Origin: Nitrosopumilus sp. b1
GTDB taxonomy: Archaea > Thermoproteota > Nitrososphaeria > Nitrososphaerales > Nitrosopumilaceae
Length of the DNA stretch: 64,000 nt
Direction: 5' to 3'
Assembly (NCBI RefSeq): GCF_014078545.1
Contig: NZ_MU078713.1
Span: 1 to 64,000, forward strand
This document shows positions 1-64,000 of this stretch, piece after piece. Each line of letters opens with the position of its first letter. Position 1 is the first letter of the stretch. Position numbers and translations under genes: made by a program. Under the pieces are notes generated by a model. That model ran no database searches and was not told the DNA's origin. It worked only from the letters and a program-made list of their open reading frames with translations.

Positions 1-546
1 TTTACCTTTTGGAGTAATTGAATATGTGTAGGGTTTTGTGTTGGTGTTACGATCAACATATCCGTCATCAAATAACTTCTTCATCAATCTAGAAGTATGT
101 TCCCTAGTCCTATCAATTGTGACTTGAATATCACGTGATGTCATAGGTTTGCTTGTGATTAGCTTCAAGACATACTCTGTCACATCACCATGTGGTAAAT
201 TAGGCGTAATTTCCTGTTTTTGGTGGCTGGCTGGCTTGATGTCAACTACAGGCTCAGGTTTAGGCACATCTTGCTGTGTATTTTTACTAAAATCCTTAAT
301 CTGTGGAGAGGATTCAGGCATTTTTACACTTAATGACTCCATATCAATAGCATCCATGCGTATTTTCATGTCAATTAACTGCCTTTCATAGTACTCTAAA
401 CGTTCAACATATGATGGATCAAGCGTATTTTTCTTCAAATTTACATATGGTTTAATTTTATAATACAAATACAACCCAAACAAACCTACCAAAAATGCAA
501 CAATTCCACTCAAAATCACTTCTGGATCAGGAATTTCTACTAACAT
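1..546 (-). CDS. membrane-anchored winged-helix regulator (partial, C-terminus outside window)
   Basis: The minus-strand frame stays open from the ATG at 546 to base 1 (182 codons) with no stop, so the C-terminus lies outside the window. Residues about 8-27 form one hydrophobic helix. An acidic, proline-containing linker follows. Residues about 125-182 look like a MarR/ArsR-type winged helix: a recognition-helix-like stretch 'SRDIQVTIDRTREHTSRLMK' and then a wing ending 'YTYSITPKGK'. It is probably a membrane-tethered DNA-binding regulator. The ligand and targets cannot be read from the sequence. Domain order is seen; function is inferred. Confidence 0.75.
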   Translation of the reverse strand, partial: MLVEIPDPEVILSGIVAFLVGLFGLYLYYKIKPYVNLKKNTLDPSYVERLEYYERQLIDMKIRMDAIDMESLSVKMPESSPQIKDFSKNTQQDVPKPEPVVDIKPASHQKQEITPNLPHGDVTEYVLKLITSKPMTSRDIQVTIDRTREHTSRLMKKLFDDGYVDRNTNTKPYTYSITPKGK

Positions 547-674
547 CACATAATTTAGGCGTGGATTGTGATTTATCGTGATAGAACAACATAATTTCAC
601 CAAATAGATAACTTACACATCATACAAATCATCACATCATATGTTACTACATCAAACTAAATGGTGATTGGAAA

Positions 675-1067
675 TCACACACTACACGCCTGCCGAATGA
701 GCCTGTCTATCACCATCATGACTTCATCCTCTCTTTCTGGGAAAACATCACTATCTTTTATCACAGAAACCTGTTGTGCTAGTCTTGACATCACATCAAT
801 ATCATCAGGAAGAAGTATGCCTAAACCACGAAGTAACACAATAGAATAGTAGAAACTCATTAATTTCTGCCTAGATTGGCCTAATTGTCGATAATACGCA
901 CCTTTACTAATTCTAAACTCTGATTCTAGAAGATTCTTATGATTTAAAATAATTTCAATTTGTCGCTCAGTAAACAACGATTTTTTGATAATTTTCTCAA
1001 TAATTCTATTAAATTTAGACTCTTCAATGTCTGCCAAAGCTATACAAATCTGTATACAGCATTCCAA
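675..1067 (-). CDS. conserved hypothetical protein with HTH-like helices
   Basis: A 130-residue, largely helical protein. Residues about 30-70 contain 'FTERQIEIIL' and 'ISKGAYYRQLGQSRQK', an arrangement resembling small helix-turn-helix proteins common in ammonia-oxidising archaea. It is transcribed divergently from the GGGP synthase gene; only about 34 bp separate the two starts. No enzyme motif is visible. A DNA-binding role is plausible but unproven. Confidence 0.7.
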   Translation of the reverse strand: MECCIQICIALADIEESKFNRIIEKIIKKSLFTERQIEIILNHKNLLESEFRISKGAYYRQLGQSRQKLMSFYYSIVLLRGLGILLPDDIDVMSRLAQQVSVIKDSDVFPEREDEVMMVIDRLIRQACSV

Positions 1068-1072
1068 TTAAA

Positions 1073-1080
1073 CTTTAAAG
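1073..1080 (+). promoter_or_regulatory. TATA box for GGGP synthase
   Basis: CTTTAAAG centred about 26 bp before the ATG at 1102, as expected for a leaderless archaeal transcript. The octamer is self-complementary, but it lies too close to the minus-strand start at 1067 to serve that gene. Confidence 0.6.
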
Positions 1081-1101
1081 AGCTCATATCAAACCTGAGT
1101 T

Positions 1102-1857
1102 ATGACCAAAATCAAGGTAGAATCATACCTAAATTCAGAATTAAAGAAAAAGAAAGCATTACTATTCGTACTTATAGATTCAGAAATTTCTAATCAAAAC
1201 TCTTCAGCAAACCTAGCAAAACAGGTAGAGAAGATAGGGGCTTCTGCCATACTGGTTGGAGGATCTTCTGCTACTGATCAAATAGAAATGTCTCAAATAG
1301 TAAAGACAATTAAAAAATCAATAAAAATTCCAATAATATTATTCCCTGGGAATGTTACTGGTGTTGTCCCAGAGGCCGACGCCATTTTGTTTAGCTCATT
1401 AATGAACTCTGAAAACCCATATTTTATTACCCAAGCCCAGGCATTAGGCGCTCCAAGCGTACTAAAATTTGGATTAGAACCCCTTCCTACAGCATATCTT
1501 GTGATAGGTGATGGCACATCAGCCTGGTTTGTCGGTTCTGCACGTGGTATTCCCTTTGAAAAACCAAAGATTGCTGCAGCCTATGCGCTTGCAGCACAAT
1601 TTCTTGGAATGCGTTTTGTTTATCTTGAAGCTGGGTCAGGAGCAAAGACTACAGTTCAACCTGATATGGTCAAAACTGTAAGGAAACTCTTTAACGGTTT
1701 TCTTATCGTTGGAGGAGGAATAAAGGATGCAAAAACAGCCAAAAGTTTGGTCGAAGCAGGAGCAGACGCTTTGGTGATTGGGACCTTGTTGGAAAAAGGA
1801 GGCAAACTAAGCAAGTTGACCGAAATCTCAAAAGCAATGAAAACTGCTAAAAAATAG
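1102..1857 (+). CDS. geranylgeranylglyceryl phosphate synthase
   Basis: A 251-residue TIM-barrel protein of the PcrB/GGGPS family. It joins geranylgeranyl diphosphate to sn-glycerol-1-phosphate, the first committed step of archaeal ether-lipid synthesis. Visible family signatures are the early 'LFVLIDSE' strand (Asp near 26), 'GGSSATD' (about 54-60), 'YLEAGSGA' (about 175-182), and the phosphate-gripping 'VGGGIKD' (about 205-211) and 'ADALVIGT' near the C-terminus. Length matches the family. The polymerase D gene starts 8 bp after its stop, so the two are probably co-transcribed. Confidence 0.95.
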   Translation: MTKIKVESYLNSELKKKKALLFVLIDSEISNQNSSANLAKQVEKIGASAILVGGSSATDQIEMSQIVKTIKKSIKIPIILFPGNVTGVVPEADAILFSSLMNSENPYFITQAQALGAPSVLKFGLEPLPTAYLVIGDGTSAWFVGSARGIPFEKPKIAAAYALAAQFLGMRFVYLEAGSGAKTTVQPDMVKTVRKLFNGFLIVGGGIKDAKTAKSLVEAGADALVIGTLLEKGGKLSKLTEISKAMKTAKK

Positions 1858-1865
1858 GACGTTAA

Positions 1866-4800
1866 ATGTCAGAAAACGACGCAATTTTACGCATTAAAGG
1901 CCTTAAAATGCCTCATAATTATCAGAAATACTATTCTGAACTATCAGACGAAGCATACAGAATTTTTGAAAGCGCAGCATTGGCAAAATCATCCCTAGTT
2001 GATTCTTCTGGAATGATTGAGCCAAAAATTGCATTTGACCTTGCAGACCGTGTTGCAAAAATGCACGATATTGATATTTCAGAGCCACTAAGGGAACTGC
2101 TAAAAACAAATGGTAAAGAACTATCTGCCCTTTTACTTTCAAAGGAGATAGCACTTGGGAAATACCTCCCACCAGATTCTACACTTGAGGAGAGGCTGGA
2201 CCTTGCAGTAAGGGTTGGACTGGCAATAGTAACAGAGGGTGTGACAATAGCTCCACTCCAAGGAATTTCTGAAGTAAAAATAAAGAAAAACAAAGATGGA
2301 ACAGAATATCTTTCTGTATCTATAGCTGGTCCGATGAGATCAGCTGGCGGTACAGAGTCTGCTGTTACAATGCTTATAGCAGATCATGTAAGAAAAGCAG
2401 CTAACCTATCAAGATACCAAGCAAACTCATTTGATGATGAAACTGGAAGATTTGTAGAGGAATTAAGAATTTATGAACGCGAAGCAAGCAGTTTCCAATT
2501 TCATGTTCTTGATGAAGATATTGTAACTGTAATCTCAAATCTCCCAGTTGAGCTTGATGGAGTTGATACGGATCCATTTGAAGTAGTAAATCACAAAGGA
2601 ATGGTAAGAATCAAGACAGATAGGGTTCGAGGCGGTGCACTTAGGGTTCTAAATGACGGATTAATTGGTAGAGCAAAAAAACTAGTAAAAAGAATTGAGC
2701 AGTACAACTTGGATGGTTGGGAATGGCTTAATGATCTCAAGGGAGCTATCCAAACTGGAGACAGTCAAGAAGATGCTGCCTCAAAAAGAATGCGTGAAGT
2801 TATTACAGGAAGATCTGTGCTATCCATGCCAAACAGATTGGGAGGATTTAGGCTAAGATATGGACGAGCATGTAATACGGGGTTTGCATGTATTGGATTT
2901 CATCCAGTAATTGCTGAAATTTTAGATCACACTATTGCCGTTGGCACACAAGTAAAAATTGACATGCCTGGTAAAGGAGCTACTGTAGCATTTGTTGACT
3001 CTATTGAAACACCTATAGTTCGATTAAAGAATGGCGATGTAGTAAAAATTTCAAATATTCAACATGGAATTCAAATCAAAAATGAAATTGAAAAAATTCT
3101 TCATCTTGGTGACGTACTAATTTCATTTGGAGACTTCTTAGAAAACAACGCACAGCTTGTACCCTCAGGATATGTTGAAGAATACTGGAATGAAGAACTA
3201 AAAGAAATTATAAAAAAATACGAATCTGATAAGGACAGGTTAGAAAAGTTTCTCAAAGAAATTCCCTCATTAGATGAAGCATTAGAGCTATCAATCCAAT
3301 TCAAAATCCCACTACATCCAAAATATCTCTTTTATTGGGATCAGATAACAAACAATGAATTCCTACAAGTTCTAAAACCACTTGAAATTTTAGACAATCA
3401 GATCGTTTATTCGTCAACTTGCAAAAAAACTTTGGAGAAACTTGGGGTTCCACATAAACTTCAAAACAACAAAATAATTTTAGATGGAACCGAAGCTGAA
3501 GTTTTCTTTTCGTTGTTGTTTAGAAATAAGATTGAACCAGATGAATCCTTGCCAATCCCAAAAGTAATTTCAACGTCATCTGGAATCCAAATTCGAAATA
3601 AGTTTTCTACTTCCATCGGAGTGAGGATTGGAAGACCTGAAAAAGCAGCACCACGACAAATGAAACCTCCTATACATACTCTATTTCCTGTAAATGAGAG
3701 GGGCGGAATCACAAGAGATCTATTAAAGGCCATAAACTCACCCAATTTTTACACAAAGATCTCAAACAGATTTTGCAAAGATTGTAACGAACCATCAATT
3801 GGAATTCGTTGCCAAAAATGCGGAAACAAAACTTCCACCGTTTTTGTATGCCCTGTATGCAGATCAAAACTTGCAGAAGAATTTTGTGAAAAATGTAAAA
3901 GAAAAACCCTAGCATACTCATATCAGGAATTTCCATTAAAGGAGAAGCTCTTAGTGGCTCAAGAGAGGACAGGTCTTAGAGCAAAGGAGCCATTCAAAGG
4001 AGTAAAAGAACTCATCAATCAAGACAGAATTGCAGAACCACTTGAAAAAGGATTGATTAGGCAAAGTCTTGGACTGACCGTCTTTAAAGATGGCACAATT
4101 CGATTTGATGCTACAAACTGTCCTTTGACTCACTTCAAACCATCTTGGATTGGCACATCCATTTCTAAGCTAAATGAGCTTGGATACACACATGACATTA
4201 ATGGTAACCCATTGACTGATTCAGACCAAATCGTTGAGATGATGATGCAGGATGTAATCATTCCATTTGAAAGTGGACGATATCTAGTTGATACCTGCAA
4301 GTACATCGATTTAGAACTCGAAAAATTTTACAACCGTGCAGGATTTTACAACGTAAAAAACACAGATGAACTAATTGGGCATCTAATAATTGGTCTTGCT
4401 CCTCACACATCTGTAGGGATTGTTGGACGAGTGATAGGATATACCGAGACTCATGTATGCTTTGGTACTCCTAACTGGCACTCTGCAAAAAGAAGAGACG
4501 CAGATGGCGATGCAGATTCAATCATGTTACTAATGGACAGCCTCCTTAATTTTTCCAGACAATTTTTGTCTGATAAAATTGGCGGCTTGATGGATGCTCC
4601 ACTTTTGATACAACCACTAGTTTTGCCACATGAATCTCAACCGCAAGCACACAATTTGGAAGTTGTAAAACATTTTCCAAAAACTTTCTTTGATTCCACC
4701 ATGGATAATCCCAAAGCATCAAACATCACCTCTGTTGAAATAATTAAATCAAGACTTGATACCGAAGAGCAATTCTTTAACTATTATTTTACACACTCCA

Positions 4801-5246
4801 CTTCTAGCTTAACGACAAGCAAATCAAGAAGTGCATATTCTACTCTGGGCTCAATGTTGGACAAATTTGACATGCAAATAAGAAATGCTGATCTCATTGA
4901 GGCAGTGGATACTACTGAAATTGTATCAAATGTAATTTCAACACACTTGGTGCCAGATATTATGGGAAATCTAAGAGCCTATGCAAGACAGAGTTTTCGC
5001 TGTACTGCTTGTGGACGTAATTACAGAAGAACACCTCTGCTACAGCATTGTATTTGTGGAAACAGGGTCATTCAGACTATAACGAGAGCATCCATTGAAA
5101 AATATCTAAAACTTGCAAAAAGATTGGTTGACAAATACCAAGTGAGTGTTTATCAAAGAGGACGAATACATGCATTATCTGATGAAATTGAGCTTGTATT
5201 TGGTAAAAGTGATGGAGATCAGGCTTTGTTAACCGATTACAACTAA
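1866..5246 (+). CDS. polC: DNA polymerase D large (catalytic) subunit DP2
   Basis: A 1126-residue euryarchaeal/thaumarchaeal-type family D polymerase large subunit, the replicative polymerase catalytic subunit partnered with DP1 (not in this window). The catalytic carboxylate motif 'DADGDADS' is at about 879-886. Zinc-binding cysteine pairs lie at about 637-655 and 663-680. The C-terminal zinc module with the DP1-binding tail starts near 1046. The frame is continuous with no intein, although DP2 genes of some archaea carry one. Its last 4 bases overlap the end of the convergent glyA gene. Confidence 0.97.
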   Translation: MSENDAILRIKGLKMPHNYQKYYSELSDEAYRIFESAALAKSSLVDSSGMIEPKIAFDLADRVAKMHDIDISEPLRELLKTNGKELSALLLSKEIALGKYLPPDSTLEERLDLAVRVGLAIVTEGVTIAPLQGISEVKIKKNKDGTEYLSVSIAGPMRSAGGTESAVTMLIADHVRKAANLSRYQANSFDDETGRFVEELRIYEREASSFQFHVLDEDIVTVISNLPVELDGVDTDPFEVVNHKGMVRIKTDRVRGGALRVLNDGLIGRAKKLVKRIEQYNLDGWEWLNDLKGAIQTGDSQEDAASKRMREVITGRSVLSMPNRLGGFRLRYGRACNTGFACIGFHPVIAEILDHTIAVGTQVKIDMPGKGATVAFVDSIETPIVRLKNGDVVKISNIQHGIQIKNEIEKILHLGDVLISFGDFLENNAQLVPSGYVEEYWNEELKEIIKKYESDKDRLEKFLKEIPSLDEALELSIQFKIPLHPKYLFYWDQITNNEFLQVLKPLEILDNQIVYSSTCKKTLEKLGVPHKLQNNKIILDGTEAEVFFSLLFRNKIEPDESLPIPKVISTSSGIQIRNKFSTSIGVRIGRPEKAAPRQMKPPIHTLFPVNERGGITRDLLKAINSPNFYTKISNRFCKDCNEPSIGIRCQKCGNKTSTVFVCPVCRSKLAEEFCEKCKRKTLAYSYQEFPLKEKLLVAQERTGLRAKEPFKGVKELINQDRIAEPLEKGLIRQSLGLTVFKDGTIRFDATNCPLTHFKPSWIGTSISKLNELGYTHDINGNPLTDSDQIVEMMMQDVIIPFESGRYLVDTCKYIDLELEKFYNRAGFYNVKNTDELIGHLIIGLAPHTSVGIVGRVIGYTETHVCFGTPNWHSAKRRDADGDADSIMLLMDSLLNFSRQFLSDKIGGLMDAPLLIQPLVLPHESQPQAHNLEVVKHFPKTFFDSTMDNPKASNITSVEIIKSRLDTEEQFFNYYFTHSTSSLTTSKSRSAYSTLGSMLDKFDMQIRNADLIEAVDTTEIVSNVISTHLVPDIMGNLRAYARQSFRCTACGRNYRRTPLLQHCICGNRVIQTITRASIEKYLKLAKRLVDKYQVSVYQRGRIHALSDEIELVFGKSDGDQALLTDYN

Positions 5247-6565
5247 CGTAATTTTACGTATTCATACGCACCAAGTTTTTTATCAAAACAATAATGCACC
5301 TTTTGGAAATCTTTTCTCAATGATTTTACTTTGGGTAAAATCTTCTTAGGATCTTTCTTGTCAATAACGACCTGTTTGATAAATGACGCAATCTCTTTCA
5401 TCTCAGAACCTTTCATTCCTAATCTGGTAATCTCAGATACTCCCAATCTAATTCCTCCAGGGTGGAAATAGTTTCTACCAGCTTTAATGTCTCCTGGAAT
5501 TAATTGTCTGTTGACAATAATGTTTGCTTTTTCCAAATTAGCTTCAACCTCTCCACCATCTGAATAATCTAAAACATTTACAGCAATTTGGTGAGATTTT
5601 GTAAAACCTCTACTCTCACCAAGAACCTTAAAACCAAATCCACTAAGTGATTCTGCAAGAATCTTTGCATTCTTTATCACGTCCTTAGCATAATCTTTTC
5701 CAAACTCTAATGCCTCAGCAAATGTAATTGCTTTAGCTGCCATGTGATGAATGTGATGGCTGCTTGTAAGACCCGGGAATGTAGCTTTCTTGATTGCATC
5801 TCCATGTTTTTCAGAACCTAAGACCAATCCACCTTGGGGACCAAATAATGTCTTGTGAGTACTCATTGTCATGGTATCAGCTCCCTCTCGTAAAGGATCT
5901 TGAAATTCTCCACCAGCAATCAAGCCTGCTACATGTGCTGCATCATAATTAACATGCATGCCATGTCCTTTAAGAAACTCCGCTAGTTCCTTTACCGGGT
6001 GAGGAAACAAAAACAATGAGCCACCAAACATTGCCATCTTTGGAAGTCGTCCTAATTTTTTTAGCTCTTCCACTTTTTGTATTGTTTTATCAACATCAAT
6101 AGTCATCTCTTCAGCATCAAATGGGTAAAACTCAATTTCTAAACCATGAACTAAACCTGCAGTACCAGAGTGCTCTTTCTTTCCGTGAGAGATATGGCCA
6201 CCTGCAGGAATTGATGGAGCAAGCATTACATCTCCAGGATTTGTAAATGCAGAGTATATTGCAAGATTTGCAACTACTCCTGAAATCGCTCTAACATCAG
6301 CAAATTCAGCTTTGAAAAGCTTCTTTGCAAGCTTCATGCATTCAAATTCGACTTCGTCAATGTAGATACATCCAGCATAAACTCGCTCTCCTGGCCAGCC
6401 TTCTGCATATCTATTCCCAAAGTCCGATATTATGGCCTCCCTTACTGCCGGACTTGGAACATTCTCACTAGCAATAAGTGGAATAGAGTTCTCAAACCAC
6501 TTGTTATGGTCTTTTAATTGTGAGAAGATTTTCTTATAGGATTTTTTGTTAGCAGTCTCAGCCAT
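5243..6565 (-). CDS. glyA: serine hydroxymethyltransferase
   Basis: A 440-residue fold-type I PLP enzyme that interconverts serine and glycine while loading a one-carbon unit onto a folate or pterin. The PLP-lysine motif 'STHKTLFGPQGG' is at about 234-245, with 'NRYAEGWPGERVYAG' near 50-65 and a glycine-rich loop 'SIPAGGHISHGKK' near 120. It ends convergently on polC with a 4-bp overlap. The upstream TATA box at 6587-6596 suggests a leaderless transcript starting at the ATG. Confidence 0.96.
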   Translation of the reverse strand: MAETANKKSYKKIFSQLKDHNKWFENSIPLIASENVPSPAVREAIISDFGNRYAEGWPGERVYAGCIYIDEVEFECMKLAKKLFKAEFADVRAISGVVANLAIYSAFTNPGDVMLAPSIPAGGHISHGKKEHSGTAGLVHGLEIEFYPFDAEEMTIDVDKTIQKVEELKKLGRLPKMAMFGGSLFLFPHPVKELAEFLKGHGMHVNYDAAHVAGLIAGGEFQDPLREGADTMTMSTHKTLFGPQGGLVLGSEKHGDAIKKATFPGLTSSHHIHHMAAKAITFAEALEFGKDYAKDVIKNAKILAESLSGFGFKVLGESRGFTKSHQIAVNVLDYSDGGEVEANLEKANIIVNRQLIPGDIKAGRNYFHPGGIRLGVSEITRLGMKGSEMKEIASFIKQVVIDKKDPKKILPKVKSLRKDFQKVHYCFDKKLGAYEYVKLR

Positions 6566-6586
6566 GCTCTGGCAAACTATTTTCCC

Positions 6587-6596
6587 AATTTAAAAA
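6587..6596 (-). promoter_or_regulatory. TATA box for glyA
   Basis: On the minus strand the sequence reads TTTTTAAATT, about 26 bp before the glyA ATG at 6565. This is the usual spacing for a leaderless archaeal promoter. Confidence 0.55.
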
Positions 6597-6636
6597 CACC
6601 GATTATTTTTTTGTATGTCTGCTGATCTAAACAACG

Positions 6637-6644
6637 TATAAAAA
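6637..6644 (+). promoter_or_regulatory. TATA box for thermosome gene
   Basis: A strong TATAAAAA box whose centre is about 26 bp before the ATG at 6667. The transcript should therefore begin at or a few bases before the start codon. Confidence 0.65.
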
Positions 6645-6666
6645 GGGAATACGAGGTCTTTGGGCC

Positions 6667-8364
6667 ATGAGTGGACAAATTGCAAAAGGAAACATGCCAG
6701 TAGTCCTGTTAAAGGATGGAGCATCTGAAACCAAAGGTCGTGAGGCTCAAAAAAATAACATTCAAGCATGCAAAATTGTCTCAGAACTAGTCCGCTCAAG
6801 TTTGGGTCCACGTGGAATGGACAAGATGTTAGTAGATTCTCTAGGTGATGTTACAATTACAAATGACGGCGCAACAATTCTCAAAGAGATTGATGTCCAA
6901 CACCCAGCAGCAAAGATGCTGGTTGAAATTTCAAAATCTACTGATAATGAGGTTGGAGACGGTACCACATCAGCAGTTGTCTTGGCAGGAGCTCTGTTGG
7001 AGAGTGCAGAATCTCTAGTTCTTCAAGACGTTCATCCAACAATTATTGTTGATGGATATCGAAAGGCAGCAAAAAAGGCAAAACATTACTTGCAAGAAAT
7101 TGCTGACAAGGTTTCCCCTAATGATAAAAACATACTAAACAAAATTGCAAAAACATCAATGCAAACTAAACTTGTTAGAAAAGATTCTGATTTACTCGCT
7201 GATATGATTGTAAAAGCAGTCTTGGCAGTTGCTGAAAAAGAAGGCGAGTCATACTCTGTAGATATTGATGATATTAAAGTTGAAAAGAAGGCTGGAGGAT
7301 CAATTGGAGACTCTGCCCTGATTCAAGGTATTGTACTGGATAAAGAAGTAGTTCATGGTCAAATGCCAAAGAAAGTTACTGATGCAAAAATTGCATTAAT
7401 CAACACTGCACTTGAAATCAGCAAGACTGAGACTGATGCTAAGATTAACATTTCAAACCCTCAACAAATGAAAGCATTTTTGGATGAAGAAAACAGAATG
7501 CTAAAAAATATGGTTGACAAAGTTATTGCCTCTGGTGCAAACGCAGTTCTATGTCAAAAAGGCATTGATGATATGGCACAACACTATCTTGCTAAAGCAG
7601 GAGTTTTAGCTGTTAGAAGAATTAAGGAAAGTGATCTTACTAAACTTGCAAAAGCAACGGGTGCCAGAATTGTTACTAACTTAGATGACCTATTTGAGAA
7701 AGATCTTGGAACAGCAGAAACTGTAGAAGAGAGAAAGATCGAAGAGGATCGTTGGGTCTTCATTGAGGGATGTAAACATCCAAAAGCTGTTACCCTCTTA
7801 CTAAGAGGTGGTTCTCAAAGAGTTGTTGATGAAGTTGACAGATCAGTACATGATGCTGTCATGGTAGTAAAAGACGTAATGGAAGAACCATCAATTGTCG
7901 CTGGTGGCGGTGCACCTGAAACATATGCAGCAACTAAATTACGAAACTGGTCAAAATCTCTTGAAGGTAGAGAACAACTAGCAGTCGAAAAATTTGCAGA
8001 CGCATTAGAAGCAATTCCACTAACACTTTCTGAAAATGCAGGAATGGATCCAATCGATACTCTAACCGCATTACGTTCAAGACAACTTAAAGGAGAAAAA
8101 TGGACTGGCATTGATGTAATGAAAGGAAAGATTGCTAATATGAAATCCAGTGATATTATTGAACCACTTTCTGTTAAAAATCAAATTGTATCAGCTGCAT
8201 CAGAAGCTGCTTGTATGATTCTAAGAATTGATGATGTTGTATCCACAACAAAATCTGCCGGACCTCCACCTGGCGCTGAAGGCGGAATGCCACCTGGAAT
8301 GGGTGGAATGGGAGGAATGCCACCTGGAATGGGTGGAATGCCTGATATGGGCGGAATGATGTAG
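6667..8364 (+). CDS. thermosome (group II chaperonin) subunit
   Basis: A 565-residue cytosolic ATP-dependent chaperonin of the CCT/thermosome family. Hallmarks are '[11 protein letters not shown]' (about 43-53), 'DGATILK' (about 67-73), the ATP-binding '[11 protein letters not shown]' (about 97-107), 'VAGGGAPE' (about 413-420) and 'GIDVMKGKI' near 480. The C-terminus is the Gly-Met-Pro-rich tail typical of these subunits, here built from a tandem DNA repeat. No second subunit gene is in the window. Confidence 0.97.
8281..8340 (+). repeat. two 30-bp tandem repeats encoding the Gly/Met/Pro tail
   Basis: Two adjacent 30-bp units (8281-8310 and 8311-8340) differ at a single base and each encode [10 protein letters not shown]. 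They form the flexible C-terminal tail of the thermosome subunit. Length variation between strains by slippage is likely. Confidence 0.85.
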
Positions 8365-8418
8365 ATTCCAATTAGGAATTCTCAAAAGTTTATTTGATGA
8401 CATAATTTACGAAAACCA

Positions 8419-8697
8419 TTGAGCAAGACTGCTTCTCGTACAATAACTGGAATCAAGTATGTCTACCTTGCAATCTTCTTTGCATTATTGTCGGGATTTT
8501 TCCATCCTTTGATTACTGGAGCTCCATTTGACAGTGTTATTATCGGCGTCTTGGTGCTTTTTGTAGGGCTTGCAGGAGGAGTACTTGTGTACAAAGCTGC
8601 TACTTCAGACAAGAGGAGAGGAATCTATCTTGGAGGAGGATTTGGTTTAATTGCGATATCACTTGCTTACATTTTTCAGTTGACTGGAAGAGCCTAA
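8419..8697 (+). CDS. small integral membrane protein, three predicted helices
   Basis: A 92-residue protein with a TTG start. Three hydrophobic stretches (about 13-30, 37-57, 69-88) are separated by short polar loops, including a basic 'SDKRRG' loop. It lies 54 bp after the thermosome gene and converges on glutamine synthetase; its stop codon ends one base before the glnA stop. Function unknown. Confidence 0.7.
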   Translation: MSKTASRTITGIKYVYLAIFFALLSGFFHPLITGAPFDSVIIGVLVLFVGLAGGVLVYKAATSDKRRGIYLGGGFGLIAISLAYIFQLTGRA

Positions 8698-10158
8698 CTA
8701 TACATCAAAATACAAATAGAATTCGTGTGGGTGAGGCCTAATTGAGATCTCTTTGTGGTCTCTTCTCTCCAACTCGATTATCTTATCAATGACATCATTA
8801 GTAAAAATAGGAGTAAGGAACTTTCTATCACTCTCCAACTCATCTAATGCTTCACCTAAATTAGCTGGGAGCACACCGATTCCTCTCTTTATGCGCTCAG
8901 CTTTTGTCATCTTGAAAATATCTTCTTTAACCTGATCTCCTGGTTCTTTCTTCTTCTTTAGTCCATCAAGACCAGCAGCTAATACAGCAGAAAATACAAG
9001 GTAGGGATTTGCTGATGGATCAGGCGCTCTATACTCTAATCTCTTTAGATATGAGTATCCCGCACCCTTGAAATGTTTTGGAATTCTAACTATTGCAGAA
9101 CGATTACTTCCACTCCATGCAATGTAAACTGGAGCTTCGTATCCTGGAACTAATCTGTGGTAAGAGTTTGTAGTAGGATTGGTAATTGCACAAAGAGCTC
9201 TTGCGTGTTCTAAAATTCCTCCACAAAAGTATCTTCCAGCTTGACTTAGCTCATCTTCTTCATCTGCATCAAAGAAGATATTCTTCTTATCTTTCCATAA
9301 ACTGACATTTGAGTGCATACCAGAACCAGAATCCATTGAAATGGGTTTTGGCATCATTGTTGCAACCTTGCCGAATTTCTTTGCTATGTTTCTGATTATG
9401 AATTTGTATGATTGCGTTGCATCAGCTGCATTTGTCAAGTAGTCATATCGAATGTCAATCTCACATTGACCTGCTGTTGCAACTTCGTGGTGATGATTGT
9501 CACATAAAATTCCAAAATTCTCGTTTAGTACATTTACACATTCGTTTCTAAATGGTGTAAGTGTGTCTGAAGGGGTACTTGGGTAATATCCCTCTTGTAA
9601 TCCCATTGGATAGCCTGTTCCTTCCTGACTCCAAGGAGCTTCAACTGATTCAATTGAGTATGATTGGCCTTTGTATGGTGTAAGAACATCCCAATGAATT
9701 TTATCAAATACAAAAAATTCTACTTCAGGTCCCCATGCACTATAATCATAGCCCTGAGTCTTTAGATACGCTTCAGCATTTTGTGCAATGCCCCTTGGGT
9801 CTCTTGATAATCTTCCTCTATCTTCTCCCCAGTAAACATCACACAGTAACCTTGCTGTCTTGTTCTCTGTCATCCAGGGGATAACAGCATAGGTATTTGG
9901 ATCTGGTTTTAAAATTAAATCTGAATCATCTATGCTAGTAAAACCCACAATTGAAGAACCATCAAGCTTGGGTAATCCATCTTGCATCTGTTCAGGAGTA
10001 AAGGTATTTGCCGAAATTGTTGTATGGTGGAACCTGCCCATCAAACTTGTAAACTGTAAATCAACAAACTTGATGTCTTCATGCTGAATTTTTGAAAAGA
10101 CCTCGTCAGGAGAATATTTAATCTGGATCGCTTTTCCGTGGCTAACTTTATACGGCAA
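8698..10158 (-). CDS. glnA: glutamine synthetase (paralogue 1)
   Basis: A 486-residue type I glutamine synthetase that makes glutamine from glutamate, ammonia and ATP. Motifs: 'WGPEVEFFVFD' (metal-binding Glu, about 143-153), 'NHHHEVATAGQCEID' (about 220-234), the ATP-loop 'SGSGMHSNVSLW' (about 277-288), 'NPTTNSYHRLVPGYEAP' (about 326-342) and the 'NRSAIVRIP' arginine region. It differs clearly from the second copy at 24962-26437. For an ammonia oxidiser this would be a main ammonia-assimilating enzyme. Confidence 0.95.
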   Translation of the reverse strand: MPYKVSHGKAIQIKYSPDEVFSKIQHEDIKFVDLQFTSLMGRFHHTTISANTFTPEQMQDGLPKLDGSSIVGFTSIDDSDLILKPDPNTYAVIPWMTENKTARLLCDVYWGEDRGRLSRDPRGIAQNAEAYLKTQGYDYSAWGPEVEFFVFDKIHWDVLTPYKGQSYSIESVEAPWSQEGTGYPMGLQEGYYPSTPSDTLTPFRNECVNVLNENFGILCDNHHHEVATAGQCEIDIRYDYLTNAADATQSYKFIIRNIAKKFGKVATMMPKPISMDSGSGMHSNVSLWKDKKNIFFDADEEDELSQAGRYFCGGILEHARALCAITNPTTNSYHRLVPGYEAPVYIAWSGSNRSAIVRIPKHFKGAGYSYLKRLEYRAPDPSANPYLVFSAVLAAGLDGLKKKKEPGDQVKEDIFKMTKAERIKRGIGVLPANLGEALDELESDRKFLTPIFTNDVIDKIIELERRDHKEISIRPHPHEFYLYFDV

Positions 10159-10213
10159 TTTAGTTCCTAACAGCTACACAAATACATCCGCCCATTTAAG
10201 AGTTAGGTAAGCC

Positions 10214-10771
10214 ATGTCTGAAACAATAGAAATAGATCTCACTACATTGTTTGGAATAACCCAACGAGAAACTGAAAATGACACTGTACAAGAAGTAAAC
10301 CCAGAACTTTACACATCTATTTCAGAATTTATTGGAAAACTAAAGAGAGAAGAATATGACAGTACAGAAGCTAAAATTAAATCCAAACTTGTCCAAATGG
10401 TTACCGAACTAACTACCATTCTGATAACTGCAAGATTAGAGAAAGCATTAAGCTCAATTCCTATTGATTATTCAAACTTACTTGATGAGGAAAAATACAT
10501 CTTAGACTCTGAAGACGAAATGAGAGATCGACAAGAGATGATAGTTTCTGCAACACTAAATGGTAAATCCAAACTCCTTGAATCCATTGCACAAAAACAC
10601 AAGACTAAATCTATAACAGTACGATTCCTCAAAGAGATGGACTCTATTGTTGGAGTTGATCTTGAAAAATATGGCCCGTTTAAAACTGAGGACGTTGCTA
10701 CTATTCCCTATGAAAATGCCCAAGCACTAATCTCAAAATCAATTGCTGTAAAGATTAGAGTAGATGATTAG
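10214..10771 (+). CDS. GINS complex subunit (Gins51-like)
   Basis: A 185-residue protein with a helical N-terminal A-domain (about 30-130) and a small C-terminal B-domain. The B-domain, 'FLKEMDSIVGVDLEKYGPFK' followed by 'TEDVATIPYENAQALISK', is characteristic of archaeal GINS. The complex bridges MCM helicase and other replisome factors. The A-then-B order suggests the Gins51/Sld5-Psf1 type. It is divergent from glnA, with 55 bp between starts. Confidence 0.8.
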   Translation: MSETIEIDLTTLFGITQRETENDTVQEVNPELYTSISEFIGKLKREEYDSTEAKIKSKLVQMVTELTTILITARLEKALSSIPIDYSNLLDEEKYILDSEDEMRDRQEMIVSATLNGKSKLLESIAQKHKTKSITVRFLKEMDSIVGVDLEKYGPFKTEDVATIPYENAQALISKSIAVKIRVDD

Positions 10772-10801
10772 ATAGAAATTATCCTAATACAGTAAAGTTT
10801 C

Positions 10802-11086
10802 ATGTCACATACCGGAGTCGATGTTATTGATTTTCTTTTTTATACAGTTTATCCTGTGATTGGTATTTTCATTGTTGAGGGGATTAGTAGACTAGTAAAA
10901 TCTCCCAAGTGGATAAAACTTTGGGTGCAAGCTGCAGTATCAATTGGATTTGGAATTTATTATTGGTTCATTTTACCTGCTCCGGAAAACTTTCCATTAA
11001 CTGCGATGGTGATGTTTGCGCTAGCTATTGCACTTATTTATCAAGGAAGAAGAGCAAAAATTTCACCCGATAAATCTCCATACTAA
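10802..11086 (+). CDS. small membrane protein, three predicted helices
   Basis: A 94-residue protein with hydrophobic segments at about 11-27, 38-57 and 64-80 and a basic tail. It follows the GINS gene by 30 bp and overlaps the end of the convergent AN1-finger gene by 4 bp. No recognised motif; function unknown. Confidence 0.65.
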   Translation: MSHTGVDVIDFLFYTVYPVIGIFIVEGISRLVKSPKWIKLWVQAAVSIGFGIYYWFILPAPENFPLTAMVMFALAIALIYQGRRAKISPDKSPY

Positions 11087-11310
11087 TCTTTGAACTTGCC
11101 AAACATTCTCTTGAAAAAACCAGGCTTGTTGGGACCGCCATCTCTTATCACTCGTTTCTGCCCAAATCTTTTAGCTCTAATCTGAGTTAATTTTACACAC
11201 CTGTGTTCTTCTGGAAGCCTATGTTCGGAACAAAAAGGATCCTTGCAGTAATTGCACTCAAATGGCATGTCTGTCAAGTCACCACAATAAGCACAGTTTT
11301 CTGGCTTCAT
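11083..11310 (-). CDS. AN1-type zinc-finger protein
   Basis: A 75-residue protein whose N-terminal half fits the AN1 pattern exactly: Cys6, Cys9, Cys19, Cys22, Cys27, His30, His36 and Cys38 (C-x2-C-x9-C-x2-C-x4-C-x2-H-x5-H-x-C). The C-terminal half is strongly basic, with 'KRFGQKR' and 'FFKRMFGK'. AN1 fingers in eukaryotes are linked to ubiquitin and proteasome stress pathways. The role of stand-alone archaeal versions is not established; the basic tail could bind nucleic acid or membrane. An AT-rich TATA-like stretch lies at about 11325-11340. Confidence 0.85.
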   Translation of the reverse strand: MKPENCAYCGDLTDMPFECNYCKDPFCSEHRLPEEHRCVKLTQIRAKRFGQKRVIRDGGPNKPGFFKRMFGKFKD

Positions 11311-11399
11311 AGAACACTGTACAACTTTTCATTTAATAAATTCTCTAACGGTTATCACGAAAACATATTTACCATGCAGATTGAAACTGAAAGAAGATT

Positions 11400-12140
11400 A
11401 TGTTAAAAGATAAAGTTGCAATTATTACAGGCGCAAGCAGTGGAATTGGAAATGCCACAGCACTTGCTTTATCAAAAGAAGGCGTTAAAGTTGCTGTTGG
11501 TGCAAGACGAACTGACAGACTAGAACAACTCGCAAAGAAAATTAAAGAAAACGGCGGAGAAGTCTTTTTTCAAAAACTTGATGTTACAAAAAAATCCGAA
11601 TGTGATTCTTTTGTTAAAGCTGTTTTAGACAAATGGGGCTCTGTTGACATTCTTGTCAATAACGCGGGGTTAATGCCTTTGAGCTTCTTCAAAAATCTTA
11701 AGGTGGATGAATGGGATAGAATGATTGATGTTAACATCAAAGGTGTACTGTATTGTACTGGTGCTGTAATCAATCATATGAAAGAGAAAAAATCTGGACA
11801 TATTGTTAACATCTCATCTGTTGCTGGCCGCATAGTGTTCCCCGCAGGAAGTGTTTATTGTGCAACAAAACATGCAATCACTGCTTTCAGTGAGGGATTA
11901 AGACAGGAATTTAGCGTTCGCTCAAAAATCAGAGTTACTTGTATTGAGCCTGGCGTTGTTGCTACAGAACTAAATGATTCTATTACTGATGAATCCCTAA
12001 GTGGTTTTGTAGAAAGTGCCAAAAAAATGGAAGCCTTACAAGCAGATGATATTGCAAACGCAATTGTTTATGCTGTAAAATCTCCAGAACATGTTAGTGT
12101 TAATGAAGTGTTAGTAAGACCTACAACTCAAGAACGATAA
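11400..12140 (+). CDS. SDR family NAD(P)-dependent oxidoreductase
   Basis: A 246-residue classical short-chain dehydrogenase. Seen: the nucleotide-binding 'TGASSGIG' (10-17), 'VGARRTDRL' after strand 2 (an Arg pattern suggesting NADP), 'LVNNAGLMP' (about 85-93), catalytic Ser in 'NISSVAGR' and 'YCATKHA' (about 155-161). The substrate cannot be inferred. It stands alone, followed by a convergent small zinc protein. Confidence 0.9.
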   Translation: MLKDKVAIITGASSGIGNATALALSKEGVKVAVGARRTDRLEQLAKKIKENGGEVFFQKLDVTKKSECDSFVKAVLDKWGSVDILVNNAGLMPLSFFKNLKVDEWDRMIDVNIKGVLYCTGAVINHMKEKKSGHIVNISSVAGRIVFPAGSVYCATKHAITAFSEGLRQEFSVRSKIRVTCIEPGVVATELNDSITDESLSGFVESAKKMEALQADDIANAIVYAVKSPEHVSVNEVLVRPTTQER

Positions 12141-12142
12141 TC

Positions 12143-12358
12143 TTAGGCTTTTTCGTTTCGATCTTTCTCTTTTGTCAAATGTTCTAAAATCGCTTTAACT
12201 TCAATTCCTAAATCAGAGGCGTTTTTTGCCATATCTAATTTTTCAGGAATTTGCTGTCTAAAGCTTTCATCTTCCAACTCAATTCTTCTCTTCTCTACAC
12301 AGTCAGTATGATCACTATCTCTTGCAGATATTTTATGGCAGATGGAACAAATTTTCAA
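12143..12358 (-). CDS. small putative zinc-binding protein
   Basis: A minus-strand frame ending 3 bp after the SDR gene. The open frame extends to an ATG at 12475, but that start would lie inside the tRNA-Pro gene. The TTG at 12358 is chosen here, giving about 71 residues. It keeps the only conspicuous motif, 'CSICHKISARDSDHTDC', a Cys-x2-Cys plus His/Cys possible metal site, followed by a charged helix. Function unknown; the start is uncertain. Confidence 0.55.
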   Translation of the reverse strand: MKICSICHKISARDSDHTDCVEKRRIELEDESFRQQIPEKLDMAKNASDLGIEVKAILEHLTKEKDRNEKA

Positions 12359-12415
12359 TAATCTCTCAGTAGAATACCACGATTTAATAATTTCATTTTT
12401 TTGTTTTGTTTCTAA

Positions 12416-12490
12416 GGGGCCGTCGTCTAGTTTGGCTATGATGCTAGCCTGGGGTGCTAGAGGTCGCAGGTTCAAATCCTGCCGGTCCCA
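12416..12490 (+). tRNA. tRNA-Pro (anticodon GGG)
   Basis: A complete cloverleaf. The acceptor stem GGGGCCG pairs with CGGTCCC, leaving discriminator A at 12490. The anticodon stem CTAGC/GCTAG encloses loop CTGGGGT with anticodon GGG. The T stem GCAGG/CCTGC encloses TTCAAAT. No intron is needed. The three bases after the discriminator are CCA, so the 3' end may be genome-encoded. Confidence 0.95.
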
Positions 12491-12558
12491 CCATCATACA
12501 ATTGTAAAGTTACAAAATTTTCTATCAAAAGTTGGTTAAACTAGATTTTAATTAAAAG

Positions 12559-12567
12559 TTATAATTT
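12559..12567 (+). promoter_or_regulatory. TATA-like box for the 12595 gene
   Basis: GTTATAATT sits about 32 bp before the ATG at 12595 in an otherwise featureless AT-rich spacer. Its position fits a leaderless or very short-leader transcript. Confidence 0.4.
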
Positions 12568-12594
12568 GACCCGCTATCTGCAATTTGACAAAAA

Positions 12595-13122
12595 ATGTCA
12601 TACAAATCAAGACAGAAAAAAATTGCACTTGCTGCAACAATAGCAGTTGTCGCAGTGGGAATTACCGGAGCATTCTTTATTCCAGCACAGAGTGCAGAAG
12701 TAATTGTACCTACAACCCAGGAAGACCAAGAAAAATATGATGCACTTGGAATTGCACAAAGATTTGTGGTAACTAGTCCTACATTTGCTTTTGATGGAGA
12801 CATTAACTCACTCAAAACTGAATATGTTGGTTCCACAAAATCAATTCCACCACAACACATCTTCAAAGCAACCTTTGAATCAAGCCATGGATTCTTTGGA
12901 AATAGGGAAGGCCAAGCTCTTACTCCCGAACTCACTCCTCACACCATGATAATTTTGGTATCAGAAGGAACCGTGATTTCTGCAATAACTGACGAAACAT
13001 GGGATGAGCAAAAAGAACTGTTCATACAAAGAGAGACAGATCTTGATGCTTCCAACTTTGTTTCTGAGTACGACTATACTGCACTTGAATTACTTTTAGA
13101 CAACCAGTTTGTTAAAATGTAA
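12595..13122 (+). CDS. exported or membrane-anchored protein of unknown function
   Basis: A 175-residue protein with a basic start 'MSYKSRQKK', a hydrophobic segment at about 10-29 and then 'PAQSAE', a plausible signal peptide or anchor. The rest is soluble and acidic with no recognised motif. It is flanked by tRNA-Pro and a convergent DNA glycosylase gene. Such single-anchor extracytoplasmic proteins are frequent in this window. Confidence 0.75.
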   Translation: MSYKSRQKKIALAATIAVVAVGITGAFFIPAQSAEVIVPTTQEDQEKYDALGIAQRFVVTSPTFAFDGDINSLKTEYVGSTKSIPPQHIFKATFESSHGFFGNREGQALTPELTPHTMIILVSEGTVISAITDETWDEQKELFIQRETDLDASNFVSEYDYTALELLLDNQFVKM

Positions 13123-13150
13123 TTCATTTCCTTTTTTTATTTTAAAAAAG

Positions 13151-13762
13151 CTAACCTATCTCATCAAAATTGTTCAGACTTTTCCAAAGATACCATGTGG
13201 CAATCGTTCTGTAAGGTCTCCACTTTTCAGCAATTTTTTTCATCTTATCCTCAGATGGCAGTTCTTTTAGATTATGCAATCTCTTAATTCCTTTTTTTAA
13301 ACCCAAATCTCCAACAGGCAAGACATCTAATCTACCCAATGAAAATATTAGAAACATCTCTGCAGTCCATCTTCCTATGCCTCTGACCCGTATCAATTCT
13401 TCAATAACTTGCTCATCTGACAAATTTCGCATCTTGTTTAATTGCAATTCTTTAGAAGAGATTTTCTTTGAAAGATCTTTAATGTAAGAAACTTTCATCT
13501 GTGATAAACCAGTCTTTTTTAATTTTGAGTCTGAAGTCTTTAGAACATCAATCGGTTTAGGAAACCTAGAAGAATAAAGCAATCTGAATCTCTCAGATAT
13601 TGATTTTGCTGCAGATCCAGATAATTGCTGAGTAATTATCGCCTCAACAAGTGATTCATACCGGTTTCTGGTGGTTCTAATCTTACAGGCTCCTACATTA
13701 AAGATAATTTCAGCTAATTTTGAATCCTTTTTTAGATGTCTTATTGCAGCTTCAAGAGCCAT
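13151..13762 (-). CDS. HhH-GPD DNA glycosylase (AlkA / 3-methyladenine type)
   Basis: A 203-residue base-excision-repair glycosylase. It has 'IITQQLSGSAAKSI' (about 42-55), the helix-hairpin-helix 'RVRGIGRWTAEMFLIF' (about 127-142) and the catalytic aspartate in 'VLPVGDLG' (about 151-158). No Cys-x6-Cys-x2-Cys-x5-Cys iron-sulfur cluster follows, which separates it from the Nth protein at 55072. It removes alkylated purines by family inference. Its start abuts the stop of the kinase-like gene, indicating one transcript. Confidence 0.88.
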   Translation of the reverse strand: MALEAAIRHLKKDSKLAEIIFNVGACKIRTTRNRYESLVEAIITQQLSGSAAKSISERFRLLYSSRFPKPIDVLKTSDSKLKKTGLSQMKVSYIKDLSKKISSKELQLNKMRNLSDEQVIEELIRVRGIGRWTAEMFLIFSLGRLDVLPVGDLGLKKGIKRLHNLKELPSEDKMKKIAEKWRPYRTIATWYLWKSLNNFDEIG

Positions 13763-14520
13763 TACACCTTTAGAACTTTCAAAATATCATCAAAACTCTT
13801 TCGATCTTTTTTGTGCTTGTAATCTCTTAATGCATCTATGATCTTTTCTCTTGGCGGTATTTTGTATACACGACCAACCTTCTTTGAGATTCCAGAGCCA
13901 ATAAAAATAGCCTGAGTCGCAGAAGTTACGTTTGAAACCTTTCGTTTTGTACTAGAACTCTCAAAATCAATCAATGTAATTTTTTTACCAACTATGACGT
14001 GTTTAGAAATGCTACTCAATTCTCCATGATCAATGTTGGATGAATCCAGCTTGTAGCATTCTTCCAAAATGCTTCTTATTGTTTGCTTAATCTTTCCTGC
14101 TCCTCCTCTTCCACTCACTGATGCAACCCAATCACTAACCTTTTCTCCATTAAGATACTCCATCAAAATGAAATTTTTACTGCTGGCAATGAATTTTGGT
14201 CCAACTTTGGCCTTGTTTGCAGATTTTAGTAATCTAGCTTCATTTTTCATTCCATCTCTTTGAGAATCTATCCGTCTAATTTTTAGAGCAACAAGACTAT
14301 TCCTTTTTTTTGCCAAGACAACAACACCTACGTATCCTTTTCCTAAAATTCGTAAATTTCCAATTTGTGTCTGACCTTGAAAAGATACTTTTGTAATTCC
14401 TAGTTTTTTTAATTCTGAAATTCTTGATGTGATTTGTCTCTTGGAAGCTTTTGGATATCCAAGTATAGATGAATACGGTTCTTTTTGGAATATGCTAATT
14501 GGAAGAAAAGAGGATTTCAT
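13762..14520 (-). CDS. predicted Ser/Thr protein kinase (COG2112/RIO-like)
   Basis: A kinase-fold protein of about 252 residues. A glycine loop 'ILGKGYVGVVVLAKK' is followed by the nucleotide-binding Lys in 'VALKIRR', a hinge 'LMEYLNGEKV', 'DHGELSS' in place of the catalytic-loop HRD, and 'LIDFES' in place of DFG. These departures are normal for this archaeal family. The ATG at 14520 is preferred over 14541 because it shortens the overlap with the upstream CCA-adding gene to 26 bp. Operon partners suggest a link to tRNA or repair functions. Confidence 0.78.
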   Translation of the reverse strand: MKSSFLPISIFQKEPYSSILGYPKASKRQITSRISELKKLGITKVSFQGQTQIGNLRILGKGYVGVVVLAKKRNSLVALKIRRIDSQRDGMKNEARLLKSANKAKVGPKFIASSKNFILMEYLNGEKVSDWVASVSGRGGAGKIKQTIRSILEECYKLDSSNIDHGELSSISKHVIVGKKITLIDFESSSTKRKVSNVTSATQAIFIGSGISKKVGRVYKIPPREKIIDALRDYKHKKDRKSFDDILKVLKV

Positions 14521-15832
14521 CAGTTGATGCCATCTCGGCAATTGCCTCTTTAATTGATTTGCTAGTGTGCATGTTTCCTGTAAGAATCTTGAATTTTTTA
14601 ATATCTTTTTTTATTCCTGCAGGAACTCCAGAATTACTAAGATTCTTTGATAGTAGATAAGTTAGAAATTTCTTTGCTTCATTATGTTTTCTATTATCTA
14701 GAGAACAAACTCTTCTGTTGCTTGCAACCCATAACAACTTGCTAGTCTTTTTATTTTTTTTAATAAAACTTGTTGCATCACTTTCATTGAAATATTCTGG
14801 TCCTTCTCTTACAAATAATTCTGGAATTATCACCGAATCAAGTAAGAAAATTAATGAGGCATCATTAGCCTCATCTGTAATTGCAGCATTTCTTATCACT
14901 TTGAATCCTGCAAGTTTTAGTTGCATGTTTAGAGCACTTGATGCACGCTTAATCTGTCCCCAAATTATATCCGGACTTCTAGCTTTGAATTGAAATCTAA
15001 CAATAACAATATTTTTGAGAATCTCACTCTTTACTCGTCTTTTTCTTGATCTAAAGAAATGCATTGATGGTTTTTTTAGAAATTCCCTACTTGCGAGAAC
15101 AAATTTTCCTATATTTTCTTCTGATATGGCAGCAGCTAAATTTCTATTTCCGTCAATAGGATCCAAAATAGAAATTACAGTATCAAACTCTTTTGTAGCT
15201 TTTCCAATAATCTGCCCTACACTGATTTTAGCAAATTCTTTTAGAACATTTTCAAAACTTCCAAAGTTCCAAATGAGAACTTCAGCTACATATCCACTAA
15301 ATCCCTGTCTTGCAATTTCAGCACCATAGATTCCGTTATTCATCAAAAATTTCTTTAGCAATCTTACATCGTTTTTCATTTCACCTGAAAGTGATTCAAG
15401 CATAAACTGTGTATGAAAATGGGTTCTATCAGCAGCTGATTTCCATTCTCCTTTCTCTACATTGTAACAGGGAACTACATTTACTTTAGTTGTCTTTATT
15501 TTTGCTTCGACATAAGGATGGTCTGAATATTTTACATACGGATGAAATTTTTTTAGTGCTTGAAATCCTACCTTTTTCGATATTTCTATGAATTTTTTTT
15601 CTGTAGTTTCTTTTTTGAATTTTATAAAAATATCAATATCGCCTCCTTGTTCTGCAGATATCCAAGTGCCTTTGGCATAAGATCCGCCAAACTCAACATC
15701 AAGAATTTCAGAATGTTTTTTTATTTGAGAGATTACAAGCTCAAACGCAAGTTTTGCAACTGAGTTTTTTTCATTTTCAAGTTTTTTTGTAGGAATTACA
15801 CTCTTGCGTGCTGTTGTTAAAATCTGATTCAT
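14495..15832 (-). CDS. cca: archaeal CCA-adding tRNA nucleotidyltransferase
   Basis: A 445-residue class I CCA-adding enzyme that builds or repairs the 3'-CCA of tRNAs without a template. The nucleotidyltransferase core shows 'GGSYAKGTW' (about 49-57) with catalytic carboxylates 'DIDIF' (about 65-69). 'DHPYVEAKI' supplies a third acidic residue. The remaining helical body matches the archaeal family in length. It overlaps the 2'-5' ligase-like gene upstream by 4 bp (ATGA arrangement), so the cluster is translationally coupled. Confidence 0.93.
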   Translation of the reverse strand: MNQILTTARKSVIPTKKLENEKNSVAKLAFELVISQIKKHSEILDVEFGGSYAKGTWISAEQGGDIDIFIKFKKETTEKKFIEISKKVGFQALKKFHPYVKYSDHPYVEAKIKTTKVNVVPCYNVEKGEWKSAADRTHFHTQFMLESLSGEMKNDVRLLKKFLMNNGIYGAEIARQGFSGYVAEVLIWNFGSFENVLKEFAKISVGQIIGKATKEFDTVISILDPIDGNRNLAAAISEENIGKFVLASREFLKKPSMHFFRSRKRRVKSEILKNIVIVRFQFKARSPDIIWGQIKRASSALNMQLKLAGFKVIRNAAITDEANDASLIFLLDSVIIPELFVREGPEYFNESDATSFIKKNKKTSKLLWVASNRRVCSLDNRKHNEAKKFLTYLLSKNLSNSGVPAGIKKDIKKFKILTGNMHTSKSIKEAIAEMASTDEILFSSN

Positions 15833-16374
15833 GGTTTTGCTGACACCACTTGTAAATCAGAATAAATTGGACCAGAAGGAGTTAACTCACTTTTTTTTAA
15901 TTTAAAATTTTTTACATTTTGAATTCCAAAACGTACATTCTTGTATCTTTTCAATTCTTCTGTTATATCATTTGGCTTGTTTTTAATTCTAAAGATTGTA
16001 ACATGAGGGGTAAATGGTTTATCACTAGAAAATCCTAAAGGTGATAGTGAACTCTCAACCTTTTTTGCCAATTCTATGAGATTTTTCCCAGAATCTTCAT
16101 CAACTCCAATCCACACCACTCTGGGGAATTTTGCTTTAGGAAATGCTCCCATATTTGTAAATGTCACATCAAAGGACTCAAAACTAATTCTTTCTAAAGC
16201 ATCCTTTACTTGATTTAATTTATTTTCATCAATTTCTCCCAAAAACTGTAATGTAAAATGAATATTTTTAATTTCAACAGGTTTTGCATTGATGTTAAAT
16301 TCTGACTGTATTTTCTTTATTGAATCAATTATCTCTTTACTAATTATTTCTATGGCAACAAAACTTCTCATCAT
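15829..16374 (-). CDS. thpR: RNA 2',3'-cyclic phosphodiesterase / 2'-5' ligase family
   Basis: A 181-residue member of the 2H phosphoesterase family. Both catalytic motifs are visible: 'HFTLQFLGE' (about 40) and 'HVTIFRIK' (about 128), each H-x-T/S-x. Family members hydrolyse 2',3'-cyclic phosphates and can ligate tRNA halves with 2'-5' bonds in vitro. Its position directly before cca supports an RNA-end-processing role. Confidence 0.9.
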   Translation of the reverse strand: MMRSFVAIEIISKEIIDSIKKIQSEFNINAKPVEIKNIHFTLQFLGEIDENKLNQVKDALERISFESFDVTFTNMGAFPKAKFPRVVWIGVDEDSGKNLIELAKKVESSLSPLGFSSDKPFTPHVTIFRIKNKPNDITEELKRYKNVRFGIQNVKNFKLKKSELTPSGPIYSDLQVVSAKP

Positions 16375-16444
16375 GAATTTTTTAATATATTGTTTATAAT
16401 AATTTCCGGTAGCTTCATAGACTAGACGAATTTACTTTTCTTAA

Positions 16445-16996
16445 TTGGTCAAACTAATCGTATGCCTAACTGGAATGCCCGGGGCTGGAAAATCTACTAT
16501 TGCAAATGGTTTGAATGAAAAAGGATTTGAGATAATCAATATGGGTGATGCAGTACGTCAAGAAGCCAAGGAAAAAAATCTTGAACCGACAGGACAAAAC
16601 TTGGGAAAACTCATGCTTGAACTACGAGAAAAAAATGGTCAAGGAGCAATTGCAAAATTAATTGAACCACAAATTATGAAATCCAATTCTGATGTTATAG
16701 TTGTTGATGGAATCAGATCAAATGCTGAAATCGAGGTATTGAAAAAAATTTGTAAGTTAAAAATTCTTTCCATACATGCTTCAACAGATACACGTTATGA
16801 TTTTCTGACAAAGCGAGGAAGAAGTGATGATCCTGATAATAGAGGCAAGTTTGATGAAAGAGATTCAAGAGAGCTCGGAGTAGGAATTAGTACTTCCATA
16901 GCACTTGCCGATGAGACAATTTCTAACAACAATTTATCAATAGAACAACTAATTGATCGTGCATACAACACTATCAAAAGCTGGTTGAATAAATGA
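16445..16996 (+). CDS. UPF0200-type P-loop nucleotide kinase
   Basis: A 183-residue P-loop protein with a TTG start. The Walker A motif 'GMPGAGKST' (9-17) is followed by 'NMGDAVRQEA', then 'IVVDGIRSNAEI' and a lid-like 'KRGRSDDPDN'. The layout is that of adenylate/dephospho-CoA kinase-like archaeal proteins of unsettled substrate. It overlaps the next gene by 4 bp. Confidence 0.82.
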   Translation: MVKLIVCLTGMPGAGKSTIANGLNEKGFEIINMGDAVRQEAKEKNLEPTGQNLGKLMLELREKNGQGAIAKLIEPQIMKSNSDVIVVDGIRSNAEIEVLKKICKLKILSIHASTDTRYDFLTKRGRSDDPDNRGKFDERDSRELGVGISTSIALADETISNNNLSIEQLIDRAYNTIKSWLNK

Positions 16997-17385
16997 AGAC
17001 ACCTACATTTAGATGCAAGATAGAAGCTTACTGTCCAATATATTCATCTGAGGATCCAGATAAAGTGATTTTATCTGTTACCAACGTATTACCAAATTCT
17101 AAAATTAAATCCACTAAAAAAGAAATCAAGGCAACCTCGATCAATCTTGATACCATCGAAAAAATTTCAGATACATTTCACTCAAGGAAAAGTCTAAGCA
17201 GTTTTAGACGACAATTAATAAAAAATCTAGATTATGATTCAACCTGGTTTTATCTCAATAAACAGGCTGCATTCGTAAATACGGTAGCACTATGTGAAAC
17301 TGCAGAGGAATCTCCTTTGGGCCCAATCAAGGTGTATCTGTATTCCGAGAGTATTCAGGAGATAATCGATTGGTTAGTCTCTTAA
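16993..17385 (+). CDS. UPF0201 / RNA-binding protein (COG1325-like)
   Basis: A 130-residue protein resembling the archaeal UPF0201 family. An N-terminal strand-rich region is followed by 'SFRRQLIKNL', 'YLNKQAAF' and the conserved 'ESPLGPIKVYLYSES' near residues 105-120. Family members are annotated as predicted RNA-binding or exosome-associated proteins; direct biochemical proof is lacking. ATGA overlap with the P-loop kinase indicates co-translation. Confidence 0.75.
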   Translation: MKTPTFRCKIEAYCPIYSSEDPDKVILSVTNVLPNSKIKSTKKEIKATSINLDTIEKISDTFHSRKSLSSFRRQLIKNLDYDSTWFYLNKQAAFVNTVALCETAEESPLGPIKVYLYSESIQEIIDWLVS

Positions 17386-17463
17386 CTCAATAAAATTAAA
17401 GCCGAATAGATCAAAATTTTCAGTCTTGATGTAAAATGACGATTTCCATAAAGTTTAGAGAAA

Positions 17464-18198
17464 ATGAAAGTACAGATAGCAATAGTTTGTTCTATTCTTG
17501 TTGTAGGAGGCTTTCTGTTTATGCCCGGTGCTATTGATGTAATTCCTGGAGGCCAAAACCTTGTTGATTACATTGAAAATAACGTAGGTGAAGTTCCAAA
17601 ACAAACAGTTGAAAAAATTGGTGGAACAGTTGACTCTTCAATTAATACAGTCAACAATAAGATTACTGACATAAAAGACTCCTCTGAAGAATTTCTCTCA
17701 AAACAAAATATTCCAAATATCATTCCAACCAAATTAGAAGACGCAGAATTAGAAGAAATCGAATTCCATGGAAAACTAGAAGACAAACCTGAATTTCCAC
17801 CTGCAGTGTCACGACACGCAAATGGTGCAGGCTCACCATCGGCATCCACAACTAATGCACCAACTGTTGTAACAACCCCACAAACTCAAACTATTTCTTA
17901 TGAAACATTATCCCTAATTACAGAAAAACAGCCAGATGATACTGTCAAGCTGAAATACAAAGACACATCAGGAAAAACTCTGAGCGTTACTGTAACAATG
18001 AGAAATGAACAAAAAATATTATTCACTGGACAATTCTTCTCATCAAGCTTTGAAGCTACTGTGCTAGACGCTGCAAACACGCCACATTTTATTGACATGA
18101 TAGTTGATCACGCTGATCATGGAAAGATCTCCGCATCAGCTTTTAATCCCGCAGGAAATACAGATTCATCCATTAATGGCGTTTTTAGTTCTGGATAG
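17464..18198 (+). CDS. secreted/anchored protein of unknown function
   Basis: A 244-residue protein with an uncleaved-looking N-terminal hydrophobic segment (about 3-22). An amphipathic helical region 'KIGGTVDSSINTVNNKITDI' follows, then a Ser/Thr/Ala/Pro-rich linker (about 118-145) and a beta-rich C-terminal domain. No family is recognised. Its end overlaps the end of the convergent sirtuin gene by 14 bp. Confidence 0.75.
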   Translation: MKVQIAIVCSILVVGGFLFMPGAIDVIPGGQNLVDYIENNVGEVPKQTVEKIGGTVDSSINTVNNKITDIKDSSEEFLSKQNIPNIIPTKLEDAELEEIEFHGKLEDKPEFPPAVSRHANGAGSPSASTTNAPTVVTTPQTQTISYETLSLITEKQPDDTVKLKYKDTSGKTLSVTVTMRNEQKILFTGQFFSSSFEATVLDAANTPHFIDMIVDHADHGKISASAFNPAGNTDSSINGVFSSG

Positions 18199-18913
18199 AC
18201 TGAATATACGTCAGAAGCTTTGGCAAAATATTTGATGAAGTATCTCTTATGGATAAATCCATCTGAGATGACATTATTGTTTCCTCTGGATTAATTTCTA
18301 TTAACATCGCATCATTCTGTTTTGCATAAATTGGCAAAGTATTTGCTGGAGAAACCACTAACGAGGTTCCGGCAATTATCATAATATCACATTTACTTGA
18401 CTCAATCATTGCCTCTCTCCAAACTTTTTGTGGTAATGGTTCACCAAACCATACTACATCTGGCCTTAAAATTTTCCCACATAGGCACTTTGGAGGAACC
18501 TCTTCAAATTTTGTAATAATATCATCTTCAAAGTCACAAGATGTACATTTTATTCTAATAATGCTTCCATGAAGCTCTAGTACTTTGGAACTTCCTGCTT
18601 TTTGATGGAGACCATCAATATTTTGAGTCATGACGACTACATCTTTGAATTTTTCAATTTCTGCCATTGCAAAATGACCTGGATTAGGTTTTGCAGAAAG
18701 AATATTTCCACGTCTATCTTCATACCATTCCCATACCAGCTTTGGATTCTCATAAAATGCCTCTATTGTAGCCAGTTGCATTGGATCGTATTTTCTCCAC
18801 AATCCATCTTTACCCCTAAATGTAGGAATACCACTTTCTTGTGAAATCCCTGCACCTGTAACAAAGATTATCTTTTTTGTTTCTTTTAACTTGTCTTTAA
18901 TAATATCAAACAT
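18185..18913 (-). CDS. Sir2-family NAD-dependent protein deacylase
   Basis: A 242-residue sirtuin. NAD-binding 'VTGAGISQESGIPTFRG' (about 18-34), 'TQNIDGLH' with the following catalytic His in 'LELHGS', a four-cysteine zinc site (CTSC and CLC), and 'IIAGTSLVVSPA'. A Y-x-x-R pair in 'WEWYEDRRG' (about 61-69) matches the acyl-pocket motif of bacterial CobB and human SIRT5, implying removal of acidic acyl groups such as succinyl. It lies one base downstream of the RNase Z stop, in the same operon. Confidence 0.93.
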   Translation of the reverse strand: MFDIIKDKLKETKKIIFVTGAGISQESGIPTFRGKDGLWRKYDPMQLATIEAFYENPKLVWEWYEDRRGNILSAKPNPGHFAMAEIEKFKDVVVMTQNIDGLHQKAGSSKVLELHGSIIRIKCTSCDFEDDIITKFEEVPPKCLCGKILRPDVVWFGEPLPQKVWREAMIESSKCDIMIIAGTSLVVSPANTLPIYAKQNDAMLIEINPEETIMSSQMDLSIRDTSSNILPKLLTYIQSIQN

Positions 18914-18914
18914 G

Positions 18915-19814
18915 TTATTTTATCTCAATCTCTAAAAGATCTTTAGCAGCTATAACAGAGCTGTGAATTTTTCTGGCTTCTTCTGCTAGTAACGTCTCAT
19001 CACTATATCTTGCTGAAAAATGTGTTAAAATTAGATTTTTTACATTAGCATTTTTTGCTAATAATGCAGCTTCAGATGCTGTAGAATGAAAAGTTTCATT
19101 TGCTTTTTGTTGTAAGCTTGAATCAAATGTTGAGTCAAAGGTTAGATAATCACAATTTTTAAAAAATTCTTCTAATTGCTTTGTAGGTCTTGTGTCACCA
19201 GATATGCCAATCTTTTTACCAGATCTTTTTTCTCCCAAGACGTCTGATGGTTTGAATGTTTTTCCATTAATGCTAATGCTTTCTCCAGATTGTAACTTAT
19301 GCCAGAGCTCTCCTTCTGGTATACCAAGTCCTAATGCTTTTTCAGGAAAAAATCTTCCCGGCTTATCTTTTTCTTGAAAAACAAATGAAAATGCAGGTGT
19401 AGAATGCAACGCATTTGATGCTGAAACATGGTATCCTTTCTCTTCCACAACTATTCCTTCATCTACTACTGCAACCATAATGGGAAACGACAAACCAAAA
19501 TTCAGAATCTTAATGTTTGCTGATAAAAACTCATCAATTCCTTTTGGACCAAAAATCTCTATCTTTTCTGTTCTATGCTGCAATGTCATTGTTTGGATCA
19601 GACCCAAAATTCCTAAGCAGTGGTCTCCATGAAGATGAGTTACAAAAATCTTCATTGGTTTATTCCATCCTAAACCTGACTTTAAGAAGGAAACTTGGCT
19701 TCCTTCTCCAGCATCAAACATCAATATCTCTCCATCTCTCTCTAGACAAATTGATGATAATCCCCTCCTTTCCGTAGGTTGCGCTGCAGATGTTCCCAAG
19801 AAAACTAATTTCAT
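18915..19814 (-). CDS. rnz: ribonuclease Z (tRNA 3'-end endonuclease)
   Basis: A 299-residue metallo-beta-lactamase-fold enzyme that trims tRNA 3' trailers. Seen are '[14 protein letters not shown]' at the N-terminus, '[11 protein letters not shown]', zinc motif '[10 protein letters not shown]' (about 60-69), 'ISGDTRPT' and the late 'LTHFSARY' histidine. Length is right for the short form. It overlaps the upstream methyltransferase gene by 4 bp, forming an RNA-modification operon. Confidence 0.94.
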
Positions 19815-20758
19815 TTTACCAAAATTACCCTTGTCAAACTTTTATGCCTATAGATTTCATATCGCTTTGCAAAATTCCATTTTAGATTCTTTTCTGTTCC
19901 TTTCTTACACATTATAGCAACCTTCTTTCTTTTCGGGATCTTACTAACTAGTTTTTCAAGCAATTTCTCTGGACCTTCAGATGTTTTTGATGCTCTCCCA
20001 TAAGGAATATCAGTTACAATTCCATCAAATGAATCTACAATTTTATCCATATAGCTAAAATCCTCATTATAGATTTCTGATTTGAATCCATTAGCTTTAA
20101 TATTTTCTCTTGAAACATCGCACATCTTCTTATCAAAATCAATACCGATAGAGTTTATCTTCATACTACTTGCCTCTAATAGCGTGGTCCCTGTTCCACA
20201 AAATGGATCACAAATAGTTTCATCCTCTTTTATTCCCGACAGATTAATCATAGCTCTACACAACTTCCAATCAAGTTCATGGGGATGACCTCTAACTTTT
20301 TTTGGTCTTTCATCCTTGACAAATTTCGGAGAAAAACCAAAGAATGCTTGATCTTCTGTAAAGATCAAATAAACGACTACGTCAGGATCATTTAGTGATA
20401 CTTTTGACTGGGAAAATTTTGAAATCATACTTCCCATAGCTCTTTCTAATTCCGTCGTATCGGATGAATCTGATGAAAGATTTATCACACGACATGAAAA
20501 CGTTGATGAATTTTGTAACAACAGATAACTATCTTCATCTAAAAATAAATTTGATAATTTTCTGAGTAATAGACCTGCAATTTTTACAAAGGTTGCTCGT
20601 CTGGCTATTGTTTGCCATGGAATAGTTGATTGAATAATTACAATATTTGAAAAAACCTGAGTCTTTGCAAATCTATCATAGGATCTTACAATTGAGATTA
20701 CTTCGTCTGTAGCTAATTCCAAATTATCTTTAGAGACTATGAAAAAGCTCTCTGGCAT
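19811..20758 (-). CDS. THUMP-domain tRNA (guanine-N2) methyltransferase, Trm-G10/Trm11 type
   Basis: A 315-residue protein with an N-terminal ferredoxin-like/THUMP half and a Rossmann methyltransferase half. SAM-binding '[13 protein letters not shown]' is at about 179-191, 'GIDFDKKM' follows, and the catalytic motif reads 'TDIPYGRAS' (usual form D-P-P-Y). By family it methylates G10 of tRNA. Its start overlaps the prs stop by one base and its end overlaps rnz, so all are co-transcribed. Confidence 0.88.
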
Positions 20759-21636
20759 TATACCATTGCCTTTGCAATAGTATTTGAAATATCTACTATC
20801 GATGTGTTGCCTGGAATTGTGTTTGTACTAATTATCCGTGTGACACCAGCTTTCTTGATACGTGCCTCAGCGTCATTTATCAACAAAGCATGAGTACATG
20901 CAACGTAAATTTTTCCGCATTTTTGCTTTTTTAAGAATTCTGCAGCCTTGATAATACTACCTCCTGTACTAATCATATCGTCTACAAGAATCAGATCTCT
21001 TCCTACTACATGATTTAACTTTGAATTGATAATTTGCACCTTTCCAGTTTTTCTATCTCGCTTCTTTGATAGAGCAATATGCTCAACTTTGAGATTCTCT
21101 GCAAATTTCTTTGCTCTCTCTTTTCCACCTTGATCAGGCGACACCACGAGAACGTCTTTCAGCTTTAGTTTTTTAAAATACATTGCAAGATCGGGAATTG
21201 CCGATACATTTTGTTTTGTGATTTTGAAATGCTTTAGACCAATTAGACTGTGAATATCTACTACAATCAAGTTAGTAACTCCGATTGCTTTGAATAATTT
21301 TGCTAGCACTCTCATAGTGATTATTTCTCCAGGAAGAAATTCTCTATCCTGTCTTGCATAGCCCATGTATGGAATTATCAAGGTGATTTTTTTTGAAAAT
21401 TGCTGTGAATGTGAGATCAATGATAACGCTTGAATCAGATTGGTATCAACTGGAGGATAGGTTGACTGTACTACAATAACATGCTCAGCTTTTGGAATTT
21501 TCTTTAATGTGATCTTGCTTTCCCCATCTGGAAATAATTTTAATTCTGTTTTAACAAATTGTGCATGTATCTTTTTTGCAATTTTCTTTGCAAGATCTTC
21601 TGATGAGTTTCCCGCTATTACGGCAATTTTTGTCAA
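20758..21636 (-). CDS. prs: ribose-phosphate pyrophosphokinase
   Basis: A 292-residue PRPP synthetase that transfers pyrophosphate from ATP to ribose-5-phosphate for nucleotide and His/Trp synthesis. Motifs include 'LFPDGESKI' (about 37-45), 'YARQDREF' (about 93-100), 'DIHSLIGLKHF', 'SPDQGGKERA' and the PRPP loop 'LVDDMISTGGSI' (about 216-227). It heads a minus-strand operon with the methyltransferase, rnz and sir2. Confidence 0.95.
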   Translation of the reverse strand: MTKIAVIAGNSSEDLAKKIAKKIHAQFVKTELKLFPDGESKITLKKIPKAEHVIVVQSTYPPVDTNLIQALSLISHSQQFSKKITLIIPYMGYARQDREFLPGEIITMRVLAKLFKAIGVTNLIVVDIHSLIGLKHFKITKQNVSAIPDLAMYFKKLKLKDVLVVSPDQGGKERAKKFAENLKVEHIALSKKRDRKTGKVQIINSKLNHVVGRDLILVDDMISTGGSIIKAAEFLKKQKCGKIYVACTHALLINDAEARIKKAGVTRIISTNTIPGNTSIVDISNTIAKAMV

Positions 21637-21678
21637 TATATCATCGATGAAACAGGCATTCTTAAATTTTGAGAGAAA

Positions 21679-23421
21679 TCATTCCTCAGATCCACCCTTT
21701 CCAATATCGCCAAGACCATAATCATCAAGAACTTTGCGTCGTTCACTATCTAGTCTTCCTATCTCTTCTGCCTCACGTTTCTCATCGCCTTGATAGACAG
21801 TTCTAATTGGCCATGGAATTCTAATGTCATATTTCTTGAACTCTTCATACATGATCATTCTCATTGTTGTTTTAGTTTTGAATTGAGCACCATAATCTCT
21901 TACATATACCCAGACTGTAAAATCAAGTGCTGAATCATTGAATTCATTAAATCTTACAATTGGCTGATTAAGATCAACATGTAGCGCCTTATCACAACCA
22001 CAACTTGACTTGTTGATGTCTATGTATGGACATCTTTTCTGTAAAACAAGATGTTTTCCTTTCTCATCCACAGTTTCATTCATCGTGCGTTTTCCAACTT
22101 TGACCAAGATTGATGCTACCTGTTTAGGATCATTTAGATAAGAAACTCCAACATTGACTATTGCAGGAACCATCTTCAAATCTTTTGAATAGTTTAGAAT
22201 CTGAGCATTAACCAGTTGCCTTGTTGGAATAATTGCAATTGATTCATTTAATGCATGCCTGACAAACGTCACTCTTGAAGTAATCTTGTGTATATATCCA
22301 CCAAAACCTGATTCTAGCTGAACTCTGTCCCCTTCCACGACAATTCTGTCTTTTCTAATTAGTATGTAGGCAAACCAATTTTGCATTGTTTCTTGGAGAG
22401 CAAGACCCAATCCAATTGAGAATCCACCAGTTGCTGTAGCTAAAACCCAAAGGTCAACTCCCCACCAACTAATCACGCCTAAAACTATTGCAGCAAAAAT
22501 TCCTAAAGGTAAGATCTGAGAAACAGACTTTGGTAAATCTTTTCTCTTTTGTTCTGCATAACCTGGTGGTTTTGCTCCTGCAACAATTGGCTCGTAATCA
22601 TTAACTCTTTTTTCTTCTCGCCAAATATCAATCTGATAAATCTCTTCAATCTTTCTTCCTGGTAGGAGTTTTTTTCCTGCTTCATTATCTCCTGAGACAC
22701 ATTGTTGATAATATTTTTGATATTTTGTACGTTCTGATTTTTTCCATTCTTCAAATGGATCCTTTACTAGCTGCTCATAACTTCCAATTGATGCACCTTT
22801 TCCAGTGTGAAATGATTCAAGGTATCTTATTCCTGATTCTGTTTTTAGATTTTCTTGAAACTCTTCATCAGTAAGATCTTCCGGTGTATGTTTTGGAGGA
22901 ATCCACCTGAACATTTTGTGAAAAAGATCTCCTTCATCATCTTCAAACCCCTTCTTTTCTCTCCAATTCTCATAATCTTCAAACTCTAGTTTTGAAGCCT
23001 CATGTTTCTTCAAAATTACGGGAATTAAATGAGCAACTGCATATCCAATTACTAGAATGTTCATAGTATTGAGAATTTTGGCAAACGTTTCACTTGCAGA
23101 AAGATCATCATCAATATCTACGGAATCATCGAATAACTCAAAAGTCTGAATGTAAGCATTAGTTGAAGAGACAAGCGCTATTGCAAAAAATGGTAGAACT
23201 GCAACTCGAACAAATCTTGCAATGTGTGGCCTAGTATAGTGAAATTTTTGAGATCTAGTCCATTGAGAAAACTTCCTGTAAATTGTTACAATTCCTATTA
23301 TGCCAACAATCAGAACTGTAAATGCTATCTGTAATGATTCAGAAGAGGCTAGTAATCCAGAAATAGTCTCAAACTCTGAAATCTGACTTGATACTGCTTC
23401 TACTACTTCTCCTTCTGCCAT
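21679..23421 (-). CDS. MscS-family mechanosensitive ion channel, large form
   Basis: A 580-residue membrane protein. N-terminal helices lie at about 30-50, 72-90 and 112-133. A long charged cytoplasmic insert (about 140-300) follows, then two helices and the pore-lining region ending 'GLALQETMQNWFAYILIRKD' (about 344-363). The MscS beta domain 'VVEGDRVQLESGFGGYIHKI' comes after it. The C-terminal alpha/beta domain carries an unusual cysteine cluster (C-P-Y ... C-G-C) near 453-465. It is likely an osmotic relief valve or a gated sensor. The TATA box is at 23441-23450. Confidence 0.88.
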   Translation of the reverse strand: MAEGEVVEAVSSQISEFETISGLLASSESLQIAFTVLIVGIIGIVTIYRKFSQWTRSQKFHYTRPHIARFVRVAVLPFFAIALVSSTNAYIQTFELFDDSVDIDDDLSASETFAKILNTMNILVIGYAVAHLIPVILKKHEASKLEFEDYENWREKKGFEDDEGDLFHKMFRWIPPKHTPEDLTDEEFQENLKTESGIRYLESFHTGKGASIGSYEQLVKDPFEEWKKSERTKYQKYYQQCVSGDNEAGKKLLPGRKIEEIYQIDIWREEKRVNDYEPIVAGAKPPGYAEQKRKDLPKSVSQILPLGIFAAIVLGVISWWGVDLWVLATATGGFSIGLGLALQETMQNWFAYILIRKDRIVVEGDRVQLESGFGGYIHKITSRVTFVRHALNESIAIIPTRQLVNAQILNYSKDLKMVPAIVNVGVSYLNDPKQVASILVKVGKRTMNETVDEKGKHLVLQKRCPYIDINKSSCGCDKALHVDLNQPIVRFNEFNDSALDFTVWVYVRDYGAQFKTKTTMRMIMYEEFKKYDIRIPWPIRTVYQGDEKREAEEIGRLDSERRKVLDDYGLGDIGKGGSEE

Positions 23422-23440
23422 CTACAATCTCTTTTTTATG

Positions 23441-23450
23441 CTATTTTTAA
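23441..23450 (-). promoter_or_regulatory. TATA box for mscS-like gene
   Basis: The minus strand reads TTAAAAATAG, centred 25 bp before the ATG at 23421. It overlaps the most upstream in-frame ATG of the divergent KamA gene, which argues that KamA starts further downstream. Confidence 0.55.
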
Positions 23451-23490
23451 AACATAACCAAAAAATTCACGCCCAAACAACTAATTCTGT

Positions 23491-23498
23491 TTTTAAAT
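23491..23498 (+). promoter_or_regulatory. TATA box for KamA-like gene
   Basis: TTTTAAAT within a longer T/A run. It predicts a transcript start near 23520, about 30 bases before the preferred ATG at 23552. Confidence 0.5.
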
Positions 23499-23551
23499 TT
23501 TTAGGCTCCAAATGTCTAACCTTTAACAAGGGTATTGAATTATACCACCTT

Positions 23552-24922
23552 ATGCAAAGTTCAGAGTCTGTTTGGAGTGTAGAGGAATCACCAAATATCA
23601 AATCATATACTTTAGCAAACTTTCGTACACTTCCTCAAATTCAAGAATTCTCTGAAGAAAAACAATTTGAGATGGAAGTGGTGGGAAATGTACTTCCTTT
23701 TAAAACCAATAATTATGTTGTAGAGCAGCTCATAGATTGGAATAACGTTCCAAAAGATTCCATGTTTGTCTTAACTTTTCCTCAAAAAGGAATGTTGATT
23801 CCTAAACACTATGAAAAGATGGCAACTACCCTAAAAAACTCTTCAGATAAAAAAGAGATTCAAAAAGTAGCTAACGATATAAGATTAGAGCTTAATCCAC
23901 ACCCAGCTGGTCAAATGGAGCTTAATGTACCAACACTAAAAGATGGAACCAAGCTTTATGGAATGCAACACAAGTACAAAGAGACTTGTCTGTTCTTCCC
24001 AAGTCAAAGCCAGACATGTCATGCATACTGTAGTTTCTGTTTCCGTTGGCCACAATTTGTTGGAATGGATGAGCTAAAATTTGCAATGCAAGAGAGTAAC
24101 TCACTTGTTCAATACGTACGAGAACATCCAGAAATTTCAGATGTTTTGTTTACTGGTGGTGATCCAATGATTATGAAGGCAAAAGTGTTTTCAACTTACA
24201 TTAATTCTCTTCTCGATGCCGATATACCAAACCTAAAAACAATTCGAATTGGTACTAAATCATTAGCATACTGGCCTTACAAATTTCTTACAGACGATGA
24301 TGCAGAAGAAACACTTGCAATGCTTCAGAGAGTTTCTGATAAAGGATTACATCTTGCATTTATGGCACATTTCAATCACTCTGCAGAGCTCAAGACAGGA
24401 GCTGTAAAAGAAGCAATAAAAAGAATTAGAAAAACAGGAGCACAAATTAGAACTCAATCACCAATTCTCCGTCACATCAATGATGATCCACAAGTCTGGG
24501 CAGACATGTGGAGAACCCAAGTCCAATTGGGATGCATACCATACTACATGTTTGTAGTTCGTGATACCGGAGCACAACACTACTTTGGAATTCCATTAGT
24601 TAAAGCACATGAAATTTTCCGTAAAGCATACAGACAAGTAAGCGGTCTTGCAAGAACGGTTAGAGGTCCTAGCATGTCTGCTACTCCTGGCAAAATCCAT
24701 GTACTTGGTGCATCAGAAATTAATGGAGAAAAAGTTATCGTATTAAGAATTTTACAAGGAAGAAATCCTGAATGGGTTCATATTCCATTTTTTGCAAAAT
24801 ATGATGAAAATGCAATATGGATTGATGATCTAAAGCCATTTTCTGGAGAAAAATTCTTCTTTGAAGATGAAATGCAGAAAATCCTTCATGGTAGAAAGGA
24901 ACAAGACCTTCCAGAATCCTAA
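23552..24922 (+). CDS. KamA-family radical SAM aminomutase-like protein
   Basis: A radical SAM protein of about 456 residues. The iron-sulfur motif reads 'CHAYCSFCFRWP' (C-x3-C-x2-C). The 'LFTGGDPM' strand follows, and near the C-terminus 'SATPGKIHVLG' holds a Lys in the position that binds PLP in lysine 2,3-aminomutase. An ATG at 23438 would add 38 residues, but it overlaps the divergent promoter and precedes this gene's TATA box. The substrate is unproven; lysine or a lysine-like amino acid is likely. It lies 39 bp before a glutamine synthetase gene in the same direction. Confidence 0.85.
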   Translation: MQSSESVWSVEESPNIKSYTLANFRTLPQIQEFSEEKQFEMEVVGNVLPFKTNNYVVEQLIDWNNVPKDSMFVLTFPQKGMLIPKHYEKMATTLKNSSDKKEIQKVANDIRLELNPHPAGQMELNVPTLKDGTKLYGMQHKYKETCLFFPSQSQTCHAYCSFCFRWPQFVGMDELKFAMQESNSLVQYVREHPEISDVLFTGGDPMIMKAKVFSTYINSLLDADIPNLKTIRIGTKSLAYWPYKFLTDDDAEETLAMLQRVSDKGLHLAFMAHFNHSAELKTGAVKEAIKRIRKTGAQIRTQSPILRHINDDPQVWADMWRTQVQLGCIPYYMFVVRDTGAQHYFGIPLVKAHEIFRKAYRQVSGLARTVRGPSMSATPGKIHVLGASEINGEKVIVLRILQGRNPEWVHIPFFAKYDENAIWIDDLKPFSGEKFFFEDEMQKILHGRKEQDLPES

Positions 24923-24961
24923 GATTTGTCTTTACAACAGCTCAAACAAACTTAACGACAA

Positions 24962-26437
24962 ATGGTAAATTACGAGAATTCAACCATAAATCAGATGGAT
25001 GTTAACGGGGTTTTCAAAACCATAGAGGAAGAAAACATTTCATTTCTTGATTTCTGGTTTGTTGATATTTTTGGAGAATTACATAGAGTTGGTATGCCTA
25101 GCTATGCAGTTTCAGAAGAAAATTTTGAAAATGGATTAGAAAAACTAGATGCCAGCTCAATTGTTGGTTTCAAAGCAGTAAATAGATCAGACATGATCTT
25201 AAAACCTGATCCTTCCACATTTCGAATTTTACCTCCCGATTATGATAATCACCGAAAGAATGCACGAATCATCTGTGATATCTATGAGGGCAACACTACT
25301 GAATCCTCAAGATATAACCGTGATTCCCGTGGTATAACTCACAAGGCCAACCAAAAACTTACAGAAGCTGGACTAACACATACAAACTGGGGACCTGAAG
25401 TAGAGTTTTTTGTTTTTGATGCAATCAATGTATATCCTTCACCATATGCAGCAACTCATTCCTATGGTGGATCAGGATATTCAATTGAATCAAAAGAATC
25501 CCCATGGTCAAAAGGAAATATCAGCACTGCAATTGACATCAAAGAGGGATACTATCCATCACAACCAAAAGATACTCTTGAGACCTTTCGAAAGGACATC
25601 TGTGATGATCTATACCAATATTTTGGAATAAAAATTGAAGCCGAACATCATGAAGTAGCTACATCAGGACAATGTGAAATCAATCTGGTTTATGATGAAA
25701 TGACTAAGATGGCTGATAACATAGTTTCTGTCAAAAATGTTGTTAGAGTAAAAGCTAGACGCCGAAATAAAGTTGCTACATTCATGCCAAAACCAATCTA
25801 CGGAGATAATGCATCTGCAATGCATACACACCAAAGCCTATGGAATGGAAAAACAAATGCAATGTATGATCCTGATGATGATATTGCACAATTAAGTCAA
25901 ATTGGACGATACTATGTAGGAGGTATCTTAGAGCATGCACAAGCGTTATGTGCAATTACTAATCCCACCACAAATTCTTACAAACGACTGGTTCCTGGAT
26001 TTGAAGCCCCAGTTAACATGTGTTGGGGAATGGGAAACAGATCCGCCGCAATCAGAGTTCCGATGTATTATAGGAATCAAGAGAAGAGCAAAAGAATTGA
26101 ATATCGTGTTCCAGATCCTACTGCAAACATCTATCTTTTAGAAGCTGCACTATTACTAGCAGGACTTGATGGAATAAAGAGAAAAATTGATCCCGGTAGT
26201 CCAGTCGAAGAAAACGTCTATCGGTTATCTCCTGAGAAAAAACGAGAATACAAAATTGGTTCCTTACCTGTGTCTCTAAAGGGTGCACTTGATGCATTAA
26301 AAAGTGACATGGGATTTCTTGAAGAAGTATTTACAAAAGACTTTCTTGATAAATACATGGATATAAAATACAAAGAGTACGTTGCCTTTGCCCAAACACC
26401 AACTGCTTGGGAAGTTTCAATGTATACTGATGCATAA
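24962..26437 (+). CDS. glnA: glutamine synthetase family protein (paralogue 2)
   Basis: A 491-residue type I glutamine synthetase fold with the core residues present: 'WGPEVEFFVFD', 'EHHEVATSGQCEIN', 'ASAMHTHQSLW', 'NPTTNSYKRLVPGFEAP' and 'NRSAAIRVP'. It differs from paralogue 1 throughout, for example 'DNASAMHTH' versus 'DSGSGMHSN', so this is an old duplication. Pairing with the KamA-like gene raises the possibility of a gamma-glutamyl ligase on an amine or beta-amino acid. Plain glutamine synthesis is equally possible. Confidence 0.9.
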   Translation: MVNYENSTINQMDVNGVFKTIEEENISFLDFWFVDIFGELHRVGMPSYAVSEENFENGLEKLDASSIVGFKAVNRSDMILKPDPSTFRILPPDYDNHRKNARIICDIYEGNTTESSRYNRDSRGITHKANQKLTEAGLTHTNWGPEVEFFVFDAINVYPSPYAATHSYGGSGYSIESKESPWSKGNISTAIDIKEGYYPSQPKDTLETFRKDICDDLYQYFGIKIEAEHHEVATSGQCEINLVYDEMTKMADNIVSVKNVVRVKARRRNKVATFMPKPIYGDNASAMHTHQSLWNGKTNAMYDPDDDIAQLSQIGRYYVGGILEHAQALCAITNPTTNSYKRLVPGFEAPVNMCWGMGNRSAAIRVPMYYRNQEKSKRIEYRVPDPTANIYLLEAALLLAGLDGIKRKIDPGSPVEENVYRLSPEKKREYKIGSLPVSLKGALDALKSDMGFLEEVFTKDFLDKYMDIKYKEYVAFAQTPTAWEVSMYTDA

Positions 26438-26514
26438 ACTGGTACAATAACCGAATTAATCTCAAAACAAAAAATCAGATTAACATTTTTAATCTTTGAG
26501 GGTAAGATCTCAAT

Positions 26515-27153
26515 ATGCAACATGTAAAATTTCTTATAATTTCATTACTCTGTATTCCATTAATCTCAACTGCATATGCACATACAGTTGACTCTGCTGG
26601 AGATTACCGTCTTGAGATAGGTTGGATTAACGAACCGGCAGTATCCGGTGAGACTAATGGGATTGAACTCTACATCAGTAAATTAGATCCTACAAAAGAA
26701 TTTGATGAGCAAGAATTTGATATGAAAAAAGGTATAGCAGATCTACGTAAAGACTTTAGAATGGAGCTTGTATACAAGGAAGAAAAAATTTTTCTCAATG
26801 TTTTACAAGATCATGATGTTCCCGGAAAATATTTTGGCCTAGTTAATCCAACAATTGATGGATATTATCAAGTCAATATAATCGGAAAAATAGGTGACAC
26901 TACAGTGAGCAAATCAATGCATCCACCAAAGGTGGAAAACAGAGAGCAAATTGATTTTCCAGTAAGACAAAATGAAAAAATTCTTTCTCAGCATGAAACG
27001 ATACAATCTGAGCTGGATACAATAAAATCCAGATTAAACTCAATTGAAGAAAATAACTCTATTCAGAATTATGATCTCGGGATTGTGGGAATAATGACTG
27101 GGATTATAGGCATAGCGATAGCCTCAGCGGCCATAATAAAAAACAGAAGGTAG
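26515..27153 (+). CDS. secreted C-terminally anchored protein with N-terminal His after signal peptide
   Basis: A 212-residue protein. A clear signal peptide (about 1-22, ending 'STAYA') precedes 'HTVDSAGDY', so cleavage after Ala would expose a histidine. A beta-rich domain follows, then a coiled-coil stretch (about 155-183) and a C-terminal membrane helix (about 187-208) with a basic end. The overall look is of copper-handling or cell-surface beta domains of ammonia-oxidising archaea; this is inference. No enzyme motif is seen. Confidence 0.78.
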   Translation: MQHVKFLIISLLCIPLISTAYAHTVDSAGDYRLEIGWINEPAVSGETNGIELYISKLDPTKEFDEQEFDMKKGIADLRKDFRMELVYKEEKIFLNVLQDHDVPGKYFGLVNPTIDGYYQVNIIGKIGDTTVSKSMHPPKVENREQIDFPVRQNEKILSQHETIQSELDTIKSRLNSIEENNSIQNYDLGIVGIMTGIIGIAIASAAIIKNRR

Positions 27154-27173
27154 GAGCCTACATTTTGATTCAT

Positions 27174-27187
27174 TTCCAAATTTGGAA
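27174..27187. promoter_or_regulatory. perfect 14-bp palindrome, possible operator
   Basis: TTCCAAATTTGGAA is perfectly self-complementary. It lies about 40 bp before the start of the DHp-like gene, in the short spacer after the secreted-protein gene. A dimeric regulator could bind there; no copy elsewhere was noticed. Confidence 0.35.
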
Positions 27188-27224
27188 GGAGAAGGTTAAA
27201 TGAAATTCACACATTATCTACCCC

Positions 27225-27440
27225 ATGAAGGCTAAGACCATTGATCGCAAGGAACTAGATGAGTTAGTTGACCCATTAACTGTGATAAATAATGGGTTTG
27301 AACTGCTAAAGCATAGATTTGAAAACACTATGGATGCATATGCATTAGCAGAATTTAGTAGAATAGAAAGATCATTGGCCAAACTTACCAGCGAAATTGA
27401 AAAATTAAGAGATGAAACAATCGCTGAAGAATCAAACTAA
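27225..27440 (+). CDS. orphan DHp-like helical protein (histidine-kinase dimerisation domain without His)
   Basis: A 71-residue two-helix protein. Residues 10-25 'ELDELVDPLTVINNGF' align with the H-box of sensor kinases (consensus H-E-L-R-x-P-L-T-x-I), including the invariant Pro, but Asp12 replaces the phospho-acceptor histidine. The second helix, 'LAEFSRIERSLAKLTSEIEK', resembles the other DHp helix. There is no ATPase domain. It may heterodimerise with a real kinase or act as a phosphotransfer decoy. Its end overlaps the end of the convergent 27432 gene by 9 bp. Confidence 0.65.
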   Translation: MKAKTIDRKELDELVDPLTVINNGFELLKHRFENTMDAYALAEFSRIERSLAKLTSEIEKLRDETIAEESN

Positions 27441-28982
27441 CACGATTCCTCTTTCTATCAAAAATTGAATAGCACTAGCAAATTCTTTGTCACTGATCAA
27501 TCCTTCTGACCACCACCCTGCATTGTTTTTCACCCAATCTGGAATTCCATGGTCTCCACCTAGTTGATTTTGGGTTGGTGGAACCACAATGATTCCTTCT
27601 TTAATCATAAACTCAATGCCCGAGAGAAAATCAGAGTCTTGTATCGTTCCTTCTGACCACCACCCTGCATTGTTTTTCACCCAATCTGGAATTGAAATCT
27701 CATCAACTTGTATTCTATCTACAACCACTGGAATTCCAACATTTCCAAGTTTGTTTCCACCAAGATTCAAAAACTGTACGGTTACTGGCCCTGAAACTCC
27801 TTCAGGAATATCTACTATTGCCTCATTTCTTTTTTCTTTTGAATCAGTACTGATTCCACTTGTTGAAAATACAACATTCTCTTTATGGATTAACATCAAG
27901 TCATAGCTTACTGCCACCGGACGATTTTTTAGAAATACATCTGTAATATCAAAAATAAATTTTATTTCTGAACCTGATTTGATCTCTTTTGGTTCCGAAT
28001 CAAGGGTTATCCTATATTGTCCATTTCCCGTAACCGTACTAAGAGGGGCACCTTTAGCTGGAACCAATTTAAAATGCATATATTCTGAATTATCCTTTTT
28101 AGCTTGGAAGATTTCTAACAAATCATTTTTTGTTAATACTATGTGCACTATTCTCTGAATCTCAGAAAAACCATCAATAGTTACAACACGTTTTGCAACC
28201 TTTACGTCATTAACGAATGCATCATATTCAGATACTAGCAAATCACCAAAAGTCTTTGAGAAAGTTATCTCCTCGTGAACTACAGACGTCTGGTTAATGT
28301 TGTCTGTATTCCATTGAAATGGCATTGAAAATGTAATTGCCTTTGTAGCTGGGTCATATTGAAAATCCTCAATTTCATCATAATAGGTAATTACACTAAT
28401 CTCTTTAGTGCCAAAGTTTGGGTCGTTAACTTTGTAAAAAGTTCTATCTGGAACAGAAATGCCGACTTTGTATTCTATAGGGGGGTTTAGTACATTTGAG
28501 AAACTTTCTGCCGTAGTAATTTTAACATCAAAACTATACAGTCCACCGGTCTTGAAAACCGCCCCTTTCAGTACTATTACGTCCTTTTCTGCTCCAATCA
28601 AGGTATCAAAAAAACTTCCCTGCTTTTCTTTTTCAATCACTATCTCTTGAGAGTCTGTCTCAACAAGATCCATAATGAAAATTCCATTTTTACTCTCAAA
28701 TGTATCCTCAAAGAGGAATGTGTTTCCTTTCTGTGCCTTGATATGATATGTTACATCTCTAATCGTAATTGTATTTGAGGTATCAAACAAAGAAAAAGAA
28801 AACTCTTTGTTTGGATTTTCTGGATTCAGTTCGTTTGAAGAACTAACCTCAAGTGCGACTTGCTTGTTGCCTAATGGAACTGGAGGAAGAGTTTCAGAAC
28901 CAATTCCATGTTGATATGAATTTGGAATTAATGAAAAAAACAATATTCCAATAACTAGTACAAATTTAATTTTTGAATCCAT
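27432..28982 (-). CDS. large secreted surface protein with two 'IPDWVKNNAGWWSEG' repeats
   Basis: A 516-residue exported protein. A signal peptide (about 1-24) ends before 'HGIGSETLPPVPLG', so the mature N-terminus may be a histidine. Beta-sandwich-like regions fill about 30-430. The C-terminus carries two copies of a 49-residue module containing 'IPDWVKNNAGWWSEG', a motif recurring in thaumarchaeal surface proteins. It lies 15 bp after a CARDB-like secreted-protein gene on the same strand, so both are probably one operon. Function unknown; cell-envelope role inferred. Confidence 0.8.
   Translation of the reverse strand: MDSKIKFVLVIGILFFSLIPNSYQHGIGSETLPPVPLGNKQVALEVSSSNELNPENPNKEFSFSLFDTSNTITIRDVTYHIKAQKGNTFLFEDTFESKNGIFIMDLVETDSQEIVIEKEKQGSFFDTLIGAEKDVIVLKGAVFKTGGLYSFDVKITTAESFSNVLNPPIEYKVGISVPDRTFYKVNDPNFGTKEISVITYYDEIEDFQYDPATKAITFSMPFQWNTDNINQTSVVHEEITFSKTFGDLLVSEYDAFVNDVKVAKRVVTIDGFSEIQRIVHIVLTKNDLLEIFQAKKDNSEYMHFKLVPAKGAPLSTVTGNGQYRITLDSEPKEIKSGSEIKFIFDITDVFLKNRPVAVSYDLMLIHKENVVFSTSGISTDSKEKRNEAIVDIPEGVSGPVTVQFLNLGGNKLGNVGIPVVVDRIQVDEISIPDWVKNNAGWWSEGTIQDSDFLSGIEFMIKEGIIVVPPTQNQLGGDHGIPDWVKNNAGWWSEGLISDKEFASAIQFLIERGIVLV
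27501..27693 (-). repeat. 46-bp perfect direct repeat inside surface-protein gene
   Basis: Bases 27501-27546 and 27648-27693 are identical at every position, 147 bp (49 codons) apart. They encode the Trp-rich 'NSGIPDWVKNNAGWWSEG' core of both modules. Codons outside this core differ between the modules, pointing to recent homogenisation rather than only protein-level constraint. Confidence 0.85.
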
Positions 28983-28997
28983 ATCTATAATCAGCTT

Positions 28998-29930
28998 CTA
29001 TTTTTTCACTTTTCTTTTCTTTTTAGTTCTTTGCGATCTTCTTATCGCAAGTGAGATAATTGTTCCTACAGGAATCCCAATTATCGTTCCAAGACTAACA
29101 TAAGGAGCAATAAAAAAATCACCAATCCAAAAACCGCCGTCTGAAGTTAGCTCAAAAAATGTTCTCGGTCGCATAACTATAGAAACTGTTTTTGAATCTG
29201 ATTTTTCTTCACCTGCGTCATCTTTATACTGGACGATTACTTGAAAAGGAATTTTGTATTCAGTGTTTATCTCATCACTTGGAGTTAAAATTCTTGAAGT
29301 AATGCTAATTGGATTATCTTTTTGTATGCTAGAAAAGGTGTGCATGGTTTCACCTCTAAACTCTACATCCTTAGGAGGAAGTACCTGCAGGGTTACATCT
29401 AAAATATCTGAATCTTCAGATATAATTTCTACAGTAAATGGAAACTCTGCGTTTGCAAATATTGATTCCGGTGTTATTGTGTGAATATTTATTTTTGGTT
29501 GCTCCTTTACAACCAACTCCATTGCAATGCTTTTTTGTAATGGATTCTGTGGTGTTTCATTATTTGCTAATAACACATGGGAATAATCTACATTTAGAAA
29601 ATGCATTCCATCTCTTGCATTATCATTTACCGAAAATTCTAATGTAGAACCATACGATCCACCGGCCTCAATCTTTTCGATAAATATCTGATTTGATGAA
29701 ACTGGAGTAATCGATGCATCTGGTTTGAAAACAAACAGAACATCTCTTTTATCTTCCCAACCATTATTCTCCACCAGAATAGACACTGAAAAATCTCGAC
29801 CGATAATTACTGAATTAGGAGATGTTATCTGAATATCCATTCCGCCTTCTAGTGAGTGCTTTATTGTATCGGCAAATGCAGGTGTTACAATACAAGCAAT
29901 TGCCAGAATAAGCAGAATTCTTAGCGACAT
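28998..29930 (-). CDS. secreted CARDB-like membrane-anchored protein
   Basis: A protein of about 310 residues. The start at 29930 'MSLRILLILAIACIVTPAFA' gives a clean signal peptide and is preferred over an ATG at 30110, which would overlap the divergent TFB gene. The ectodomain has two or three immunoglobulin-like beta regions of the CARDB/NPCBM-associated kind ('SVSILVENNGWEDKRDVLFV'). A C-terminal helix (about 275-297) and a Lys/Arg-rich tail anchor it in the membrane. Upstream member of an operon with the 27432 gene. Confidence 0.78.
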   Translation of the reverse strand: MSLRILLILAIACIVTPAFADTIKHSLEGGMDIQITSPNSVIIGRDFSVSILVENNGWEDKRDVLFVFKPDASITPVSSNQIFIEKIEAGGSYGSTLEFSVNDNARDGMHFLNVDYSHVLLANNETPQNPLQKSIAMELVVKEQPKINIHTITPESIFANAEFPFTVEIISEDSDILDVTLQVLPPKDVEFRGETMHTFSSIQKDNPISITSRILTPSDEINTEYKIPFQVIVQYKDDAGEEKSDSKTVSIVMRPRTFFELTSDGGFWIGDFFIAPYVSLGTIIGIPVGTIISLAIRRSQRTKKKRKVKK

Positions 29931-30030
29931 TCTTCCTGTACCATGATAGAATAGGCATGTATGGCTTTTGTGTCTTCGTGAAATTTGAGATTCTAGCCAT
30001 GAATAGGGTAAAACCCCCAAAAATTCATGG

Positions 30031-30040
30031 TTTTTAAATA
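30031..30040 (+). promoter_or_regulatory. TATA box for first TFB gene
   Basis: TTTTTAAATA, predicting a transcript start near 30062 and a short leader before the ATG at 30074. Confidence 0.55.
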
Positions 30041-30073
30041 GCTCTTTGTTAAAGATTCCTACCTCGTGATACA

Positions 30074-30985
30074 ATGGTAAAAAAAGTAAACCCAAAAGAA
30101 ATGTGCCCAAGATGTGGACAGGGCAAGCTCGTCACTGATAATGAATCAGGTGAGATGTTTTGCTCCAAATGTGGCTTTGTAATAACAGAAAAACTACAAG
30201 AATCAGGTCCTGAATGGAGATCCTTTACACAGGATGAACATGGAGACAGAGCAAGAGCAGGAGCTCCTACATCATTAACAATGCATGATATGGGGCTTGC
30301 AACAATTATCAACCCAGTAAACAAAGATGCTTCTGGAAGACCATTAACTGCATCAATGAAGAGTACCATCGAAAGACTTCGAACATGGGACAGTAGAAGC
30401 CAGGTACATGAACCAGTTGATAGAAACTTTAGACAGGCATTTTCAGAACTTAACAGACTCAAAGACAAGCTAGCAATTTCTGATGCTGTAATTGAAAAAG
30501 CAGCTTATATCTACCGAAAGGCATTGGAGAAGGGACTTGTAAGAGGAAGATCAATTTCTGCATTAATGGCCTCTGCATTGTATGCAGCTTGCCGTGATAC
30601 AGAAACTCCCAGAAACCTCAAAGACGTAGAACAGGCAGCAAACATCAAAAGAAAAGATATCGCTAGATGTTATCGCCTGCTTGTAAAAGAACTAGACCTA
30701 AAAATGCCAGTTACTGATTCAATTCAATGTGTTGCAAGAATTGCAAGCCGTATTGGAATTGGTGAAAAAACAAAACGTTATGCAATCAAGGTTCTCAAAC
30801 AGGCACAAGAGAATGAAGTTTCTGCAGGAAAAGATCCCATGGGATTGGCAGCAGCTGCACTTTATCTTTCATGTGTAAAAAATGGTGAAGATAAAACTCA
30901 GAGGGATATTGCCGAAGCTGCAAATGTAACTGAAGTTACTATTCGAAATAGATACAAAGGCCTCAAAGACTCTTTAGATGTCTAG
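30074..30985 (+). CDS. tfb: transcription initiation factor TFB (copy 1)
   Basis: A 303-residue archaeal TFIIB homologue that recruits RNA polymerase to TBP-bound promoters. The zinc ribbon is Cys-x2-Cys (CPRCG) and Cys-x2-Cys (CSKCG) at about 13-35. The B-reader/linker follows, then two cyclin folds (about 110-205 and 210-300) ending with the BRE-contacting helix 'VTEVTIRNRYKGLKDSL'. Parts of its DNA are nearly identical to the second TFB gene at 37102-38010, while neighbouring parts have diverged. Confidence 0.97.
   Translation: MVKKVNPKEMCPRCGQGKLVTDNESGEMFCSKCGFVITEKLQESGPEWRSFTQDEHGDRARAGAPTSLTMHDMGLATIINPVNKDASGRPLTASMKSTIERLRTWDSRSQVHEPVDRNFRQAFSELNRLKDKLAISDAVIEKAAYIYRKALEKGLVRGRSISALMASALYAACRDTETPRNLKDVEQAANIKRKDIARCYRLLVKELDLKMPVTDSIQCVARIASRIGIGEKTKRYAIKVLKQAQENEVSAGKDPMGLAAAALYLSCVKNGEDKTQRDIAEAANVTEVTIRNRYKGLKDSLDV
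30347..30451 (+). repeat. 105-bp tract 104/105 identical to the other TFB gene
   Basis: Compared with the inverted copy at 37636-37740 there is one difference (C at 30391 versus T). Adjacent segments on both sides differ at many third positions. The tract encodes the B-linker and the start of the first cyclin fold. Confidence 0.9.
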
Positions 30986-31290
30986 GAAAAAAGCAGCGAA
31001 ACTTTTTCAAATATTTTTAAGAATGCTCCATTGAATACCATATCCAATATCCTTTCACCAAATTTGTCATACATTAAATCAAATGCATCTCCTAGAACTG
31101 TCTTCTCTACTGTGGTAAGAATTCCATCGACTGTATTCTCTGCTAATTCTTCAGATGGTACACCCGAATCTAGATTGTGAAGAATTGATGGCATGGTATC
31201 CTTGAGGATATCAGGCGTGATATCGCTCATTACACTTGATGCTTGCTCACTAGTGGGATTCCTTATAGCCTCTTGAATTAACGGATCCAT
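30982..31290 (-). CDS. hypothetical helical protein
   Basis: A 102-residue protein rich in acidic and hydrophobic residues with no metal or nucleotide motif. It converges on the TFB gene, overlapping its last 4 bases. No family recognised. Confidence 0.6.
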   Translation of the reverse strand: MDPLIQEAIRNPTSEQASSVMSDITPDILKDTMPSILHNLDSGVPSEELAENTVDGILTTVEKTVLGDAFDLMYDKFGERILDMVFNGAFLKIFEKVSLLFS

Positions 31291-31396
31291 CGACCAGTAG
31301 ACAAAATTCTAAACTATATTGAGTAGGGCATTATTGATTCAAACCTGGGACCACTTAGGTAAAACAATCGATGATCGATTCCATGTTGGAATTTAA

Positions 31397-31630
31397 TTAA
31401 TTACCGCTTAGATACCAATCAAAGTAGGGTCTAAACTGCTTGCAGTATGTGACCTTTTCATTCTCATCAGAAATATCAGCAAGCTTTGCAATTTTACCTG
31501 TCAAGTATTCCCTAGTAATATCTGTCCTAAACTCGTCACTCATTACATTCAAAAATTTTACAATCTCTTCTGGAGACAACGAGTCAAATTTCTCTAATGC
31601 ATCTTTGATTTGAGTTCTTAACTCTGACAT
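31397..31630 (-). CDS. small helical protein of unknown function
   Basis: A protein of about 77 residues from 'MSELRTQIKDALEKF'. An ATG at 31654 would add 8 residues, but a TATA-like ATTATTTTGA at 31651-31660 lies 25 bp before 31630 and supports the shorter form. The C-terminus has one Cys and an aromatic-rich 'FRPYFDWYL'. No domain recognised. Confidence 0.6.
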   Translation of the reverse strand: MSELRTQIKDALEKFDSLSPEEIVKFLNVMSDEFRTDITREYLTGKIAKLADISDENEKVTYCKQFRPYFDWYLSGN

Positions 31631-31692
31631 GTTATACTTCACGCTATACATCAAAATAATCGTTTAGCAGCTTGTAACCAATTGATACAGAA

Positions 31693-32535
31693 ATGGATCT
31701 AATAATCACCGACATTCATGCAGATTTTTCAGCACTTGAGTCTATACTCAAAGTTGCAAATGATAAATCCTTTAAGAAAAAGTTTGGAGAGTTTTCAAGA
31801 ATTCTAAATCTTGGAGATGTCTTGGAGAGGGGAACACATCCAAAGGAGGTGCTAGAAAAATTCTCAGAGCTCTCAAAATCATATCCATTTGAATCTGTAA
31901 ATGGAAATCACGATGAGGGATTCTTGTATAGGAGAAAGGTAAGTGGTAGCTCATTTGAGAGTTTACATGCACACAAGATACTCACTGAAGATGATCTATC
32001 ATTCTTTAAGAAAAATAAAGATGGTTCCATTGGACGTCAGGAATACATTGATGAAAAAAATAAGATCATCTGCGTGCATGGTGGTCCCTTGGATCCTACT
32101 ATGATTACTCCAGAAAATGCTGGTGATGAAAGTTGGCTATATGAGAAATGCTGGCAGAGACTATCAGAGGAGGATTTTGAGTTCTTCAGCTATGCCGGAT
32201 ACCATTATACGGCAAAATCTGCATTTAATCATGCAAAGAAAAGACTAGATAATTTTGTAATCTTTTGCGGCCATGAACATATGGAGGCTGTACTGGAGGA
32301 AAGAAATGGTACAGTAACGAATCAGCTACGAAACCTAAGATACGAGTTTCTAAAAATTGGTGAACATTCCCTTGAACAAATATCCATACCAATCAAGCAA
32401 GATAGCAACTACATTATCAGGATTGGATTGGGAGGACCTGAGGGATACTATGGAACTGGTATGGCAAAGCCGCACTTTGGTATATACTCCAAGGAATCTG
32501 GAAACGTCTCTCTTTTTGCAATCAACACAAGTTAA
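31693..32535 (+). CDS. PPP-like metallophosphoesterase
   Basis: A 280-residue calcineurin-like phosphoesterase. The metal-binding motifs appear in order: 'DIHADF' (6-11), 'LGDVLERG' (about 41-48, with Glu where Ser/Thr phosphatases have Asp), 'NGNHDEG' (about 71-77), 'CVHGGP' (about 120) and 'CGHEHME' (about 194). It may be a protein phosphatase or a nucleotide-polyphosphate hydrolase. It runs just ahead of the hemerythrin-like gene in the same direction. Confidence 0.85.
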   Translation: MDLIITDIHADFSALESILKVANDKSFKKKFGEFSRILNLGDVLERGTHPKEVLEKFSELSKSYPFESVNGNHDEGFLYRRKVSGSSFESLHAHKILTEDDLSFFKKNKDGSIGRQEYIDEKNKIICVHGGPLDPTMITPENAGDESWLYEKCWQRLSEEDFEFFSYAGYHYTAKSAFNHAKKRLDNFVIFCGHEHMEAVLEERNGTVTNQLRNLRYEFLKIGEHSLEQISIPIKQDSNYIIRIGLGGPEGYYGTGMAKPHFGIYSKESGNVSLFAINTS

Positions 32536-32561
32536 AGCCTACAACTTTAGATAGACCCACA

Positions 32562-33104
32562 TTGAGTGCAACAGACACCCTACGAAAAGACCATCAACAC
32601 ATCCGTAGACTGGAAAAGATTGTAGACAAGTGTCAGGTGGAACTTTACGCAGGAAGGGATATTCCTTTTTCTGATATAGAAAAGATCACGATAATAATTT
32701 CAGAATTTTTGGATTCAATTCATTATTCAAGAGAGGAGGACTCGTATTTTGCGTGTGTTGCAAGTTATGGAAATCTAAAAGAGGAAATAAGAAAATTCAT
32801 GATAGAACATGAGTTTGGGAGAAGAATTGCAAGCAGCATTGCAAAACACCTGACCCGATGGAAGAATGGTGAGGATGCTAGAGAACCAGTTGCAAGGTTT
32901 CTTCGAACATATGCAATTTATCTTCGTGATCATCTCGAAAAGGAAGACAAATTCTTTGATCAAGCATCTTCTGAGGTTCTATCAAAGGAGGAGGAGCAGG
33001 AGATGTTTGAACAATTCCGCTCTGTTATGGCAATTAGCAAAAAAATAGATGATATGATAAAAGAGATCGGCTATCTGGAAAAAACTACTTGGTTCCTTTC
33101 GTAA
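32562..33104 (+). CDS. hemerythrin-like (HHE) domain protein
   Basis: A 180-residue four-helix-bundle protein with a TTG start. Candidate metal ligands are His10/His12 in 'KDHQHIRRLE', His and Glu in 'SIHYSREED', His in 'IEHEFGRR', and His/Glu in 'RDHLEKEDKFF', the usual H-x-x-x-E spacing of HHE domains. Such proteins bind a di-iron centre and sense or store oxygen, nitric oxide or iron. The nitric oxide made by ammonia oxidisers makes a sensing role attractive, but that is inference. Confidence 0.85.
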   Translation: MSATDTLRKDHQHIRRLEKIVDKCQVELYAGRDIPFSDIEKITIIISEFLDSIHYSREEDSYFACVASYGNLKEEIRKFMIEHEFGRRIASSIAKHLTRWKNGEDAREPVARFLRTYAIYLRDHLEKEDKFFDQASSEVLSKEEEQEMFEQFRSVMAISKKIDDMIKEIGYLEKTTWFLS

Positions 33105-33107
33105 GGT

Positions 33108-33115
33108 CTTTAAAG
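33108..33115 (+). promoter_or_regulatory. TATA box for cysC
   Basis: CTTTAAAG, 27 bp before the ATG at 33139, predicting a leaderless transcript and deciding the start. Confidence 0.6.
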
Positions 33116-33138
33116 CGTTTTTTGTGCCTGTAAAATAC

Positions 33139-33651
33139 ATGACTTTTGTTCTATGGATGACTGGACTTCCTTGTTCCGGAAAGACTACGATAGTCAAAAA
33201 ACTCCAGCAAAACATTCCAAACCTTGCAATGCTTGATGGTGATGAGCTACGAGAGTGGTTATCTCCAAAAGACTTCTCAAAAGCAGGACGAGATGAGCAC
33301 AACAAAAAGGTGGCACATTTAGCAAAATTACTTCTAAAGCACAAGGTTCCAGTTGCAGTTTCACTTGTCAGTCCATATATTGAAAATAGAGAAAATGCTC
33401 GCAAAGTTGTAGATGCAGGAGATAAATTCTCTGAAGTCTATGTAAAATGCTCACTTGCAAAATGTGAAGAACGAGATGTAAAGGGCATGTACAAAAAAGC
33501 AAGAGCTGGTGAAATTAAGGGATTCACGGGAATTGATGATCCTTATGAGGCACCCCCAAATGCTGACCTAGTCATTGATGCAGAACATGAAACATTAGAA
33601 GAATCTGCAAACAGAATCAAAGAATATCTAAAATCAAAGAATTTACTTTAG
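33139..33651 (+). CDS. cysC: adenylylsulfate (APS) kinase
   Basis: A kinase of about 170 residues that phosphorylates APS to PAPS. The Walker A motif is 'GLPCSGKTT' near the N-terminus, followed by 'LDGDELREWL', 'FSKAGRDEHNKKVA', 'SLVSPY' and 'EVYVKCSLAKCEERDVKGMY', the regular APS-kinase series. The ATG at 33139 is chosen over a GTG at 33124 because of the TATA box spacing. Sat and CysH are encoded about 20 kb away at 52517-54386. Confidence 0.93.
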   Translation: MTFVLWMTGLPCSGKTTIVKKLQQNIPNLAMLDGDELREWLSPKDFSKAGRDEHNKKVAHLAKLLLKHKVPVAVSLVSPYIENRENARKVVDAGDKFSEVYVKCSLAKCEERDVKGMYKKARAGEIKGFTGIDDPYEAPPNADLVIDAEHETLEESANRIKEYLKSKNLL

Positions 33652-33697
33652 TTATTTCAATTATTATTTTTGTAATTGATTAAAAATAAAAAAGAGA

Positions 33698-34252
33698 TTA
33701 TTGGACAATAACTCCAAGATTTAATCCACTTGGCTGTCCATTTGCGAGTATTGTCTCACCACATGCTGTAGGCTCATTAACAATGTGGAATGCAAGTGCA
33801 CCATCTGCCAAATCACCTGAAAGAGTATTCTTTCCAGTATTGATTGTCATAATATTGTCTTTAATGGAAATCCCTGCTTGAACATACCCTGAGAGACTAT
33901 GGATACATAGATCTGCTAGGGCTGCATCTGCACTTCCTCCTAAAACTACATTATGTGCATGCCACTTGTCAGGATTTTGATGAGAATCTCGAACAGGATT
34001 ATGTGTTGTTACTGCAAAAACAGTATCGGGACCATTTGCGTATAACCAACCAAATCCTGCTAGAACCCCTTCTCCAGCATTCTTAGGAATGTCATCAGAT
34101 GCGGTTATTGTCAATGTTGATGTATTCTTGTTTTTAGCTACGATGTTACTGTCATCTACACCTAACCAAGAGTCAGATGCAGTTACTGGAACAATCATTG
34201 CTATGGCAAAAATCGCTGCTAATGAAACACCTAGAATTGTTTGTGTCTTCAT
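33698..34252 (-). CDS. secreted protein of unknown function
   Basis: A protein of about 184 residues starting 'MKTQTILGVSLAAIFAIAM'. The signal peptide ends near 'VTASDSW'. The mature part is a compact beta-rich domain with several histidines ('DKWHAHNVVLGG', 'CIHSLSG') and two further cysteines that could form a disulfide or bind metal. The TATA box at 34276-34283 on the minus strand is 27 bp before this ATG, supporting it over 34258. It stands alone. Confidence 0.75.
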   Translation of the reverse strand: MKTQTILGVSLAAIFAIAMIVPVTASDSWLGVDDSNIVAKNKNTSTLTITASDDIPKNAGEGVLAGFGWLYANGPDTVFAVTTHNPVRDSHQNPDKWHAHNVVLGGSADAALADLCIHSLSGYVQAGISIKDNIMTINTGKNTLSGDLADGALAFHIVNEPTACGETILANGQPSGLNLGVIVQ

Positions 34253-34275
34253 TGCCAAATTAAAACTGGTACATC

Positions 34276-34283
34276 TATAAAAC
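34276..34283 (-). promoter_or_regulatory. TATA box for the 33698-34252 gene
   Basis: The minus strand reads TTTTATAG, centred 27 bp before the ATG at 34252. Confidence 0.55.
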
Positions 34284-34340
34284 TCCTATGAATATAGTAT
34301 CTTCATAGATATCAGATCTCAGAAAATGTACAAAATGTAT

Positions 34341-34353
34341 GTAATCTGATTAC
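34341..34353. promoter_or_regulatory. 13-bp palindrome, possible operator
   Basis: GTAATC-T-GATTAC is a perfect inverted repeat around one central base. It lies between the divergent secreted-protein gene and the AbrB-like gene, roughly 60 bp from each start. Confidence 0.3.
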
Positions 34354-34369
34354 AAACACTTAGTATTAT

Positions 34370-34407
34370 CTTAGATTTTCCTAAGCAAAAACTAAGGGAA
34401 ATCTAAG
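34370..34407. promoter_or_regulatory. imperfect inverted repeat abutting AbrB-like start codon
   Basis: The arms at 34370-34385 and 34392-34407 pair over CTTAGATTT/AAATCTAAG and then imperfectly toward a 6-base centre. The right arm ends at the base before the ATG at 34408. The position fits an autoregulatory operator or an RNA hairpin blocking initiation. Confidence 0.5.
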
Positions 34408-34566
34408 ATGGGAATCGCAATAAAACCAACAAAAATCAAACAAAGTGTCTATCTTCTAGTTCCAAAAAATATTGCAGAGCTGATTGATATCGATAAATCA
34501 AAATCATTAACTCTCAAAATTAAGAGAAACGGCTCTAAATCTGTCCTGGAATACTACATCCAATAA
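34408..34566 (+). CDS. 52-residue AbrB/SpoVT-like mini-protein
   Basis: The frame is ATG to TAA, giving a 52-residue protein. It begins 'MGIAIKPTKIKQSVYLLVPK', continues 'NIAELIDIDKSKSLTLKIKR' and ends with a beta strand. This strand-turn 'VPKNIAELIDI' layout is that of swapped-hairpin AbrB DNA-binding domains. An inverted repeat lies directly upstream. It converges on the IMPase gene with one base between stops. A transcriptional regulator is likely. Confidence 0.7.
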   Translation: MGIAIKPTKIKQSVYLLVPKNIAELIDIDKSKSLTLKIKRNGSKSVLEYYIQ

Positions 34567-34567
34567 T

Positions 34568-35383
34568 CTATTTTTTAAACGCGTCTAAAATTTTTTGATG
34601 AATTCTACCATTAGTTACCAGTAGTCCATTTTGGTGTCCAACGTCCTCGTTGTTGTAAATCATTTCATTTCCAAGCATGTCTGTCATCTTGCCACCTGCC
34701 TCATGAATGATACAACATGAAGCACATGAATCCCATTCTTTCATCTTGTTTGTGGTGGTAATGTATGCATCAGCTTCTCCGGCACTAATCATTCCAACTT
34801 TCAGCGAACTGCCTATTCCAGAAAACTTTCTTATTCCTAATTTTTCCAAAAAACTCTTCTCCTCATCTGACAAATGATGACGGCTACCAACAGCTACTGC
34901 TTCTCCTAAATCAGACACACTACTAACTGAAATCTTACTCCAAGTATCATCATCAAACTTGAATGCACCTGCTCCTTTTTGTGCAACAAACATGGTATTT
35001 TGAGTTGGCCAGTATATCACACCCAAGATCGGCTTCCCATCTTCCACAAGTGCAATCATAGCTGTAAACTCTCCAGTCTTGTTTACAAAGTCAAGTGTCC
35101 CATCTAGCGGATCTACTACCCAAAGCTTTCTTTCCTGCAATCTTGACATGTCATCATCATCCTCTTCTGATAAAATGAAATGCCCAGTTTTAGAAAGAAT
35201 CTTTTTGATGATCTCATTGCTCTTCAAATCTGCCTCAGTTATTGGAGAATCATCATCTTTTGTCTCAGCTGAAAAATCAGTACTGTAAACTTTGAGAATT
35301 GCTTGACCTGCTTTTTGGGCTGCATCAATTGCCATAACAAGTTCTGGAAGTAGTGATTTTACAGGTGGTTCTAAAATAGACAT
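34568..35383 (-). CDS. inositol monophosphatase family protein
   Basis: A 271-residue Mg2+-dependent sugar-phosphate phosphatase. Motifs: 'DDSPITEADLKSNEII' (about 41-56), 'LSEEDD' (metal Glu), 'WVVDPLDGTLDFVN' (about 88-101) and the C-terminal 'EWDSCASCCIIHEAGG' (about 216-231). Substrates of the family include inositol phosphate, fructose-1,6-bisphosphate and PAP. The last is attractive given the sulfate-activation genes, but cannot be told from sequence. It lies one base after the 35385 gene. Confidence 0.9.
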   Translation of the reverse strand: MSILEPPVKSLLPELVMAIDAAQKAGQAILKVYSTDFSAETKDDDSPITEADLKSNEIIKKILSKTGHFILSEEDDDDMSRLQERKLWVVDPLDGTLDFVNKTGEFTAMIALVEDGKPILGVIYWPTQNTMFVAQKGAGAFKFDDDTWSKISVSSVSDLGEAVAVGSRHHLSDEEKSFLEKLGIRKFSGIGSSLKVGMISAGEADAYITTTNKMKEWDSCASCCIIHEAGGKMTDMLGNEMIYNNEDVGHQNGLLVTNGRIHQKILDAFKK

Positions 35384-35384
35384 C

Positions 35385-35594
35385 TCAAGTTGTTAGTTCA
35401 GGCTTTAGGGTCCAAACAATTCCTAGTATGATAAATGGAATTGACATAATTCCAATAATTCCTAAAATTGTATTAAATGAGGATTGCGAAACTTCGGGAT
35501 TGTTGATTATCCATGGTAATGGCAATGAAATAACAAACCATATCACCCCAAGCAAAATTATCAGCTTTGCCTTCTTTTTTCTCTCTATGGTCAA
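35385..35594 (-). CDS. small two-helix membrane protein
   Basis: A 69-residue protein with hydrophobic helices at about 10-28 and 41-61 and a basic N-terminus. It is directly upstream of the IMPase gene on the same strand (one base between). Function unknown. Confidence 0.65.
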   Translation of the reverse strand: MTIERKKKAKLIILLGVIWFVISLPLPWIINNPEVSQSSFNTILGIIGIMSIPFIILGIVWTLKPELTT

Positions 35595-35627
35595 TATTTC
35601 AAGCTCCTTTGGGATCTATTAATAGGA

Positions 35628-36377
35628 TTACTTTACAGACTCGCCACCATCAACTGCTAAAACGGCTCCCGTAGTCCAAGCTGAATCATCTGATGCAAAA
35701 TACAATATTGCTTTTGCCACCTCTTCAGGAGTCCCAATTCTTCCAATTGGATGATCCTTATTCATAAATTCCCTATCAGCTTCTGTTCTCATAAACGGAG
35801 CAGTCATATCAGTATCTACCACCCCTGGACAAATGCAATTTACTCGAATTTTATTGGGAGCATATTGCAGAGCCCATGTCTTTGTAAGTAAGATTAAAGC
35901 AGCTTTTGATGCAGAATATGCATCTGCATTAAAATCCTGATATGCCTTTAGACCAGCATCTGATGAAATATTGATAATACTTCCACCGTTTTTTAGCATA
36001 TGTGGAATTACCTCTTTTGTATAACGAAACGGTCCTGAAAGATTTACATCAATTACATTATTCCAATCTGACTCTTCAATCTCATGCAATTTTTTTATTC
36101 TTGGAAAAATTCCAGCATTGTTAACTAGAATATCGATTTTTCCAAATTTCTCAATCCCCTTTTTGACAACATTTGAAACTTCTATGGTCTTTGTAACATC
36201 GGCAGAGACGGCAAAACATCCACCTAGTTTCTTTGCTGCATCATTAAGTGTCTTAGAATTTTTTGATGTGATGATTACATCAGCCCCTGAATCTAAAAAC
36301 AACTTTGCTGTTGCATAACCAATACCCCTGCTTCCTCCAGTTATTATAGCAACTTTTCCTTGAAGATTCATTCCCAT
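35628..36377 (-). CDS. SDR family oxidoreductase (3-oxoacyl-ACP reductase-like)
   Basis: A 249-residue short-chain dehydrogenase. 'TGGSRGIGYA' (13-22), 'NNAGIFP' (about 90-96), Ser in 'NISSDAGL', 'YSASKAAL' (about 155-162) and the C-terminal 'GAVLAVDGGES', the FabG-like ending. The substrate is unknown. A second methionine two codons in (36371) is an equally plausible start. Confidence 0.9.
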   Translation of the reverse strand: MGMNLQGKVAIITGGSRGIGYATAKLFLDSGADVIITSKNSKTLNDAAKKLGGCFAVSADVTKTIEVSNVVKKGIEKFGKIDILVNNAGIFPRIKKLHEIEESDWNNVIDVNLSGPFRYTKEVIPHMLKNGGSIINISSDAGLKAYQDFNADAYSASKAALILLTKTWALQYAPNKIRVNCICPGVVDTDMTAPFMRTEADREFMNKDHPIGRIGTPEEVAKAILYFASDDSAWTTGAVLAVDGGESVK

Positions 36378-36496
36378 CGTTCAGTTTGACTCTGATATAG
36401 TCATACGGAATTCCAAAAATCAAAGAGACTTTTTAAATTTAGCCGTAAAGAATTTCAATAAAAGTAGTTCTAATGTGTAATTATCATCACAAAATT

Positions 36497-36504
36497 TTAA
36501 ATAC
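36497..36504 (+). promoter_or_regulatory. TATA box for candidate non-coding RNA
   Basis: TTTAAATA with no open reading frame downstream. It predicts transcription starting near 36526-36528, exactly where the structured region begins. Confidence 0.6.
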
Positions 36505-36527
36505 AAAGAAAACGTATAAGAAATAAT

Positions 36528-36665
36528 GCCGATGGATATAATTTCTATCGACTAACATCGCGTGGTCCCGCAGGACTGAAACGCGGACCCAAGAACACAA
36601 ATGTGTCAACTTGGCCTAGAGAGGAAATCTCTCAACGTCCTGCAGAAGGGGGATCACGCCACCTT
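36528..36665 (+). ncRNA. candidate structured non-coding RNA of unknown class
   Basis: About 135 bases lie between two minus-strand genes and contain nested helices. A 5' hairpin pairs CGATGGA with TCTATCG (36531-36551). A long closing helix pairs GCGTGGTCCC (36561-36570) with GGGATCACGC (36651-36660). Inside it GCAGGAC pairs with GTCCTGC. Two small hairpins lie within: ACAC/GTGT enclosed by CCAAG/CTTGG, and GAGA/TCTC. It is GC-richer than its surroundings, has its own TATA box and no ORF. It does not match tRNA, 5S, SRP or RNase P RNA signatures I know. Confidence 0.65.
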
Positions 36666-37098
36666 AGATTTTGTCATCTACTATCTGTATTGAAACTGGT
36701 CCCATAATGTTTCCATTAGGATTGATGATTATCTCTAATTCCTGTTCTTCTAAAATCTGAAACTCATTTTCTCCAAGATAATCCCAAGTATAGTAAAGGG
36801 CAGCTCCTGATTCATGAGGAGTTCCCTGTAAATCAAAATCCTCTGAAAATGAAAAATTTTCTCCAATCAACTTTATTGATAAAATCTGAGGACTATCTCC
36901 ATTTGGAACAAAACGAAATTTGTATTCTCCAGGTAATATCTCAAAAGAACTGGTATAGACTCCCTCATGATACATGCCGGGTTCAGCTATAGTCACTGAG
37001 AATAGATTCTTGGATTCTGGAGCATCCATTGTAAATACTCCAAAAGCAACAATTATTCCAATAATTATTGCAATGAATCCGCCAACAATTAATTTCAT
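36664..37098 (-). CDS. N-terminally anchored extracytoplasmic protein
   Basis: A 144-residue protein. The N-terminal hydrophobic helix 'LIVGGFIAIIIGIIVAFGVF' (about 3-22) anchors a beta-rich outer domain with no Cys and no recognised motif. It lies 3 bp after the second TFB gene on the same strand, so it may be co-transcribed. Its end meets the 3' end of the candidate RNA. Confidence 0.7.
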   Translation of the reverse strand: MKLIVGGFIAIIIGIIVAFGVFTMDAPESKNLFSVTIAEPGMYHEGVYTSSFEILPGEYKFRFVPNGDSPQILSIKLIGENFSFSEDFDLQGTPHESGAALYYTWDYLGENEFQILEEQELEIIINPNGNIMGPVSIQIVDDKI

Positions 37099-37101
37099 TA
37101 T

Positions 37102-38010
37102 CTATAGCTTTAATGCTTCTTTGAGACCCTTGTACCTGTTTCGAATGGTAACTTCTGTTACTCCAGCAGCTTGTGCAATGTCTTTTTGCGTCTTGTTTTC
37201 ACCCATCATCACACATGCCAAATAGAGAGCTGCTGCTGCCAATCCCATGGGATCTTTTCCTGCAGAAACCTCAATTCGAGTTGCCTCTTTCAAAAACTCC
37301 AAAGCCTTTCTTTTGGTCTTCTCATTGAGATCAGCAATTGATGCAATTCTAGAAACCCCTTTAATGGGATCTACCACTGGCATCTTCAAATCTAATTCTC
37401 TTAGTAACAGTCGATAACACCTTGCCACATCTTTGCGTTTAATGTTAATCCCATTTGCAACATCTGACAAAGTCCTAGGAGTTTCGGTATTTCTGCAAGC
37501 AGCATAAAGGGATGCAGCTACCAAACCCGGAATAGATCTGCCTCTGACTAGACCTTTATCCAATGCTTTTCGATAGATGTATGCAGTTTTCTCAATTACT
37601 GCATCAGACAAGGCTAGCTTGTCCTTTAGTCTATCAAGTTCTGAAAATGCCTGTCTAAAGTTTCTATCAACTGGTTCATGTACCTGGCTTCTACTATCCC
37701 ATGTTCGAAGTCTTTCGATGGTACTCTTCATTGATGCAGTAAGGGGTTTTCCCGAAGCATCCTTGTTGATTGGATTAATGACAGTTGCAAGTCCCATATC
37801 ATGCATTGCCAACGATGTAGGAGTTCCTGCTCTTGCACGATCACCCCCATCATCTTTTGAAAAAGAACGCCATTCAGGACCTTCCTGTTCTGAGCGTTCA
37901 GATGCTACAAAACCACACTTGGAACAAAACATCTCACCTGATTCATTATCAGTTAACATTATGCCCTTTCCACACCGATGACATTTTTCACTTGATGCGG
38001 ATTGAGTCAT
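37102..38010 (-). CDS. tfb: transcription initiation factor TFB (copy 2)
   Basis: A 302-residue TFIIB homologue with zinc-ribbon cysteines CHRCG/CSKCG (about 10-32), B-linker, two cyclin folds and the 'VTEVTIRNRYKGLKEAL' BRE helix. It is clearly paralogous to copy 1 but differs in the reader segment ('SERSEQEGPEWRSFSKDDGG') and much of the second cyclin fold. That suggests different promoter preference or growth condition. The minus-strand CTTTTTAT at 38041-38048 is its probable TATA box. Confidence 0.97.
   Translation of the reverse strand: MTQSASSEKCHRCGKGIMLTDNESGEMFCSKCGFVASERSEQEGPEWRSFSKDDGGDRARAGTPTSLAMHDMGLATVINPINKDASGKPLTASMKSTIERLRTWDSRSQVHEPVDRNFRQAFSELDRLKDKLALSDAVIEKTAYIYRKALDKGLVRGRSIPGLVAASLYAACRNTETPRTLSDVANGINIKRKDVARCYRLLLRELDLKMPVVDPIKGVSRIASIADLNEKTKRKALEFLKEATRIEVSAGKDPMGLAAAALYLACVMMGENKTQKDIAQAAGVTEVTIRNRYKGLKEALKL
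37636..37740 (-). repeat. 105-bp tract 104/105 identical to first TFB gene
   Basis: Inverted partner of 30347-30451. Two shorter near-identical tracts also occur: about 33 bases in the zinc ribbon and about 38 bases covering 'VSAGKDPMGLAA' in the second cyclin fold. More divergent DNA separates them. Confidence 0.9.
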
Positions 38011-38143
38011 AAAATCGATTGAGAGTGGCTATGATTAAAGATAAAAAGATTTTACTTGCCTAAAATTAACGAATTTCGCCATTTTTTGGAGAAGATACAA
38101 AATTTTCTACCATACTGAATGTTCAAATCCATCAGAAACAATA

Positions 38144-38151
38144 TTTAAATA
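38144..38151 (+). promoter_or_regulatory. TATA box for C2H2 mini-protein
   Basis: TTTAAATA, centred about 27 bp before the ATG at 38175, predicting a leaderless transcript. Confidence 0.6.
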
Positions 38152-38174
38152 CATTTTTCTCGGTGGCTAAGAAA

Positions 38175-38282
38175 ATGACAAAATGTCCACTATGCGGAGA
38201 ATCCCTGAATAACGAATCTACCATAACTGAACATATCAAAAAGATCCATCCTCAAAGCGAATCACACACAATCAAAATTTAG
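38175..38282 (+). CDS. 35-residue single C2H2 zinc-finger mini-protein
   Basis: The ATG-TAG frame encodes 35 residues starting 'MTKCPLCGESLNNESTITEH'. Cys4, Cys7, His20 and His25 give C-x2-C-x12-H-x4-H, a classical zinc finger that is almost the whole protein. An in-frame GTG at 38163 would add 4 residues, but the TATA box spacing favours the ATG. It lies 40 bp before the ESCRT-III-like gene in the same direction and is divergent from TFB copy 2. It may be a small nucleic-acid- or protein-binding regulator. Confidence 0.7.
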   Translation: MTKCPLCGESLNNESTITEHIKKIHPQSESHTIKI

Positions 38283-38322
38283 TTAGCTAAACTTTGCTGA
38301 TTGTTAAGCATAATTTACTTCT

Positions 38323-39006
38323 TTGATTAAGAACAAATTTTTACAGCACCCTCCGTTGACAAATTTCCAATCACAATGGTCAAAACCACAAACTCCCGGA
38401 ATAACTGAAAGAATTGGTGAGACCATCAAGCCAAAGGGACCACTAAAACCAAGAGTCCAAATGGCTATTCAAAAATTACAAAAACAAATTTCAAAACTTG
38501 ATGGAATGCTTACAAAATTAGGTGAAAGAGATGCAAAACTCTTCCAAAGAATTGTGCAAGCTACACAAGCACATGATACTCATACTAGCAAAGTTTTATC
38601 AAATGAATTAGCAGAAATTCGTAAAGTTTCCAAAGTCTTAGGAAATGCACGAATTGCTCTAGAGCAGATAGAACTCCGACTCTCAACTGCTAATGACTTG
38701 GGCGACACCATAGTCACAATCATGCCAACAATAGGATTAATGAAAGGCATGAAATCATCATTGGCAAAGTTCATGCCAGGAGCAGATGCTGAGATTTCAA
38801 AGATGGCAGAGATGCTTGGCGGAATGATGACAGACTCGTTCTCTGGCGATTCAGCATTTGGAATTGACACAGGCTCAAACGAAGAGACTGAAAAGATTCT
38901 CCAAGAAGCAGCAGCAGTTGCAGAAACATCTGTTGATTCCAGATTCCCAACTACCCCCGTAGAATCAGAGAATGTACAATCTGGAACATCATCACGTTTC
39001 ATGTAA
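38323..39006 (+). CDS. ESCRT-III/Snf7-like protein (CdvB paralogue)
   Basis: A 227-residue protein with a TTG start. A helical hairpin core (about 45-125) contains 'AIQKLQKQISKLDGMLTKLG' and 'ELAEIRKVSKVLGNARIALE', as in CdvB/ESCRT-III filament proteins. A Met-rich hydrophobic region and an acidic C-terminal tail follow. In Thaumarchaeota Cdv proteins form the division machinery; several CdvB paralogues are usual. No CdvC/Vps4 ATPase is in the window. It converges with a coiled-coil gene 13 bp away. Confidence 0.8.
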   Translation: MIKNKFLQHPPLTNFQSQWSKPQTPGITERIGETIKPKGPLKPRVQMAIQKLQKQISKLDGMLTKLGERDAKLFQRIVQATQAHDTHTSKVLSNELAEIRKVSKVLGNARIALEQIELRLSTANDLGDTIVTIMPTIGLMKGMKSSLAKFMPGADAEISKMAEMLGGMMTDSFSGDSAFGIDTGSNEETEKILQEAAAVAETSVDSRFPTTPVESENVQSGTSSRFM

Positions 39007-39019
39007 TTAGATTCTAAAT

Positions 39020-39526
39020 CTAAAGACTATCAGAATTTGGTCTATTTTCCTTAAACCGCTTGATGATGGAACCCTCATCATCTACAACTTTGTCTATTCC
39101 TGAAAGTTTGTTTCTTAGCTCATTTATCATATTACCAACCTCGTCTGCCTCAGTTTCAACCTGTTGTCTCTTCCTAGTTAGACTCTGTAATCCTGATCTT
39201 TCCTCATCAATATACTGACTAACCTTGACTAGCTTTTCCTTCAAATTCTTAATATCAACAGATTCATCTTCTACTTCTTTTTCAAGAGCAGTTCTCTTGT
39301 CTTTTAGATTCTTTATCATCAAACCCACATAATCGATTGCCTCATCAAGTCGGGCTCTTTTGTCCTTAAGTGCTCCAATACCAAGATCAGAATTTACCGT
39401 TTCTCTTGGTGTTTCACGTGTTTCAGACTCTCTTACTGGATTGTCTTCAGACTCATAATTCTGGGGTTTTTCTTCAACCATCTCTCCTCCAGCATCATCG
39501 TCTTTTTTCTTAAATTTATCAAACAT
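39020..39526 (-). CDS. coiled-coil protein
   Basis: A 168-residue protein. A basic N-terminal 'MFDKFKKK' and an acidic disordered region (about 9-45) precede a long coiled coil (about 50-155) with heptad-like Leu/Ile/Val spacing. There is no membrane helix and no PRC-barrel, so it is not a standard CdvA. The convergent ESCRT-III-like gene makes a cell-envelope or division role conceivable. Confidence 0.7.
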   Translation of the reverse strand: MFDKFKKKDDDAGGEMVEEKPQNYESEDNPVRESETRETPRETVNSDLGIGALKDKRARLDEAIDYVGLMIKNLKDKRTALEKEVEDESVDIKNLKEKLVKVSQYIDEERSGLQSLTRKRQQVETEADEVGNMINELRNKLSGIDKVVDDEGSIIKRFKENRPNSDSL

Positions 39527-39613
39527 GCTTACCCACTATTGTGATTCTCATTATTTGGCATTATTAAAGATACAAAGTCATAATCACTTTGCAAAAATAA
39601 AAAAGATGGATGG

Positions 39614-40300
39614 TTAGTCCACTACAATTGATTTTCTAAATTCATCTAAATGAATTTGATTGTCTGATCTAACTTGAATTTCCCCTATCTGAAAGAGTCG
39701 AATTGTTTCTCCTGAATCTGTATCTTGAAGACCAGCATTGACAAATGCAATAGCAAATGTGTTTTCCTCTCCTGCCTGAGCAACTTTTCCTGAAAAAATC
39801 ACCTTATACGTGAGCTCATCATTTGAAGCAGTTCCATGAAGAACTACATTCTGCCCTCTAATCTTTCCTGAAAGTTCAAGATTTAGATTTCTACCTTCCA
39901 GCTCTATTGTCCCTTGAGAAGTCATTCTCCAGGCGTTTTCTCCAACTTTGATTGCTTTTCCATTAAAAAGCACAATTCCAGCATTGTAGGCTTTGGCATT
40001 GACAAATGCCCATCCTAAGGTCTCCCCTTCGAAGGATAACGCCTTTCGTATCTGTTCATCTGTAAAGTTCTCTGGAACCTCAAAGTATCTAACTTGAAGA
40101 TTTCCATCTATTACTCGCTCAGTCAGAATAGTTCTAACCTTTTCCTTCTTTGCAATTGCAGACTTTGGAATTTCTTTTATTGAATCCATGCCTGAATCAT
40201 CAGAATTTTCTGCCTGAACTTGAGAAATAGTCAGCGGAGATGCTGCAAGCATAAAGATAATCATCAATCCAGTTCGGAAATTTTGGTTTGATTTTACCAT
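39614..40300 (-). CDS. secreted protein of unknown function
   Basis: A 228-residue protein. The N-terminal signal peptide (about 8-30, 'LMIIFMLAASPLTISQVQA') leads to a soluble beta-rich domain with no cysteines in the mature part. It ends in the basic/hydrophobic 'FRKSIVVD'. It stands alone with a 300-bp upstream spacer. No recognised family. Confidence 0.72.
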   Translation of the reverse strand: MVKSNQNFRTGLMIIFMLAASPLTISQVQAENSDDSGMDSIKEIPKSAIAKKEKVRTILTERVIDGNLQVRYFEVPENFTDEQIRKALSFEGETLGWAFVNAKAYNAGIVLFNGKAIKVGENAWRMTSQGTIELEGRNLNLELSGKIRGQNVVLHGTASNDELTYKVIFSGKVAQAGEENTFAIAFVNAGLQDTDSGETIRLFQIGEIQVRSDNQIHLDEFRKSIVVD

Positions 40301-40599
40301 GAGCCTAATATGCTGAATTTGATAGATTAGGGACAGCGAGAAATGATCCTGTTCCTTATATAGAAAAAATCAACAGACTAATTTTCTAAAATTTCTTCAA
40401 AAAAATAAGAAAAAATCAGAATATCAATTTTTGTGCCTAAATTCCGGACTTTTACAAAAATCTGACATTGAATTAATTTTCCCGCACCAAAAATGCTGAT
40501 TTTTAGGGTATTTCAGGATGTGAAACAAGCGTTCCGCTTTGCGTTCCGCTATAAAGTTTCAAAATGTACCTGATAAACACTGCACTCGTATAGTAGTCC
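40301..40599. other. 300-bp intergenic spacer with divergent promoters
   Basis: No convincing ORF. It contains a T/A-rich central part, a pair of 10-bp direct repeats (40529-40538 and 40541-40550), and the TATA box of the winged-helix operon. The secreted-protein gene at 39614 is transcribed away from it. Confidence 0.6.
40529..40556 (+). promoter_or_regulatory. tandem GCGTTCCGCT repeats plus TATA box
   Basis: GCGTTCCGCT occurs at 40529-40538 and again at 40541-40550, a 12-bp period. It runs directly into TATAAAG at 40550-40556. The GC-rich repeats stand out from the AT-rich surroundings and occupy the BRE/activator position. They are a candidate binding site for a regulator of the downstream operon. 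Confidence 0.55.
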
Positions 40600-40887
40600 A
40601 TGTCAAAACAACAATACAGGTCCGAAATGGGCATCATGGGTGATATCTTAGATGTCACTATGGAAGGAGGACGCACTGGGGTTATTGTTTCAGCTATCTC
40701 CCGTCGAGCCAACCTATCACACTATGCTGTATTAGACAAGTGCGAAAAACTTGTCTCAGCAGGATTAGTAGAGTCTGTAAAAAACGATAGAAACAGAGTC
40801 TACATGATTACAGAGAAGGGACTTCAATTCTTTCAAGAATTTAGAAGATTCCAGAATCTCGTGGAGTCAATGAATCTAAGGTATTAA
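40600..40887 (+). CDS. cytosolic winged-helix DNA-binding protein
   Basis: A 95-residue winged helix: helix 'RSEMGIMGDILDVTM', HTH 'GVIVSAISRRANLSHYAVLDKC' (split across the turn), wing 'SVKNDRNRVYMITEKG' and a final helix. This type is abundant in Thaumarchaeota. It lies 3 bp before the membrane-bound winged-helix gene. It may bind the repeats just upstream of its own TATA box. Confidence 0.85.
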   Translation: MSKQQYRSEMGIMGDILDVTMEGGRTGVIVSAISRRANLSHYAVLDKCEKLVSAGLVESVKNDRNRVYMITEKGLQFFQEFRRFQNLVESMNLRY

Positions 40888-40890
40888 GCC

Positions 40891-41916
40891 ATGATGAAGC
40901 AAAAACTAGAACCTATTCACAGGCAAGAGCCTACCCTAGAAGATGGAATGCTTTTTGTAAGGACTGAGGGTATCCTCCAAACGATGGTTAGAGCGCCAAT
41001 TATCCTGGCTGGATTGATTATCGTAGCAGTTATGATGCCTCTTCAGTACTCATTCTCTTCTACTAGAGCCCTTGATGTTACAGTTTATCCTGACGGTTCA
41101 ACCCATGTGATGTCAGTAATTGAGGTAGATCCCTTAGAGCCAGACTATACTGTAAAACTATATGGAAAAACTATTGATAATTTTGTAGCCCAAAGCGAGG
41201 ATGGGGATTTCTTACTAAGCAGTGTTAATGAAAATACGGCCACTGTGGAGACTTTTGGAATTTCAACAATTTTAGTTAATTATGATATTCATGATCTTGT
41301 ATCTAAAGAAGGACGAATCTGGACTTTCTCAATTGAGGCACCTTCTAATTTTGGAGTTCTAATGCCAAAGAACTCAGTTATAGTCGGAATGAGCGGAATT
41401 CCAATTAGTCTTGAAACAATTGATGAACAATCAAAAATTACACTTCCGTCTGGACAAAACCAGATTGACTATATCTTTAGTTCTCCAGTAACTAATCCAC
41501 CAGTTACTCCACCCCAATCTCAAAGCTCATCCTTTGATAGTACTCTAGTGATAATCGGCGCAGGAATTGCGGCTGCAGGTATTGGTGGTGCAGTTGCTAT
41601 TCAAAAGACAAAGAAGAGAGCACCAAAGGTTGAAAAAACCACTACAACAACTAGTGTATCTGACAAGCCACTTGACGCTGAAACAATTTTCCAATTAAGA
41701 CCAGATCTTAGAGAAGACGATAAAGAAATCGTCACTTTCCTCTTTGAGAATGGAGGACAGGCACTTGAAAGTGAGTTACGTAAAAAATTCCTACAACCAA
41801 GAACTACTATGTGGCGTGCAGTTAAAAGACTGGAACGATATGGTGTTATTGATATAGAGAAGAAGGATTTACAAAACCTAGTTAAACTCAAGTCAAAATT
41901 GGAGGAAGAACAATGA
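40891..41916 (+). CDS. transmembrane protein with cytosolic winged-helix domain (COG2512-like)
   Basis: A 341-residue protein. Helix 1 spans about 33-52, a beta-rich extracytoplasmic domain about 60-200, and helix 2 about 215-233 ('LVIIGAGIAAAGIGGAVAI'). A cytosolic linker leads to a C-terminal winged helix (about 265-335, with 'RTTMWRAVKRLERYGVIDIE'). It reads as a one-component membrane sensor-regulator. It overlaps the next gene by 4 bp (ATGA), so sensor and secreted partner are co-translated. Confidence 0.82.
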   Translation: MMKQKLEPIHRQEPTLEDGMLFVRTEGILQTMVRAPIILAGLIIVAVMMPLQYSFSSTRALDVTVYPDGSTHVMSVIEVDPLEPDYTVKLYGKTIDNFVAQSEDGDFLLSSVNENTATVETFGISTILVNYDIHDLVSKEGRIWTFSIEAPSNFGVLMPKNSVIVGMSGIPISLETIDEQSKITLPSGQNQIDYIFSSPVTNPPVTPPQSQSSSFDSTLVIIGAGIAAAGIGGAVAIQKTKKRAPKVEKTTTTTSVSDKPLDAETIFQLRPDLREDDKEIVTFLFENGGQALESELRKKFLQPRTTMWRAVKRLERYGVIDIEKKDLQNLVKLKSKLEEEQ

Positions 41917-42926
41917 ATAAACTAACATCATATGCCCTATTGGTCCTTGTTGCAAGCATCACTTTTGCAGGTGTATCTCCAAATGCAGAAGCTCAGGATG
42001 ATCCACGCGCTCTACTGAAATTAGTAATCCAGGCAGAAAACCAAATTAAACGACAGATTTCCTCAATGGATACAGTATCTGATGATATTCAAAAATTACT
42101 TCGTCAAGGTTCTATTGAAGCAGATGCACTGGAAGAATCAATCAAAAAACAGGATGTGGATTCAGCTAGAAAACACTTCCAAGAAGCAATGAGAATCTTC
42201 AAACAAATTAGCCACATGCTATCTGACAGACCTTCTGTTGCCCAAACAGATTCCTCTGTTGACTCTATAAAAGCTCGAGAACTAAAAGGAAATCTAGAAA
42301 GAATCATTCAATATGTTAACAGTCTCAAGAATATTGCTAATAGAGAAAAGGTCGACATTAACTTTTCAGAAATTAACAGTCTGATTGATTCTGCAAAATC
42401 CCAGATAATTGATGGTAACTATGATCAAGCATATGATACTCTTGAGAAGCTAAAATCCTTAAGCTCTGATGCAAATCAATCTATGCGTGATTATGCATCA
42501 CAAAAGGCATCTGATAGAGCAAGAGATTACGCCAATGATTATCTAGAAAAATTAGACAGACTCATAGAACAAGCAAAGAATCTTGGTCAACCCGATGAAG
42601 TAATCAAAGAATTAGAGGATGCAAGAGAAGACCTCTCAAATGCTTCATCAACCACTGAAATTGTAGAGAAAATTCGCAAAATAATCTCCATAAAAAAGCA
42701 ATTTGAATTAACAAAATCTGATAGAATTGAATCCAGAGTTTCTCAAATAGAAAAAATCCTTGATAGGTTGTCAGGAATCGATGGTATTGATACTGATTCA
42801 ATTAATTCAGCAAAAAAAATGGTTGATGAAATAAAGGCAATGTTAACTGATGGAGAATTTGAGTCAGCACAAGAACTTTTACGTGTTCTAACAGATAATG
42901 TAAAAGAATTACAAAAATCATCTTAA
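41913..42926 (+). CDS. secreted coiled-coil protein
   Basis: A 337-residue protein. The signal peptide (about 1-26, ending 'NAEAQ') leads to an entirely helical, charged mature chain with several coiled-coil segments and tetratricopeptide-like pairs. Examples are 'DGNYDQAYDTLEKLKSLSSD' and 'DGEFESAQELLRVLTDN'. There are no cysteines. Translational coupling to the transmembrane regulator suggests it is a ligand-binding or periplasm-side partner, or its target. Confidence 0.78.
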   Translation: MNKLTSYALLVLVASITFAGVSPNAEAQDDPRALLKLVIQAENQIKRQISSMDTVSDDIQKLLRQGSIEADALEESIKKQDVDSARKHFQEAMRIFKQISHMLSDRPSVAQTDSSVDSIKARELKGNLERIIQYVNSLKNIANREKVDINFSEINSLIDSAKSQIIDGNYDQAYDTLEKLKSLSSDANQSMRDYASQKASDRARDYANDYLEKLDRLIEQAKNLGQPDEVIKELEDAREDLSNASSTTEIVEKIRKIISIKKQFELTKSDRIESRVSQIEKILDRLSGIDGIDTDSINSAKKMVDEIKAMLTDGEFESAQELLRVLTDNVKELQKSS

Positions 42927-42963
42927 CACAAACTTCATATAATTTTCATATTGTCCTGTCATC

Positions 42964-43158
42964 ATGGCATCAAAGCAAATCACTGTTGGGGTTGGAATTC
43001 CTATGATAGTGGTGGGTTTTTTGATGGCCTTGTTATGGGCTCCTTTTGAAGGTGAAATGCAAAATACTGTAGAATTTGTTGGTAGTCTTATTGGAATTCT
43101 TGGAGTAGTATTTTTCATCTCTGGACTCTTCTATGCAAAAGAACCAGTCTTGCAATAG
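42964..43158 (+). CDS. small two-helix membrane protein
   Basis: A 64-residue protein with hydrophobic helices at about 6-25 and 35-55 joined by a short acidic loop. It lies 37 bp after the coiled-coil gene and before queE. Function unknown. Confidence 0.65.
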   Translation: MASKQITVGVGIPMIVVGFLMALLWAPFEGEMQNTVEFVGSLIGILGVVFFISGLFYAKEPVLQ

Positions 43159-43196
43159 AACTCATTGAATAAATAATCAACCCGATTATCTTTTCC

Positions 43197-43910
43197 ATGA
43201 AAGTACGAATCTTTGAAATCTTCACTTCAGTTGAGGGCGAAGGTATCCTTTATGGAACAAAGACTATGTTTGTTAGACTGGCCGGATGTCCATTCACTTG
43301 CTTTTACTGCGATACCAAAGAATCACTTCCAATGGATTCGGGAGTAGAATATTCTATTTCTGATGCATGCAAGATGATTGATGAGCAACTAGAAGATCAT
43401 ACTTACAAGGTAAATTTCACAGGTGGAGATCCGTTGGTACAACATGAAGCAGTTGCAGAACTTGCAAAGCATATCCAAACAAAACATATTCCCACATATT
43501 TGGAATCATCGTGTTTTGATGCAAAAAAGTTTCAACATGTTTTACCATACATGGATTTCATAAAAATTGAATTTAAAACCAAAGAATCAGATTTTGTCGA
43601 TTCTAAACATTATCCAACTCTCTTAGATAATGCATTTGAGTGTCTTAGAACAGCTGTTAATTCAAAAAAGAAGACATACATCAAAATTGTAGTTAGCTCA
43701 AAAACCACAAAAGAAACAATATCAGAACTATCAAAGCGAATTTTCTCTACAATTTCAAAATATGATATCTCTGGATTTATCATTCAACCTACCTATGGAA
43801 TTTCCGAACCAACCTTAGAACAGCTTTTAGCATTTTATGATGTAGTGGTACCTTACTATGATGAAGTAAGAGTTGTTCCTCAATTGCATAAAATTATTGG
43901 GGCACCATGA
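43197..43910 (+). CDS. queE: 7-carboxy-7-deazaguanine synthase
   Basis: A 237-residue radical SAM enzyme making the 7-deazaguanine core of archaeosine/queuosine. 'SVEGEGILYGTKTMFVRLAG' precedes the cluster motif 'CPFTCFYCD' (C-x3-C-x2-C, about 31-39). The 'NFTGGDPL' strand follows and 'VRVVPQLHKIIGAP' ends the protein. It is followed 6 bp later by folE, the preceding step of the pathway. Confidence 0.94.
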   Translation: MKVRIFEIFTSVEGEGILYGTKTMFVRLAGCPFTCFYCDTKESLPMDSGVEYSISDACKMIDEQLEDHTYKVNFTGGDPLVQHEAVAELAKHIQTKHIPTYLESSCFDAKKFQHVLPYMDFIKIEFKTKESDFVDSKHYPTLLDNAFECLRTAVNSKKKTYIKIVVSSKTTKETISELSKRIFSTISKYDISGFIIQPTYGISEPTLEQLLAFYDVVVPYYDEVRVVPQLHKIIGAP

Positions 43911-43916
43911 CAACAT

Positions 43917-44516
43917 TTGGGAATCCTTCAAATAGTAGATGAATCGTCTGAAAATATCGAAATGGATGAAGAACGAGTTCACAAACTAGTAAGAGAGCTT
44001 ATCATAGAACTAGGAGAAGATCCCACAAGAGAGGGATTACGTGAGACTCCTAGAAGAATTGCAAACATGTACAAAGAAATCTTTTCAGGATATGACTCTG
44101 ATTCAGAATTATCTGTACAATTTTCTGAGGACTCTGACGTAGTTGTTGCAAAAGATATCCAGTTTTACTCTATGTGTGAACACCACATGTTACCATTTTT
44201 TGGTAAAGTTCACATTGCATATTCTCCAAATGGACGAGTATTTGGAATTTCAAAGCTGGTTAGATTAGTGGAGAAGTTCTCAAAGAGACTCCAAATTCAA
44301 GAACGCCTTACAAAAAATATTGCAGATGAACTACATGCACAGGGTGTAAAAGGAGTAGTTGTAGTTGCCGAAGCCGAGCACCTATGCATGAAGATGAGAG
44401 GAGTCAAAAATGACGCAAGAATGACAACTAGTGCATTCAGAGGAATTTACGAAAACAAGGATGAGCGGGAATCCGTCGTTGCCATGATCAGAAAGCGTTC
44501 TTCTGAACAATTTTAG
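43917..44516 (+). CDS. folE: GTP cyclohydrolase I (FolE type)
   Basis: A 199-residue enzyme with a TTG start (an ATG at 43962 is the alternative). It converts GTP to dihydroneopterin triphosphate. '[19 protein letters not shown]', zinc motif '[17 protein letters not shown]' and '[11 protein letters not shown]' are the bacterial/eukaryotic type IA signature. Most archaea use the unrelated MptA, so the type is notable. The context of queE and queC points to preQ0/archaeosine synthesis. Confidence 0.94.
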
Positions 44517-44558
44517 ATCTGATTAAACATTAAATACCGAGTTATTAAGACGAGGTTT

Positions 44559-44912
44559 GTGGGCGTACACAATAACATTCACATTCCAAAAGAATCTTGG
44601 CCACACTGGATTTGGTATGCTATTGAATTTGCAATCGTTTTAGCAATCTCAATGTTAGTTGCAAGAGAAATTACTGATCCTAGGCTGGGTGACATTGCAG
44701 CTCTTGTGGGTCAAAGTGCGGCCCTAGAGTCTTGGGAAGGAATAACAGTTCACTCTAAAGATTTTGTTAATCTTGCACCAGAAATAAGAGGCCAGGTTGA
44801 ATCAATGGCTAATTGGATATTTTATTCAATAGTAGCTGGAATTTTTCTTGGATGGTATATTGTCATTAGGGGATTTATTCTCAAAAAGAAAATTCTTGAT
44901 AACAAATACTAG
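44559..44912 (+). CDS. membrane protein of unknown function
   Basis: A 117-residue protein with a GTG start. Helices are at about 16-37 and 87-107, with a soluble loop between them. It lies between folE and the convergent queC, overlapping the end of queC by 4 bp. A preQ0-related role would be guesswork. Confidence 0.65.
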   Translation: MGVHNNIHIPKESWPHWIWYAIEFAIVLAISMLVAREITDPRLGDIAALVGQSAALESWEGITVHSKDFVNLAPEIRGQVESMANWIFYSIVAGIFLGWYIVIRGFILKKKILDNKY

Positions 44913-45580
44913 AGATATCTTGTCTGGTCTGTAACTCCAGCTGTAGAAAACGCAACTTTTCTGTTGTTACATGATTCACATTTTCCACAATGAAACTTTT
45001 TACTCTCATAACAGCTCCATGTTTTAAAAATATCTAAACCAAGATTTTTCTGACCAATTTTTATTAAATCACTTTTTGATAGTCCTGCTCTGTATGGAGA
45101 CCAAATTTCTAGTGGTTTTCGAATCTTCTTCTTAATCCCATCTATTTCGCCCTCATTAAAAGCAGATTCAATTTTTTTAGCAAAAGAGGGCCTACAATCA
45201 GGATAATTGGTATCTCCTTTATGTGCACCGTATGCTACAATGGATGCTCCTAGAGTATATGCCCATGCAGAAGAAATTGATAAGAAAACTGCATTTCTAA
45301 TTGGCACGACAATAGAATATTCAAATTTTTGAGGTATCTTTCTTTTTGAATCTGTTAGAACATTTGTTTTACCATAAAGATCCCTCATAAATCCAATATT
45401 GACTATTTTATGCTCCTTAAAACCAAGAGATTTTGAAAATTTTTTTGCAATTTTAATCTCTTGATCTGCACGCTGTCCATAAGAAAACGTAATCCCATAC
45501 AATTGAAAATTTGGTTTTAGATGAACAGCAGTACACACTGAATCAATTCCGCCACTAAAAATCACAACAGCTTTTTTCAT
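44909..45580 (-). CDS. queC: 7-cyano-7-deazaguanine (preQ0) synthase
   Basis: A 223-residue PP-loop enzyme converting carboxy-deazaguanine to preQ0 with ATP and ammonia. The PP-loop is 'FSGGIDSVCTAV' (8-19). Zinc-binding cysteines lie in 'TWSCYESKKFHCGKCESCNNRK' (C, C, C, C). It forms the last shared step after QueE and FolE, encoded nearby on the opposite strand. It follows thrB by 9 bp. Confidence 0.94.
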   Translation of the reverse strand: MKKAVVIFSGGIDSVCTAVHLKPNFQLYGITFSYGQRADQEIKIAKKFSKSLGFKEHKIVNIGFMRDLYGKTNVLTDSKRKIPQKFEYSIVVPIRNAVFLSISSAWAYTLGASIVAYGAHKGDTNYPDCRPSFAKKIESAFNEGEIDGIKKKIRKPLEIWSPYRAGLSKSDLIKIGQKNLGLDIFKTWSCYESKKFHCGKCESCNNRKVAFSTAGVTDQTRYL

Positions 45581-45589
45581 TTCAAATAA

Positions 45590-46504
45590 CTATCGAGTTT
45601 TAGGACCCATACTTGGTTTGCATACTACTGTCTTACATTCAAGTTTGGCTGTTCTAAAACCTCTTTCCATAGCAGCACTGATTTTTTTAACATTATTTGA
45701 TTTGGATGTAAAAGCAATCACTGATGGCCCTGCTCCGCTGATTGTTACGCCATATGCGCCAGCATCAAGTGCTAATTTTTTTACCTTTGAAAATCCTGGA
45801 ATCATATGTTGCCTTGCAGGCTCTACAATTACATCCCGAATAGAAGTTCCAATTAATTTTGAATCTTTCAAAAGAAATCCGGAAACTATGGCAGATGCAT
45901 TTGATAGATTTATGATAGAATCTTTTAGGTCAACCTTTTTTGGAATAACACTTCTTGAAACTTTGGTTTTTTTTGCAGGAACATCCAGTTTAGGAATTGC
46001 AACACAACAAACTAGATCTTTTGGAGGGTTTATTCTTATGACATTTAGCGGACTAGTCCTCACAATCACAAATCCACCAAGAACCGATGCTGCAACATTA
46101 TCATAATGAATTGAACCTGCGCTTGCTTTTTCACCCATACCGGCATACTCCACCAAGGCATTACCGTCTAATTTTAGATTGAATAATTTATCAAAAGCGA
46201 TTGCAGTTGCAGCAGCTGATGCTGCACTGCTGCCCATCCCAAAACCTGCAGGTACGCCCTTTTTGATTTTAATCTCCAATCCTCCTTTGGTTCTAAATTT
46301 TTTCATCATGTATTTGGCAACTAATCCTGCAGTGTTGTTCTCCACATTCAAAGGAATAGAGTCTGAGCTGACAATTTTAATTCCATTCTTTATTTTTGTT
46401 AGAGTGATCTCATCATAAAATGCATCAAGTGCCAAGCCAAATACATCAAATCCTGGCCCAAGATTTGCAGTTGATGATGATGCCTTTACTGATACTCTGT
46501 CCAA
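45590..46504 (-). CDS. thrB: homoserine kinase
   Basis: A 304-residue GHMP kinase phosphorylating homoserine for threonine synthesis. It has an N-terminal 'SSTANLGPGFDVFGLALD' (about 10-27), ATP loop 'PAGFGMGSSAASAAAT' (about 86-101) and the C-terminal 'GAYGVTISGAGPSVIAF'. The start codon directly follows the stop of the GPN GTPase gene, so they are coupled. Confidence 0.94.
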   Translation of the reverse strand: MDRVSVKASSSTANLGPGFDVFGLALDAFYDEITLTKIKNGIKIVSSDSIPLNVENNTAGLVAKYMMKKFRTKGGLEIKIKKGVPAGFGMGSSAASAAATAIAFDKLFNLKLDGNALVEYAGMGEKASAGSIHYDNVAASVLGGFVIVRTSPLNVIRINPPKDLVCCVAIPKLDVPAKKTKVSRSVIPKKVDLKDSIINLSNASAIVSGFLLKDSKLIGTSIRDVIVEPARQHMIPGFSKVKKLALDAGAYGVTISGAGPSVIAFTSKSNNVKKISAAMERGFRTAKLECKTVVCKPSMGPKTR

Positions 46505-47263
46505 TTAATCTTCAATCTCCTCTCCAAGATTTATCATTCTACTTAACGAGCTTTCTAAATTAACCATTCCTTCTCCAGTTACATTTGATATTGGGATTAG
46601 ACCTTGAGCAAAACCTCCCAAATTCAAACCTCGTAAAATATTTGACGCAAGAGTATACGTTTCGCCATCTGTTTCAGATGCAATGGCATTTTCTAATGAA
46701 CTCAAATTTGACGTCCACTTTAGAATATCTTTTAACTTTTCACCAATCAAATCAACTTTTGTCAATGCATTAACTGTTGGAAGTCCCAATCGTAATCTTA
46801 TCGATGTTGACAAAAGAGCAATTGAAACAAAATTAATTGGTGTAGTGACCAATGCTCCATCATACAAGAATACTGAGATCTTCTCATCCTCTGTAAGATT
46901 TTGAACAAGAAATGGACCACTCGAGCGGTATGCAAATAACTCAATTTGTCCCGGTGTATCAACAATCAAGTAATCAGGATTAACATTATCGATTTCTAGC
47001 TTGATATCATCAATCTTTGATGCTATCAAATCATTTGCCATAATCATTGCGCCATTTGGTCCTAGATCATATTTTTTCATAATTGAAACGATATCTACAT
47101 GATCTCTCACATCAATATCACAACTATATGGTAGACTTGCGACACCTGGATCTAAATTAAGCACTGCAGCAAATGCTCCATTTTTTGTATAGTATTCGTT
47201 AATTTTAGATGTAAGCAGGGATTTTCCAGAACCAGCTGTGCCTGCAATAAAAATTGACTTCAA
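46505..47263 (-). CDS. GPN-loop GTPase
   Basis: A 252-residue P-loop GTPase. Walker A 'GTAGSGKS' (7-14), the signature Gly-Pro-Asn in 'LGPNGAMI' (about 72-79), 'VDTPGQIELF' (about 101-110) and 'LTKVDLI' specificity motif. Eukaryotic GPN proteins assemble RNA polymerase II; the archaeal role is probably also assembly. Divergent from the flippase-like gene. Confidence 0.92.
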   Translation of the reverse strand: MKSIFIAGTAGSGKSLLTSKINEYYTKNGAFAAVLNLDPGVASLPYSCDIDVRDHVDIVSIMKKYDLGPNGAMIMANDLIASKIDDIKLEIDNVNPDYLIVDTPGQIELFAYRSSGPFLVQNLTEDEKISVFLYDGALVTTPINFVSIALLSTSIRLRLGLPTVNALTKVDLIGEKLKDILKWTSNLSSLENAIASETDGETYTLASNILRGLNLGGFAQGLIPISNVTGEGMVNLESSLSRMINLGEEIED

Positions 47264-47290
47264 TCCTTCGCGATATTGTCTATTATTCGC

Positions 47291-47298
47291 TTATATTT
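47291..47298 (+). promoter_or_regulatory. TATA box for flippase-like gene
   Basis: TTATATTT centred about 26 bp before the ATG at 47320. It supports that start over an upstream ATG at 47254 that lies within the divergent GTPase gene. Confidence 0.55.
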
Positions 47299-47319
47299 GA
47301 ATCCATAAAAATTCCATTA

Positions 47320-48336
47320 ATGAATTGGAGAATAATTGCAATCCCTGCAAGTATGATTCCAATAATCATAATTGCCATCCAGTTTGATATCCAACTTGAT
47401 GATATCTTTTCCATAGGTATTGTGCCCTTTGTTGGAGCAGTAGCAGCAATTTTTATCAAACTTGGACTACAAGGAATAAAGTTTAGCTATATTACGCGAA
47501 ATTATCTTGGAAAGATTGACTCCATCTGGAAGATGACTGGAGTCAGAGTTGGAAGCGAATTTATCAAATTTACAACCCCCATGTTTGTTGGTGCAGAATT
47601 TGTAGTCATCTATTGGTTACACAAAAAAGGAGTTTCACCATCAAAGGCTTCATGGATTGCTATTATGGATATTGTAACCGAAGTATTAGCTGGAGGAATT
47701 TTATCAATCATGGCAGGAGTTATTGCGTTAATTCATGGGGCTTATGTTGTAGCAACAATTGTTTTGATTACTAGTATCTTTGTAACAACATTATGGCTAG
47801 TTTTGTTCTTTCTTTCATCAAAAAAGACCTTCCAAGTACCGCAATCTCTTTCCAATCTTGTCATAAGATTTGGTAAAGAAAAAGGAGCAAAATACATCCA
47901 ACAATCAAACATGTGGATGGAAGAAGTATGTACAATGAGTAGAAAAAACCTCAGAACAAAAGAATCAAAGAAAGTTTTTGTTAACGGACTTTTACTATCA
48001 TTACTTTCCTGGATTTTCTATGGAATCTCATTTATGATTATAGCCCATGGTACTGGATTTTTCATTAACGTATTTGATTCTGTAATGGCTGTAATGGCTG
48101 CAAATGCAATCGGAAACTTACCAATAACAGTTGGGGGTTCAGGATTGGCTGAATTTGGAATTGTCGCATATCTAAACAACTTGGATCCGTTTAATTTTGA
48201 AATTTCAGAAAATAGCATAGAGTGGAATGCAGTGATTGGATGGCGTATTGCAACTTATTATGTTCCAATAGCGGTAACGTGGATCCTTTTAGTAAAGCTG
48301 GCACTTAGTAAATATACAAAACCTGAAATAAAATAG
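47320..48336 (+). CDS. UPF0104 / lysylphosphatidylglycerol synthase-type transmembrane protein
   Basis: A polytopic membrane protein of about 338 residues with seven to eight helices. It resembles the flippase-like UPF0104/LPG-synthase TM family, including the late 'ANAIGNLPITVGGSGLAEFG' loop. Family members are thought to move lipids or lipid-linked sugars. The preferred start follows the TATA box. Confidence 0.82.
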   Translation: MNWRIIAIPASMIPIIIIAIQFDIQLDDIFSIGIVPFVGAVAAIFIKLGLQGIKFSYITRNYLGKIDSIWKMTGVRVGSEFIKFTTPMFVGAEFVVIYWLHKKGVSPSKASWIAIMDIVTEVLAGGILSIMAGVIALIHGAYVVATIVLITSIFVTTLWLVLFFLSSKKTFQVPQSLSNLVIRFGKEKGAKYIQQSNMWMEEVCTMSRKNLRTKESKKVFVNGLLLSLLSWIFYGISFMIIAHGTGFFINVFDSVMAVMAANAIGNLPITVGGSGLAEFGIVAYLNNLDPFNFEISENSIEWNAVIGWRIATYYVPIAVTWILLVKLALSKYTKPEIK

Positions 48337-48371
48337 AAAGCACTTTATTTTTGGAAATTTGAATTAAAAAA

Positions 48372-49169
48372 ATGAATTTTACAAACAAAACTGTTCTCAT
48401 TACTGGTGCGTCAAGTGGAATTGGTGAAGCATCTGCCATAGAATTTTCAAAAAAAGGTGCATCCGTTATACTGGTTTCAAGAGATAAAGCAAAATTAGAA
48501 CTAGTCTCAAAAAAGCTTGAGCAGTTCAAGAATAAAGTATTGGTATATCCATGTGATGTTTCAGTAAAGTCTAAAGTCGAATCAATGTCCAAGTGTGTTC
48601 TAGAAAAATTTGACCATATCGATACACTTGTAAACAATGCAGGATTTGCAGTCTATGGCTCTGTTTCTGATTTATCTATTGAAGAAATAGAATCTCAAAT
48701 GCAAACAAATTATTTTGGCATGGTTTATTGCATCAAAAATTTTCTTCCTTCAATGATTAAACAAAGATCTGGACACATTGTCAATGTAGCATCTGTTGCA
48801 GCAAGCTTTGGTCTTCCAGGAATAGCATCATACTGTGCATCAAAATTTGCAATGCTTGGATTCTCAGAGGGATTAAAACATGAGCTAAAGAATACTGGTG
48901 TTGGAGTTACCGTTGTTAGCCCAATCATGGTTAGAACAAATTTCTTTGACCATCCGTCATTTGAAACAATGCCAAAGTATTCTCCTACTTCGCTTTCTGC
49001 AAAAACTGTAGCAAAGGCAGTTGTAAAGGCTTCATCATCCTCACGACTGGAGATTATCGTACCCTCTGTTGTACGCGCAGCAGTATGGGCAAAACATACT
49101 ATTCCCTACGCAATTAATCCTATAATTGGTTCAGCATTTAAGAAACAATTAGATTCAATGAAAAAATGA
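48372..49169 (+). CDS. SDR family oxidoreductase
   Basis: A 265-residue classical short-chain dehydrogenase. 'TGASSGIGEAS' (11-21), 'LVNNAGFAVYG' (about 86-96), 'NVASVAASFG' and 'YCASKFAML' (about 156-164). The longer C-terminal helix region resembles DltE/YqjQ-type membrane-lipid-associated SDRs. Substrate unknown. Confidence 0.88.
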   Translation: MNFTNKTVLITGASSGIGEASAIEFSKKGASVILVSRDKAKLELVSKKLEQFKNKVLVYPCDVSVKSKVESMSKCVLEKFDHIDTLVNNAGFAVYGSVSDLSIEEIESQMQTNYFGMVYCIKNFLPSMIKQRSGHIVNVASVAASFGLPGIASYCASKFAMLGFSEGLKHELKNTGVGVTVVSPIMVRTNFFDHPSFETMPKYSPTSLSAKTVAKAVVKASSSSRLEIIVPSVVRAAVWAKHTIPYAINPIIGSAFKKQLDSMKK

Positions 49170-49170
49170 G

Positions 49171-49566
49171 TTACTCTTCTGAATCATCGGATGATTCTGG
49201 AGAACCAACGTCTAATAGCTCAAGACTGTTGAGATTAAACTGATAGATTGCATTCATCTCAATCTCTTTTTCTTTCTGCAAAAATTCTACCACTTTTTTA
49301 CTAAGTGGTGCCTTTAGCATGTCAAATTTGAATTCATAAACAACTCCCTTCTCCAAGTCTGAAGTCTTTAGCTTTTTTGGTAGATCCATTGTTACAATAT
49401 GTCTGCCATCTTCAACTGGATCATACAGCTGAGTATCCATCTTGCCATCTTTATCATAAATCTCTAAAATGTATCCTGTTCTTGTTTGTGGAGATGGTTT
49501 TTCAAATTTTGCATTCTGAATCTCATCAGTGACCCACTTTGGAATGTCTTCCTTCTTTTTTACCAT
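49171..49566 (-). CDS. conserved hypothetical protein
   Basis: A 131-residue soluble protein with alternating strands and basic helices and an acidic Ser/Asp/Glu tail. No cysteines and no catalytic motif. It lies 11 bp after a zinc-ribbon gene on the same strand, suggesting the two work together. Confidence 0.65.
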   Translation of the reverse strand: MVKKKEDIPKWVTDEIQNAKFEKPSPQTRTGYILEIYDKDGKMDTQLYDPVEDGRHIVTMDLPKKLKTSDLEKGVVYEFKFDMLKAPLSKKVVEFLQKEKEIEMNAIYQFNLNSLELLDVGSPESSDDSEE

Positions 49567-49577
49567 ATTAGATCACA

Positions 49578-49886
49578 CTAAAGACGCTGTTTTTCTTTTT
49601 TACTTTTTTGCCACCACTCTTGATAGTCATACTGTCTATCTGCTTTGGTGTACTCTTTCTGGTTTAGTCTAGCTCTGATATCTCCAACCTGCTCTCGTGT
49701 TGCATAAAGACCACATTTTGGACACACAAAGTGTTTAGTTCTTGTATCCATCTTCATAGGAAATTCTATTGTTTCAAATAATTTGTTTAATTCATCTCTG
49801 TTTCTTTCTTCTTCGAGAGTGTCATCTTCATATTTTTGCTGGATCTTTTTTTTCTCCCGTGCTGTACATTCTGGACAATTTACCAA
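49578..49886 (-). CDS. zinc-ribbon protein
   Basis: A 102-residue protein with a TTG start. Cys-x2-Cys pairs at 'NCPEC' (4-7) and 'VCPKCG' (about 54-57) flank a charged helix. The C-terminus is strongly basic and aromatic ('YDYQEWWQKSKKEKQRL'). It could bind RNA or ribosomes. A possible 34-residue gene ends 13 bp upstream on the same strand. Confidence 0.72.
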   Translation of the reverse strand: MVNCPECTAREKKKIQQKYEDDTLEEERNRDELNKLFETIEFPMKMDTRTKHFVCPKCGLYATREQVGDIRARLNQKEYTKADRQYDYQEWWQKSKKEKQRL

Positions 49887-49898
49887 TGTTGACTTGAC

Positions 49899-50003
49899 CT
49901 AATGTTTTCCATAAAAGCGTTCCCAAATTCTTCGATCAATGTTGAATAAAACAGCATCTGGTACGCGGATTATATCTTCATCCCTTGCGGTCAGTTCGCC
50001 CAT
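49899..50003 (-). CDS. possible 34-residue mini-protein
   Basis: The frame is ATG to TAG. It encodes 'MGELTARDEDIIRVPDAVLF' followed by a basic, aromatic tail 'NIDRRIWERFYGKH'. The composition looks protein-like and it sits in operon order before the zinc-ribbon gene. The coding part overlaps one arm of a long inverted repeat, so the repeat rather than a protein may be the selected feature. Confidence 0.4.
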   Translation of the reverse strand: MGELTARDEDIIRVPDAVLFNIDRRIWERFYGKH

Positions 50004-50021
50004 CGAAATACCGCGTACCAG
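49954..50021. repeat. 13-bp perfect inverted repeat with 42-base loop
   Basis: ATCTGGTACGCGG and CCGCGTACCAGAT pair perfectly across about 42 bases. Just outside, AACATTGAT and ATCAATGTT pair again, with an asymmetric bulge. This is a strong hairpin in either strand's RNA. It lies between the glycosyltransferase stop and the zinc-ribbon start. Confidence 0.7.
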
Positions 50022-50047
50022 ATAACATTGATAATTCTAAAATGGTA

Positions 50048-51280
50048 TTATTTCTTCTTTTCAAGAAATTCTGAAACTATCGATGCGGTGTTTTTTGCAC
50101 CATTTCCATCAAAGTTTTGTGAAAATTCGGCAAGATTTTCTTCATACGACAAATAATCTGATTTTATTTTTTTAATTGCGGAAATTACTTGTTTGGCACT
50201 CTTTGCTAAAACTCCTAACTTCTTCTCTTGTGCCCAAGCAAGTTGGTTTGTGTGCTCATCATAAATTGGCATTCCGATAATTGGTTTTGATTTTTCTCCC
50301 AAGATCTCACCCATAACTGTGTGAGAGCCGTTAATCACAGCATACCTGCATTGCTCCAAGACGGAGTCTTTTTCTTGCTCTGAAAGAAAACCAATATCAA
50401 TTTGAATCCAATCTATCTTTTTTTCTAATGCTTCTGTAATTGCATACTTTTTTCCGTCTTTTCCCAAGACTGAATCAATTGAAGGATCATTTGTTGCATG
50501 AGAAATTATTCTACACTCAGTTCTCATCTCATCATCAGAAAAGACCTGATTATATCTTTGACCCGTGCCTTCATTAGTTGATTTATTTCCCGTTCTCATC
50601 CAATAGCCAAATTCTTTATGAGCAATTAATTTTTCAAGATCACTTTTTGGTGTTGACTCTAAATTTTTTTGTGCGGTAAAATTTCCAACATAGATCACTT
50701 TTTCTTTGACTTTTTCAGGGAAATTCAGATTATACTCGCACATTGTATATGGGGGAGGCGAATCTGCAACAAGAATCTTAGTAGCCTTTGCAATCTGTTT
50801 TGCAACAAAAACTAGTGATGGATAAAAATAAAATCTTGATTTCCATAATCTTGGCATAAATTGATTTGTGACAAATAGACTGGGGATATTTCTGTTATAT
50901 GCTAGAACATTAGAGCCCATGTCTCCATCATTAATTACTAGATCAAACTTTTCTGTATCGTATAACCGACGTTCTTCCTTTAGATAGCTTGAAATCTGTT
51001 TGATTAGGGGAGGATTTTTTGAAATTGGCAGTGCTACATTTAACATAGATAGAGAAAGACTTGGACCCATCTTTCCATCAATGGGAGTTGGCATCAAAAT
51101 CTCATGAATCTGTTCTCTTTTATCAGGAAATTTTTCTACTAGCTTTTCATAGATTGGTGATTTTGTAGAAAAGTGAATCTGATAGTCATCAACAAAATCT
51201 GGTAAGACTTTGTTTAGTCTCATCATCCTCGAATAATGACCGTTACCCCATGGATAGATGAATTCGCCTATCTTCTTCAT
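50048..51280 (-). CDS. GT-B-type glycosyltransferase-like protein
   Basis: A 410-residue protein. The N-terminus 'YPWGNGHYSRMMRL' is the glycine/histidine loop of MurG/GT28-like transferases. 'VINDGDMGSNVLA' ends the first Rossmann half. The C-terminal half holds 'VINGSHTVMGEILGEKSKPI', equivalent to the donor-sugar-binding G-G-x-x-T/S-x-x-E region. It likely transfers a sugar to a lipid or surface glycan. It is encoded alone. Confidence 0.8.
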   Translation of the reverse strand: MKKIGEFIYPWGNGHYSRMMRLNKVLPDFVDDYQIHFSTKSPIYEKLVEKFPDKREQIHEILMPTPIDGKMGPSLSLSMLNVALPISKNPPLIKQISSYLKEERRLYDTEKFDLVINDGDMGSNVLAYNRNIPSLFVTNQFMPRLWKSRFYFYPSLVFVAKQIAKATKILVADSPPPYTMCEYNLNFPEKVKEKVIYVGNFTAQKNLESTPKSDLEKLIAHKEFGYWMRTGNKSTNEGTGQRYNQVFSDDEMRTECRIISHATNDPSIDSVLGKDGKKYAITEALEKKIDWIQIDIGFLSEQEKDSVLEQCRYAVINGSHTVMGEILGEKSKPIIGMPIYDEHTNQLAWAQEKKLGVLAKSAKQVISAIKKIKSDYLSYEENLAEFSQNFDGNGAKNTASIVSEFLEKKK

Positions 51281-51311
51281 ATGCTAAAAACAAATCAAGC
51301 CGTTTAAATTT

Positions 51312-52430
51312 TCAATGCTCTAAACCAAGCGAATCAAGAATATCATGAATGTTATTTGCGCCTAGTTTGATAGAGATCTTCTGTTTTGATTTTATCGCAT
51401 CCTGTACTATTTTTTGTACATTGATTTTTTTCTCTTGGAGTTTGACTTTTTGAAGCCTTTGAATATTTGATAGAAACTTGGTAATTCCTATTTGTCTTGC
51501 AGTTTTGAGAATATCTTCATCAAGACCGCTTAGAGGAGTAATCGGTATGATGGAATTTTTAAACACTTTTTGTAGTAACTCATCTGAGAATTTTACTGGA
51601 AAGATTAAGGGAGTAATTGGTAGAGAAACATGTGTAATCTTTTTTGTTTTAGAGATCTCAATTGCTATTTGTGTAATAACATCTACCAAATGAAAATAAT
51701 TTTCAAGATTGGTTGGAAGAGGTAAAAACTCTAGCTCTATCTTTGGTTGTAAAGTGAATGGTAAAATTTGATTTAGAATCTTTATTAGATTTTGAAGATC
51801 TGATTCATCTCTATAACAAATGATTAATTTTCCTGTAAATCCTTCTTTGATTGTTTCAATTACATTTAATGCAGATAATTCATCATATATGCAACAAAGG
51901 ACCTGTGCATTGTGAAAATCATTAGGAATTCCATTAAGACCTTGATCAACAAAAATGCATGTATATGCATTTGATTTTGTCAGGTATGTATACAATAACT
52001 TATCATGCTTAGTTTCTGTTCCAGGTTTTATTCCAAGATTTGATGTGCTCTCAATAATTTTACCTGTAGATGCAATCTCGACATCCTTTGGCAGATATCC
52101 TTTGGAATTTCCTTCAACCTTTACTAAAAACTTCTCTCCTTTGAGAATCAAATTTTTCCCAATTTTATTTATCTGAGAAATAACTAAATCAAATTTATTC
52201 TCAATCTTGTTTGCTATAGCTACTTGTTTAATCCCAAATAATGTATTGATGGTTGAGGAAGCAATTACTGGATCATCAACCTTTACTACTATTACATCAT
52301 CATCGACTGTAATACTCTCAAATTTTAGATTACGAATTTTTAGAATTTTTTTAATATTTGATATCAGTGTCTTTGTTTTATTTTTTCCAAATATCGATGG
52401 AAATACTATAACAAATATCTCATTTTCCAT
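51312..52430 (-). CDS. ThiI-like THUMP protein lacking a PP-loop
   Basis: A 372-residue protein. An N-terminal ferredoxin-like region and THUMP-type region (about 60-165) are followed by a Rossmann-like domain. The C-terminal 'PITPLSGLDEDILKTARQIG' matches the end of ThiI 4-thiouridine synthase. The ATP-gripping S-G-G-x-D-S loop expected after THUMP is replaced by unrelated residues ('GLNGIPNDFHN'). Probably a tRNA-binding protein that no longer adenylates, or one that needs a partner. Divergent from cysH. Confidence 0.65.
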   Translation of the reverse strand: MENEIFVIVFPSIFGKNKTKTLISNIKKILKIRNLKFESITVDDDVIVVKVDDPVIASSTINTLFGIKQVAIANKIENKFDLVISQINKIGKNLILKGEKFLVKVEGNSKGYLPKDVEIASTGKIIESTSNLGIKPGTETKHDKLLYTYLTKSNAYTCIFVDQGLNGIPNDFHNAQVLCCIYDELSALNVIETIKEGFTGKLIICYRDESDLQNLIKILNQILPFTLQPKIELEFLPLPTNLENYFHLVDVITQIAIEISKTKKITHVSLPITPLIFPVKFSDELLQKVFKNSIIPITPLSGLDEDILKTARQIGITKFLSNIQRLQKVKLQEKKINVQKIVQDAIKSKQKISIKLGANNIHDILDSLGLEH

Positions 52431-52516
52431 TTTTCTTTTTTATTTCCAGTTGTTTATAATTCAGGATCGTAAATTACCTCGTAATCATTATAAAACAAAC
52501 CAAGTGATAATAAATT

Positions 52517-53236
52517 GTGACTAAATTTACTCAAAAAGAGCTTGATGAGCTAAACTCTACAATTAATTCTGCTCAGGATGCTCTAAAATGGGCTTCTGAT
52601 AATTTGCACCCAAGAATTGCAAAGGCATCTAGCTTTGGAGCAGAAGATGCTGCAATCACTGATATGATGATAAAAGTTAATCCGGAATTTCGATTCTTTA
52701 CACTAGATACAGGAAGATTACCACAGGCAACATATGACATAATGGATGATGTCAGAAAAAAGTATGGCATAAAGTTTGAAGTTTTATTTCCTGATACAAT
52801 AGAAGTGCAACAGATGGTTCGTGAAAAAGGAATGAATCTATTTTATGATTCTGTAGAGAATAGAAAATTATGCTGTGAAATTAGAAAGGTGCATCCAACA
52901 AATAAGATGCTTCAAACACTTGATGGATGGATAACTGGATTGCGAAGAGATCAGACATCAAACAGAAATGAAGCAAAGATGTTTGAGATTGATACTCAAC
53001 ACGATGATATACTAAAAATTAATCCAATAATTAACTGGACTTGGGATCAAGTCTGGGATTACATTAAAGAAAATAATGTACCATACAACAAATTACTAGA
53101 CAAGGGATATCCGAGTATTGGATGTGAGCCTTGTACCAGAGCTATCAAGGATGGCGAAGATTTAAGAGCTGGAAGATGGTGGTGGGAAAATGAAGGCCAC
53201 AAAGAATGTGGTTTACATATAGATTACAAAAAATAG
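52517..53236 (+). CDS. cysH: APS/PAPS reductase
   Basis: A 239-residue PP-loop enzyme with a GTG start that reduces activated sulfate to sulfite. '[16 protein letters not shown]' carries the loop, and 'LDTGRLP' and '[10 protein letters not shown]' follow. The cysteine pattern 'CCEIRK' and 'GCEPCTRA' (Cys-Cys...Cys-x2-Cys) is that of the iron-sulfur APS-reducing form. The catalytic cysteine lies in the C-terminal 'ECGLH'. The ATP sulfurylase gene follows 4 bp later. Confidence 0.94.
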
Positions 53237-53240
53237 AAAA

Positions 53241-54386
53241 ATGACTCAGGAAATTTCTGGAATAAAGCCCCACGGTGGGAAGCTCATAAACCGTGAGACA
53301 AACAAAGATCCTACTGGATTATTCTCTATTACTATCAGTGAAGATCTTGCAAACGATGTGGAAAATATTGCAGACGGAATTTTTAGTCCTCTGGAGGGAT
53401 TTTTGGGTCAAGATGACTTTGAAAATGTTATCACAAAGGGAAGACTAACAAATGATCTAGCTTGGACTATACCAACAGTACTAGATGTTGATGATTCCAC
53501 TGCAAAAAAAATGAAGGATGCAGGTGATGTCTTGCTAAAGAATCCGGATGGAACTGGCGTTGCAATACTACATGTAGAAGAGACTTTTTCCTATGACAAA
53601 GAAAAGACATCACAAGGTGTCTATGGTACAAATGACTCCAAGCATCCGGGTGTTGCAAAAACAAACTCTATGAATGATATCCTTGTAGGTGGAAAGATAG
53701 ATTTTATCAAAAGACCTACGGAATCAGAAATTAGAAAATACAGAATGACTCCAAAGCAGACTAGAGAGGCATTTGCAGCTGCTGGCTGGAAGACAATAGT
53801 TGCGTTTCAAACTAGAAACCCGCCACATGTTGCTCATGAGATGCTCCAAAAGACTTCCATTACAACTAGAGATGGAGTATTTGTTAACCCACTAATTGGA
53901 AAGAAAAAGTCTGGTGACTTTGTTGATGAAGTTATCGTAAAATGTTATGAAACCATGATTGCAAATTACTATCCACAAAATAGATGCAAGCTAGCTACAC
54001 TACATACAGAAATGAAGTATGCTGGTCCAAAGGAAGCAATACATCATGCAATAATGCGACAAAACTATGGCTGTACTCATATCATAATAGGTCGAGATCA
54101 TGCAGGAGTTGGCAATTATTATGATCCCTTTGCAGCCCAAAAAATCTTTAGTGACTATCCGGAACTTGAGATTGCACCCGTGTTCTTTCCTGCTTTCTTT
54201 TATTGCAAAAAATGTCTTACCTTTACAAATCAGAAAGCATGCCCACATGATGATTCCTCCAAAGAACAAATCAGTGGAACAAAACTACGTGAGATGATAC
54301 AAAACGGTCAGGCACCAAATGAATTTATTCTAAGACCTGAAGTTTCTAAAGTAATTCTCAACTATGACAAACCATTTGTTGACTAG
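53241..54386 (+). CDS. sat: ATP sulfurylase
   Basis: A 381-residue sulfate adenylyltransferase forming APS from ATP and sulfate. '[14 protein letters not shown]' (about 193-206) holds the Q-x-R-N-P-x-H motif. '[10 protein letters not shown]' (about 285-294) is the H-x-G-H-equivalent loop, and '[10 protein letters not shown]' ends the active region. A Cys pair plus Cys/His ('FYCKKCLTF', 'ACPHDD') suggests a structural zinc. Part of the cysH-sat assimilation operon. Confidence 0.95.
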
Positions 54387-54416
54387 ATATTTATTCGCGC
54401 AGAATCAAAGTTTAAC

Positions 54417-55091
54417 GTGAAGCAAGTAATAGTTATTCTAGTTATAGCACTTTTTGTTGTTACACCAGCATTTGCTCAAGAACAAAAGAACCCTTCACTA
54501 AAAATTAATCTAATTGAAATTCCTGCAGAGGAATTTAATCGTGTTGCACGAGATACACAAATTGTTGAGCTTGAAGACACTCATGCAATAAGCTGGCAAG
54601 TAACCATTGATAACAATCTACTTTATGCAAATCCAAATGGAAATGGCGTGTTGCGATTCTATGATGAACAAAATACTGAAAAATTTATTGAGATTGGAAT
54701 GGGCAGTCCCACTGAACACAAATTTTGGGTTGCAGTACAACTACCTGAAGATGAAGGATACGTAGTTGTACATAACAAGTTAGAGCGTGGATGGTTTCCA
54801 TCTGCAAAGACTATCGTATCATATACTGACAGGGCAGGCATGACCGTTAACAATGGAGAGAGAATTGAGGTCAGTAATCTCGATATTGGAGTATTTGCAA
54901 TAAAGTCATACTCTGTATTTGGAATGGAAAACTCTGCAGATCCTCCTGCAATAAACTCTGGAAACATGATAGTGGAATTTCTATCAGGTGATCCTTCACA
55001 GAATGTATTTGCATTGTTTCCATTTTATGTGACTGCAGCTGTTGGGCTTTTGGCAGGAATACTGTTTCTAACTAAGCGGCGCTCTTCTTAG
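54417..55091 (+). CDS. secreted C-terminally anchored protein
   Basis: A 224-residue protein with a GTG start. The signal peptide (about 1-19, ending 'TPAFA') leads to a beta-rich outer domain, a C-terminal membrane helix (about 199-217) and the basic 'TKRRSS' end. No enzyme motif. Its last 20 bases overlap the end of the convergent nth gene. Confidence 0.75.
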   Translation: MKQVIVILVIALFVVTPAFAQEQKNPSLKINLIEIPAEEFNRVARDTQIVELEDTHAISWQVTIDNNLLYANPNGNGVLRFYDEQNTEKFIEIGMGSPTEHKFWVAVQLPEDEGYVVVHNKLERGWFPSAKTIVSYTDRAGMTVNNGERIEVSNLDIGVFAIKSYSVFGMENSADPPAINSGNMIVEFLSGDPSQNVFALFPFYVTAAVGLLAGILFLTKRRSS

Positions 55092-55737
55092 TTTTGTAAT
55101 AATTACAGCTTCTCTTTATCTTGCAAACATTACACATTGGTGATATTGGCTTGCAAATGTTTTGTCCATACATTACAAAGGTATCATTAATTTCTAGCCA
55201 AAACTTTTTTGGGATCTTTTCCATTAATTCCATCTCTGTTTCTTCGGGAGTTTTTGTTTTTACCAATCCCAATCTGTTTGAAATTCTATGTACATGAATG
55301 TCAACTGGAATGGCTGGCTTTTCAAATGCGTAAACTAGTACACAGTTTGCAGTCTTTCTACCAACACCTGGTAGTTCGACAAGCTCATCTAGTATGTCAG
55401 GAACTTTGCCTTTGTATTTTGAATTGATTATTGATGCAACTTCAATGATTCGTTTAGCTTTCACATGATAGAATCCAATTGGTTTGACTATCTTTTCTAC
55501 ATCTTTGAGTTTTGCATTTGCTAGTGCCTTTGCATCTTTGTATCTCTTGAATAACTCTTTTACAACTTTGGTTGTACTTTCATCTTTAGTTCGTGCAGAA
55601 AGAATCGTTCCAATTAGTATGCTAAAGGGACCCCCAGTCTCTGCTTCGTGTAATTCTCTTAATGCTGTCATACGTGGTGGCTTGACCGAATTCATTGTAT
55701 CCATCATGCCCGTAATGATTTTCTTTGTGTCTATCAT
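55072..55737 (-). CDS. nth: endonuclease III
   Basis: A 221-residue bifunctional DNA glycosylase/AP lyase for oxidised pyrimidines. 'LVELPGVGRKTANCVLVYAF' (about 115-134) holds the HhH motif and catalytic Lys. 'VDIHVHRISNRLG' holds the catalytic Asp. The C-terminal C-x6-C-x2-C-x5-C iron-sulfur cluster ('CKPISPMCNVCKIKRSC') is complete. It overlaps the UDG gene upstream by 4 bp. Confidence 0.95.
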   Translation of the reverse strand: MIDTKKIITGMMDTMNSVKPPRMTALRELHEAETGGPFSILIGTILSARTKDESTTKVVKELFKRYKDAKALANAKLKDVEKIVKPIGFYHVKAKRIIEVASIINSKYKGKVPDILDELVELPGVGRKTANCVLVYAFEKPAIPVDIHVHRISNRLGLVKTKTPEETEMELMEKIPKKFWLEINDTFVMYGQNICKPISPMCNVCKIKRSCNYYKTKKSAA

Positions 55738-56411
55738 TTGTTGATCAACTTTTGTGCCTTGGCAAATATTTCATTCCATTTTTTCCATACTAGTCTACCT
55801 GTTTGGGTATTCTGCCTACTAGGATGATATGAACAAATGATCTTGTATTTTTCATGTAAAATTACATTTCCATGAGAGAATTTTTGTCCTTTAATTTTTA
55901 GAAGCTTACAGCATGTATCAAAGGCAATCTTTCCTAGGCATACAATTACATTGGTTTTCTCCAGAATTTCTAATTCTTGTTCTAGGTATGCAAAGCAATT
56001 TTCAAACTCGTCTCTTGAGGGTTTGTTATCAGGTGGTGCACAACGAACGGCAGCTGTAATGTATGCATTTTTTAGAAAAAAACCATCATCAAGTCTCTGA
56101 CTAGTTGGTGTTGATGCAAATTTGTTCTCATATAGTACTCTTGCAACCCAATCGCCTGAGCTATCACCTGTAAACATTCTTCCCGTTCTGTTTCCCCCGT
56201 GTGCAGCAGGAGCCAACCCTATGATTATAATTTGTGCATTAATGTCTCCAAATCCTGCAAGTGGCTTGCCCCAGTATTTTTCATCAGAGTATCGCTTTAC
56301 TTTCTTTCTTGCAACATCTTTAATGTAAGAATTTAATCTCGGACATTTTTTACACTTGATGATCTTTGAATTTAATTGTTGTAATTTCTCTAATCTAATT
56401 TCTTTTTTCAT
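55734..56411 (-). CDS. uracil-DNA glycosylase, family 5 (UDGb)
   Basis: A 225-residue glycosylase removing uracil or other deaminated bases. Motif 1 reads 'GLAPAAHGGNRTGRMFTGD' (about 65-83), which lacks the catalytic Asp/Asn of family 4 and is typical of UDGb. 'CSYHPSRQNTQTGRL' gives the late His motif. Cys residues at 'CKKCPR' plus two later cysteines fit the iron-sulfur cluster. Co-translated with nth, giving a two-enzyme base-excision repair unit. Confidence 0.9.
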   Translation of the reverse strand: MKKEIRLEKLQQLNSKIIKCKKCPRLNSYIKDVARKKVKRYSDEKYWGKPLAGFGDINAQIIIIGLAPAAHGGNRTGRMFTGDSSGDWVARVLYENKFASTPTSQRLDDGFFLKNAYITAAVRCAPPDNKPSRDEFENCFAYLEQELEILEKTNVIVCLGKIAFDTCCKLLKIKGQKFSHGNVILHEKYKIICSYHPSRQNTQTGRLVWKKWNEIFAKAQKLINK

Positions 56412-57184
56412 AATTTAAAAAATCTTTTTTGTTTTGTAAATAAAATTATTAAAATCATTGATGGAATTAATAGCAAGAAGGGCAATTCAAACTCTGGCAA
56501 TGATTTATCTGGAGAATAAATCTCTCCCCACAAGCTTGGACTGGGAATTTCATTTCTTTCTACATTGATTCCTTCTGGCCATGTCACTGTTTGATCAGTA
56601 TGTGCGTCATATACTCCAAGATAAAACCCATAGATGTTTGATCTACCTATAACCTCAATGGGAATTCTAAACTCGTATGTTGCATGTGGTATGTTGGTAT
56701 ACCGATCATTTTCATCTGACACACTGCCATACCCAATGTAATCATCATGGGAATCAATCTGTTTGAAATGATTAGTCAATACAAGAGGGGATCCGCCCTG
56801 TAGTGTTGGAGAATTTTTTCCACCAAGAGCTGATACAAAACAATAATCATTCTCATTTGGAATTTCTGTCTTGTCGTTTTCTGTATCAAAACATAACACT
56901 GCTTTGTCTAAACCTTTGTCTATGTGAATGTCACCGATAACATCAGCTAAGATGTAAATGTAATCACCTTGATGAGCAGAGCGTAACTTTATTGGAATAT
57001 TTCCACCATACTCTGTTAGTGTTGATTTCTTCCATTCATTCCAAACAGTCCACTTGCCATCAAACTGAAGCTTGTCCATCTCACTTGATATTGTAATTGG
57101 AATCGGCTCATATGCAAAAGAATTGTTAATTGAAACAATAGATGTCAAAATTAATAATGCAATTAGGAAACCTTGTAACTTCAT
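56408..57184 (-). CDS. secreted C-terminally anchored protein
   Basis: A protein of about 258 residues starting 'MKLQGFLIALLILTSIVSIN'. The signal peptide ends near 'NSFAYE'. The ectodomain has features of a CBM9-like beta domain ('LQFDGKWTVWNEW', 'EFRIPIEVIG'). A C-terminal helix and basic tail anchor it. ATGs at 57211 and 57262 are alternative starts; 57262 lies in the divergent promoter. It overlaps the UDG gene by 4 bp. Confidence 0.75.
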   Translation of the reverse strand: MKLQGFLIALLILTSIVSINNSFAYEPIPITISSEMDKLQFDGKWTVWNEWKKSTLTEYGGNIPIKLRSAHQGDYIYILADVIGDIHIDKGLDKAVLCFDTENDKTEIPNENDYCFVSALGGKNSPTLQGGSPLVLTNHFKQIDSHDDYIGYGSVSDENDRYTNIPHATYEFRIPIEVIGRSNIYGFYLGVYDAHTDQTVTWPEGINVERNEIPSPSLWGEIYSPDKSLPEFELPFLLLIPSMILIILFTKQKRFFKL

Positions 57185-57232
57185 TATCCAAAAATTACTA
57201 TTCCCTTTCATAAATAATATTGTCTTATCAAC

Positions 57233-57240
57233 AAATATTA
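57233..57240 (+). promoter_or_regulatory. TATA box for 59-residue protein
   Basis: AAATATTA centred about 26 bp before the ATG at 57263, predicting a leaderless transcript. Confidence 0.5.
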
Positions 57241-57262
57241 TCCTCCGTTTGTATCGTACCAT

Positions 57263-57442
57263 ATGAAAAAAGTCATTGTAATAGCAGCCGTTGTAGTTTT
57301 AGCTATTGGAATCGGATTTTCATTTTCAATGGAAAACCCTCAAGTTGTCCCTGAAATATCAGAAAATATTGTAACCCCGGCTGAACCCCTCACAGAGCAT
57401 AAAATTTCCCTAAGTGAATCCATGGATATGTCTGGCCCATAG
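57263..57442 (+). CDS. 59-residue exported/anchored mini-protein
   Basis: The ATG-TAG frame encodes 59 residues. 'MKKVIVIAAVVVLAIGIGFS' is a clear membrane-inserting N-terminus. A short acidic, proline-containing tail ends 'SESMDMSGP'. The TATA box upstream has canonical spacing. No homologue is recognised. Confidence 0.65.
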   Translation: MKKVIVIAAVVVLAIGIGFSFSMENPQVVPEISENIVTPAEPLTEHKISLSESMDMSGP

Positions 57443-57523
57443 CCTTTGGGTTGCCAAATTGGACCATCTTATTCGTAAAAATTTCCATAATTACTAATAA
57501 CTGGATTCATCATTCACAGTATA

Positions 57524-58252
57524 ATGAAAGAACAACACAAGACTATAGCTGTCTTAGGTGCAATTGTTGCACTATCAGGTGTTTTGGCAGGAAATATGGC
57601 ATTAGGCTTTTTTGATAATGATTCTAGTTCTGCAAATTCCTTGGCAACAAGCGGTCTTATGACCGGACATGTAACTATGACAGTTTATGACGCAGATGGT
57701 AATATCAAAGCATACCAGCAATCTGATAACATAATTGTTAATCAGGGTGAGAACTGTGCTGTAAAGACATTGTTTGGTAATGTTACTGGTGCAACAGGTG
57801 TTATATGTGGTGATGATGTTACAGATGGTCCAGGACACTTTAATGTCATTGCAATTGGTAACCAAACCGTTGGTACTGATACTGCAGCTGATGGAAACCT
57901 AAAACTTGTCAACGAACACAACCAAACCAATAGTGGATTTACAAGAGTTAGAGACACAACTCCAGCATATACCGCAGCATCTGGCTCAACTGCAGCTAAA
58001 GTAATACTGTCAAATGCATTTACTCTAGCATCTGATGGAAGTGCTGGTTCATCAAGAACCGTCTCTGAATCAGGTCTGTTTAATGCAACAATCGGTGCAT
58101 CAATGCAAGCAACTCACAATGCTGATGCAATGTTTGCAAGACAAACCTTTTCACCAATCACTGTTAATGCAGGTGAAACACTAACTGTTGAATGGACAGT
58201 TAATGTCGGTGGAGCAGGAACACTAGGCAGCGAACCAACATCTAGTCAATAG
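57524..58252 (+). CDS. secreted protein with virion/tail-like beta domain
   Basis: A 242-residue protein. An N-terminal hydrophobic segment (about 8-26) precedes 'GHVTMTVYDADGNIKAYQQS'. Then come 'FNVIAIGNQT' and 'SESGLFNATIGASM', and 'FARQTFSPITVNAGETLTVEWTVNVG' (split at 'SPITV') closes the domain. The order 'IAIGN ... SESGLFN ... ARQTFSPI ... L.V.WT' is familiar from tail and capsid-decoration proteins of phages and archaeal viruses. Here it is probably a cell-surface protein or a captured viral structural domain. Confidence 0.7.
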   Translation: MKEQHKTIAVLGAIVALSGVLAGNMALGFFDNDSSSANSLATSGLMTGHVTMTVYDADGNIKAYQQSDNIIVNQGENCAVKTLFGNVTGATGVICGDDVTDGPGHFNVIAIGNQTVGTDTAADGNLKLVNEHNQTNSGFTRVRDTTPAYTAASGSTAAKVILSNAFTLASDGSAGSSRTVSESGLFNATIGASMQATHNADAMFARQTFSPITVNAGETLTVEWTVNVGGAGTLGSEPTSSQ

Positions 58253-58325
58253 ATTCTCTGAATCTATCACACCTTTTTCTTCTTTTTGATATTCTAAAAA
58301 CTTATTCGTGTTAATTACAGTACAA

Positions 58326-58333
58326 GTATTATA
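58326..58333 (+). promoter_or_regulatory. TATA box for aconitase X large subunit
   Basis: GTATTATA centred about 26 bp before the ATG at 58356. It supports that start over an ATG at 58308. Confidence 0.5.
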
Positions 58334-58355
58334 CTTCAATAATTCCAATAAGATT

Positions 58356-59510
58356 ATGGAATTAACGCGAGATGAAGAGGCTGCATTAAAGGGCGAATAT
58401 GGAGAAACTCTTGCATTAGCATATAGAATTCTTGTTGCAACAGGTGAGGCTACAAATTCTGAAAAACTCATTCCAATTGAATGGGCTCACCTTTCTGGTG
58501 TAAATTATAATACAATCGGAGATGCTGGGGAAGAATTTCTATCTACTCTAAGTAAAGATGCACGTGTTAAAGTCAAAACAACTCTGAATCCTATGGGATA
58601 TGACATTGATAGCGTTTCAAGATATGATCTAGATGAAAACTTTATTTCAAAACAAGAAAGCATAAGAAAATCATATGAAAGAATGGGAGTGACTCCTTCG
58701 TTTTCATGCATTCCTTATGATATCTTTGATTTACCAGGTAAGGGAACCCAAGTCTCCTTTGCAGAAAGTAACGCAGCAATTTATGCAAACTCTGTTGGAG
58801 GACTAAAAACCAACAAAGAGAGCGCATTTAGTGCTCTAGCAAGCGCAATAACAGGAAAGAGTCCTTATTCTTCTCTACGAAAAGATGATACTCCAAACAT
58901 TACCATCAAAATGAAAGTTGAGAATCCTAACGAGATGATGTATGGGATGTTAGGGTACTTTGCCGGAAAGGTCGGTGAGACATCTGTGGCAATCTCAGGA
59001 GTAAAAGAAGTGGATCATAGGAGCTGTAAGTCACTTTGTGGTGGAATGGGCACATCCGGTACATGTGGAAAATTTGTATTTGGTGAGGGAGAAAAAGACT
59101 CTGAAAAGATTGATTTTGATAAAAAAGAAGCACAAACAGTCTTTGATGAGCTAAACACCACAGAAAAAGGCGACATTGTCACACTTGGAAGCCCTCAATT
59201 AGGATTAGATGAGCTACATGATCTATCATTAATGCTAAAAGGAAAATCATTTACAAAACGATGTATGATTTTTTGTCCTCGTTCCGTTCAGGAACAGGCA
59301 AGAAAAATTGGATACACAAATGAAATTGAACGTGCAGGATGTGATATCCTATCTGATTGTTGTACTTGTCTGACTCCTCTAATTAACAAAGACTCAGTAG
59401 ATGGTGTTACAACTAATAGCATTAAAGGAGCATATTACTTGAAAAATTCTACTGGCGTTGATGTCAATCTTAAATCGTTATCAGATATTGTAAAAGAAGA
59501 AACTAAATGA
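58356..59510 (+). CDS. aconitase X large subunit (probable phosphomevalonate dehydratase)
   Basis: A protein of about 384 residues starting 'MELTRDEEAALKGEYGETLA'. The AcnX catalytic domain holds iron-sulfur/active-site cysteines in 'SLCGGMGTSGTCGKF' and 'CDILSDCCTCLTPL', with 'WAHLSGVNYNTIG' early. In archaea this pair dehydrates mevalonate-5-phosphate in the modified mevalonate pathway to isoprenoids. The alternative is cis-3-hydroxyproline dehydratase of some bacteria. The small subunit gene overlaps by 4 bp. Confidence 0.88.
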   Translation: MELTRDEEAALKGEYGETLALAYRILVATGEATNSEKLIPIEWAHLSGVNYNTIGDAGEEFLSTLSKDARVKVKTTLNPMGYDIDSVSRYDLDENFISKQESIRKSYERMGVTPSFSCIPYDIFDLPGKGTQVSFAESNAAIYANSVGGLKTNKESAFSALASAITGKSPYSSLRKDDTPNITIKMKVENPNEMMYGMLGYFAGKVGETSVAISGVKEVDHRSCKSLCGGMGTSGTCGKFVFGEGEKDSEKIDFDKKEAQTVFDELNTTEKGDIVTLGSPQLGLDELHDLSLMLKGKSFTKRCMIFCPRSVQEQARKIGYTNEIERAGCDILSDCCTCLTPLINKDSVDGVTTNSIKGAYYLKNSTGVDVNLKSLSDIVKEETK

Positions 59511-59881
59511 TGTCAAAAGTTATTGTAAAGGGAAAGACCCAGGGAAAAATTCTAAAGTCAAATAACCCAATAAATTTTCTTGGGGCAGTAGACAAAAAAT
59601 CTGGAATAATCAAAGACAACACATATGATATCTACAATAAATCAATCAAAGGTACAATCTTTGTCTTCCCTCATGGAATTGGAAGTAGTGTTGGAGCATA
59701 CACAATTTATTCCTTAAAGTCAAACAACTCAGCTCCACTTGCAATGATCTGTACAAAGGCAGATCTTACAGTTGCATCAGGATGCGCTCTTGCAAACATT
59801 CCTCTGATTATTGTTGATCAAAAAGAATTTGATTCATTAGAAAACGATTCTGAAATTACAATTGATACTAATGAATACTAG
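59507..59881 (+). CDS. aconitase X swivel (small) subunit
   Basis: A 124-residue DUF126-type swivelling domain with 'FPHGIGSSVGAYTIYSLKSN' and 'PLAMICTKADLTVASGCALANIPLI'. These supply the loop that closes over the large-subunit active site. In bacteria both parts are often fused; here they are separate, as usual in archaea. It converges with the AMMECR1 gene with no spacer. Confidence 0.88.
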   Translation: MMSKVIVKGKTQGKILKSNNPINFLGAVDKKSGIIKDNTYDIYNKSIKGTIFVFPHGIGSSVGAYTIYSLKSNNSAPLAMICTKADLTVASGCALANIPLIIVDQKEFDSLENDSEITIDTNEY

Positions 59882-60487
59882 CTAAAGTTTTCTAACTACT
59901 TTTCCATTTGGACTTTCTTCTGCAAATACTATTCCCTGGAATTTTTCAATTGTAACATCCTTTGATAACCACGAATTTTTTTCAAGACCAGCTTTTTGGC
60001 ATGTGTGTTCCAAAAATTCTTCTTCATTCCAACCATACTCAATTGGAACCTGGGGTAATAGCAAACCAGAAGAAAATGAACTTTTGATAATTAATCCATC
60101 TTTTCCAATATTGATCTTTGATGGATACTCTTTAGGATTGTTAACAGAAATTTTTTCGGGTTCACTTAGAATGGTAACTTCAAAATTTATTTCTGTTAAT
60201 TCCTCTTTAGTCAATGGCGGAAACCTAGGATCCTTTGTTGCAGCAGCAACTGCAGAATCCTCCAGTGTAGTATAGAGTTCTTTATCTGAGATAGGATATC
60301 CAATACATCCCCGCAAATCATTTTGTTTCATTAGTGTGACAAAAATTCCTGAAATGAAAGAAAATTTCTTTTTAAAACTATCATCAAACTCAAATGATTC
60401 ATTATTCAAATAATGAGTAACAATCTTCCTTGATGCTTTAACAATTAATTCACCATCATCATCTGTCAAGTCAGTGTATCTTTTCAT
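59882..60487 (-). CDS. AMMECR1-domain protein
   Basis: A 201-residue protein of the AMMECR1/AmmeMemoRadiSam-A family. The family core 'LRGCIGYPIS' (about 78-87) and 'DPRFPPLTKEEL' follow in order, as does 'VPIEYGWNEEEFLEHTCQKA'. The biochemical role is not settled; an RNA-modification or radical-chemistry accessory is suggested in bacteria. It is the last gene of an operon with Mut7-C and RqcH; its start overlaps Mut7-C by 17 bp. Confidence 0.88.
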   Translation of the reverse strand: MKRYTDLTDDDGELIVKASRKIVTHYLNNESFEFDDSFKKKFSFISGIFVTLMKQNDLRGCIGYPISDKELYTTLEDSAVAAATKDPRFPPLTKEELTEINFEVTILSEPEKISVNNPKEYPSKINIGKDGLIIKSSFSSGLLLPQVPIEYGWNEEEFLEHTCQKAGLEKNSWLSKDVTIEKFQGIVFAEESPNGKVVRKL

Positions 60488-60950
60488 TTAACATCTTAGT
60501 GTATTGTACTAGCTTTTCTATATGCGTTCCTTTCCAGTATATCTTGTCACATTTTTTGCATATCCAAAATTCTTCTTCACTCTTAACTCCAATGGGAATT
60601 TTTTTTAAGATATCTTCTCTTTTGATCGATGCAATTTTTTCATTACACAATGAACATCTTATTTTATCAAAATCAATTGAAAATTTTTTAATCGAATAAT
60701 ACTTTGCAATATGAATTATTTGTTCTACTTCTATTAATGATTCAAGTACTGTGCTTTGAATTTTTTCTTTTGTTGCCTTACTTGAAAGAGCCCTATCACG
60801 TGTTAGAATTACTCTGCCTTCTTGTTTAGCAAGGAGAATTATTTCTTTATCATCAATATTTGGAAAATATTTTGCATCGTAACCAAAAAATCTAAGTTTT
60901 CTTGCAATATTTCCTAACATTGCATCTACAACAAACTTTTGTCTATTCAT
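60471..60950 (-). CDS. Mut7-C RNase-domain protein
   Basis: A 159-residue protein. A PIN-like N-terminal half reads 'FVVDAMLGNIARKLRFFGYD' (about 6-25) and 'GRVILTRDRALSS', giving acidic active-site residues. A zinc ribbon (Cys-x2-Cys 'CSLCNE' and Cys-x2-Cys 'CKKCDKIYW') follows. This is the Mut7-C domain of the C. elegans exonuclease MUT-7 and stand-alone archaeal proteins. It overlaps rqcH by 8 bp and AMMECR1 by 17 bp. Confidence 0.88.
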   Translation of the reverse strand: MNRQKFVVDAMLGNIARKLRFFGYDAKYFPNIDDKEIILLAKQEGRVILTRDRALSSKATKEKIQSTVLESLIEVEQIIHIAKYYSIKKFSIDFDKIRCSLCNEKIASIKREDILKKIPIGVKSEEEFWICKKCDKIYWKGTHIEKLVQYTKMLNEKIH

Positions 60951-62859
60951 CTAGGTTTATCTTTGATTCTACTATGTTACTCTTCCCAGCAGGAAGTACT
61001 CTAACAAAATCATCAAGATTGATTGTTTTTGTAATTTCTTCTCTCATTTTCAAAAACTCTATCTTGATTTTTTTTGCAGTATCAACCAATTCAGAACCGG
61101 ATGGCTCTATTACGACATAACCAATGCTGTTCTTTTTTATTGGTTCTGGAGGACCACATGACAAAATAATATCATCATCATGTTGAATTAATCCTACTGC
61201 AAGTCTCATGGTTGATACCCTAACAAAATTTCTTTGTCCATCAATTGTGAAAGAACCTTTTGGAAGAAATTGTCCACTTGGCGCTGCTTTTTTTACTTGT
61301 TCTGGATTTACCCAGTATGCACTTAGACCATACATGGCTTCTCTCCATGCCCTACTAAAACAAACAGTAGCATGAGCAATTTCATTCAAGCTTGCAGATG
61401 GTGCACCTTTCCCATTTTTTAGAATAAAGAACGGGGAGCCAAAAATATCTGCATGAAAAACAAGATCGTTTTTTTCCAAATGTTTCCTTATAATAGATGA
61501 ATTTGATGATGAATCCCTACCACCAATTGCCAACAAACCATCTGAAGTGTAAAACCATCTGTATCTCTCAAACCAATTCTTTTTCTTAACTTCAGAGTAT
61601 GAAACATTGTTAGCTGCATTCTCTGCCTTTTTAGCAAGCTTTGCAATTCGTTTTTCGGTCTGCTTTTTTAATTGCTCAATTGATTCTATGGCATTTGACT
61701 GTCGCTTTGATTCATTAAATAACGATGATGCTATGGCAGGTAATGATGATTTAATGTTGAATTCAATTTTTGCATCTTGAATTTTCAATTTTGAAATTCC
61801 TTTCTCTTTGATTATAATCACATTGACTTTACTTAGCATATCTTTTACTCTATGATCATCTAAAGAAATAATTCCAGATGAATTCATCTGTTGTAAATAC
61901 TTGGCAACTTTTGCAATCTCACTTGATTTTTCTTTGACAACAGAGATAGCTTTATCTTGTTCTTCTAATTTGTGTTCTAATTCAGTGATTTCTTTGTCGA
62001 TTCCAGTAGATTGAATTGTTTTTCCTTTCTCTAGGATATTTTCCGTGAACGTCTTATCCAATCCTTCCATAAACGTAGGTACAGCAGTTACATTGGACGA
62101 ATTTGTTTCAATTTTAATTGGTAAGACATCCATCTTTTCATTGTTAATAATGATTGGATCATGATTTCCTTCAGTTACATCTCTTACAAGAGTGGTTATT
62201 GTGTCAAAAAGTGTTTTGATTTGTTCCTCTTGAAGCTCTGCTCCTTTCAGATTTGTATCAATGTTTGATCTTCTAAATATTTCATCAACATATTTTGTAG
62301 GTAGTCCTAAACTTCTTCCAACCCATTTAGCGCAGCTAATATCTGCGGATCTTAATTCCAACAGGTCATTAATGTTAATTTTAAAAATATTTAGGCCATT
62401 TTGCGGTGGTGCAACATATTGCATTCCAACTTTAAGTGTTCTATGACGAACATCAATTGAATGCAGTAATGCTAGAATTTTCATTTCATTATTGCATAAA
62501 ATTACATTCCCATCAGAAAAAAATTCTCCAATAATTATAAACTCTTTATCAAACCCTGCAAAAGTAAGATAGACAATTCTTTCGGCTCCAATCTGTTCAA
62601 TCTTGGTTAGTTTCAATCTCAAAAGATCGCTTCGTAATCTTTTTAGCAGTCTATTTTGTTCAATTGGTTCTATCTTTACAGAGCTTTGCCAAAAACCAAA
62701 TGTAGATAGCATCAACATTACATCTTGTTTCTCTGGATGATGAAATTTGAATAGCAAACTGTCTTTTGTGACACTGTAAATGTTGCTAACATAGTAATCC
62801 TTTGTAAGATTAGAAATTTGATTTACTAGATACCTGATCTCAATTCCTGCTAATGCCAT
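60943..62859 (-). CDS. rqcH: RqcH/NFACT ribosome-quality-control protein
   Basis: A protein of about 638 residues. An NFACT-N domain (about 1-270, with 'IDVRHRTLKVGMQYVAPP') is followed by a coiled-coil middle ('ITELEHKLEEQDKAISVVKE') and an NFACT-R domain ('RWFYTSDGLLAIGGRD', 'FHADIFGSPF'). RqcH binds obstructed large ribosomal subunits and recruits tRNA-Ala for C-terminal tailing. The ATG at 62859 is preferred to 62865 by spacing from a minus-strand TATA-like AGTATAATC at 62880-62888. Confidence 0.92.
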   Translation of the reverse strand: MALAGIEIRYLVNQISNLTKDYYVSNIYSVTKDSLLFKFHHPEKQDVMLMLSTFGFWQSSVKIEPIEQNRLLKRLRSDLLRLKLTKIEQIGAERIVYLTFAGFDKEFIIIGEFFSDGNVILCNNEMKILALLHSIDVRHRTLKVGMQYVAPPQNGLNIFKININDLLELRSADISCAKWVGRSLGLPTKYVDEIFRRSNIDTNLKGAELQEEQIKTLFDTITTLVRDVTEGNHDPIIINNEKMDVLPIKIETNSSNVTAVPTFMEGLDKTFTENILEKGKTIQSTGIDKEITELEHKLEEQDKAISVVKEKSSEIAKVAKYLQQMNSSGIISLDDHRVKDMLSKVNVIIIKEKGISKLKIQDAKIEFNIKSSLPAIASSLFNESKRQSNAIESIEQLKKQTEKRIAKLAKKAENAANNVSYSEVKKKNWFERYRWFYTSDGLLAIGGRDSSSNSSIIRKHLEKNDLVFHADIFGSPFFILKNGKGAPSASLNEIAHATVCFSRAWREAMYGLSAYWVNPEQVKKAAPSGQFLPKGSFTIDGQRNFVRVSTMRLAVGLIQHDDDIILSCGPPEPIKKNSIGYVVIEPSGSELVDTAKKIKIEFLKMREEITKTINLDDFVRVLPAGKSNIVESKINLDE

Positions 62860-62871
62860 ATTCAAATACCT

Positions 62872-63462
62872 ATGAGCGGTGATTATACTCTTACTCTTTC
62901 ACTCACGAAATTAGTGGCCAAAGATTTTAAACAAGGCATATTGAAAATTATTCGAGCAGATTCATTGGCAAAATTCAAAAAGAAAAAATCAAAACCTACT
63001 CCAGATCCTCATGATTCAGAGAAAAAAGATGTTACTAATGATAAGGAGAACTTACCTGAGATCGAAAAGGAAAGCCCGCCTGAAATTAACAAAACATCTA
63101 AAGCTGAGTCAGAAGATAACGCATCTGAGGTTACAACTAATCAAAATAAAGCCAAATTAGACAAACTTTTCTGGATAAGAATCGGACTTGCAGTTGTTGC
63201 AGGTGTCACTGCTACATTCATCTTTGAACCAATTGAGGGTGAAGAACGCCGATGGGCATCAATTGGATTTATGATAATAATTTTCATAGCTTCTGTAATA
63301 TTTGCCAAAGGTATGGGACTACAACTTGCCAAATCTGATAGAAAAAAATTAGTTACAACTGGAATTGGTAGTTATGTCTTCATCTATCTGTTTATGTGGA
63401 TATTGTCGTACACACTAGTACATTTACCATCTACTGGTGGAATACCCTCACCAATTCCCTAG
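62872..63462 (+). CDS. membrane protein with long charged N-terminal region
   Basis: A 196-residue protein. A basic/acidic disordered region (about 30-95) precedes three hydrophobic helices (about 101-122, 130-148, 162-188). The annotated ATG leaves only 12 bp to the divergent rqcH start. A GTG at 62911 has better spacing from a TATA-like element and is an alternative. Its stop codon overlaps a GTG that could start cbiT, so the two genes are probably coupled. Function unknown. Confidence 0.65.
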   Translation: MSGDYTLTLSLTKLVAKDFKQGILKIIRADSLAKFKKKKSKPTPDPHDSEKKDVTNDKENLPEIEKESPPEINKTSKAESEDNASEVTTNQNKAKLDKLFWIRIGLAVVAGVTATFIFEPIEGEERRWASIGFMIIIFIASVIFAKGMGLQLAKSDRKKLVTTGIGSYVFIYLFMWILSYTLVHLPSTGGIPSPIP

Positions 63463-63479
63463 TGACGGTGCAAAGTATC

Positions 63480-64000
63480 ATGTGGAACTTTAAAACACCC
63501 GGCATTCCAGATTCTGAATTTGAAAGAACCGAAGAGGTTCCAATTACAAAGGAGGAAGTCAGAGCAATTCAAATAAGCAAAGCAAGACTCTGTCCTGGTT
63601 TTACTGTATACGATATAGGCTGTGGTAGTGGTTCTATAACAGTTGAAGCAGCAATACAGATTGAATCATCAGGAAAAATTGTTGGAATTGATTTTGATCC
63701 GAATGCAATTGAGCTGACAAAAAAAAATTTAGAAAAGTTTGGAATAAAAAATGCAACTACAATTCTAGGTAACGCCAAGGAAAAAATTCAGGAGCTTGAT
63801 AAAGCTGATGCCATATTCATTGGAGGAACTGGAGGGGACACAAAAGATATTCTTGAATTGGCAAAGGATAAACTAAAACCTGGGGGACGAATAGTAATCG
63901 GAGTTATACTGATTGAAACTTTGTTTTCAGTAATTCAAGTAATAGAAAAATTGGGTTTTTCCTCAATTGATATTACTCAAATTACAATATCTAAAAGTAG
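63480..64000 (+). CDS. cbiT: cobalamin biosynthesis methyltransferase CbiT (partial)
   Basis: The frame is open to the window end (173 complete codons). 'MWNFKTPGIPDSEFERTE' and 'PITKEEVRAIQISK' lead to the SAM motif 'YDIGCGSGSITVEAA' (about 50-64), then 'GIDFDPNAIELTKKN' and 'FIGGTGG'. This is the precorrin-8/cobalt-precorrin C15 methyltransferase-decarboxylase. A GTG at 63462 in frame is an alternative start. Thaumarchaeota are known B12 producers, so neighbouring cob genes probably continue beyond the window. Confidence 0.9.
   Translation, partial: MWNFKTPGIPDSEFERTEEVPITKEEVRAIQISKARLCPGFTVYDIGCGSGSITVEAAIQIESSGKIVGIDFDPNAIELTKKNLEKFGIKNATTILGNAKEKIQELDKADAIFIGGTGGDTKDILELAKDKLKPGGRIVIGVILIETLFSVIQVIEKLGFSSIDITQITISKS

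Follow-up and report, generated by a model that had tools for sequence, protein, structure and literature searches.

A structured RNA family of the Nitrosopumilaceae with a conserved leaderless mini-ORF at its presumed 5' end

The comparative analysis of a 64,000-nucleotide stretch of Nitrosopumilus sp. b1 DNA (hereafter the window) outlined a previously unlisted family of folded RNAs that is near-universal in marine-type ammonia-oxidizing archaea. Comparison with homologues indicates that positions 36526-36660 of the forward strand are a real stand-alone structured RNA gene, and not a chance fold. The unit opens with a short mini-ORF whose start and stop signals are kept among relatives while the encoded amino acids are not, a pattern suggesting that the passage of a ribosome sets the state of the RNA. 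The best explanation for these observations, which we advance tentatively and with somewhat less than even confidence, is that of a trans-acting, ribosome-gated family of stand-alone leaderless small RNAs of the Nitrosopumilaceae. Archaea of this type are among the most abundant on Earth and drive marine nitrification. A conserved start and stop flanking freely drifting codons constitute an unusual signature, and one that opens to direct test the idea that archaea control a folded RNA by using leaderless translation itself as the signal.

Results

A folded RNA unit with its own promoter

The RNA unit and its parts were located in the window at the following positions:

36526-36660 (+): structured RNA unit, by comparison a stand-alone gene and not a chance fold
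36496..36503 (+): TATA box, TTTAAATA, its last base 22 nt upstream of the start codon
36526..36555 (+): leaderless mini-ORF, MPMDIISID*, nine codons and TAA, with start and stop sets kept in relatives
36530..36550 (+): hairpin within the mini-ORF, 36530-36536 pairing with 36544-36550, 7 bp with one G-U
36560..36659 (+): structured domain closed by helix P1, 36560-36569/36650-36659, 10 bp with one G-U
36570..36643 (+): helix P2, 36570-36576/36637-36643, 7 bp and perfect, adjoining P1 via a 6-nt one-sided loop
36589..36614 (+): P3 hairpin, 36589-36593/36610-36614 and 36595-36598/36603-36606, variable in sequence and covarying
36619..36633 (+): P4 hairpin, GAGAG-GAAAT-CTCTC, in the main subfamily the most sequence-conserved hairpin of the body
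36661..36675 (+): T-rich stretch following the final C of the RNA, presumed to be the terminator region

The match of the covariance model in the window spans 36526-36672 (+), and the folded body constitutes a three-way-junction domain. The T-rich stretch, for which a role as terminator is presumed, overlaps the 3' end of a convergent gene (36664-37098, -); across 134 members, the 20 nt located 3' of the RNA average 51% T.

Folded alone, 36522-36670 presented a minimum free energy of -54.4 kcal/mol, compared with -33.9 +/- 3.6 for shuffled sequences (z = -5.6), and none of 200 shuffles was as stable as the native sequence. Application of RNAalifold to a MAFFT alignment of 17 sequences recovered the P1-P2-P3-P4 architecture, with 15 of its 27 pairs doubly changed. 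Among 83 distinct aligned members, double compensatory changes were detected in 24 of the 27 modelled pairs and 93.4% of cells were paired; this larger alignment was fitted to the covariance model, and the unfitted MAFFT result, with which it agrees, provides the cleaner proof. Both principal helices contribute to this signal: 92.5% of cells are paired in P1, where 8 of 10 pairs are doubly changed, and 95.6% in P2, where all 7 pairs are. The covariation score (0.391, against 0.177 in shuffles) was not reached by any of 500 shuffles, none of which attained any of the five measures considered, and in slid controls the paired fraction dropped to 36-48%. Comparison thus establishes both the family and its structure.

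A previous sequence-only reading of this DNA had proposed an orphan structured RNA under a promoter of its own, comprising a TATA box, a 7-bp 5' hairpin, a 10-bp closing helix with one G-U, an inner perfect helix of 7 bp and two small hairpins (P3 and P4). All these elements were found, and the existence of a family, the covarying pairs in its homologues and the TATA box bear out the overall proposal. The claim that no gene explains 36528-36665 stands in the sense that no ORF of at least 60 aa is present, but it overlooked the conserved nine-codon leaderless ORF at 36526-36555. A two-state switch, in which GGTCCCGC would alternatively pair with GCGGACC, did not withstand comparison: GCGGACC is limited to the window and to a near-identical relative (L002), other members carry GGCAATC, GGATC and other sequences at that place, and when an equivalent pairing was sought by an ungapped test, one unrelated case emerged in 134. 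Beyond that reading, the present analysis places the 5' hairpin inside a conserved leaderless mini-ORF and reveals a multi-copy family that is near-universal in the Nitrosopumilaceae.

Known RNA classes

Searches against Rfam 15 at the gathering threshold identified a tRNA-Pro as the sole match in the window, and permissive Rfam scans, covering this locus and 28 homologous ones, yielded no match on the RNA, in agreement with the earlier exclusion of known classes. Identity with tmRNA was rejected, as ARAGORN found no tmRNA, the tRNA-like domain and CCA end are absent, and the ORF is located at the presumed 5' terminus. Archaeal RNase P RNA (RF00373) and SRP RNA (RF01857) were likewise rejected, the genes for both being found on other contigs of the same assembly. 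Literature searches returned no description of this RNA and, in the papers searched, no small-RNA regulator was described for marine ammonia-oxidizing archaea; the accessible part of a Red Sea dRNA-seq paper names only unknown RNAs of other kinds (Yfr103, Tan1).

Two RNase P RNA genes, both full-length (184 and 181.8 bits), were also seen in the assembly of the window (G000), on contigs C79 and C17. This assembly probably mixes two strains or species, which fits its listed contamination of 8%.

Distribution in the Nitrosopumilaceae

DNA searches identified homologues in 15 of 60 related genomes, every one of them in the family of the window, the Nitrosopumilaceae, and these homologues, once oriented, align across the entire unit. 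A covariance model built from them (R1) returned matches in 224 of 250 Nitrosopumilaceae genomes, and in 127 of the 131 better genomes of this family, with one to six copies per genome in a genome subset under laxer filters. Using a broader model (R2), 210 of 399 genomes of the order presented a match; all of these belong to the same family, and no match with E<=0.001 was obtained outside it, this taxonomic edge being dependent on model sensitivity, since some genera of the Nitrosopumilaceae match weakly or not at all. Among 24 genomes from 16 other families no convincing match was detected, one of 18.8 bits (E=0.78) being disregarded. Records bearing a strict version of the motif come chiefly from Nitrosopumilus, Nitrosarchaeum, Nitrosotenuis and Marine Group I, and the host family is therefore the Nitrosopumilaceae.

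Typical copies (L159, L161, L123 and L133) were also observed in records labelled as Hyphomicrobiales, Chitinophagaceae and Nitrososphaeraceae; the contigs in question are probably misbinned or mislabelled. Viral carriage was considered and rejected, with zero matches to the strict pattern in IMG/VR.

A near-universal, multi-copy RNA could also be conceived as a decoy or storage factor, binding ribosomes or a translation factor and restricting translation under energy shortage. The leaderless start could load a ribosome beside a rigid body, and the accessible part of a study on Haloferax volcanii reports ribosome-associated small RNAs (PMC12482152). No rRNA-like or tRNA-like domain was found in the Rfam scans or by ARAGORN, however, and we regard such a role as distinctly unlikely.

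A mini-ORF with conserved start and stop signals

All homologues in the first set presented a TATA box, a 22-nt interval, an ATG, eight codons and a stop. In the set of 140 distinct members, the first codon of the model is ATG in 132, GTG in 7 and TTG in 1, and this start is followed by a stop after nine codons in 130 members and after eight in four (134/140 in total); model matches are anchored at position 1, so that start conservation arises partly by construction, but the spacing from the TATA box to the start codon, 22 nt in 116 of the 140 members, is independent of it. This spacing implies that the 5' end of the RNA would lie at the start codon of the mini-ORF. The stop codon is TAA in 99 members, TAG in 24 and TGA in 17.

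Among the six exceptions, four retain a frame of nine codons, shifted in register: L104, L074 and L103 have an ATG slightly upstream, nine codons ahead of an in-frame TGA, and L101 has a GTG frame of nine codons starting two codons in. The remaining two are L085, which presents the one clear stop loss among the 140 members, and L105, which is without a clear frame. A diverged candidate (L209, 24.9 bits) is also without a clear mini-ORF.

The codons between these signals drift freely. Codons 2-9 show a pN/pS of 1.6 between near neighbours, with second positions varying the most, and 83% of 87 distinct ORFs fold better than 95% of their composition-shuffled versions. Comparison hence indicates that the peptide sequence is not under purifying selection, and that the hairpin, the start and the stop are what is kept. 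These data bear on the possibility that the unit is an mRNA for a bioactive micropeptide, with the folded body acting as a stabilising 3' UTR. The kept start and stop codons are consistent with such an mRNA, and the peptides MPKDIIPID, MSLVTKSNE and MQKDAKSTA are each common within a subfamily, but peptides from different copies have little in common beyond Met, the pN/pS ratio weakens a peptide function, and the conserved and homogenised part of the unit is the body, not the ORF. We therefore consider a micropeptide mRNA improbable.

Length changes within the ORF are of 3 nt, the spacer between the stop codon and P1 shifts by single nucleotides, and P1 begins 3-5 nt past the stop codon in 126 of 134 members. 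On a tree of the body, some 25 switches of stop identity and 4 changes of start codon were counted, none of them leaving its own set; the count is approximate, given that the tree is short and noisy and its rows were preselected for a stop after 8-9 codons. The pattern might conceivably be a by-product of promoter and hairpin constraints, with no translation involved, as the ATG sits at the expected transcription start and the hairpin is conserved. The confinement of substitutions to the start-codon and stop-codon sets, the 3-nt length changes and the retention of a nine-codon frame in the shifted lineages (the L104 group and L101) make such a by-product highly improbable. Comparison among members establishes the conservation of the mini-ORF, and its translation is strongly implied. 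Translation may nonetheless be rare, because a hairpin located 3-5 nt from a leaderless start should impede ribosome loading.

The same start and stop conservation would also be compatible with a purely non-coding RNA, in which a ribosome or initiation factor at the leaderless start protects the 5' end or sets turnover without any switching. The presumed 5' end of every copy holds a start codon, and stops ahead of the body would exclude ribosomes from the latter. The fixed length of 8-9 codons and the fixed distance of 3-5 nt between stop and P1 nevertheless exceed what protection needs, and this account seems to us unlikely.

Genomic context and paralogous copies

In the window, the neighbours of the RNA are the small conserved gene mentioned above (36664-37098, -) and a TFB gene. 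Other copies are found next to genes that we take to encode PurP, AroA and AroC, a sirtuin, CorA and a Twy1-like enzyme, or a thermosome subunit. No common function was seen among the neighbouring genes, which were named by reading their sequences directly. The neighbours differ between copies, and the next downstream gene is convergent in the window and in most copies; the RNA therefore stands as an independent unit.

The mini-ORF, hairpin, folded domain and T-run look attenuator-like, and control of a downstream gene in cis, by ribosome-dependent attenuation, could accordingly be envisaged. For a few copies (L092, L107, L108 and L085), a gene in the same orientation follows 36-114 nt downstream, and cis roles are possible there. 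The convergent orientation of the next gene in the window and most copies leaves nothing to attenuate, though, and there is very little likelihood that attenuation in cis explains the family.

Several arrangements of individual copies were also recorded. Copies L107 and L108, from two genomes of a single genus, are followed 70-85 nt downstream by a CorA-like gene in the same orientation, on which a cis role is possible. A diverged subfamily (L081, L084, L089, L094 and L093), spanning several genera, is located antisense in the gap between an aroC-like and an aroA-like gene, 23-25 nt from the end of the latter. One genome carries a tandem pair of copies approximately 180 nt apart (L106:3093-3529). 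In another genome (G127), copies are located at 22398-22539 and 690171-690309 (+).

In two genomes (L014/L114 and L054/L091), the bodies of paralogous copies are 0.99 and 0.98 identical, with mini-ORFs that are 66-70% identical and promoters that differ. This suggests that the body undergoes occasional gene conversion, and points to a body that meets a common partner and a 5' part that is copy-specific; homogenised bodies with different ORFs are what a single partner shared by the bodies would predict.

Discussion

A ribosome-gated small RNA acting in trans is the interpretation that we favour for this family. Trans action appears most likely because most contexts offer no gene for control in cis; together with ribosome gating and the existence of a partner, it is what we infer from the comparative data. 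Transcription would start at or beside the A of the 8-9-codon mini-ORF, which would be selected for ribosome start and stop and for its hairpin, not for its peptide. If the 5' end is at the start codon, as presumed, a ribosome could load on the nascent RNA ahead of hairpin formation. A single ribosome traversing the mini-ORF would open the hairpin and halt against P1, where, positioned at the stop codon, it would press on or open the first P1 pairs. When few ribosomes are active, the hairpin and P1 would both form; when many are active, the 5' part would be opened each time. The P1-P4 body would bind the common partner, so that body folding, lifetime or partner binding might report ribosome or initiation activity, and the T-rich stretch would terminate the unit.

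The 30 nt of the ORF, stop included, correspond approximately to one ribosome footprint. It is possible, if rather doubtful, that these RNAs represent a lineage-wide class of 'one-ribosome' RNAs, in which translation of a footprint-length leaderless ORF, and not the peptide, switches an adjacent trans-acting domain.

Several known systems share part of this organization. Dual-function small RNAs such as SgrS/SgrT and SR1/SR1P combine a regulatory body with a short ORF and are alike in layout, but their peptide matters, whereas here the amino acids drift freely. The tmRNA also joins a structured RNA to an ORF of about ten codons; the RNA described here has no tRNA-like domain or CCA-type end, and its ORF opens, at the presumed 5' end, with a start codon. 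Archaeal RNase P RNA (RF00373) and SRP RNA (RF01857) are likewise structured archaeal RNAs, encoded by distinct genes elsewhere in the genome. A looser parallel, for which no homology is claimed, is offered by the ribosome-associated small RNAs of Haloferax volcanii, which are also archaeal: the accessible part of their description reports ribosome occupancy, mostly without proven peptides, and no shared conserved fold or mini-ORF layout (PMC12482152).

In layout, the nearest known system is rnTrpL, the trpL attenuator small RNA of Sinorhizobium meliloti. This RNA acts in trans, and its 5' end coincides with the ATG of an ORF of 14 aa (PMC7298713). It is not claimed as a homologue. The rnTrpL RNA is made by attenuation of the trp operon and contains Trp codons (PMC7298713), whereas in the Nitrosopumilaceae family there is usually no downstream operon and no evident codon bias, the fold is different and the peptide is not conserved. 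The likeness encompasses a structured small RNA, a short leaderless ORF at its 5' end, presumed in the present case, and an action in trans that here is predicted from genomic context.
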